NCBI GenBank assembly: GCA_018830085.1 | Contig: JAHJSR010000069.1 | Span: forward strand, 1-38,170 | Length of the DNA: 38,170 bases | Origin: Patescibacteria group bacterium | GTDB lineage: Bacteria; Patescibacteriota; Patescibacteriia; 2-12-FULL-60-25 | Direction of reading: 5' to 3' | Part shown: piece by piece, positions 1-38,170 of the stretch | How the letters are laid out: the number at the start of each line of letters is the position of its first letter | How positions within the stretch are numbered: position 1 is the first letter of the stretch | Notes under the pieces: generated by a model | Database searches by the model: none | The model's input: only the letters and a program-made list of their open reading frames with translations | What the model was told of the DNA's origin: nothing | Translations under genes and position numbers: made by a program

Positions 1-2
1 GT

Positions 3-239
3 CCCATTGCCATCCCTTATGTGCACCGGCGCATAGAAAGTAAGTACAGAGCAACCTATGATTCAATTCAGAGCATGTTAAATAGTGCATCAGTGGCGAT
101 CGTTTACCTGATTTGTTCGGCGCTCCTTAACGGCGAGCCGCAATCCGCTGCAACCATAAGTCATCTATGGGCAATAATGGGAGCATCATTGGTTGCTGTA
201 ACTTTCTTTCTTTTTCTCATCCGTCCTCGCAACAGCTAA
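3..239 (+). CDS. C-terminal fragment of a multi-TM membrane protein (possibly MFS-type transporter), open at left edge
   Basis: Frame is open to the window edge (PIAIPYVHRRIESKYRATYDSIQSML...); two hydrophobic helices, ends ...LIRPRNS*. Terminator hairpin follows. Confidence 0.5.
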   Translation, partial: PIAIPYVHRRIESKYRATYDSIQSMLNSASVAIVYLICSALLNGEPQSAATISHLWAIMGASLVAVTFFLFLIRPRNS

Positions 240-242
240 CTA

Positions 243-271
243 AAACCTCCCCAGCTCGGGAGGTTTATTTT
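243..271 (+). terminator. Rho-independent terminator (copy 1 of a duplicated sequence)
   Basis: AAACCTCCC-cagctc-GGGAGGTTT (9-bp stem, 6-nt loop) followed by attttttttt. Confidence 0.85.
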
Positions 272-347
272 TTTTCTAAAACTCATTGACAATATATACT
301 TTTCTGTTACCATGGCAGTAAATTGCACCTTGGACAAGGAGCACGTG

Positions 348-1439
348 ATGACAATAAAAGCATACAGCTTGATTTACGAGATTCCCGGTAGTTCGTCTCT
401 AGCGCATTATCGCATTGAAGATGGCAAATTGTATCGCGACAGCGGTCACTCAGCAGGAGCTGATCCTTGGACAGCTTATTGCTCTCATGATGGTAATAAT
501 TTTTATCTCGACACTTTTAGTAACTCCATGACAGATCAGCCTCTTTTTGAAAAAAGAGGCGACAGTCTTTACACGGGAGCAGGTCACCCGGATGGTCGGG
601 GGAATCGGTACTACGAGATTCGCGGAACTGATGTTTATCCTACATGGGACAATCCTGTTTGCAGTAAAACCAGCGGTCCGCAATTTACCATCAAGGGTAA
701 AGAGCTCTACAAAGCATGGGGTCACCCTGATGGAACTGAATTTATGGCTTATTGTAAACAAAAAGGTGATAAATATTACGTGGATTCATTCTACCACGGC
801 TTCAGTCGGCCAAAGATTTTTGAAAAACGAGGTGACGCACTCTATACCGCATCAGGTCACCCCAGTGGAGCAGGGTATAAGTATTTCCGGTTGGATGGAT
901 TGCCAAAAGACGAGGTTCCTGCAGGAAATGGGAAAGCCAAGACTCCGGCCAAGGTAGCTATTGCAGGCAAATCTTCGGAAACAGGTGATAGTTTGATTTA
1001 TCACCTGCTAGCCTCCATCCCATCCCCATATTTATTTTGGATTCTAACCATAATATTCTTTTCGCTAACGAGTTATTTGTTTTTCAAGCCATATGGTGAT
1101 TATCCCAACGCACTCGAGGGCGTGATATTGTTTCTGGTTTCCTGTATTCTTTCCTTCCCGATCGTTATAACTTATATCCTCTTTCAAGGAAGTGGCGAGG
1201 ATTTATGCGCATTTCGAAAAACACTCTTTATATGTTTCATTATTGCCGCGGGTGTTACAGGTTACATATTCAACAGCAGATTAGCAGACCATATGAATGG
1301 ATCGCTTAGATACCAGTTACACATCCTTTGGCTTAGTGGTGGGACATTTATTCTGACATATTTTATGGCCATTACAATTGCATACGGCTTAGCCCTAATA
1401 AAATATCATTATATTGATGAGAAGAAAGAAGCTAACTAA
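348..1439 (+). CDS. Hypothetical protein: four degenerate 'G..LY..(S/A)GHP.G' repeats followed by about 4 TM helices
   Basis: ORF 312-1439; ATG at 348 preferred because of the aaggag SD 7 nt upstream. Repeats: GKLYRDSGHSAG, DSLYTGAGHPDG, KELYKAWGHPDG, DALYTASGHPSG; hydrophobic C-terminus. Confidence 0.8.
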   Translation: MTIKAYSLIYEIPGSSSLAHYRIEDGKLYRDSGHSAGADPWTAYCSHDGNNFYLDTFSNSMTDQPLFEKRGDSLYTGAGHPDGRGNRYYEIRGTDVYPTWDNPVCSKTSGPQFTIKGKELYKAWGHPDGTEFMAYCKQKGDKYYVDSFYHGFSRPKIFEKRGDALYTASGHPSGAGYKYFRLDGLPKDEVPAGNGKAKTPAKVAIAGKSSETGDSLIYHLLASIPSPYLFWILTIIFFSLTSYLFFKPYGDYPNALEGVILFLVSCILSFPIVITYILFQGSGEDLCAFRKTLFICFIIAAGVTGYIFNSRLADHMNGSLRYQLHILWLSGGTFILTYFMAITIAYGLALIKYHYIDEKKEAN

Positions 1440-1468
1440 AACCTCCCCAGCTCGGGAGGTTTATTTTT
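1439..1468 (+). terminator. Rho-independent terminator (copy 2), between convergent genes
   Basis: AAACCTCCC-cagctc-GGGAGGTTT followed by attttt; same sequence as at 243. Confidence 0.85.
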
Positions 1469-1480
1469 ATCTTAATTTTT

Positions 1481-3588
<2,108 letters not shown>

Positions 3589-3611
3589 GAGCAAATGTCA
3601 AGCCCCATGCC

Positions 3612-3640
3612 TTGACAGAACCAAAAATCGGCTCTATAAA
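3612..3640 (+). promoter_or_regulatory. Near-consensus sigma70-type promoter TTGACA-N17-TATAAA
   Basis: TTGACA 3612-3617, 17-nt spacer, TATAAA 3635-3640; AGGAGG at 3647-3652 and ATG at 3658. Confidence 0.55.
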
Positions 3641-3853
3641 AAATCTAGGAGGAAGACATGCACAAATACGTCTCTGGAAGATATTGTCGTGATTAAGGTT
3701 ATTATTCCAAACATGATACCCATGAGCTTTGGCTACATGTCGGAGCCTTTGGGAATGGATAGAATAACGGATTTACCTTTTCAATTGGGTTTAGTGAATA
3801 AAAAAAACAACGGTCAACAATCTAATAAAAGACTACACGCTGCACTCTTTTCC

Positions 3854-4627
3854 CTAAAAATAGGTGCTGAGTAGCTCTTTATATTTTTTATTAAAAAACA
3901 ATATTTCACCGTTATATCTCAGGATACTCTCAATAAGTAAATCCGCATCAATCCAATACTCGTTTGATTTTTTGTAGTACATGCCCGATGGGTCGGAGAT
4001 GTAAAATTGATTTTTATCATTATAACCAATAACTATCGCTACATGACCCCATTGGAATCCTTTTACATCATTAGGTTTGCAGTCGTACGCTCTCTCTATA
4101 TTATGCAAAATTGCAGGGTAGTGATTAAAAATTACGGGTTTGTCATCATTGATGCATTTCACAAAATACTCTTTTGATATAGGGGATTGGTCAATAATAC
4201 CGCCTTCATTTAAGAATTCAACAGCTTTTAAAGCACCATTTTTATAATTTTTTACCCAAGCTTTATTGTAATATAGGCAAATTTTTTGATCCGGTTCTTG
4301 CTGGATTAATTTTTCTAACTCAATTAAATAATCAGCTTCCAACTTTAACTTTTCTTTTAAGTCCGGTTGATCTAATCTTGTCCAAGACGGATCAAACAGG
4401 TATGAAGTCATCGATTTAATCGTAGCCATTAGGCCGTGTTTTAAACCAAGTATTCCGGCTTCATAAAACCAATCATGCAATTTTGTACTATCTTTGTGTG
4501 AAATTGTTTCTATTATCTCATCAAGACTAATATTGAGTTGATAATAATTGAAAACTGAAAACAAGGCTTGTGGTAAGCATTCAAAATCTTTTTGTTCGTT
4601 TGTATGTATGTCTAGAATTTTTTTCAT
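3854..4627 (-). CDS. Papain-like cysteine peptidase, C39-like
   Basis: N-terminal FECLPQALFSVFNYY (Cys box) and C-terminal WGHVAIVIGYNDKNQFYISDPSG (His...Asp box), typical of C39-like folds. ATG at 4627 (MKKILDIHTNEQKD). Confidence 0.6.
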   Translation of the reverse strand: MKKILDIHTNEQKDFECLPQALFSVFNYYQLNISLDEIIETISHKDSTKLHDWFYEAGILGLKHGLMATIKSMTSYLFDPSWTRLDQPDLKEKLKLEADYLIELEKLIQQEPDQKICLYYNKAWVKNYKNGALKAVEFLNEGGIIDQSPISKEYFVKCINDDKPVIFNHYPAILHNIERAYDCKPNDVKGFQWGHVAIVIGYNDKNQFYISDPSGMYYKKSNEYWIDADLLIESILRYNGEILFFNKKYKELLSTYF

Positions 4628-4636
4628 ATAATCTTT

Positions 4637-4664
4637 AAAAATAATGCCAGCCACAGACCGGCAT
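4637..4664 (-). terminator. Intrinsic terminator of the minus-strand RNA, immediately upstream of the C39-like gene
   Basis: Minus strand AUGCCGGUC-UGU-GGCUGGCAU (9-bp stem with G-U pairs, 3-nt loop) followed by TATTTTT. The G-U pairs become A-C mismatches on the plus strand, so orientation is minus. Confidence 0.75.
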
Positions 4665-5394
4665 CGGAGTGAGCGGCCACAGCGAGGGAATGTCCGTCTT
4701 CAGCCTTCCTTTTTTCGCCTTTGGGCAAAGGACGAGGGCAAGACCTCGTCACAAGTGTCTGGCTTTTAGTTAGCTGAGGCTGAGTTGTGCATCAAGCGTG
4801 ATTTCTTTGACCCATCTCACATGCCCCGGCTGTGTGTACTGCTATGTGATTCTGTTGACCTCAAACACAATCACATGTTCCGAGGTGCTTAATGCTATTT
4901 GCATCCATTGAATGTTCGTTATTGCTTTCCGAGGGGTTGGTTTGGGCATTGTTCGTCTCGGAAAGAGTTACTCATTAGCGCGCTGTTTGGATGCTGACTT
5001 GGAGGTTTGATCACGGTTTTGAAGTTTGCTTTTTGTTATCTCCCAATCTGTTTACGTAGGCTTATTTTCTCGGAAGAAGTTGCTCGATTAACCACGTCAG
5101 GGACCTGATTCGATTTTAACTTATGGATTCAATTAATACAAAATAAGCAATTTTTATATAGAAAAAATCGCCGTGGAAGATCACGACGAAGCGAAGAGAG
5201 TGCGAATCCACGGTTAGTGGTGTTATTGAGGCATAGTCACCCCATGAATCCGCAACCGAGTGGGCGGCACTAGACCGGCTTAGCACTGCGATTGGTCCGG
5301 CTATTCCGGAGCGCTATTTGCTTGTTGAGATGTAGCTTGTCAGGCTCGGTCCCGGCTGACATACGACGGCAACCATCTCAAAAGCATTCCCGAT
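4637..5394 (-). ncRNA. Candidate large (~760 nt) structured noncoding RNA / structured leader, unassigned family
   Basis: No listed ORF lies within it. Minus-strand promoter upstream and terminator at its 3' end. Hairpins include a 12-bp helix with one bulge (5374-5385/5320-5332), 5338-5343/5356-5361, 5171-5177/5207-5213, 9-bp 4925-4933/4957-4965, 8-bp 4844-4851/4869-4876, 7-bp 4731-4737/4744-4750, and a possible end-to-end helix 4686-4692/5385-5391. Confidence 0.65.
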
Positions 5395-5401
5395 AATTAA
5401 A

Positions 5402-5430
5402 AGAATATTAAACTTTATTATTTTTGTCAA
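5402..5430 (-). promoter_or_regulatory. Promoter for the minus-strand RNA: TTGACA-N17-TATTCT
   Basis: Minus strand -35 TTGACA (5430-5425), 17-nt spacer, -10 TATTCT (5407-5402); predicted start near 5394. Confidence 0.7.
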
Positions 5431-5480
5431 TGCTACCATAGTAAAAATCTAATCATCTTTATATTTCATAGATTCAAGTC

Positions 5481-5486
5481 TATAAT
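5481..5486 (+). promoter_or_regulatory. -10 box TATAAT of the histidine phosphatase gene
   Basis: TATAAT exactly 8 nt before the ATG at 5495; suggests leaderless transcript. Confidence 0.5.
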
Positions 5487-5494
5487 ATATTGAT

Positions 5495-6067
5495 ATGCAA
5501 AAAGTTTTTCTGATACGCCATGGTAAAGTCGAAAATCCCTCGAATATTAATTATGGAACCTTGGATGGTTTTCCGCTTTCAGCAGAAGGAAAAAATCAGA
5601 TTTATAATCTTGCTAAAAGTTTAAATGAAATGGACAGCATTTTTTGTAAAATAATTGCATCTCCATTACAGCGTACTCAAGAAACTGCTGTAATTTTATC
5701 GCAAAATCTGAACACGAAAATTATAATCGATGATCGACTCAAGGAGTGGGACATGGGGGATTGGGCGGGTCGCCCGCTTACAGAGTTTCAAGAAAAATCT
5801 GGTTACTATGACCAAGAGATGAATACCAACGGCATGGAATCTTTGGAGGATCTCTCAAAAAGAGTAATCGCCACAATCCAAGACGCTATAAGGTCATGTG
5901 ATGAAAATATTATTATCTGCTCACATCGTGAACCCATGGCTTCCGCGTTAATTAAATTACAAAAACTACCCTGGATCTCAATACATAAAGTTGATATGCC
6001 CATGGCCAGCGTCTGGCAATTGGATTTTATTGATGAAGAATTTATTAGTGCAACAAAAATTTTCTAA
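5495..6067 (+). CDS. Histidine phosphatase family protein (phosphoglycerate mutase-like)
   Basis: N-terminal FLIRHGKVENP (RHG motif), SPLQRTQETA, EWDMGDWAGR, CSHREPM. Confidence 0.88.
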   Translation: MQKVFLIRHGKVENPSNINYGTLDGFPLSAEGKNQIYNLAKSLNEMDSIFCKIIASPLQRTQETAVILSQNLNTKIIIDDRLKEWDMGDWAGRPLTEFQEKSGYYDQEMNTNGMESLEDLSKRVIATIQDAIRSCDENIIICSHREPMASALIKLQKLPWISIHKVDMPMASVWQLDFIDEEFISATKIF

Positions 6068-6132
6068 TTTTTCTTGTTTAGAATTTATTTAATTAAGACT
6101 AAGCGGTTAGGACATGTTATAATGATTTTAAT

Positions 6133-7017
6133 ATGCCGGAAAATAATTATGTAGGCCGAGGTTTTACGGAAGGTGAGCTCAAAGCTGCTGGCTGGTGGGT
6201 TCGCAACGAAGTAAAGATACATTACTGGTCACGCATGACCCTTTATGTTTTAAATGGTCTGATTTGGGTATATGTTGGTTGGGGTTTGCTGGACGCTTAT
6301 GCCATCTCATACCCAAGAGAATCTCGTATCACACAAGAGATTGCTGCCAATCAACAAATTCTAGATAGATTGCAACAAGACAGACCAGAAAATGTAGGCA
6401 CTTCTCAGGTCTTGGTTTTTACTGCCACCGAAGATAGGCAAGATATAATGGTGGATGTTCAAAATCCAAATAAAGATTGGTGGGCTGAATTTTCTTATAG
6501 CTTTAATGTTTCAGGAGAGCAGACGCCTTCCAGGCAAGGATTTGTTATGCCTGATTCGCTTGTAACTTTAACGGAATTGGGTTTTAAGCCAACAAAAGCA
6601 GGTGCGAGATCCGCGCAATTGCAAGTAGATAATATTCGGTGGCATCGTGTAGAACCTAGTGATGTTGGTGGAAACTACAGTGAATTTATTAATCGCCGTT
6701 TTGGTGGAGTTACCGTTCAAAACGTACTTTATGATCAAGGCACAACTCTTAATGGCAAGCTAGCTCCAAAAACTAGTTTTGTTATTCAAAATCAAGGAGC
6801 TTATGGCTATTGGTCCATTGATTATGTGGTAAAACTTTTAAGAGGGAATACGGTTGTTGCGGTAAATAAAATTAACGTTCGCGATCTTAAACCAGGTGAA
6901 AGCCGACCGGTTGAATTATATTGGTATGATCAGCTACCCAGTGTTAACAAAACTGAAGTAACTCCAATTATCAACCTTCTGGATCCGAATTCATTTCTTC
7001 CCACTGATAGGTTGTAG
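6133..7017 (+). CDS. Hypothetical membrane-anchored protein, one N-terminal TM plus extracytoplasmic domain
   Basis: 294-aa ORF; TM near residues 35-55 (MTLYVLNGLIWVYVGWGLLDA), beta-rich downstream sequence. TATAAT 9 nt upstream of ATG. Confidence 0.75.
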   Translation: MPENNYVGRGFTEGELKAAGWWVRNEVKIHYWSRMTLYVLNGLIWVYVGWGLLDAYAISYPRESRITQEIAANQQILDRLQQDRPENVGTSQVLVFTATEDRQDIMVDVQNPNKDWWAEFSYSFNVSGEQTPSRQGFVMPDSLVTLTELGFKPTKAGARSAQLQVDNIRWHRVEPSDVGGNYSEFINRRFGGVTVQNVLYDQGTTLNGKLAPKTSFVIQNQGAYGYWSIDYVVKLLRGNTVVAVNKINVRDLKPGESRPVELYWYDQLPSVNKTEVTPIINLLDPNSFLPTDRL

Positions 7018-7049
7018 ACTTTCGGTTTCACTTATGCCAATCTAAGTGC

Positions 7050-8186
7050 ATGCAAAAAGTTTGGCTAGATCGACTTGCTCGTACAGACTGGATCCTTTTA
7101 GGATCTGTTTTTACATTAACCGCAATTGGACTTTTGATGATATATGGTATAGGCGCATCATATGAAACAGTCTCATTAATACAATTTCGTAAACAAATCA
7201 TCGCACTGATTATTGGCTTTGCGGGTCTGATCACTCTTTCAATTATTGATTTTAGACAAATAAAAATACTGGGAACTGTAATTTATGTTTTTGGTTTACT
7301 GATGCTAACTTCGGTATTGATATTTGGAGTTACAATTAGAGGTACAAGAGGATGGTTTGAAATAGGCAGTATTACAATTCAGCCGGTTGAGATTGCCAAA
7401 ATCATCTTCGCGATATTTTTAGCTTCTTATTTTGCTAGACATATACACAAACGTTTAAACTGGATAACTTTTTTTGGTAGTACCTTTGCAATGTTGGCCT
7501 ATGTCGGTTTGATTCTCCTACAGCCTGACTTTGGGTCGGCCATGGTTATAGTTGTAATGTGGGCTGTAGCTATTGCATTCGCCGGCCTTAGGCCTCGGGC
7601 TTGGTTTTTTTTAATCAGCATTGCTACATTGTCTGCCATACTACTTTGGAGTTTTGGTCTGCAACCTTATCAAAAAGATCGTATAACATCATTCTTAAAT
7701 CCACAGGCAGATCCGCTGGGCGCTGGATATAATGTTATACAAGCTCAAACGGCCATCGGTTCAGGCGGTTGGTTTGGTAAGGGTGTGGGCGAGGGGAGTC
7801 AATCTCGCTTACGTTTTTTACCTGAGGCCTCAACTGACTTTATGTTTGCTGTTATGGGCGAAGAGTTGGGTTTTGTTGGTATCGCCCTAGTACTTACACT
7901 TTTTGGGACTTTGTTAGTTCGTGTAATTTGGATAGGTTATAAATCAAAAGATGTGTTTGCCGCTGTTTACTGTGTAGCCATAGTGGGTATGTTCGGTATG
8001 CATGTTTTGGTAAACGCAGGTATGAACATGGGAGTAATGCCTGTTACTGGAATTCCCTTACCATTTGCATCTGCAGCAGCTTCTAGTTTGGTGGCTGGTT
8101 TTTTTGCGATTGGCTTGGTTCAGAGTATCGTTGTTCACGCTTCACACGAGGACCAATTTTCATTTCTTCCACCAAAAGTTCATTGA
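7050..8186 (+). CDS. rodA: SEDS-family peptidoglycan polymerase (RodA/FtsW)
   Basis: Polytopic; LLQPDFGSAMVIVVMW, DPLGAGYNVIQAQTAIGSGGWFGKGVGEGSQSRLRFLPEASTDFMFAVMGEELGFVG, GMPVTGIPLPFASAAASSL-type motif (VMPVTGIPLPFAS). Confidence 0.9.
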   Translation: MQKVWLDRLARTDWILLGSVFTLTAIGLLMIYGIGASYETVSLIQFRKQIIALIIGFAGLITLSIIDFRQIKILGTVIYVFGLLMLTSVLIFGVTIRGTRGWFEIGSITIQPVEIAKIIFAIFLASYFARHIHKRLNWITFFGSTFAMLAYVGLILLQPDFGSAMVIVVMWAVAIAFAGLRPRAWFFLISIATLSAILLWSFGLQPYQKDRITSFLNPQADPLGAGYNVIQAQTAIGSGGWFGKGVGEGSQSRLRFLPEASTDFMFAVMGEELGFVGIALVLTLFGTLLVRVIWIGYKSKDVFAAVYCVAIVGMFGMHVLVNAGMNMGVMPVTGIPLPFASAAASSLVAGFFAIGLVQSIVVHASHEDQFSFLPPKVH

Positions 8187-8211
8187 CCAGCCACCTCGCT
8201 TGCGATAATCT

Positions 8212-8559
8212 ATGTCAATGCAACCATCACCAATTCAGCCACTAATGACACACTGCCCAATGTGCCATTCTTTGTATTCAGCATCAGATATTAAGCTTAT
8301 TAAACAAGATGCACGAGTTAAACTTTATCATTCAACTTGTCGCACCTGTAAACATGGCCTTTTTGCATATGAAATCGAAGCGACTGGGGGCATGAGTTCC
8401 TTGGGGTTGGTAACAGATGCGATTAATGATGATGCATATAGATTGCAACAATTCCAGGTTGTGAGTGCAGAGGAGTGTATAGAAGTGCACAAACTCATTT
8501 TTGAGCAAAGCCGTGACTTATGCAGCAGATTGCTTGACATTTCCGGTAAACTCGCATAA
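8212..8559 (+). CDS. Small zinc-ribbon-like protein
   Basis: CPMC...CRTC paired cysteines. Alternative start at 8218, 8 nt after GATAAT. Confidence 0.6.
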   Translation: MSMQPSPIQPLMTHCPMCHSLYSASDIKLIKQDARVKLYHSTCRTCKHGLFAYEIEATGGMSSLGLVTDAINDDAYRLQQFQVVSAEECIEVHKLIFEQSRDLCSRLLDISGKLA

Positions 8560-8630
8560 CATCAGCCTACTAAACAGCATATATATTATATTGCTAATTT
8601 CTAAAATTAATTGCTAATTTCGAAGAGAGT

Positions 8631-9311
8631 ATGTCGTTGATATTAAACGTAAAAAAGCGCAACCCAGCGGAAAATAGCGCGTTAACTGATACAGACCTAA
8701 AAGCAGTAGTCTATGGTGGTGGATCTGAATCCAGACCTATTTTAATCAGTAAAAGCGATTTTTTACATCTTTTTAAGGATGTTAAATATTCGTCCTTGTT
8801 TGATTTAATTATCGACGGAGGAGCTCCTGTAAAGGCTCTTTTTCAAGAAGTCCAAGTAAATCCTGTAAGCATGGACCCAATACACGTTGATTTAATACAA
8901 ATAAGAATGGATCAAGCCATGACTTTAGATGTTCCTCTTGAATTTATCGGTGAATCAAAAGCCATGAAAATGGGTGGTACACTTAACAAACCTTATGAAG
9001 AAATTGAGGTTGAGTGCTTGCCTGACAAACTACCGAAAAGCATCGAAGTTGACTTATCTAAATTGGAAACTTACGAAGATCGTATCACCGCCGGTAATTT
9101 AGTCTTACCAGAAGGCGTTAAGATAACTCTCGATCCAGAAGAACTTATAGTTTCGGTTGATGCACCATTATCCGAAGAAGATCAAAAGAAACTAGAAGAA
9201 GCAAATATTGGTGATGTCGCAGCCGTAACCTCGGAAGCGGATGAAAAGAAGGGTGAAGAAGAAGGCAAAGAAGGTGAAGCCGAAGCAGGCAAGACAGAAA
9301 AACCAGCCTAA
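8631..9311 (+). CDS. rplY: 50S ribosomal protein bL25 (Ctc-type, long form) with acidic C-terminal tail
   Basis: VVYGGGSESRPILISKSDF, VQVNPVSMDPIHVDLIQI, PLEFIGESKAMKMGGTLN, acidic tail EKKGEEEGKEGEAEAGKTEKPA; SD-like gaagagag upstream. Confidence 0.8.
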   Translation: MSLILNVKKRNPAENSALTDTDLKAVVYGGGSESRPILISKSDFLHLFKDVKYSSLFDLIIDGGAPVKALFQEVQVNPVSMDPIHVDLIQIRMDQAMTLDVPLEFIGESKAMKMGGTLNKPYEEIEVECLPDKLPKSIEVDLSKLETYEDRITAGNLVLPEGVKITLDPEELIVSVDAPLSEEDQKKLEEANIGDVAAVTSEADEKKGEEEGKEGEAEAGKTEKPA

Positions 9312-9318
9312 AAAAATC

Positions 9319-10428
9319 ATGGAGGGAAAATTCAAAAATCGAGAAAGTAAAATATCTCCTGAGTTATTACTTAAGAGATATTGGCCGTATCTATCAGTGG
9401 CAGTTATTATAATTGTTGCTATTAGCTACGGCCTTTTTCATTATGCTATAACCAGGGGAGATGATCCCGAACCAGATCAAAACGCTACCACCACAACACA
9501 AATACAAGAGCACGAATGGGATGGTCTTTATGATCGTCAGCTTGATGGTTTTCGTGTATCTGAAGAAGAAGCTTCATTAATACCACGTGCGGTCATGATA
9601 GAAAATCATGTTGATGCCAGACCTCTTTCCGGTGTATCAAAAGCTAGTGTTGTATTTGAAGCACCTGTTGAAGGTGGGATAACGAGAATGTTGGTTGTAT
9701 TTGATGCCACTACGACTGTCGAAAAAATCGGACCAGTGCGTAGTGCACGACCTTATTTTGTTGAGATTGCTCAGGCTTTAAATGCCATGTATGTACATGT
9801 TGGTGGTAGTCCAGAAGCTTTAAATCGAATCGGAGGTCTATCAAATTTTTACAATTTAGATGAAATGGCAGGGGAAAGTTATTTTTGGAGGGCTTCCAAC
9901 CGTTATGCTCCACACAACGCCTACACAAATTCTGATAATCTAAATGAAGCTGAGCAAGATAAAAAATGGATGGCAAGAAAATTTACTGCTTGGTCTTTTG
10001 ATGATCCGGAATCAAACGAATTTGGAGATGTAAGAGAAGTGCAAATACCTTACGATGGTTCTTATAAAGTAAAGTGGGTATTTGATGAACGAACGGGTCT
10101 ATATCAGCGTTATCTTGGAGGTACTATCCAAAAGGATCTTGATGGATCGTTTGTTACATCAAAAAATATAGTAGTACTTGAGTCCGAACAAAGAGTATTG
10201 GATGACTATGGTCGTCTTTTTGTTCGTACCACTGGTGAAGGTAAAGCCTGGGTTTATCAAAATGGATATGCACAAGAGGGCAAATGGAAGCGACAATCGA
10301 GTAATTTCTTTGAAATATTAACACCTGATGACAATGATATATCATTAAGTCGTGGTAATACTTGGGTAGAGTTCGCGACTCTGGAAAAGTATCAGCCAAT
10401 AGAAAAAGTGTCATCTTTGGACGAATAG
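9319..10428 (+). CDS. DUF3048-domain protein, membrane anchored (YerB-like)
   Basis: N-terminal TM; PRAVMIENHVDARPLSGVSKASVVFEAPVEGGITRMLVVFDATTTVEKIGPVRSARPYFVEIAQALNAMYVHVGGSPEA. ATG at 9319 chosen because the longer ORF overlaps bL25. Confidence 0.75.
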   Translation: MEGKFKNRESKISPELLLKRYWPYLSVAVIIIVAISYGLFHYAITRGDDPEPDQNATTTTQIQEHEWDGLYDRQLDGFRVSEEEASLIPRAVMIENHVDARPLSGVSKASVVFEAPVEGGITRMLVVFDATTTVEKIGPVRSARPYFVEIAQALNAMYVHVGGSPEALNRIGGLSNFYNLDEMAGESYFWRASNRYAPHNAYTNSDNLNEAEQDKKWMARKFTAWSFDDPESNEFGDVREVQIPYDGSYKVKWVFDERTGLYQRYLGGTIQKDLDGSFVTSKNIVVLESEQRVLDDYGRLFVRTTGEGKAWVYQNGYAQEGKWKRQSSNFFEILTPDDNDISLSRGNTWVEFATLEKYQPIEKVSSLDE

Positions 10429-10454
10429 CTGCGTTAATGACAATATCAAATATT

Positions 10455-11783
10455 ATGAAAACAACTCCTAAAAACAATAGCCAAGGACGTTCTTATATAG
10501 TCAGAGGTGGCAATCCTCTTAATGGTGAGATTTCTGTCAGTGGAGCTAAAAATGCGGCAACCAAACAAATGGTCGCCTGTCTTTTAACATCCGACCCTGT
10601 AACATTAAAAAATATTCCACAGATTGGCGATGTTGAAGCTACGGCCGAACTTTTAGAGGGCTTGGGAGTTAAGATAGAGAAAAATGATCAGGATTACACA
10701 ATTTCTGCTGCCAGTCTGAATACGTCTAAAGTATCTGCCGCTTTTAGTCGCAAAAATCGCATACCAATTCTTCTTATAGGTCCATTATTGCATCGCTTTG
10801 GCGAAGCGCGTATTCCCATGCTTGGTGGTTGTAAAATAGGACCTCGTCCAATCGATATACACATGCAGGGTCTAGAAAAAATGGGAGCGGAAGTTACTTG
10901 CGAAGATGGCTATTATACGATCCGCGCAAAGGAGTTAAAGGCGACTATGATTGAGTTGCGTTTTCCATCCGTGGGAGCCACAGAAAATTTAATGCTAGCT
11001 GCAGTGTTAGCTAAAGGTACAACCACAATAGCTAATGCGGCCATAGAACCAGAGATAATGGATACAGCAAAACTATTGCAAGCAATGGGCGCAATAATTA
11101 ATTTAGAAGCCAATCGTACTTGGGTTATTGAGGGTGTAGAAAAACTTAATGGTGCTGTTCATGAAGTAATTCCTGATCGTATAGAAGCCGCTTCATTTGG
11201 AATTGCAGCAGCTTTAACCGGTGGTTCGGTCTTTATCCGCAACGCGCGTCAAAACGATCTTTTATCTTTTTTAAATGCCATACGTAAAGTTGGAGTACCA
11301 TTTACGATTCAGTCCGACGGTATACTTTTTGGATCAGCAGAATCTTATAAACCAGTTGTAATTGAAACAGATGTTCATCCTGGCTTTATGACAGATTGGC
11401 AACAACCTTTTGTTATGCTTTTAACTCAAGCTAATGGAGTTTCAATTGTACACGAAACTATTTTTGAAGATCGTTTTGGTTATACTGAATCTTTAAAACA
11501 AATGGGAGCGCATATTCAATTGCATTCAGATTGCCTTGGAAGTAAAGAGTGTCGTTATAAGCACCAAAATTATATGCATTCCTGCATCGTATCCGGTCCA
11601 ACTCCACTCAAGGCCGCTGATATATGCATACCCGACTTGCGCGCTGGTTTCTCATATCTACTAGCCGCTCTAATGGCTGATGGAGAATCTCATATCACAG
11701 GCATAGATCATATCGAGCGAGGTTATGAAAAAATCTTAGACAAGATGAAGTCTTTAGGTGCGGATATCGAGGTAACAGAGTAA
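10455..11783 (+). CDS. murA: UDP-N-acetylglucosamine 1-carboxyvinyltransferase
   Basis: GGNPLNGEISVSGAKNAATKQM, GGCKIGPRPIDIHMQGLEKMGA (catalytic Cys loop), FPSVGATENLMLAAVLAKG, PDRIEAASF, VHPGFMTDWQQPFV, DLRAGFSYLLAALMADG. Confidence 0.93.
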   Translation: MKTTPKNNSQGRSYIVRGGNPLNGEISVSGAKNAATKQMVACLLTSDPVTLKNIPQIGDVEATAELLEGLGVKIEKNDQDYTISAASLNTSKVSAAFSRKNRIPILLIGPLLHRFGEARIPMLGGCKIGPRPIDIHMQGLEKMGAEVTCEDGYYTIRAKELKATMIELRFPSVGATENLMLAAVLAKGTTTIANAAIEPEIMDTAKLLQAMGAIINLEANRTWVIEGVEKLNGAVHEVIPDRIEAASFGIAAALTGGSVFIRNARQNDLLSFLNAIRKVGVPFTIQSDGILFGSAESYKPVVIETDVHPGFMTDWQQPFVMLLTQANGVSIVHETIFEDRFGYTESLKQMGAHIQLHSDCLGSKECRYKHQNYMHSCIVSGPTPLKAADICIPDLRAGFSYLLAALMADGESHITGIDHIERGYEKILDKMKSLGADIEVTE

Positions 11784-11786
11784 GTA

Positions 11787-12704
11787 TCAATTGATCACGA
11801 TTCTTACAAACCTTTTTCTACCAAATAAATCTTTATATACTTTTATTTTTGCTCCATTATGAGTTTTTTTGGCGTACTCTAATAGGGGAGCGATTTGCCG
11901 AGGATCTACCTCAAACCAGATGGTGATTTTTTGATTCTTCGTAAACTTTTTTAAATTTTTAATTTGTAACAATAATTTTTTAATTAGTTTTAATCCATCA
12001 GTACCGGCAAACAATGCTAGATGGGGTTCGTAATCCACAACATCTTTTTGCATGGTCTTGGCATCAGAAGAGGGGAGATATGGTAAATTGGCGACAATGG
12101 TAATTCTGGTTAGGACATTATCTTTTGTTGAATCAATTTCTTTTTTAATAAAATTTATTAATTTTTTATCTAGAAGATTGCTGTGGATAACTTTCACACC
12201 TGTGGATAATTTCCTATTATTATATTTTACGACGCTAAGTGCTTTTTCCGAAATATCACTGGCAATAACTTGTGTATCTGGTAATGCTTTGCTTATCGAA
12301 CAGGCGATACATCCAGAACCGGTTCCAATATCAACCACAAGTTCTTTTCCACTTTTGTTCAAATTTTGTTTTTCTCCTTCCCCTACTTTTGTATCTTTAA
12401 TATTTTTTAAAATAAGTTCAACTAAATATTCAGTTTCCGGACGAGGGATTAGAACATTGGGATTAACCTTGAAATCAGAACCACAAAAAGGTTGTGATCC
12501 AATGATATAAGATAAGGGTTCGTTTTTTAGTCGTCTCATTGTAAGTCTTTGGAATTTTTTGTAATCACTAGTATCAATCAAATCATCTTTATGAGATTTT
12601 ATAAAAGTTCTATCTTTTTTTATAACAAAAGCTAAGATTTCCTCAGCTTCTTTTGTATCGATTTTCGGTAGTTTAACGGCGTCTTGAATGGTAATTTTTT
12701 GCAT
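11787..12704 (-). CDS. prmC: Release-factor glutamine N5-methyltransferase
   Basis: PLSYIIGSQPFCGSDFKVNPNVLIPRPETEYLVE, VVDIGTGSGCIACSISKALP, ANLPYLPSSD; SAM-dependent MTase of HemK/PrmC type. Confidence 0.88.
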   Translation of the reverse strand: MQKITIQDAVKLPKIDTKEAEEILAFVIKKDRTFIKSHKDDLIDTSDYKKFQRLTMRRLKNEPLSYIIGSQPFCGSDFKVNPNVLIPRPETEYLVELILKNIKDTKVGEGEKQNLNKSGKELVVDIGTGSGCIACSISKALPDTQVIASDISEKALSVVKYNNRKLSTGVKVIHSNLLDKKLINFIKKEIDSTKDNVLTRITIVANLPYLPSSDAKTMQKDVVDYEPHLALFAGTDGLKLIKKLLLQIKNLKKFTKNQKITIWFEVDPRQIAPLLEYAKKTHNGAKIKVYKDLFGRKRFVRIVIN

Positions 12705-12764
12705 TACAACAGCTTACCACTTTCTATAACACAAGCAAATTTTTTTTATGCTTAATAAACATGA

Positions 12765-12770
12765 TATAAT
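12765..12770 (+). promoter_or_regulatory. -10 box TATAAT, 6 nt upstream of the ATG at 12777
   Basis: atgaTATAATcacaacATG. Confidence 0.45.
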
Positions 12771-12776
12771 CACAAC

Positions 12777-14003
12777 ATGCTAAAAAGAATTTTTGCCAAA
12801 GTTGCTGATATAAAACTGCAAAATTTTTTTAGTAAATTAAAGCAGCCTGACTTTGTTGTTATTAATGATTTAGATCAAATTACTGATCCTAATCAACTGC
12901 CAGTGGAAATGCAATATGTTTTAATGGTTCGACCATCACGTTACTCACGTATTCGACAGCTAATACAAGCTGGTTATGGTTTAGTTGTAGTTAAAGAAAA
13001 GCAACTTCCGGCAGAGCTTCTAAGAGCGGTTCAAAGAATTTCGATGACTCAAGAATGCACTCTCTTCCCTTGGTTGGAGCATGCTCTTTTACGCGGGCAG
13101 AGACCTCATTGGCTGGAATCAGATCAAGAAGATGCTAACAACAAAGGTTATTCTTTGGATGATGAATTAAATATAATATTACAACATAAAAAAGAATTTA
13201 ATCATTTTGCAATAATAAATACACAGCAAGAATTTGTTTCCAATCACGACCTAGAATTTTTGCAGGAGCTTAACCAAGAAATTTTTGGTATACATGCACC
13301 ATTTTTAGCTCACAGGATAGCTTTTGTTAACGCATTTAATTTTCAGTATCTATGGAAATTATTATTAGCAACACTGCTTATTGCTGCTCCATTAGCTTAT
13401 TTTCTTGAATTTATTTTTCCTGGATTAGGAAAAGCAATACTGCCTTTGATCTATGGATCATTATTAGAAATAAAAAATTATATAAATAAATATCAACTAG
13501 GATACTCTGCCTGGCAGCTAAGGTCTGCGATCATACGCAACATGCCTTGGTATTTTATAGTGATTAGCAGTGCCGTGATGATTCAAATATTTTACTACTA
13601 CGGATCATATCATTTATCCGCTTTGTTTTTTACTTTGACATTATTATTGCTACCCATAGTATTAAAAACCAAAGATCTTATAAAAACCAAGTCTAACTTT
13701 ATTCGTTTAGTGTCAATGGGAAAAATTGATCCCAGCCTACTCTCTCGTTGGCCATTGGCAAAAGATGGAAATACTTGGTGGCTTGAGTATTTTGCATATG
13801 CAATTACATGCGTATTCATTTTAACTTTAATTTCACTAAGTCCTAAATTATTTAATTCGGGCGTTGCTATTGCTCTTTTATCAGCTTCTCCTTATCTAAT
13901 TTTGTTTTGTGTTATCCAGATCAAAGATGCATTACGGATACATGAGTTTAAGAGCCAAGTGAAGCAGGCTTTAAAGCAGACAATCGTGTCATTTGAGCGA
14001 TAA
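12777..14003 (+). CDS. Hypothetical multi-TM membrane protein
   Basis: 408-aa ORF; hydrophobic segments in C-terminal half (LLLATLLIAAPLAYFLEFIF, LFFTLTLLLLPIVL, YAITCVFILTLISL). Confidence 0.7.
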   Translation: MLKRIFAKVADIKLQNFFSKLKQPDFVVINDLDQITDPNQLPVEMQYVLMVRPSRYSRIRQLIQAGYGLVVVKEKQLPAELLRAVQRISMTQECTLFPWLEHALLRGQRPHWLESDQEDANNKGYSLDDELNIILQHKKEFNHFAIINTQQEFVSNHDLEFLQELNQEIFGIHAPFLAHRIAFVNAFNFQYLWKLLLATLLIAAPLAYFLEFIFPGLGKAILPLIYGSLLEIKNYINKYQLGYSAWQLRSAIIRNMPWYFIVISSAVMIQIFYYYGSYHLSALFFTLTLLLLPIVLKTKDLIKTKSNFIRLVSMGKIDPSLLSRWPLAKDGNTWWLEYFAYAITCVFILTLISLSPKLFNSGVAIALLSASPYLILFCVIQIKDALRIHEFKSQVKQALKQTIVSFER

Positions 14004-14039
14004 ATCTAATATAGACAAAAGGCCCGCAATACGCTAAGA

Positions 14040-14690
14040 TTGGCTTTATACGCCTTCTCAAGTGCGCCAATTATTAATAATACAATTATGGTATTTTCAC
14101 GTAATAACAATCAAGATGAACTAACCAAGCAGTCAGCTAATGTGGCGCTTTCGTTTTTTATAGAGTTGGTTCAAGTCTTGGCTATTTCATTAGCAATTAT
14201 CATACCGGTGCGGTATTTCTTGATTCAGCCTTTTTATGTTAAGGGAGCATCAATGGAGCCTAATTTTTTTGATCATGAATACCTTATAATCAACGAAATT
14301 AGTTATAGATTTCAGGAGCCTCAACGTGGAGAGATTTTGGTTTTCCATTATCCAAATGATCCAAAAAATTATTTTATAAAACGCATTGTTGGTCTTCCGG
14401 GTGAAACAGTAGAAATAGCCAATGGTCAAGTTAAAATATACAATGATGATTATCCTAATGGGATTATTTTGGATGAGCATTCCTATCTTGATGATGTATA
14501 TACATCACAAACGTCAACCGAAACTTTAGGTGCAGATGAGTATTATGTTTTGGGTGATAATCGCGCTTCAAGTTTAGACTCCCGATATTTTGGTCCAATA
14601 GATAGTAAAGTTATCGTTGGCAAGGTCTGGTTGCGTGGTTGGCCATTGGATCGTTGGATGATTTTTAACGACCCTACTTATAATTTATAA
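14040..14690 (+). CDS. lepB: Signal peptidase I
   Basis: VKGASMEPNFFDHEYLIIN (Ser box), YFIKRIVGLPGETVEI (Lys box), YYVLGDNRASSLDSRYFGPID. Start may instead be ATG at 14088. Confidence 0.9.
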   Translation: MALYAFSSAPIINNTIMVFSRNNNQDELTKQSANVALSFFIELVQVLAISLAIIIPVRYFLIQPFYVKGASMEPNFFDHEYLIINEISYRFQEPQRGEILVFHYPNDPKNYFIKRIVGLPGETVEIANGQVKIYNDDYPNGIILDEHSYLDDVYTSQTSTETLGADEYYVLGDNRASSLDSRYFGPIDSKVIVGKVWLRGWPLDRWMIFNDPTYNL

Positions 14691-14744
14691 CAGATTTTCA
14701 GTCATTAATGATCAGGGAATTCTAATAAAATTTAAAAAATATTT

Positions 14745-16091
14745 ATGCCATTAAAAAAATCCAATTCAGCTGCAAAAAAACCTAGTGATGCTCCAGCTAA
14801 AAAAGCTCCTCAGCCAATTACCCCAGTGCGTGGTATGAGGGATATTTTACCAGCAGATTTTCCATACTGGCGAAAAATGTTTGAGACCGCGCAGGGTCTT
14901 TGCGATGCTTATGGTTTTGACCGTATCGAAACTCCAGTTTTAGAAGATACTCCTCTTTTTGTACGTGGAGTTGGCAAACAGACAGACGTTGTGGAAAAAG
15001 AGATGTACTCATTCGAGACACCTGGTGGCGACAAAGTAAGTCTTCGACCGGAGAATACGGCTGGAGTTTGTCGTGCTTACATCCATCATGGAATGTTAAA
15101 CTTACCTCAACCCGTAAAGCTGTGGTACTGGGGACAGATGTTCCGTCATGACCGTCCGCAATCTGGCCGTTATCGTCAATTTTGGCAATATGGTTGTGAG
15201 ATTATAGGCGAAGAAGATGCGGTTGTTGATGCGCAGCTTGCGCTGATCGCTTGGCGTTACTTAAAAGATCTAGGTATTGAATCAACTGTAAGAATCAATT
15301 CTATTGGAACACCTGAGTGTCGTCTTAATTATCGCAATGCCTTGGTTGCTTATTTTCGTCCCAAACGCAGTAGACTCTCAGAAGAGGATAAAAAAAGATT
15401 ATTAAAAAATCCCCTTAGACTTTTAGATTCAAAAGATCCTGTGGTGGCAGAAATGAAGGTTGAAGCACCTCAGATTGTCGATTGGTTAGATGAGTCATCG
15501 AAAAATCACTTTATGCGTGTATTGGAATATCTCGATGAAGTGGGAGTCCCCTATCAACTAGATCCCTTTTTAGTGCGTGGCTTGGATTATTATACACAAA
15601 CTGTTTTTGAACTTTATGAAGCCACGGAAGAGGAAGGATCTCAAAATGCTTTGGGTGGCGGTGGTCGCTATGATGGTTTAATGGAATTACTTGGTGGTAG
15701 ACCGACTCCGGCAGCTGGATTCGCCATAGGGGTAGATAGAGTTATTAGTAGATTAAAAGCTTCGAGCCAAAATATCGAACCTAAAAAAGTTGATGTATTT
15801 GTTGCGCAGCTTGGTGAGGGTGGTCGTAAAAAAGCTTTGGCTATTTTTGAGGAGCTTCGTGAAGCTGGCATGTCTGCATCAGAAAATTTTGCTAAAAATT
15901 CCATTAAAGCTCAAATGGATATCGCGAATCGCTTGGGAGTAAAATGGACACTGATTGTTGGTCAAAAAGAGGTTTTAGATGGAACTGTAATAGTCAGAGA
16001 TATGGATGCCGGAACTCAAGAAATAGTTGACGCGCGTAAGATAGTACAAGTTCTTCAAAAGAAGATGATCCAAAAGGAACAAGAAGCTTAA
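14745..16091 (+). CDS. hisS: Histidyl-tRNA synthetase
   Basis: PVRGMRDILPADFPYWRKM, RPENTAGVCRAYIHHGM, MFRHDRPQSGRYRQFWQYGCEIIG, LVRGLDYYTQTVFELYEA, GGGGRYDGLMELLGGRPTPAAGFAIGVDR. Confidence 0.95.
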   Translation: MPLKKSNSAAKKPSDAPAKKAPQPITPVRGMRDILPADFPYWRKMFETAQGLCDAYGFDRIETPVLEDTPLFVRGVGKQTDVVEKEMYSFETPGGDKVSLRPENTAGVCRAYIHHGMLNLPQPVKLWYWGQMFRHDRPQSGRYRQFWQYGCEIIGEEDAVVDAQLALIAWRYLKDLGIESTVRINSIGTPECRLNYRNALVAYFRPKRSRLSEEDKKRLLKNPLRLLDSKDPVVAEMKVEAPQIVDWLDESSKNHFMRVLEYLDEVGVPYQLDPFLVRGLDYYTQTVFELYEATEEEGSQNALGGGGRYDGLMELLGGRPTPAAGFAIGVDRVISRLKASSQNIEPKKVDVFVAQLGEGGRKKALAIFEELREAGMSASENFAKNSIKAQMDIANRLGVKWTLIVGQKEVLDGTVIVRDMDAGTQEIVDARKIVQVLQKKMIQKEQEA

Positions 16092-16114
16092 TTATAAGAA
16101 AAAAAGGCTAAGGT

Positions 16115-16143
16115 TTGACAATATTAGTCTTTTTTAGTATCTT
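16115..16143 (+). promoter_or_regulatory. Putative promoter TTGACA-N17-TATCTT upstream of rpsU
   Basis: TTGACA 16115-16120, 17-nt spacer, TATCTT 16138-16143. Confidence 0.5.
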
Positions 16144-16208
16144 TTTGTTTAAGCATCCTGATTAAAGGGTGCAGAGTTAATAATCTTACAAAGAAAGGAG
16201 TGGTACCC

Positions 16209-16448
16209 ATGGCAGAAGTAAATCGAAAAAAGGGTGAAACATTTGATGCGCTGCTACGTCGTTTTACAAGACGTGTACAGCAAGGCGGGGTCATTCTTGA
16301 AGTTCGCAAGAACCGTTTTCGCACCTCAGCTGAAAATCGCAACAAAAAACGCCGTAGTGCTTTAAGACGTGTTGAAAAAAAATCCCAATACGAATATTTA
16401 TATAAAACCGGTCAACTAAAAGATGACCGTAGAAAAGGTAACCGTTAA
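16209..16448 (+). CDS. rpsU: 30S ribosomal protein bS21
   Basis: MAEVNRKKGETFDALLRRFTRRVQQGGVILEVRKNRF; SD aaaggag upstream of ATG 16209. Confidence 0.85.
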   Translation: MAEVNRKKGETFDALLRRFTRRVQQGGVILEVRKNRFRTSAENRNKKRRSALRRVEKKSQYEYLYKTGQLKDDRRKGNR

Positions 16449-16456
16449 AAAAATAC

Positions 16457-16903
16457 ATGAGCTTAACAGAACGCATATCAGCGGATGTTATCAGTGCCAT
16501 GAAATCAAAAAGTGAGCCCGAGCTTTCCGTTTTAAGGTTAGTCCGGGCTGCTTTTAAAAATAAGGAAATTGATTTAGGGCATCCGCTTAATGATGATGAG
16601 GCTATGGCCGTCATCAAAACAATGGTCAAACAAGGTAATGATGCAATGAAAGATTTTATCGCTGATAATCGCCAAGATTTAGTTGATAAACAGACTCAAG
16701 AGACCGAAATCCTAGAACGCTATCTTCCAAAACCATTACCCGCAGAAGAAATCCAAAAAATTTGTGAACAAGCAGTTGCTGATAGTGGCGCAACTGGCGT
16801 CCAAGATATGGGTAAAGTGATGGGTGTAGCCATGAAACTTATTGCTGGAAGAGCCTCGGGCGATGTTGTTAAAGAGTCGATACAAAAGTTGCTAACAAAA
16901 TAA
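16457..16903 (+). CDS. GatB/YqeY domain protein
   Basis: ISADVISAMKSKSEPELSVLRLVRAAFKNKEID, QTQETEILERYLPKPL, GKVMGVAMKLIAGRASGDVVKESIQKLL. Confidence 0.9.
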   Translation: MSLTERISADVISAMKSKSEPELSVLRLVRAAFKNKEIDLGHPLNDDEAMAVIKTMVKQGNDAMKDFIADNRQDLVDKQTQETEILERYLPKPLPAEEIQKICEQAVADSGATGVQDMGKVMGVAMKLIAGRASGDVVKESIQKLLTK

Positions 16904-16987
16904 TCGCACTGGCTTAGATATTGTGCTATAATAACTTCCAAACCGAGGTGATTATTATTGATCATGCTTTGGAGGTTTTTACATCCC

Positions 16988-18901
16988 ATGCACAAGGAGG
17001 TAGGCCAAAACAGAACTGTCAATGTTCTACGTAAGAAACAGGTGATTTTATCTGTTGCGTTTTTGTTTTCGTTTTTGTTAATTTTATTTGGCTTTCATAG
17101 TGTTTTAGCTCAAGCAGCACCAGGGGTTCAGGAAAATGTTAACGCTGTGGCAACAGCTGCAGGAGTAAATCCAAATGTTGATATCTTTACCATCATCGGA
17201 AGAATTATTAACATAGCTCTTGGTTTTGTTGGTGTCTTGTTGTTGGTTATGCTTGTGTACGCAGGCTTTCAGTACATGACAGCTGGGGGTAATCCGGAGC
17301 AAGTTCAAAAAGCAACTACAAGAATCCGTAATGCAATTATAGGTTTGGTGATAGTTGTATCCGCATTTGCTTTAACTAATTTTATAATCGATCAACTAAT
17401 AGGTGCGCAAGGCGGTTTTGGCAATTTTATTAGCCAATGGACTCAACCTGGTGGATTCGGTCAATGGGGAAATACTGGTGGTTTGGGAAATGCAAAGGTT
17501 ATTGAGTACCATTACCCAGAACCAAATCAAAAAGAGGTTCCTCGTAATACGGCGATTGTTATTACTTTTGTTGATCGTATTGACCCAGCCTCATTTATCA
17601 AAGATTGGAGTCTTACGAATTCTTCGGCCATAGAATTGAATGATGACTTGATAAAAATTCATCCACAAAATAATACATCGCAAGATCTCCTAGCAAATCA
17701 AGCACGCGCAACAGTCACTGCTGATGGACGTACTGTGGTAATAAAGCCTAATGAACCGCTTGGCAATGCTCAAGCAAATGTGTGGTATCAGGTTATTTTG
17801 ACTGGCGGTGCCGATGGTATAAAAAATGCGTCCGGAACTCCTTTGTTACTTGGTGATTTTGATGGGGACTATGTTTGGAACTTCGAGGTTTCAACAGAAA
17901 TTGATACTTCACCACCTCGTGTTGTATCCCGCATGCCTTACACTCCTGGACCCCATTATCGCAACATAGTCGTCCAAGTTAATTTTAACGAACCGATGAT
18001 GCCAATCAGTGTGTCGGGTTTTTATGATCCAAATTCCAATAATCCTTTCACAAACATAACAACGGCAAGTGAATCCAACAATTCATCTCAAATAATTCCT
18101 GGTGAATACCGAATCTCCAATGGATACAAAACTGTTGAGTTTATTACAACCGACGAATGTGGCACAAATTCTTGTTTAATGACCATGTATTGTTTACCGG
18201 CTGATAGCACCATCCGTACAACGGTAAAAGCTGCTGATTTGAGCGCAACTCCACCTCAGGCCGCAGAGATTGGTCCATTTGGTTTTAATGGCGCGGTTGA
18301 TATGGCTGGTAATTCTTTAGACGGTAATAATGATGGTAATGCACAAGGTCCTGGAACGGATGATTATCATCCGGATTTCATTTTTAGTACAACCGCAGAA
18401 ACTTATCTGCAAGGGCCTGTGATACAAATTATTGAACCAGAGATTCTAAAAGGCCAAGTTGAGCTTGATAAAGATGTTGAAATAACTTTTGATACACCTT
18501 TATTAGGATATTCAATAAATAACGAGAGTTTTCGCATGACAGCAACAGGTCCACAAGAAACCGATCCTAATACCTGGTGGTTCTTTTCCAAATTCATGCA
18601 TTTAAATGATCAAGGGACAGAAGTCCAATCAGGGCAAGAACCAAAAAAATCGCGTGTCAGTGTATCACATAGGCCATATTTACCTTCCGAAGCTCCAACC
18701 GCTAATCAAACGGTTTGGGATTCACTTAATCTGTATTCACCAAATGTTAATCATCAATTGATGAATGTGTATCAAAATTGTTTTAATCCCGCGAAATCAG
18801 AATTACCTCCGCCTGATACTGCAAAAACTGGATCACCTAATATTTGCAATGGCCAAAATACTAATCTTGATTGCGAGCAATCACCATATTGGAAACCATG
18901 A
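16988..18901 (+). CDS. T4SS-pilin (TrbC/VirB2-like) N-terminus fused to Big_5/SbsA Ig-like domains
   Basis: Signal peptide; IIGRIINIALGFVGVLLLVMLVYAGFQYMTAGGNPEQVQKATTRIRNAIIGLVIVVSAFALTNFII (two TM helices around a YAGFxYMTAGG loop), then EYHYPEPNQKEVPRNTAIVITFVDRIDPAS and VVSRMPYTPGPHYRNIVVQVNFNEPM Ig-like segments. ggagg at 16971-16975. Confidence 0.75.
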   Translation: MHKEVGQNRTVNVLRKKQVILSVAFLFSFLLILFGFHSVLAQAAPGVQENVNAVATAAGVNPNVDIFTIIGRIINIALGFVGVLLLVMLVYAGFQYMTAGGNPEQVQKATTRIRNAIIGLVIVVSAFALTNFIIDQLIGAQGGFGNFISQWTQPGGFGQWGNTGGLGNAKVIEYHYPEPNQKEVPRNTAIVITFVDRIDPASFIKDWSLTNSSAIELNDDLIKIHPQNNTSQDLLANQARATVTADGRTVVIKPNEPLGNAQANVWYQVILTGGADGIKNASGTPLLLGDFDGDYVWNFEVSTEIDTSPPRVVSRMPYTPGPHYRNIVVQVNFNEPMMPISVSGFYDPNSNNPFTNITTASESNNSSQIIPGEYRISNGYKTVEFITTDECGTNSCLMTMYCLPADSTIRTTVKAADLSATPPQAAEIGPFGFNGAVDMAGNSLDGNNDGNAQGPGTDDYHPDFIFSTTAETYLQGPVIQIIEPEILKGQVELDKDVEITFDTPLLGYSINNESFRMTATGPQETDPNTWWFFSKFMHLNDQGTEVQSGQEPKKSRVSVSHRPYLPSEAPTANQTVWDSLNLYSPNVNHQLMNVYQNCFNPAKSELPPPDTAKTGSPNICNGQNTNLDCEQSPYWKP

Positions 18902-21900
18902 TCTCACGTAATTTCTTTGCCGCCATAGCGGTCATATTTAGCCTCTTTGTTGGTGGTTTTTCTGCTCTTCCGGTTCAAGCCCAGGTTGATCCTGGATTAA
19001 ATGCTGTTGGTAATACGGTGGTATTAACAGACACCGATCCCAGAACCATTGCAGCAGGTATTATCAATGTGGTTTTGGGCTTATTGGGAATAATATTTTT
19101 AGTATTGATCCTATACGCTGGATTTTTGTGGATGACTTCAGGTGGAGACTCAGCAAAAGTAGATAAAGCTAAAGCATATTTAAGAAATGCTATTATTGGT
19201 TTGGTTATCATTATAACTTCATGGGGAATAGCAACTTTTGTTATAAATTCACTGCTAAACGCAACAGGTGGTGGAGGTGGCGGTACAGGTGGATCTGGTG
19301 GTGGTGGATCTGGTGGTGGAGGCTTTGGTGGCGGTACAACAGATGTTTTTAGAGTTGCGGCATCCAGCCCACAGGGTAGCGTACCCAATGCAGATTTGAT
19401 TGTTCGCATACTTTTTAATAAAGATGTTAGCGCTGGTTCCTTGGGTGAGTTGCAGATTTCACCAGCGGTAAATGGTAATTGGATTATAGATCCATCAAAT
19501 CCCAAACGCGTCTTTTTTACTCCAGCTGACCCATGTCCGATCAATCCTCAAAAAACATGTTTTGCTTTTAATACAAGCTACACGGTAACTGTCGGGTCTA
19601 ATTTTAAGTCAGCTGCCAATGAAGATATTCGTTGCGGAGGATTTTATCCTGATTGTACTTTTAATTTTACGGCTGGCGACAGTGTTGATATGCAGGCACC
19701 TCAGGTTGACATATTAAATCTTTATGATGGTAAAAGCGTTCCGATAGACTCAGCGATTGAAGTAAAAGCTCATGCAAGTGATGATGCTGGTATTTCTAGT
19801 ATGGAGTGGTCTGAGGGTGGAATAGTTTTTGCATCAGAAGGACCAACGGTTTCCCCTTCGCCTAAGGAGTTTGAGGCAAGTGGTTATTGGGATACTTTAG
19901 GTTTAGTTCCAAAACAAAATTATACAATAACAGTTGAATCAAATGATTTGGATAGCAATACGGGTCAAGATTCTGTTAATGTAATCGTATTAGCTCAGCA
20001 TTGTTTTGATAGCGCTCAAAACGAAGATGAAACCGGTGTTGATTGTGGTGGTGTTGATTGTTTGTCTTGTGGCGGTGGCACTTGTACACAAAACAATCAA
20101 TGCGCATCAGGTCTTTGTTTAAATGGTTCTTGTATTGAGCAGCCGGTGATTTTAGATGTTCAACCATTGAGTGGTAAGGAGGGAACTTATGTTTCTATTT
20201 GGGGGGATAATTTTGGTGACACCGGAAGCGTAACCTTTTTGGGTCCACCGGAAGTTACGGCTCAAGCGCCTCAGGCTTGTTTAGCGGCTGGCGCAACAAC
20301 TTGGAGCCCCCATTATGTTTTAGTTGAAGTTCCTACAGGCGCGGCCAGTGGTGCTCTTAAATTAACAAATTCCAATAGTGGTTTAGCTGATCAGACGGAT
20401 GATTCGAACGGGCCAAATTTTACATTTCAACTCACAAATGAAGAGCTACCGGGTCTGTGCCAGATCAATCCAACTTCCGGGCAACCGGGAATAAACGCAA
20501 CTCTTATCGGAGCTAATTTTGGGGCTCAAAAAGGATTGGTAGGTTTTGGTAATACTGAAATTTCACAAAACACAACCTGGGCAATGGATAATATAATTTT
20601 CCCTATTCCTATTGCAACCCCTGGAACCTATCCCGCATGGGTTAAAAATGATTCAGGAGCAGAATCAAATAAGGTACCTTTTCAGTTACAAAGTCCTGCT
20701 CAAACACAGCCAGCGCCTGAAATTGTTTTAGTCGAGCCGGCATCCGGACCTAGAGGTTCATATTTAACCATCACAGGACAAAGGTTTGGTTCCACTCCGG
20801 GAATTGTTTATTTTTACGATAAAGTTGAGCCTGATAAGGGCTATGTCGGAGATTCGGTTTTTCCAAATGGTTGTGAGGTGGGATGGTGGAAAGATAATCA
20901 AATTATTATTAAAGTTCCTGATGTTCCTGCATCAGTAACTAAACCAGCAGCTTTTGAAATCGCAATCCAACGTGCGGATCAGCTTTACTCAAACCGCACT
21001 GACTTCAATTACACGGATGGTGCTGCTGGTCCGGGAATCTGCTCTATCCAACCAAGCGCTGGTCCTGCTGGTACAACAGTTATTAAGTTAATCGGTGAAG
21101 GTTTTGGTGGATCCGGACCAAATAGTAGTGTAACTTTTTATGAAAATGCGATCGCAACAACAAATTCGTGGTTAAATAATGAAATCCAAGCCACAGTTCC
21201 GCAAAATGCTAAGACGGGTGCGGTTTTTGTGGATATCCAAGGTCAGCAATCAAATAAAGTTCAATTTACGGTTGCTAACTGTACAACTAATGCTTCTATT
21301 TGCTCATCAGGCGAAACCTGTTGTCCTGATGGTTCTTGTACATCGGGTGTCTGCGCTCAGCAGTCGTTTACAGCAACTTACGCTTGGCAATTTTCTACCG
21401 GTGTCATTCCTCAGGCTCCCGAGGTAATTGAATATTGCGATACTAGTGGTCAACAACTTCAATTACCTTCTCCTTCACCATGGATTCAGCAACAAGGTGG
21501 CGATGCTGTTTGTGTAAACCCAAAACCAACCATGGGAATAATGTTTAATCTACCCATAGCCTGGTCAACGCCTCAAAATCCGCTAAATTTAAAGGAATTA
21601 TTTAAACTTAAAAAATGCACAGGCTCGGGTGCAGATCCTTGTGCGGCAACAAATCTAGAAGATGTTGCAATTACAGACATAAACAACAGTCATATTGTAA
21701 CTCCACAAGGAACCGCAATGGACTATGTAACCTTTACACCAGAACAAAATCTAGATCCAGATACTTATTATTATGTGTTTGTAAGTACGGATGTGCACAG
21801 CGCTGATTTGGAATATGGTGATTACATGCAAGAGCGCATCAATTGCCCTGAAGCTGATTTGGGTTATTGTTATCAGTTTAAAACCAAGCCTCAGTCAGAC

Positions 21901-24900
21901 ATATGCCAAGTTGCAGGTGTGTATATCGCTCCAGATAAAGCAACCGTACAAGGTGATGAATTGCAACAATTTATTGCAATGCCTGTACAAGATGGTGGAA
22001 TTTGTAATTTGTTAAATGGTAAGGATTTTAATTGGGATTGGACAATCAATCCTAACAATAAGGCATGGCTCGAAGATCCAAGCATTTCGGATTTTTATAA
22101 ACAAGAAATCAGATCTGGCATGCAAGAGGCTATAAACCCACCGGTTGCTATAAACGCAAAAGAGCTGATCTCAGGTAAAGATGGTGATGCGGAATTGTAT
22201 ATTCGTTTTATTGAGCCAAGAATAATGGCCAAGTTCCCTGATTGTGATACGGCTTGTGCGAATATTGGTCTGTGGGCACAGTTTAACACCTCGCTTTGGT
22301 CTGATAATCCAACTCCGCCATTTGCAAATTCAGTATTAGCCAAAGACCCTCAAGGCAGATATAAAAACGTTAAATTATTTAAATGTGAAAATGAGAATTG
22401 TCTTTTAGAAAAACAAGAGGAAGTTCCGATTGATGTCTATCTTGATAAGGATACAGACATAGCTGGCTTTGAAGGAATAGAATATAGCCGTGTTCGTATA
22501 TTGCCAATAATATCTTTAAATCAAGCCACATATTATCGTGTCTGGTTTGGTGGCGGGGCTGCTGATTCTATTGCATCAAAATATGGAGTTCGTATGGCAG
22601 AGCCTTATGAATGGAGTTTTAGAACAAAGCTTGATAATGCTGTTTGTGAACCTGATCGCGTGAGCGTGATGCCGAAAAGGGTTATAGAGGATAAAATTGG
22701 GGATAGTGAATTGTTCACTTCGGCTGTTTATGGTCCGCCGGATGCTTGCTCTGCGGGTGGTCAATTATTAAAAACCAATAAATCTTTTGTTTGGACATTC
22801 CCACAATCACCACAAAATATAGCTTCTTGGGTATTCTCTCCTCCAAGTCAGATTGATGCGGATGGTGATTTACCTTCTGGTTGTTCTGCTGATTGTAAGC
22901 CATTAGGTTCGGATGGAATATTTAAAGCTTTGGCACAATGTGGAAATGGTATTGTAGAAACCACGGATGGTAATTACTGTGATCCAAATACAAATACAAC
23001 AAAAGCCGGTCAATCTTGTGTGTTAATGCCAACGGCATCCGGTGCAGGTGAGCAGTGCGATAAACAGGGTAACAGCTGGGGAGTATGTGATCCGGCTTCT
23101 TGTCTATGGAAATCTGTACCAGGTGGAACTTGTGGCAATGGCATTATCGAATATGCGGCTGGTGAAATGTGTGATCCTGGGTTGCGTTGTTTTGATTTAG
23201 ACTCAGCTTATACCGCGATCGAAGGCTCTCCTTGTAATAGCCAAGCAGCTATAGATCAATGCACAAGTGGAGGTGGGGTCTGCGAAATACGTGAGTTTTA
23301 CGGATGTACAGCAGGCTGCCGTAATCTTGGAGCGTCAGCGGTAGTCGGAACGACTTGTGGTGAGGGCACGATCGGTTTAGGAGAAGATTGTGACTTGGGT
23401 AATTTTAATGGAACGGGTGGTTGCAGCCTCAACTGTTTGCACACCGGATCTTCACCAAATATACAATCAGTTTGCGGTAATGCAGTCCTCGAACCAGGTG
23501 AGACCTGTGAAGCTCCAACTATAAATGACGCTGTTCCATCATGGTGCGATTCGTCAAAATGTATCAATAAAGGAACTTTAGCTTGTCAAAATTCAGCCGA
23601 TCCTAACTGCTGTGGTAATAATCAAAAAGATAACGGTGAAGATTGTGATGATGGTTATCCATCTGGTGGTGATGGCTGTAGTGCGTCGTGTTTGTATGAG
23701 GGTGCATCTTGGTCTTATCCAAGCCCAAGTTTTTGCGGTAATGGAAGACTGGAAAATGGTGAAGCTTGTGAGGTTAATGCGGCAACTGACAGAGTAATTA
23801 AAGAAAATATCCCCAATACTGGCACAATAATTGGTGCGGGCGACGGTAAACTTGATCCCAAACAATTAGCGCAAATAATTGGTGTGGGTACATTGGATGC
23901 TAATAATGTTAGTGAAACTCAAGTTCAATCAGGATATGAAGGAGTGGTAGGCGTAGCCAATTACGGAGTCAGGTGTGGCTTTACTTCAGAGTCAGAGTGT
24001 GGCGCTGGCTCTGGTTTGGATGAATTTGGTTGCTGTGCTCCACGACCAGAATTATTACCAAATAGCCAGTATCCCAAGGGAAGTGGCATTTGTAGGAACA
24101 CGGTAATAAAGGCGGAGTTTAAAACTCCTATGAATGCTCAGTCCGTGGTTGGTAATTTTATTATTGCCAAAGAAATGATAGCCGGTACCACAGCTTGTCC
24201 AGATGGATCCGAGGAATTAGCGTCAAACATGGAACCTCCTCAGACAGTCTGGCAATGGATTGTTTATGGTTGGCATAAGGTAGTTACCTGGTTCAAAGGT
24301 GAACCCGCTCAAGCAATCTGGTGTACTAAACAGGTTTCCGGAAGTTTATCTTCTGTTGGAACTTCTACTACTCAATATATCTATCACCTGAATACCGCGC
24401 TTGATCCAAATACCCGTTACATAGTTAGATTTGCAGCCGATTCTAATCTTGATGATAATACTCGTACGGAAAATAAATCCGGTATAAAAACGGATCGTGG
24501 AGTTGTTACATCTGCGGATAGTGGCAATGACCCGGCTAATCCGGCCAATAATTGGCGCTTTACTTGGTCGTTTACAACTGGCGCTGATATTTGTCGTATT
24601 AATAGCGTGGTTGTTGATGATCTCAATAAAGAAAGTCCGGGATTCTTTAAAAAGAGCCAAGAAACTCACCTTTTTCAAGCTATAGCCAGAGCTCTTTATA
24701 ATGGTAGCGCTCAAGAAATTTCTCAAACTAATGAATATGCTTGGGAATGGCAACCGTGGATTGTAAATGATCCTGAGCTAGCAAGAACTGATGATAATCC
24801 CATAAAAACCTCACCAGAAAGTTTATCTTTAATCACTTCACTGAATAAAAATGGTTCTGCCATGCTTTTTGCTTCTTTAAAGATTATTACTGACACTCTA

Positions 24901-27900
24901 GATCCTAATAATACGACACAAGGTTCATATGTAGAAGGAGCGATGCCCATAACAGTCTTTATTTGCGACTATCCATGGCCCCCGATCAACCCTAATGGCA
25001 CTTACTCTGTTTTTAAAGATCATGAAGATTCGTCATTGCTTGCAACAGGACCTTATTTCAATTTTCAAACAATGTACTGTCGTGATCATGAAAATGGAGT
25101 ATTACCAATTTTAACGCCACATTTAATTGATAAAAGTGCATCGGATGATGAATTGGGCATTTTGCGTCAATATCTCTTTACTTATGAGGATCCACCAGCA
25201 TTTAAGGGAGATGGTATCGGTATTCGTTTGTTCCAAAATCCTTATCATTACACCCCGCTTGAGTGGTACCATGTCCAAGGTTTTATCGGTAATCCTGAGC
25301 AATTAAAGATTGATGGTTATGAGGCTGTTAGGGATGGTGGAACTGTATATGTGGCTTTCCCAAATACGCAAGGTTTGGATCAAAATATATATCAAAACAT
25401 TTTAGTTATATCTCATAATGTAAATGCATCGGCCGTAACACAACAGATATTCGATCAATTATTAAACAACATGGTCTTCAATATCAACTTTGATTTTGAT
25501 AATTCCAATGTATGTGTCCTTGGTGGTCAAACCGGCATCCAGGGTGGAGAGGCTTATATTGATCCAATTACACAGCAGTCAATTCTCTGTGTTTCTGACT
25601 GGGATTGTTTAACTCATAATCCGGATTTGCGTTGTGCTAGTCTTAAATACAAATTGCGTCATGACATGCAACGTTTAGTTGATTTTAAAGAAATTACAGC
25701 CGCTGCAGAGCAGTACAAAGCAACAAATGGTAAATATCCAACCATGGCTCAAGGAACATTCTTACCTTCGCAAACAAATTCGCTTTGGCCATCATGGACA
25801 GAAAAACTTTCCGCCGACCTTGGTATCACCATGCCTATAGATCCAGTTAATCGTTTTGTCTCTTGTGGATTTTGTAAACATTCATCAGAAGATGTTCAAA
25901 CTGATTTGCCTTGCTTAACTGATACTGATTGCCCGGACGCCTATTTCTGCGAAGCTCGTGATGGCTATGATCCTCTCACTTGTTGGAATACTGTAGCCAG
26001 AGAATTCAAATGTCCATATATTGACGATGATCTTACGCAACAATTTGATACTTATTCATCCCAAGAACCTTTTGCGCCATCAAGATTTTATAAATATCGT
26101 TCATTTGATGGTGGCCAACGTTTTGAACTTGCCGCAAACTTTGAAGTAGCGCCAATGAGTTTTGATCCAATAACAAAAGATACTGTAAATTGGTGGACTC
26201 CTTCATATCCCACAGAATTAAGGCAATGTGTTACGGATTCTCCTTTATCAAATGGAAGATTTTGTACAACCATTGATGATTGTAAGCCTTGTATCAATCC
26301 TTCATCTCCAACATGTACGGCCGTGGCACCCGCAAATTCTTGTAAGCCGGTTGGTTATCGTTGGTCATTTAAAAACATTTGCAATAACGATATATACGGT
26401 GAAACGGCTATTTGCGGTGATGGAATTAAAGGTTTGGTTTGCTCAGGAAGTGGCAATGGTTGTAAAGCTAATACGGATTGTCCGTCAGGTGAAACTTGTT
26501 CGGCGGTAGAATTTTGCGAACTCGGCGAAACTAAATTAGTGGATTGTGATTATCAAGGCTCGAATGATGGCTTTAAACTCCAAGTTTGCCAAGACTGTAA
26601 ACAATGGGTTGATGATCCTAATCTATCTCTTTGCCGTCAAAAAGTTGAATGTGGAAATGGTAGGGTGGATGGTACCTGCTCTGTAAGTGGCAAGTCTTGT
26701 AGTTTGAACACTGATTGTGACTCCGGAGAAGCCTGTCAGTTACAGGAGGTCTGTGATGATGGTGTATTAAATGGTACTTATGGTCATTGTAATACAACTT
26801 GTAAGGGTATTGATAAATATTGCGGTGACGGCAAGTTAAATCCGGGTGAAGATTGCGATCGTGGATCTGATCCGGCATTTGGTAATGGAGCTTGGTGTTC
26901 CAACCTTCAGGAATGCTACCAAGGAACTGGCAAAGAGGTTGCTTACGGCCAAACTTGTAATCTAGGATGCACAGGTCACGCACCATATTGCGGTGATGGT
27001 AAGGTTAACGGTTCGGAATCTTGTGATGGCAATATATTAACAACTGCCAAAGCTATTTGTCGTGATGGTGTAAACAAAAATTTACCTTGTAATGAAGATT
27101 CTGATTGTGATAGTTCTGGTACTTATTGTGGCACAAATGGTGTGCCTGCTTGGGCTTTGCATTCTGCAATAAAATATCAAACCTGTGAAAATTTAACTCT
27201 AAATCGTTGTGCCACAGGAGCGAAAATTTGTTTAGCGCCAAATCAATACCAAATGGTTGACGGTTTGATGATGTTTGAAAGTCAATTTCCCACGCCAAAT
27301 AATTACAGGTCTTGTTCGACGGATACCGGATGTAACGCCGGAGAATCGTGTTTACCGCTAAATCTACTTAGAGGTTGTAATAATGATACAGAATGTACTG
27401 CTGGTGGTTCGGCTGGTGTTTGTCGCGCTTATCAAACAGAGCATGTTCGTAGCTGTCAGGATCCAAATCCACAAAATGCTAATCAATGTCAGTTTGAGGA
27501 TTATTGGAGCACCTGTAAATTAGCACAGTACTGTGGCAATGGAATCAAGGAAGTGGATGAAGAATGTGATTTGGGCACCGGTAATGGTTACGATAAAGCC
27601 TGCTTGCCAACCTGTCAGCTTAACACCTGTGGAGATGGTTACTTGCACTTGAATGTCGAAGAGTGTGATAACGGAGCGGATAATGGTAAATCAACTTGCT
27701 CGGCTCAATATGGGGCAACCTGCAATGACTGTAGTCAACAATGCAAGATTTTAGCTAAAGCTGGTGGTTATTGTGGTAATCAAAAGAAGGAGACAGGTGA
27801 GCAGTGTGATGGAAATATCACAGTCAATTTGCCTCCACCCAACCCAACCAATCATATTTCACCGGTAGATATTTTAGAATCAGCAATTAATGCAGATCCT

Positions 27901-30414
27901 TTGGTCGTCAAAGCACAGCCTTATATCGGCGGCCTTTGTGAGCACCCGCCTTGTCAGGTTCAGTGTGGAGGTGGGGATTGTCTAACACTTGCAGATGCTA
28001 CGACCGTGACTTGTAAACAATTAGGTTATGATTATGCGATTAATGATGTATTTAATCGATCAATTATTATAAAAGACGCAACCAAAGCCAGTGCTTACCG
28101 AATTTCACCAGAAAGCTCAAAGCATGGTCTGAAACCCATAAGACTAATAACCGACAATGCTAAAAACAATCTTCTCAATCGTCTTTATTATAATTGTGGT
28201 TTGATGGATTCAGAGATCGTTAATAATAGTTGTACCGGAATACCAAATTGTACGCCTTTTGGTGTACGTCTTTTCTGGAGGCCACAAAATGATTGGCCCG
28301 AGACTCAAGCATTTTGGCAATGTGTAAACAAAGAAGGTTTGTTGAATGGTTTTGGCATGGATGGTGAACCTAATGACAAGCCAGTTTGTACTCAGGGTTG
28401 TCTACCTGGAGGCTGTGGTCGTTGTTCCGAAGAGCCGGGTAATGGTGAAATTCATGGTTATGTACTAGACAGAATATGGCTACAGGCTGTTCCTGGAGCT
28501 AGGGTAAGCCTGGTTTATCGTGGAATTGTGGTTGATCAAACAGATACTGGTCTAGATGGTGAATATACTTTTAGCGGTCTCAATACACGTAGTGAGTGTG
28601 ACAAATATAAGATAATAATTGATAAGTATGATGATAATATTTGTACTGATATAAAGGCCAACCGTCCTGCGAATGGCTGTTTGCGTGACATGACGGGTGA
28701 CTTTAATCGTATAGTTGATGAGGGTAAAAATGGTGGCTATTGGTCTTATGAGACAGATGAATTTTCTGTAGAAAGCTTCCCTTGGCAAGAGGCATTGGGC
28801 TTGATTTACATATATCCAAAACCAGCCAAAGGTGAGGGATATGTCGCCTATGGCCGCCCAACGCTGGTAGATGAATTAGGTTGGTCTGATTTACAAAATT
28901 GTTTAAAAACCAAAACGCCGGGCGAATGTCGAGAATACCTTTCTCTATGGTTGCCTTGGAAAAAAGAATGGACACCACATGTTATTTGGCCTTCCAATCA
29001 AGCGCGCTATGTGCCATGGCTTTCAACGCCAAATATGACGGGCGATTCAGCTGGATATGAAACCCTTTGTTCATACAAAGATAGAGGCACCGCGACTAAT
29101 GCATTAGCAGATAATGCCTGTATGCGTGATTATAATTGGTTTAATAACGGGAACTATCAAAATTTAGGTCAACCTCCTTATACAGGGGTAATTTGCCCAA
29201 GTATGAAGTGGGACTGGAATAATGACGCAAATAACAATTGTCCTATGGCTGGCGCTGATGTTTGCTATGATAATTGTACTAATGGGGACGGTGGTGCCTG
29301 GCGTTTGATAAAAGAATGGACCGGTGTAGCCCCGGATGCCATACAATGTCAACAATTTTGTAAAATCAGTTCTTGTCCTACAAAAGATCAAATACTAACT
29401 GGGTGGAATTGGAATCTAAGTGACGACCCATTGATGGCTTTAGATAGATGTAATACGACTTTAAATAGTGCTCAGACAACCGCCTTCTTCCGCTATGCTG
29501 ATCCCGTTAAATTAAATGAGTCATTACCCGATCTAAATGCTAACATCGAAATATATTTTTCAGGTCCTGACTATGAGCCAATAGCCGGAGAGAATGTTTA
29601 TACAGCGGTTGTTCCTAACAATACAGAATTTACCAGCTGGCTAAACAACCAAAACCTTCCTCCAGCCTATGTAAATATGATGAAGACTCTGCAATGTGGA
29701 TCTTCTAATGGCAGTAATCAGCCCTGTGAATCAAATGTTGATACATACATAAATGATTTAGTGGCCAAACAAAAATTTGCTCCAATATCATGGCGCGAGT
29801 ATTGGGCTCGAACTCATACAAAAGTATATATTGCAACTGATAAGGGGCTTCGTGTTATAGAAAATACCAGTAAAACACAAACAAGAAGTGATTTTGAAAA
29901 ACCTTTCTGGCATATCGCTAGCATCTCTCCTAATGGTGCGGTTATTGCTAGTAATCAATGGGAAAAGGTTACTGATGTTGTCCCCAAGGCCATAACTCCT
30001 AACATGCATCTTCAACCAGAAACTACTGAATACTATGGTCTGATGCAGCCAGCTCAAAGAGTTGCTGGCCTAGCATGCTGGAATATGTTTGGCGCTAATT
30101 GTAGATTGGACTTTACGCCAGCTCATCAGGGTGGTGCTAACGAGGGATATCAATGGATTCCGGAAAGTTGGGGCTACGCTTTGCATGCTTGTACTGCGCA
30201 AGGCACTGTACCGGGTGGTCAGGGTTTAGGGGTGCTTAATTACTTCACTCCATTGGCTCCACCGGCAAACAATGATGCCATTTGTAAATTTGTATGGAAT
30301 GCGTATGGCGCTTTAAGTGGAATTACGATCCCGGCAGTTTATGAAAATGGAGTGGATGGTGACGTAAATGAACTTGATCAGTATTTCAAACTTTACGCAC
30401 AAACTAATTGGTAA
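18898..30414 (+). CDS. Giant (~3838 aa) T4SS-pilin-anchored multidomain surface protein (Big_5-like, IPT/TIG, DUF4215-like Cys-rich repeats, pseudopilin-like segment, CNA-B/SpaA-like segment)
   Basis: ATG overlaps previous stop (ATGA). Signal peptide plus AGIINVVLGLLGIIFLVLILYAGFLWMTSGGDSAKVDKAKAYLRNAIIGLVIIITSWG; Gly/Ser linker; about four TIG units (ILDVQPLSGKEGTYVSIWGDNFG etc.); about 13 CGNG..E.GE.CD.G motifs; GEIHGYVLDRIWLQAVPGARVSLVYRGIVVDQTDTGLDGEYTFSGL. Confidence 0.8.
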   Translation: MISRNFFAAIAVIFSLFVGGFSALPVQAQVDPGLNAVGNTVVLTDTDPRTIAAGIINVVLGLLGIIFLVLILYAGFLWMTSGGDSAKVDKAKAYLRNAIIGLVIIITSWGIATFVINSLLNATGGGGGGTGGSGGGGSGGGGFGGGTTDVFRVAASSPQGSVPNADLIVRILFNKDVSAGSLGELQISPAVNGNWIIDPSNPKRVFFTPADPCPINPQKTCFAFNTSYTVTVGSNFKSAANEDIRCGGFYPDCTFNFTAGDSVDMQAPQVDILNLYDGKSVPIDSAIEVKAHASDDAGISSMEWSEGGIVFASEGPTVSPSPKEFEASGYWDTLGLVPKQNYTITVESNDLDSNTGQDSVNVIVLAQHCFDSAQNEDETGVDCGGVDCLSCGGGTCTQNNQCASGLCLNGSCIEQPVILDVQPLSGKEGTYVSIWGDNFGDTGSVTFLGPPEVTAQAPQACLAAGATTWSPHYVLVEVPTGAASGALKLTNSNSGLADQTDDSNGPNFTFQLTNEELPGLCQINPTSGQPGINATLIGANFGAQKGLVGFGNTEISQNTTWAMDNIIFPIPIATPGTYPAWVKNDSGAESNKVPFQLQSPAQTQPAPEIVLVEPASGPRGSYLTITGQRFGSTPGIVYFYDKVEPDKGYVGDSVFPNGCEVGWWKDNQIIIKVPDVPASVTKPAAFEIAIQRADQLYSNRTDFNYTDGAAGPGICSIQPSAGPAGTTVIKLIGEGFGGSGPNSSVTFYENAIATTNSWLNNEIQATVPQNAKTGAVFVDIQGQQSNKVQFTVANCTTNASICSSGETCCPDGSCTSGVCAQQSFTATYAWQFSTGVIPQAPEVIEYCDTSGQQLQLPSPSPWIQQQGGDAVCVNPKPTMGIMFNLPIAWSTPQNPLNLKELFKLKKCTGSGADPCAATNLEDVAITDINNSHIVTPQGTAMDYVTFTPEQNLDPDTYYYVFVSTDVHSADLEYGDYMQERINCPEADLGYCYQFKTKPQSDICQVAGVYIAPDKATVQGDELQQFIAMPVQDGGICNLLNGKDFNWDWTINPNNKAWLEDPSISDFYKQEIRSGMQEAINPPVAINAKELISGKDGDAELYIRFIEPRIMAKFPDCDTACANIGLWAQFNTSLWSDNPTPPFANSVLAKDPQGRYKNVKLFKCENENCLLEKQEEVPIDVYLDKDTDIAGFEGIEYSRVRILPIISLNQATYYRVWFGGGAADSIASKYGVRMAEPYEWSFRTKLDNAVCEPDRVSVMPKRVIEDKIGDSELFTSAVYGPPDACSAGGQLLKTNKSFVWTFPQSPQNIASWVFSPPSQIDADGDLPSGCSADCKPLGSDGIFKALAQCGNGIVETTDGNYCDPNTNTTKAGQSCVLMPTASGAGEQCDKQGNSWGVCDPASCLWKSVPGGTCGNGIIEYAAGEMCDPGLRCFDLDSAYTAIEGSPCNSQAAIDQCTSGGGVCEIREFYGCTAGCRNLGASAVVGTTCGEGTIGLGEDCDLGNFNGTGGCSLNCLHTGSSPNIQSVCGNAVLEPGETCEAPTINDAVPSWCDSSKCINKGTLACQNSADPNCCGNNQKDNGEDCDDGYPSGGDGCSASCLYEGASWSYPSPSFCGNGRLENGEACEVNAATDRVIKENIPNTGTIIGAGDGKLDPKQLAQIIGVGTLDANNVSETQVQSGYEGVVGVANYGVRCGFTSESECGAGSGLDEFGCCAPRPELLPNSQYPKGSGICRNTVIKAEFKTPMNAQSVVGNFIIAKEMIAGTTACPDGSEELASNMEPPQTVWQWIVYGWHKVVTWFKGEPAQAIWCTKQVSGSLSSVGTSTTQYIYHLNTALDPNTRYIVRFAADSNLDDNTRTENKSGIKTDRGVVTSADSGNDPANPANNWRFTWSFTTGADICRINSVVVDDLNKESPGFFKKSQETHLFQAIARALYNGSAQEISQTNEYAWEWQPWIVNDPELARTDDNPIKTSPESLSLITSLNKNGSAMLFASLKIITDTLDPNNTTQGSYVEGAMPITVFICDYPWPPINPNGTYSVFKDHEDSSLLATGPYFNFQTMYCRDHENGVLPILTPHLIDKSASDDELGILRQYLFTYEDPPAFKGDGIGIRLFQNPYHYTPLEWYHVQGFIGNPEQLKIDGYEAVRDGGTVYVAFPNTQGLDQNIYQNILVISHNVNASAVTQQIFDQLLNNMVFNINFDFDNSNVCVLGGQTGIQGGEAYIDPITQQSILCVSDWDCLTHNPDLRCASLKYKLRHDMQRLVDFKEITAAAEQYKATNGKYPTMAQGTFLPSQTNSLWPSWTEKLSADLGITMPIDPVNRFVSCGFCKHSSEDVQTDLPCLTDTDCPDAYFCEARDGYDPLTCWNTVAREFKCPYIDDDLTQQFDTYSSQEPFAPSRFYKYRSFDGGQRFELAANFEVAPMSFDPITKDTVNWWTPSYPTELRQCVTDSPLSNGRFCTTIDDCKPCINPSSPTCTAVAPANSCKPVGYRWSFKNICNNDIYGETAICGDGIKGLVCSGSGNGCKANTDCPSGETCSAVEFCELGETKLVDCDYQGSNDGFKLQVCQDCKQWVDDPNLSLCRQKVECGNGRVDGTCSVSGKSCSLNTDCDSGEACQLQEVCDDGVLNGTYGHCNTTCKGIDKYCGDGKLNPGEDCDRGSDPAFGNGAWCSNLQECYQGTGKEVAYGQTCNLGCTGHAPYCGDGKVNGSESCDGNILTTAKAICRDGVNKNLPCNEDSDCDSSGTYCGTNGVPAWALHSAIKYQTCENLTLNRCATGAKICLAPNQYQMVDGLMMFESQFPTPNNYRSCSTDTGCNAGESCLPLNLLRGCNNDTECTAGGSAGVCRAYQTEHVRSCQDPNPQNANQCQFEDYWSTCKLAQYCGNGIKEVDEECDLGTGNGYDKACLPTCQLNTCGDGYLHLNVEECDNGADNGKSTCSAQYGATCNDCSQQCKILAKAGGYCGNQKKETGEQCDGNITVNLPPPNPTNHISPVDILESAINADPLVVKAQPYIGGLCEHPPCQVQCGGGDCLTLADATTVTCKQLGYDYAINDVFNRSIIIKDATKASAYRISPESSKHGLKPIRLITDNAKNNLLNRLYYNCGLMDSEIVNNSCTGIPNCTPFGVRLFWRPQNDWPETQAFWQCVNKEGLLNGFGMDGEPNDKPVCTQGCLPGGCGRCSEEPGNGEIHGYVLDRIWLQAVPGARVSLVYRGIVVDQTDTGLDGEYTFSGLNTRSECDKYKIIIDKYDDNICTDIKANRPANGCLRDMTGDFNRIVDEGKNGGYWSYETDEFSVESFPWQEALGLIYIYPKPAKGEGYVAYGRPTLVDELGWSDLQNCLKTKTPGECREYLSLWLPWKKEWTPHVIWPSNQARYVPWLSTPNMTGDSAGYETLCSYKDRGTATNALADNACMRDYNWFNNGNYQNLGQPPYTGVICPSMKWDWNNDANNNCPMAGADVCYDNCTNGDGGAWRLIKEWTGVAPDAIQCQQFCKISSCPTKDQILTGWNWNLSDDPLMALDRCNTTLNSAQTTAFFRYADPVKLNESLPDLNANIEIYFSGPDYEPIAGENVYTAVVPNNTEFTSWLNNQNLPPAYVNMMKTLQCGSSNGSNQPCESNVDTYINDLVAKQKFAPISWREYWARTHTKVYIATDKGLRVIENTSKTQTRSDFEKPFWHIASISPNGAVIASNQWEKVTDVVPKAITPNMHLQPETTEYYGLMQPAQRVAGLACWNMFGANCRLDFTPAHQGGANEGYQWIPESWGYALHACTAQGTVPGGQGLGVLNYFTPLAPPANNDAICKFVWNAYGALSGITIPAVYENGVDGDVNELDQYFKLYAQTNW

Positions 30415-30416
30415 CT

Positions 30417-30680
30417 ATGTCAAAAACTCTTATTTGGATTATTGCAGCAGTAATTGCATCATTCATAATAATTACAACGGTAGTTTTGGTTTTACGTGCG
30501 CGTGATTCTGGCGTAAAAATTCCATTTGTAAATAATCAATCGACCTCAAGCGAGAATAATGAAAATTTATACGACCCACCTTCGGATTTTAGTTCTCAAG
30601 ATGACAATCCTCCCATACCCATGAATGCTTCAGCGACAATCGATTTCATTCCATTAACACTACCTTCAACGCTAAGATAA
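30417..30680 (+). CDS. Small single-TM protein
   Basis: MSKTLIWIIAAVIASFIIITTVVLVLRARDSG...; ATG 3 nt after the preceding stop codon. Confidence 0.6.
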   Translation: MSKTLIWIIAAVIASFIIITTVVLVLRARDSGVKIPFVNNQSTSSENNENLYDPPSDFSSQDDNPPIPMNASATIDFIPLTLPSTLR

Positions 30681-30706
30681 TTGCTAGCCTAAACAATACT
30701 AAAAAT

Positions 30707-31876
30707 ATGTTTGATTCTGTACCAAATAATTTGCCAATAGAGCCAAAGACACCAGAGGTTCCTAATCAGCCACCAATGCAGGTAGAAAATAGCGAGTCAG
30801 CTATTAACATTAGTGGCAAAAAAGAGCCAGAGGATATTTTTGCAGATGTGGACCATTCTTCTAATACCACTCCACCGCAAGCTTCGGCTCCTGTTCAACC
30901 ATTACCACCTTCAGGTGGATTTCCTTGGAGAGTGGTTTTGGGAATCGGCATACCCCTTATCGTTATAGGTTTAGGTATTGGTGGATGGTACGTTTATAAA
31001 TCATTCGAAACAGCAACCGGAACAGATCAGCCAATTGCTATTGATTCACAGCCTACGAGTATTCCTTTAACCGCAGAACCAGTAAATGAGGCTGTAGAAA
31101 AAGATATGATTCCAGCTCCTAGCGAAGATGGTTTAGCGGCATCTCAAGCGACTATGACATTATTGCAAGCGCAGGCAGAAAAGGAACAGCAAGCCATGGA
31201 ACAGAGTCCAGAAGATGCAATGATGCAAGGTATGGTTACAACAACTGCAAATGATAAAGCCGAGGCGACTGATGTTTCAATGCAAACAAGGTCAACTGCA
31301 CCACCATTAACTGCACCGGAAAATGGACTTGGGCCTTTGGTTATTGGATTGGATACAGATAAAGATGGATTAACAAACTCTGAGGAATTATTGTTAGGGA
31401 CCGACCCAAATATGGTGGATAGTGACGGTGATGGTTATGAGGATGCGGCAGAGTTGGGTAACGGCTATGATCCAGCCAGCAGAGGAACGACTCTTCAGAG
31501 TTCATCATATATTGCGCCACTCACGATAGGAGTTTTAAATAGTTTGATGCCAGCCGCTTGGACTAAAAAACCTGGCACCTCTGGCTCTGTAATAATTGAA
31601 ACGGGTACACCAGCATCAATTACAGTAAACACAGATCCATACTCTGATAGCAAGCCTTTGTTGGAGTGGTTAATTGCCAAATACCCAGGAACTAAAGGGG
31701 GAGACTTTGAGGTTGGTAAAAATGTTTCAGGTTATGATGTGGTATACTCTAAAGACAAAACCACCGCTTGGTTGTTAAAGGGTAACACGGTTTATACTTT
31801 TCGTTATGCAACTAATGGAAGTGAGACCATTGATTATCAAAATGTATTTATCCTAATGGTTGAAAATTCCAAATAA
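30707..31876 (+). CDS. Membrane-anchored protein with thrombospondin type 3-like Ca2+-binding repeats (paralog A)
   Basis: TM VVLGIGIPLIVIGLGIGGWYVY; DTDKDGLTNSEELLLGTDPNMVDSDGDGYEDAAEL; globular C-terminal domain. Confidence 0.8.
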   Translation: MFDSVPNNLPIEPKTPEVPNQPPMQVENSESAINISGKKEPEDIFADVDHSSNTTPPQASAPVQPLPPSGGFPWRVVLGIGIPLIVIGLGIGGWYVYKSFETATGTDQPIAIDSQPTSIPLTAEPVNEAVEKDMIPAPSEDGLAASQATMTLLQAQAEKEQQAMEQSPEDAMMQGMVTTTANDKAEATDVSMQTRSTAPPLTAPENGLGPLVIGLDTDKDGLTNSEELLLGTDPNMVDSDGDGYEDAAELGNGYDPASRGTTLQSSSYIAPLTIGVLNSLMPAAWTKKPGTSGSVIIETGTPASITVNTDPYSDSKPLLEWLIAKYPGTKGGDFEVGKNVSGYDVVYSKDKTTAWLLKGNTVYTFRYATNGSETIDYQNVFILMVENSK

Positions 31877-31892
31877 TTCAAATTTAATCCGT

Positions 31893-33299
31893 ATGCCAGA
31901 AGAACCGCAACAAAACAATTCAACAACTGATGTTGAGCCGGTAAAAAAAGTTAGTGCCGGTAAATCCGAGATTCATGTTATTCCGGATCAATTTTATGGC
32001 GCGGCACTTAAAACAAAGCTACAAGAAGTTAATAAAGGCGAAGAGCCCAATACGACAAATTCTAGTGCAAAAAAGAGCAGCTTACCAATCATAATAGGTA
32101 TAGTTATTTTTTTGGTGATTTTATTGGCTGGTGGTTATTTTGTTTACATAAATAAGGATGTACTTTTCGCGCCAAAAACCCCAGTTGAACCAGTTGTTGT
32201 TACAGAGCCGGTAGAACCTCCGCCAGTAGTTGTGATACCTCCTCCAAGTGCTCCAAGTAATTTACAAGCAACATCAACCAGTCCGCGCAGCGTCACAATT
32301 ACATGGACTGACACCTCGGATAATGAAGCTGCTTTCAGAATAGAGCGCAGACCAGAAAGTCAAACTATTTTTCAAAGAATTACGGATCTTCCTCCTAATA
32401 GCACAACGTTTCAAGATAACTCTGTACAAGCTAGTTCTACTTATTATTATCGTATAATTTCCCGCAACGACTCTGGCGAGTCCGAAGGTGGTAACGAAGT
32501 TATGGCGATCACTCAAGCTTTACCACCTCCACCACCAGAACAAGAGCCGCTTCCTCCAGCTGGGTTGGATTCTGATAGTGATGGCATCTCTGATTTAGAA
32601 GAAGCGATTTTTGCAGCCGATCCACGTAATCCTGATACGGATGGGGATGGATTCTTAGATGGTAATGAGGTTTTTAATTTGTATAATCCCAACGGTCGAG
32701 CTCCTGCAAAATTGGCTGAAAGTGGCTTGTTAAAGACAGTAGATGCTAGTTTAGGGTGGAGTTTTATGATTCCAAAAGCCTGGCAGTATACTTTAGATCT
32801 ACCTGATGGATCAGCGGCCACAGTTGTAACCGGACATGGAGAACGTTTTGTAGTCTCAATAAAACAAAACAAAGAAAAAACGCCTGTAATTGATTGGTAT
32901 TTAGCTAATTTTCCAGAAGTCGAAAAATCACGTTTACTTTTATACAAATCCAAAGGAGGATACTCGGGTATAATTGGACCAGATTTGCTTACAACGTATA
33001 TCCCTTGGGATGATGTGATTTATGTGTTTACTTATGATATGCAAGATCAGCCGTTTATTAATTACCGTACATTATATTCAATGATATTAAATTCCTTGGT
33101 TTTATCAGGACTTGATCAAAAAGTCGTACCAGCTGGAACGGGGCAGCTTCCATTTGAACCCGCAGCCAATGCCGTCGGTGAGTCAACTCAGCCGATTTCT
33201 GTCGAACAGGCAACGTCATCTCAAGCCGAACAGATGCCGGAAGTGTTTCCTTCGTCAGAATCAGCTACACCGGAAGCCACAAGTACAGAAAATCAATAA
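31893..33299 (+). CDS. Membrane-anchored protein with FN3-like domain and thrombospondin type 3-like repeats (paralog B)
   Basis: TM LPIIIGIVIFLVILLAGGYFVYI; APSNLQATSTSPRSVTITWTDTSDNEAAFRIERR (FN3); DSDSDGISDLEEAIFAADPRNPDTDGDGFLDGNEV; C-terminal domain resembling paralog A. Confidence 0.8.
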   Translation: MPEEPQQNNSTTDVEPVKKVSAGKSEIHVIPDQFYGAALKTKLQEVNKGEEPNTTNSSAKKSSLPIIIGIVIFLVILLAGGYFVYINKDVLFAPKTPVEPVVVTEPVEPPPVVVIPPPSAPSNLQATSTSPRSVTITWTDTSDNEAAFRIERRPESQTIFQRITDLPPNSTTFQDNSVQASSTYYYRIISRNDSGESEGGNEVMAITQALPPPPPEQEPLPPAGLDSDSDGISDLEEAIFAADPRNPDTDGDGFLDGNEVFNLYNPNGRAPAKLAESGLLKTVDASLGWSFMIPKAWQYTLDLPDGSAATVVTGHGERFVVSIKQNKEKTPVIDWYLANFPEVEKSRLLLYKSKGGYSGIIGPDLLTTYIPWDDVIYVFTYDMQDQPFINYRTLYSMILNSLVLSGLDQKVVPAGTGQLPFEPAANAVGESTQPISVEQATSSQAEQMPEVFPSSESATPEATSTENQ

Positions 33300-33304
33300 T
33301 CATC

Positions 33305-33730
33305 ATGCAGAAACTAGATTTAGTCATACACGGTAGAGTGCCGATCGAGTTTTCAGAAGGTGAGCTATCTCATATTTTTAAAACAACAATGCAAGTAATA
33401 AAAAAACAAAACGGAATATTTGGTCTCGCATTTTTAAACCAATTAGCTATGGCTAAGCTTAATAAGCAATATCATGGTGGTAAAGGAGCTACAGACGTAC
33501 TCTCTATTGCTTATCAAGATAAAAAAGATAAGAATCTACTAGAAGGAGATATTATGATCTCACCAGTTTTTGTTAAAATCAATGCAAAGAGTCAGAATAT
33601 CCCGTATAAAGAAGAATTAACAAGAGTGCTGATACATGGCATACTGCATATTGCTGGGTTTACTCATTACAAAGATTCTGATCAAAAAAAGATGTTCAGT
33701 CTTCAGGAGAAAATATTAAGTAAAATATGA
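33305..33730 (+). CDS. ybeY: Endoribonuclease YbeY
   Basis: LIHGILHIAGFTHYKDSD (HGxLHxxGxxH metal site), GATDVLSIAY. Confidence 0.9.
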   Translation: MQKLDLVIHGRVPIEFSEGELSHIFKTTMQVIKKQNGIFGLAFLNQLAMAKLNKQYHGGKGATDVLSIAYQDKKDKNLLEGDIMISPVFVKINAKSQNIPYKEELTRVLIHGILHIAGFTHYKDSDQKKMFSLQEKILSKI

Positions 33731-34098
33731 AATTAGGAAAAAAGCTTTGTACTAGTTTTGGACATGCTTGGCAGGGATTGCTGGTAGCTTTTAGGAACGA
33801 ATTTAGTTTTCGACTACAGCTTGTCGCTGCTTTAGCTGTGGGTATCCTAACTTTCCTGTTGCCATTAGAGCGTTGGGAGCGAAGCATTGTAATACTGGTC
33901 ATAGGTGCCGTGCTTGTGTTAGAATTGTTAAACAGTATTGTGGAGAGATTTGTGGATATGGTTAAGCCACGTATTCATGATTATGCAAAGCAGGTTAAAG
34001 ACTTAGCAGCTGCAGCAGTACTAATTATGGCCCTAACATCATTGGTTCTAGCGGGAATCATATTTTGGCCGTATCTTCACTTACTTAAGAGTTTATGA
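33727..34098 (+). CDS. dgkA: Diacylglycerol kinase family protein
   Basis: GLLVAFRNEFSFRLQLVAALAV, VLELLNSIVERFVDMV, KDLAAAAVLI; ATGA overlap with ybeY. Confidence 0.88.
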   Translation: MKLGKKLCTSFGHAWQGLLVAFRNEFSFRLQLVAALAVGILTFLLPLERWERSIVILVIGAVLVLELLNSIVERFVDMVKPRIHDYAKQVKDLAAAAVLIMALTSLVLAGIIFWPYLHLLKSL

Positions 34099-35360
34099 GC
34101 AAAGGTCGTTTAATAGCAGGTTTGGATATTGGTTCTTCGGCAATTAGGATTGTCGCAGGACAGATTTTGCCGTCCTCAGAAAAAGGATTTCAAATTTCTA
34201 TAATTGGGGCAGCTGAGACAAAATCCGAAGGCATAACAAAGGCTAGTATAAGCTCCTTTGAGGATGCTGTCGCATCAGTTTCAGCCTGTCTGGACCAAGC
34301 CGAAAGAATGATAGGCTTACCTATTGACGATGTTTATGTTGGGATCGGGGGAACTCAGATTACCGTTCAAGAAGCCAAAGGTATTGTTGGTGTAAGTCGA
34401 ACCGATCAAACTATCAAACGGGAAGATGTGGTGCGAGCGATAGAGGCAGCAAGAACTTACGCACAAGCCCCAAATTACGAAGTTATACATGTCATACCAA
34501 AGTATTTTACTGTTGATAGCCAAGATCATATAAAAGATCCAGTTGGTATGCAGGGCATCAGGCTTGAGGCTGAAGTAAAGATTATTCAAGGTTTATCAAA
34601 TCACTTACGAAATTTTACAAAAGCTGTTTTTAGGACAAAATTAGATATAGCCGAGCTGGTTTATTCTCCGCTCGCCGCGGCTGAAGCTGTTTGCAATAAG
34701 CGCCAAAAAGAACTTGGTGTTTGTGTGATTTCTTTAGGTGCGGCCACTACAAGCATGTCGGTTTATGAAGATAATGAATTAGTTCATGCGGCAACATTTT
34801 CCGTGGGCTCCGATCATTTAACTTCAGATTTGGTTTATACTCTTCGCACATCATTCGAAGTCGCCGAGCGTTTAAAACGTGCTCGTGGCAATGCAAATCC
34901 CAAAGCTTATCCTGACAGTGAAAGCGTTGATCTTAAGGATTTTGGCTCAGAAGTTAGCGAGGAAGTTCAATTGCCTTTTATTGCGGAAGTTCTAGAAGCT
35001 AGAGTTGAAGAAATTTTTGAAAAAGTTGAAGCCGAATTAAAAAAGATAGATAGGTCGGGTATGTTACCTGCGGGTATTATTTTAACTGGTGGTGGTGCTA
35101 AACTACCAGGTATTGCGGAAATCGCACGTGGAGTCTTTCATCTACCAGCTACAGTGGGTGTATCTCATTTAGATAGCTCTATGCCAGAATTAGTACAAGA
35201 TCCCGCTTTTAGCACTGCAGTGGGTCTAGTTATGTGGGGTTATGAGGAAGAAAAAGAGGATGGAAAAGAGGCTTATTCCAAGCCTATGAAGAGTATGGGT
35301 AATATTTTTTCCAAAGTAACAGATCCAGTAAAAAGGATTTTTAAGAGTTTCATGCCATAG
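34095..35360 (+). CDS. ftsA: Cell division protein FtsA
   Basis: LIAGLDIGSSAIRIVAGQ, VYVGIGGTQI, GMLPAGIILTGGGAKLPGIAEIA; C-terminal amphipathic FSKVTDPVKRIFKSFMP; adjacent to ftsZ. Confidence 0.92.
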   Translation: MSKGRLIAGLDIGSSAIRIVAGQILPSSEKGFQISIIGAAETKSEGITKASISSFEDAVASVSACLDQAERMIGLPIDDVYVGIGGTQITVQEAKGIVGVSRTDQTIKREDVVRAIEAARTYAQAPNYEVIHVIPKYFTVDSQDHIKDPVGMQGIRLEAEVKIIQGLSNHLRNFTKAVFRTKLDIAELVYSPLAAAEAVCNKRQKELGVCVISLGAATTSMSVYEDNELVHAATFSVGSDHLTSDLVYTLRTSFEVAERLKRARGNANPKAYPDSESVDLKDFGSEVSEEVQLPFIAEVLEARVEEIFEKVEAELKKIDRSGMLPAGIILTGGGAKLPGIAEIARGVFHLPATVGVSHLDSSMPELVQDPAFSTAVGLVMWGYEEEKEDGKEAYSKPMKSMGNIFSKVTDPVKRIFKSFMP

Positions 35361-35420
35361 TGATCAATATTAGAAAATACCTATAAATCAAAAATAATCG
35401 CTTAAATATAAGCAAATCAA

Positions 35421-35446
35421 AAAGACCTTCCACGGTCTTTATTTCT
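35421..35446 (+). terminator. Putative intrinsic terminator after ftsA
   Basis: AAAGACC-ttccac-GGTCTTT hairpin followed by atttctt. Confidence 0.55.
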
Positions 35447-35471
35447 TGGTATTGACAATTACAAATAATGC

Positions 35472-35500
35472 TTGACTAACCACGTATCGGCGGTTATGCT
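35472..35500 (+). promoter_or_regulatory. Putative ftsZ promoter TTGACT-N17-TATGCT
   Basis: TTGACT 35472-35477, 17-nt spacer, TATGCT 35495-35500; a second -10-like TATACT lies at 35554-35559, 6 nt from the ATG. Confidence 0.5.
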
Positions 35501-35565
35501 TTTTTTATTAAAGAGCAAGTTTTTGGCTCAATCAATTGCTTTTGTACAAATTTTATACTCAATGT

Positions 35566-36882
35566 ATGCCTGAAATTAAACCAGAAATCGAGACATTTGC
35601 CAAAATTAAAGTTATTGGCATTGGCGGATCCGGAAGTTCCGCAGTTAATCGCATGATCAATGCTAAGATTAGGGGTGTTGAATTTATAGTCATGAATACC
35701 GATGTTCAGGCTCTTCATTCATCGCTAGCTTCCAAAAAGGTTCAACTTGGTCAAACAATATCCCGTGGCCTTGGAGCTGGTATGGATCCTGATGTTGGTG
35801 CACGTGCGGCCGAAGAAAGTCAAAATGATATTCGTGAAGCCCTAAAAGGAGCGGACATGGTTTTTATTACATGTGGTTTGGGTGGTGGAACTGGATCTGG
35901 TGCGGCTCCAAAAGTTGCAGAGATTGCAAGAGAGATTGGCATCTTAACAGTAGCTGTTGTTACAAGACCATTTCAATTTGAAGGTTATCAAAGAAAAAAT
36001 ATTGCTGATGGTGCTTATGAAAAGTTGATTGAGAATGTAGACACTATAATCACAATTCCTAATGATAGAATCCTACAAATCATTGATAGAAAAACATCAA
36101 TGCTTGATGCATTTGATACAGTGGATGATGTGTTAAGACAGGGCGTTCAGGGAATCTCTGACATTATTTCTGTGCCTGGTCTTATTAACGTTGACTTCGC
36201 TGACGCTAGATCCATAATGGAAAACCGCGGTTCAGCATTGATGGGTATTGGTAAAGGTCATGGAGAAAATCGTGCTACTGATGCTGCAAAGGCTGCTATT
36301 GCATCGCCCTTACTTGAAGTTTCGATAGATGGCGCTAAAGGAATATTATTTACGGTTACTGGTGGCAGTAATTTGGGAATGTATGAAGTCACAGAAGCTG
36401 CAAAAGTTATAACAGAATCAACAGACCCTCAAGCACGAATTATTTTTGGAGCAATTATCGATGAATCTCTAAAAGATGAGGTTAAAGTAACGGTTATGGC
36501 GACAGGATTTAGTGAACGTGGGCAAACCCCTAAAGTAAAAACAGGTGTCGCGAGCGGTGTTTACTCTGGTGCAAACGAATCAATAGAAAGATTGAATTTT
36601 CAAAAGCCTCGTCCTAACATTGCAAGCAGGCCTGATAATTTTAGTGTACAAAGAACTACTCAAGTAGAACAAGAAGAACAACAAGAGGATACAAAGCCGA
36701 GATCTCCGCAACCGCAACCTTCATTGCATCAACCTCATGTTCAGCCTCCGATATATGCGCCTGTACAACAAGCGTCACCGGCTCAAGCTCCACATCCAAG
36801 AGTTCCTAATGAAAAACAAGAATCAGGGTCAGAAGAAGAGGCTGCAGATATCCCAGCGTGGTTCAGAAAAAAAATGATGTAA
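35566..36882 (+). CDS. ftsZ: Cell division protein FtsZ
   Basis: [39 protein letters not shown] (tubulin signature), C-terminal [13 protein letters not shown] 35566 preferred over the longer ORF start. Confidence 0.95.
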
Positions 36883-36969
36883 ACTGGCTGTAAAATAAAA
36901 TACACTTTTAATTATCGGGCATTTCTTTTTTGCAATGTTCTAATTTTCATGTTAAATATTAGTTAAGAT

Positions 36970-37440
36970 ATGCACTGTCCGGTTTGCAATCAAAAAGATA
37001 CCAAAGTTGTTGATTCACGATTATCGAGTGATGGTATTACAATTCGTAGACGCAGGTTGTGCGAAGCTTGTGATCACCGCTTTTCTACACTCGAAGAAAT
37101 TGCTCTTTTGGATACAACTGTGATCAAACGCGATGGTAGAAGAGAAACATATAATCGGGATAAATTGACGGCCGGCGTTCGTAAATCATTGGAAAAAAGA
37201 TCTTACACTGAAGATGCCTTTCGTTCGCTTATTCATGGTATTGAGAGTGATATAGCAAAAAGAGGCGGCGAAGAAATCACTAGTTCTTCTATGGGTGAAA
37301 TCATTATGGATAGACTGAGAAATTTTGATAACGTTGCTTATATTCGTTTCGCTTCTGTTTATAGGGCTTTCGAGGATGTCCAAACCTTCCAAAAAGTTTT
37401 AGATGAGTTAAGGGCACGTAAAAAAAAGAAAAATAAATAA
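36970..37440 (+). CDS. nrdR: Transcriptional repressor NrdR
   Basis: MHCPVCNQKDTKVVDSRLSSDGITIRRRRLCEACDHRFSTLEEI zinc ribbon; ATP-cone region VIKRDGRRETYNRDKLTAGVRKSLEKR. Confidence 0.95.
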   Translation: MHCPVCNQKDTKVVDSRLSSDGITIRRRRLCEACDHRFSTLEEIALLDTTVIKRDGRRETYNRDKLTAGVRKSLEKRSYTEDAFRSLIHGIESDIAKRGGEEITSSSMGEIIMDRLRNFDNVAYIRFASVYRAFEDVQTFQKVLDELRARKKKKNK

Positions 37441-37515
37441 TAGATTAAATTACAGACAGTCAATTAGATTGCCATAGTAGGCATTTTTATGTTTGTAGTA
37501 TAAAATACAAGCATT

Positions 37516-38170
37516 ATGCCTCTAGTAAAAAAGCGCACAAAAATAGTCTGTACAATAGGTCCAGCATGTTCAACCGAAAAGACTTTAGGAGAATTGATGG
37601 ATGCCGGGATGAACATTGCTCGTCTTAATTTTTCACATGGAACCCACCCTGAACATAAAAAATTATTAGACAAAATACATAACCAGGCCTTAAAGAAGGA
37701 TTTATCAATAGGTATACTTCAGGATCTCCAAGGACCAAAAATTCGCGTTGGTGAGATATCTAAGCAGGGGATTGATATTAAGTCAGGACAGGAAATCATA
37801 CTAAGTACCAGTACAAAACCTGCTAAAAATAAAATACCGGTTACATATAATAATCTTCATAAAGATGCGCTGGCAGGTCAAAGAATCTTGCTCGACGATG
37901 GCCTTATGGACATGGTTGTGACCAAAGTAAATGGTCGGGATGTTCATTGTGTTGTGGGTACCGGTGGAACGCTATTCCCACACAAAGGTATCAATCTACC
38001 AGAAACAAATGTTAGTGCATCATCCTTGTCCGACAAAGATAAAAAGGATGCTTTTTTTGGTGTTAAAAATGATGTAGATTTTATCGCCTTGTCATTTGTT
38101 CGTTCCGCTAAAGATATTATTGATTTAAGATATTTAATTAAAAAATACGAAAAGCAGCTAAATAAAAAAA
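37516..38170 (+). CDS. pyk: Pyruvate kinase, N-terminal part (runs off right edge)
   Basis: Manual translation from ATG 37516: MPLVKKRTKIVCTIGPACSTEKTLGELMDAGMNIARLNFSHGTHPEHKKLL...LQDLQGPKIRVGE...KGINLPETNVSASSLSDKDKKDAFFGVKNDVDFIALSFVRSAKDI. Confidence 0.93.
   Translation, partial: MPLVKKRTKIVCTIGPACSTEKTLGELMDAGMNIARLNFSHGTHPEHKKLLDKIHNQALKKDLSIGILQDLQGPKIRVGEISKQGIDIKSGQEIILSTSTKPAKNKIPVTYNNLHKDALAGQRILLDDGLMDMVVTKVNGRDVHCVVGTGGTLFPHKGINLPETNVSASSLSDKDKKDAFFGVKNDVDFIALSFVRSAKDIIDLRYLIKKYEKQLNKK

Follow-up and report, generated by a model that had tools for sequence, protein, structure and literature searches.

OLE, ROOL and GOLLD are long, multi-helix noncoding RNAs of bacteria and phages whose function is poorly understood; a ROOL RNA solved in one study measures 659 nt, and many GOLLD RNAs exceed 800 nt (PMC12286853). 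Orphan structured RNA motifs come from the comparison of GC-rich intergenic regions (PMC11109978, PMC8632094). In the literature we searched, coverage of which was incomplete, we found no survey of or relevant report on structured RNAs in Patescibacteria. Since the genomes of these bacteria are strongly reduced, several hundred bases of structured RNA beside a housekeeping gene would be notable, and structured RNAs outside Rfam are still to be described in this group.

Here, we analyzed a 38,170-nt stretch of DNA (the window), contig C75 of a Patescibacteria genome (G000; 1.23 Mb in 132 contigs), in which ~870 bases between the start of a peptidase C39-like gene at 4627 and that of a histidine phosphatase gene at 5495 hold no credible ORF, in agreement with the gap that a sequence-only reading of this DNA had pointed out. 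The region reaches a GC content of 0.54, compared with about 0.3 in its flanks, and lies at the junction of gyrB and the phosphatase gene, where structured RNAs also lie in two relatives, namely G008 (record JARGGJ010000009.1, Patescibacteria group bacterium isolate C14-29; junction region L029) and G002 (junction region L023). The features are collected in Table 1.

As that reading had anticipated, the window matched no Rfam family on either strand (Rfam 15, at the gathering score or, in a focused search, with E up to 5), in a release that includes OLE, ROOL, GOLLD, tmRNA, RNase P, SRP, 6S and riboswitches, and the G008 and G002 loci gave nothing credible. Its exclusion of tmRNA and RNase P RNA also held, since both of these RNAs, likewise structured and a few hundred nucleotides long, are encoded by separate genes elsewhere in G000 (C30 and C127). 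The proposed resemblance to OLE, GOLLD and ROOL RNAs comes down to size: only a broad character is common, no tRNA was found in the window, and there was no phage match. Moreover, a GOLLD- or ROOL-like RNA would be expected to have conserved structure of at least about 600 nt in one transcript, whereas about 324 nt is conserved between G000 and G008, and the conserved unit (~320 nt) falls short of the lengths given above.

Covariation in core B

Every stem named in the sequence-only reading is present, and the region (4637–5394) contains more perfect Watson-Crick stems than its dinucleotide shuffles, with 11 stems of at least 7 bp compared with 3.4 ± 1.6 (0 of 300 shuffles reached 11) and 4 of at least 8 bp compared with 0.86 (1 of 300 reached 4). 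The single-sequence folding energy of the 758 nt was not above chance (z = −1.6). The promoter-like site (TTGACA-N17-TATTCT, minus strand 5430–5402) and the terminator-like hairpin (4665–4643) described earlier are both present, but such sites occur about as often as expected by chance (4 promoter-like sites versus 3.3 expected; 2 terminator-like sites versus 1.1 expected). A GGGAATG/CATTCCC helix, which had been thought to close the whole molecule, was equalled in 29 of 300 shuffles, i.e., at chance level. The region is split in two (segment A and core B) by a 17%-GC spacer (5167–5110) and by a further terminator-like hairpin and its T6 run (5189–5168), which had gone unmentioned. Single-sequence evidence alone would not settle the presence of an RNA.

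A DNA search covering nine genomes of the genus yielded one homologue of B, in G008 (C49:52444–52779; L029:4445–4780), which occupies the gyrB/phosphatase junction as in G000. The two copies are 76% identical over about 323 nt (window 5109–4786, minus strand; query 286–609), with scattered 1- and 2-base indels that are incompatible with a reading frame. The protein-family check recognized no protein fragment in the RNA region, none of its ten longest stop-free segments matching a Pfam family above the cut-off.

RNAalifold resolved the B alignment into nine main helices. All 67 model pairs form in both sequences, with 9 changed on both sides, 7 changed on one and none broken, compared with ~2 double changes and always at least 9 broken pairs upon random redistribution of the substitutions (20,000 trials); these two tests do not allow for the structure having been derived from the same alignment. 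For that reason, folding was repeated on each of 200 column shuffles, in which conserved columns and changed columns were permuted separately. The consensus energy reached z = −8.2 on the minus strand versus −1.8 on the opposite strand, and 0 of 200 sense-strand shuffles reached 9 double changes. The covariation check thus spoke for an RNA, the helices of B being kept through both-sided changes in the G008 homologue, in few events since only two B sequences are known. The strand preference of the predicted fold fits the direction of transcription proposed earlier, and B is very probably a real RNA, conserved and structured, on the minus strand. The central claim of the sequence-only reading, a structured noncoding RNA on this strand, is supported for B by covariation, with neither a protein family nor an Rfam match. 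Like the orphan motifs, B lies in a GC-rich intergenic stretch, has conserved helices with compensatory changes and has no assigned function; unlike them, it is so far known from two genomes within a single genus.

Table 1. Positions of the RNA features and neighboring genes (window coordinates unless a locus is named)
Feature	Positions	Strand	Details
Core B, putative conserved structured RNA	4789–5106	−	~320 nt, 9 helices
B helices 1-2	5106–5090 with 5018–5003	−	14 pairs; enclose twin hairpin I
B helix 3 (twin hairpin I)	5077–5070 with 5046–5039	−	23-nt loop
B helix 4	4994–4988 with 4907–4901	−	Pairs invariant; encloses twin hairpin II
B helix 5 (twin hairpin II), CTTTCCGAG/CTCGGAAAG	4965–4957 with 4933–4925	−	23-nt loop; 9-bp stem named earlier
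B helix 6	4895–4887 with 4797–4789	−	Closes 3′ domain; both-sided changes in 4 of 9 pairs
B helix 8 hairpin, ATGTGATT/AATCACAT	4876–4864 with 4856–4844	−	8-bp stem named earlier
UGGGU in helix-9 loop	4814–4810	−	Could kiss loop II GCCCA (4947–4943) or loop I GCCUA (5061–5057)
Window-specific 3′ tail of B	4666–4788	−	GACGAGG/CCTCGTC and CCTTTG/CAAAGG hairpins
Terminator-like hairpin and T-run	4638–4665	−	~10 nt upstream of C39-like ATG at 4627
Weak candidate promoter of B	5113–5141	−	TTGTAT-N17-TAAAAT, 3 nt before ATCAGG; read by eye
Segment A	5168–5394	−	~227 nt, 55% GC, stable hairpins
Promoter-like site upstream of A	5402–5430	−	TTGACA-N17-TATTCT; 10 of 12 consensus matches
Terminator-like hairpin and T6 at end of A	5162–5189	−	8 pairs
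RNA C	G008 L029:4924–5260; G002 L023:2438–2770	−	~337 nt, structured
gyrB	1481–3547	−	Own CTTGACA...TAATAT promoter in G000, G008 and G002, read by eye
Peptidase C39-like protein gene	3854–4627	−	PF13529, E 3.4e-8; downstream of B in G000 only
Histidine phosphatase superfamily gene	5495–6067	+	PF00300, E 3e-35; other side of RNA locus

Helices, loops and flanks of B

The outer helices 1-2 are nearly constant, with 13 pairs invariant and one changed on one side (C-G/U-G); helix 3 carries compatible changes in 2 of 8 pairs (U-A/U-G and G-C/G-U), and helix 8 carries both-sided changes in 5 of 11, its stem reading ATGCATG/CATGTAT in G008. Helices 3 and 5 look alike, both having UUCCGA-type stems and, in the window, loops of equal length. 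The possible pairings of the helix-9 loop UGGGU with loops I and II are the only conserved unpaired complementarities of at least 5 bp in B, and GC-rich loop complementarity of this kind, which arose in 13 of 200 shuffles, is a weak signal. Since loop II reads ACCCA in G008, a G-U of the UGGGU/loop II pairing becomes A-U there. A switchable kissing contact in B is possible from these loops; more speculatively, twin hairpins I and II may compete to kiss the UGGGU loop and hold or switch the fold. A further stretch of B at 5001–5015 (GTGATCAAACCTCC; GTGATCACACCTCT in G008; GTGATCA-ACCTCC) bears what we take to be a resemblance to the anti-Shine-Dalgarno end of 16S rRNA.

The two B genomes share TTGTAY-N17-TAANNT three bases ahead of the conserved ATCAGG; the G008 counterpart of the candidate promoter, TTGTAC-N17-TAAGCT, has the same spacing and is a poor match to the consensus. 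At the other end, no homologue of the 3′ tail was found, and the tail is absent from G008, where a CCGTTGCTCTTGCGACGG-T7 terminator stands directly behind the last helix.

What follows B bears on how it may act. According to one explanation, B is a cis-acting, riboswitch- or attenuator-like leader of the C39-like gene, with the 4665–4643 hairpin as expression platform, as would suit a hairpin ending ~10 nt before the ATG with no room for another promoter. In G008, however, the T7 terminator behind B is followed by gyrB with its own conserved promoter, with no C39-like gene, and B matches no Rfam riboswitch; we consider such a leader decidedly unlikely. By the same arrangement, B is not tied to C39-like genes. 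A riboswitch or leader would be expected to keep a constant downstream gene, whereas here, in two genomes, it is the C39-like gene in one and gyrB in the other; with no C39-like gene following B in G008, B is not a fixed leader of that gene. A cis leader of gyrB was ruled out because gyrB has its own promoter in all three genomes.

The start of the C39-like gene lies ~10 nt after the terminator-like hairpin (window 4627–4665), which leaves a promoter of its own unclear. Its protein matched no defence system, and no C39-like gene near gyrB was matched in eight congeneric loci.

Segment A, RNA C and the number of transcripts

Segment A has an ordinary folding energy (z = −1.9), and no homologue of it was found, including in the DNA search of nine genus genomes. 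Its place upstream of B is taken in G008 by RNA C, which has a TTGACA promoter and a T-rich terminator (both read by eye), while G002 has C without B. Between G008 and G002, all 90 pairs of C are kept and 6 are changed on both sides; 33 of 200 shuffles show as many double changes, so this number alone does not stand out. The consensus energy is low (z = −10.4), and since the antisense strand reaches z = −7.8, the strand of C is less clear from energy. Like B, RNA C lies at this junction on the same strand, is structured and has no Rfam match, but neither sequence comparison nor covariance models relate it to A or B. Judged from this alignment, RNA C is a second previously undescribed conserved structured RNA. 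Segment A was rejected as a diverged C, its best score against the C model being 1.9 bits. The best candidate for B in G002 reached 7.2 bits with a single hairpin that lies on the wrong strand, and it was likewise dismissed.

We think it probable, if far from assured, that the region holds two neighboring RNA genes, both on the minus strand, with gyrB on one side and the histidine phosphatase gene on the other, B being a separate trans-acting transcript and A a second RNA gene. The two segments can be separated, and a tandem pair of RNA genes is more likely than a single molecule of ~760 nt. A single RNA from 5394 to 4638, with A, B and the tail as domains, would agree with all parts lying on the same strand, with the best promoter-like site being that at 5430–5402 and a terminator-like site lying at 4665–4643, and with the weakness of B's own promoter. 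It is, however, at odds with the internal T6 hairpin and AT-rich spacer at 5189–5110, with the replacement of A in G008 by the unrelated C, whose own T-run terminator precedes B, with the presence of C without B in G002 and with the chance-level closing helix. We therefore regard one continuous RNA as unlikely, and the end-closed ~760-nt molecule of the sequence-only reading gives way to a conserved unit of ~320 nt that in G008 ends at T7.

Under the two-gene arrangement, the B transcript would start near 5106 and stop near 4638. The large conserved A-rich loops suggest that B binds a partner. As a folded RNA, B may act in trans, most likely through contacts of these loops with a protein or another RNA. 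We infer the trans role from context only: the gene downstream differs between the genomes, and conservation stops at B's own terminator in G008. Segment A would be a second RNA gene, faster-changing than B or unrelated to it, with its own promoter and terminator, replaced by C in G008 and G002. A wider proposal would make B the first member of a new class of trans-acting structured RNAs in Patescibacteria, in which twin loops would compete for one kissing partner beside an interchangeable A or C at a single site; it is tentative, and we hold it to be rather doubtful.

Distribution and history of the locus

Covariance models of B (R1) and C (R2) were used for wider searches. R1 recovered only G000 and G008 from 381 class genomes, 380 phylum genomes (G008 not included) and, with lax filters, 40 family genomes. 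R2 recovered only G008 and G002 from the class sample (381 genomes) and nothing from the phylum sample (380 genomes), a weak negative since that sample listed neither G008 nor G002. When 84,980 species genomes were scanned for an exact pattern, G008 alone was confirmed, with the qualification that one pattern can miss diverged copies. Several candidates were set aside. The R1 matches in G261, G080 and G019 were short single hairpins, and those in G261 and G080 resemble parts of protein-coding genes. A further ten pattern matches from named genomes, together with three from viral contigs, failed the B model. A 32-nt match at G000:C97, which involves part of the AT-rich spacer, was attributed to chance. 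On these searches, B is a new and narrowly distributed candidate RNA family outside Rfam.

In a gyrB tree, which left out G004, G000, G002 and G008 form one clade (support 1.000), within which G002 and G008 are sisters (0.859); the other congeners examined have a short gap at the junction, without room for these RNAs. The simplest history, drawn from three genomes, would place B in the ancestor of the clade with a loss in G002, a gain of C in the G002/G008 line, and a gain or divergence of A in G000.

Alternatively, the RNAs could stem from a mobile or viral element that entered the junction, either as its cargo or as what is left of it, which would suit their patchy presence, the short junction of other congeners and the variable content of the locus among three relatives. 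Against this, phage and plasmid records gave no match, no hit from five pattern scans across viral contigs was confirmed by the model, no mobility gene was seen at the locus, and presence follows one fully supported gyrB clade, so we judge an origin of this kind to be very unlikely. The RNA region also holds no tandem or interspersed direct repeats, such as a TIGR/CRISPR-type array would have. That the same junction carries B and C, conserved RNAs with no relation to each other, in closely related genomes suggests a site for RNA genes with turnover, and the gyrB/phosphatase junction appears prone to insertions.

Two minor features were observed in G008. An ORF of 214 aa with no Pfam match (L029:5388–6032) separates RNA C from the phosphatase gene. 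In addition, a dispersed intergenic repeat, ACCTTGATT...CCGATT..AGGATTG, stands beside T-rich terminators at several places (L029 at about 4800–4885, and L034, L035, L036, L038 and L039 near 1501), its copies sharing as much as 92% identity across 74 nt.
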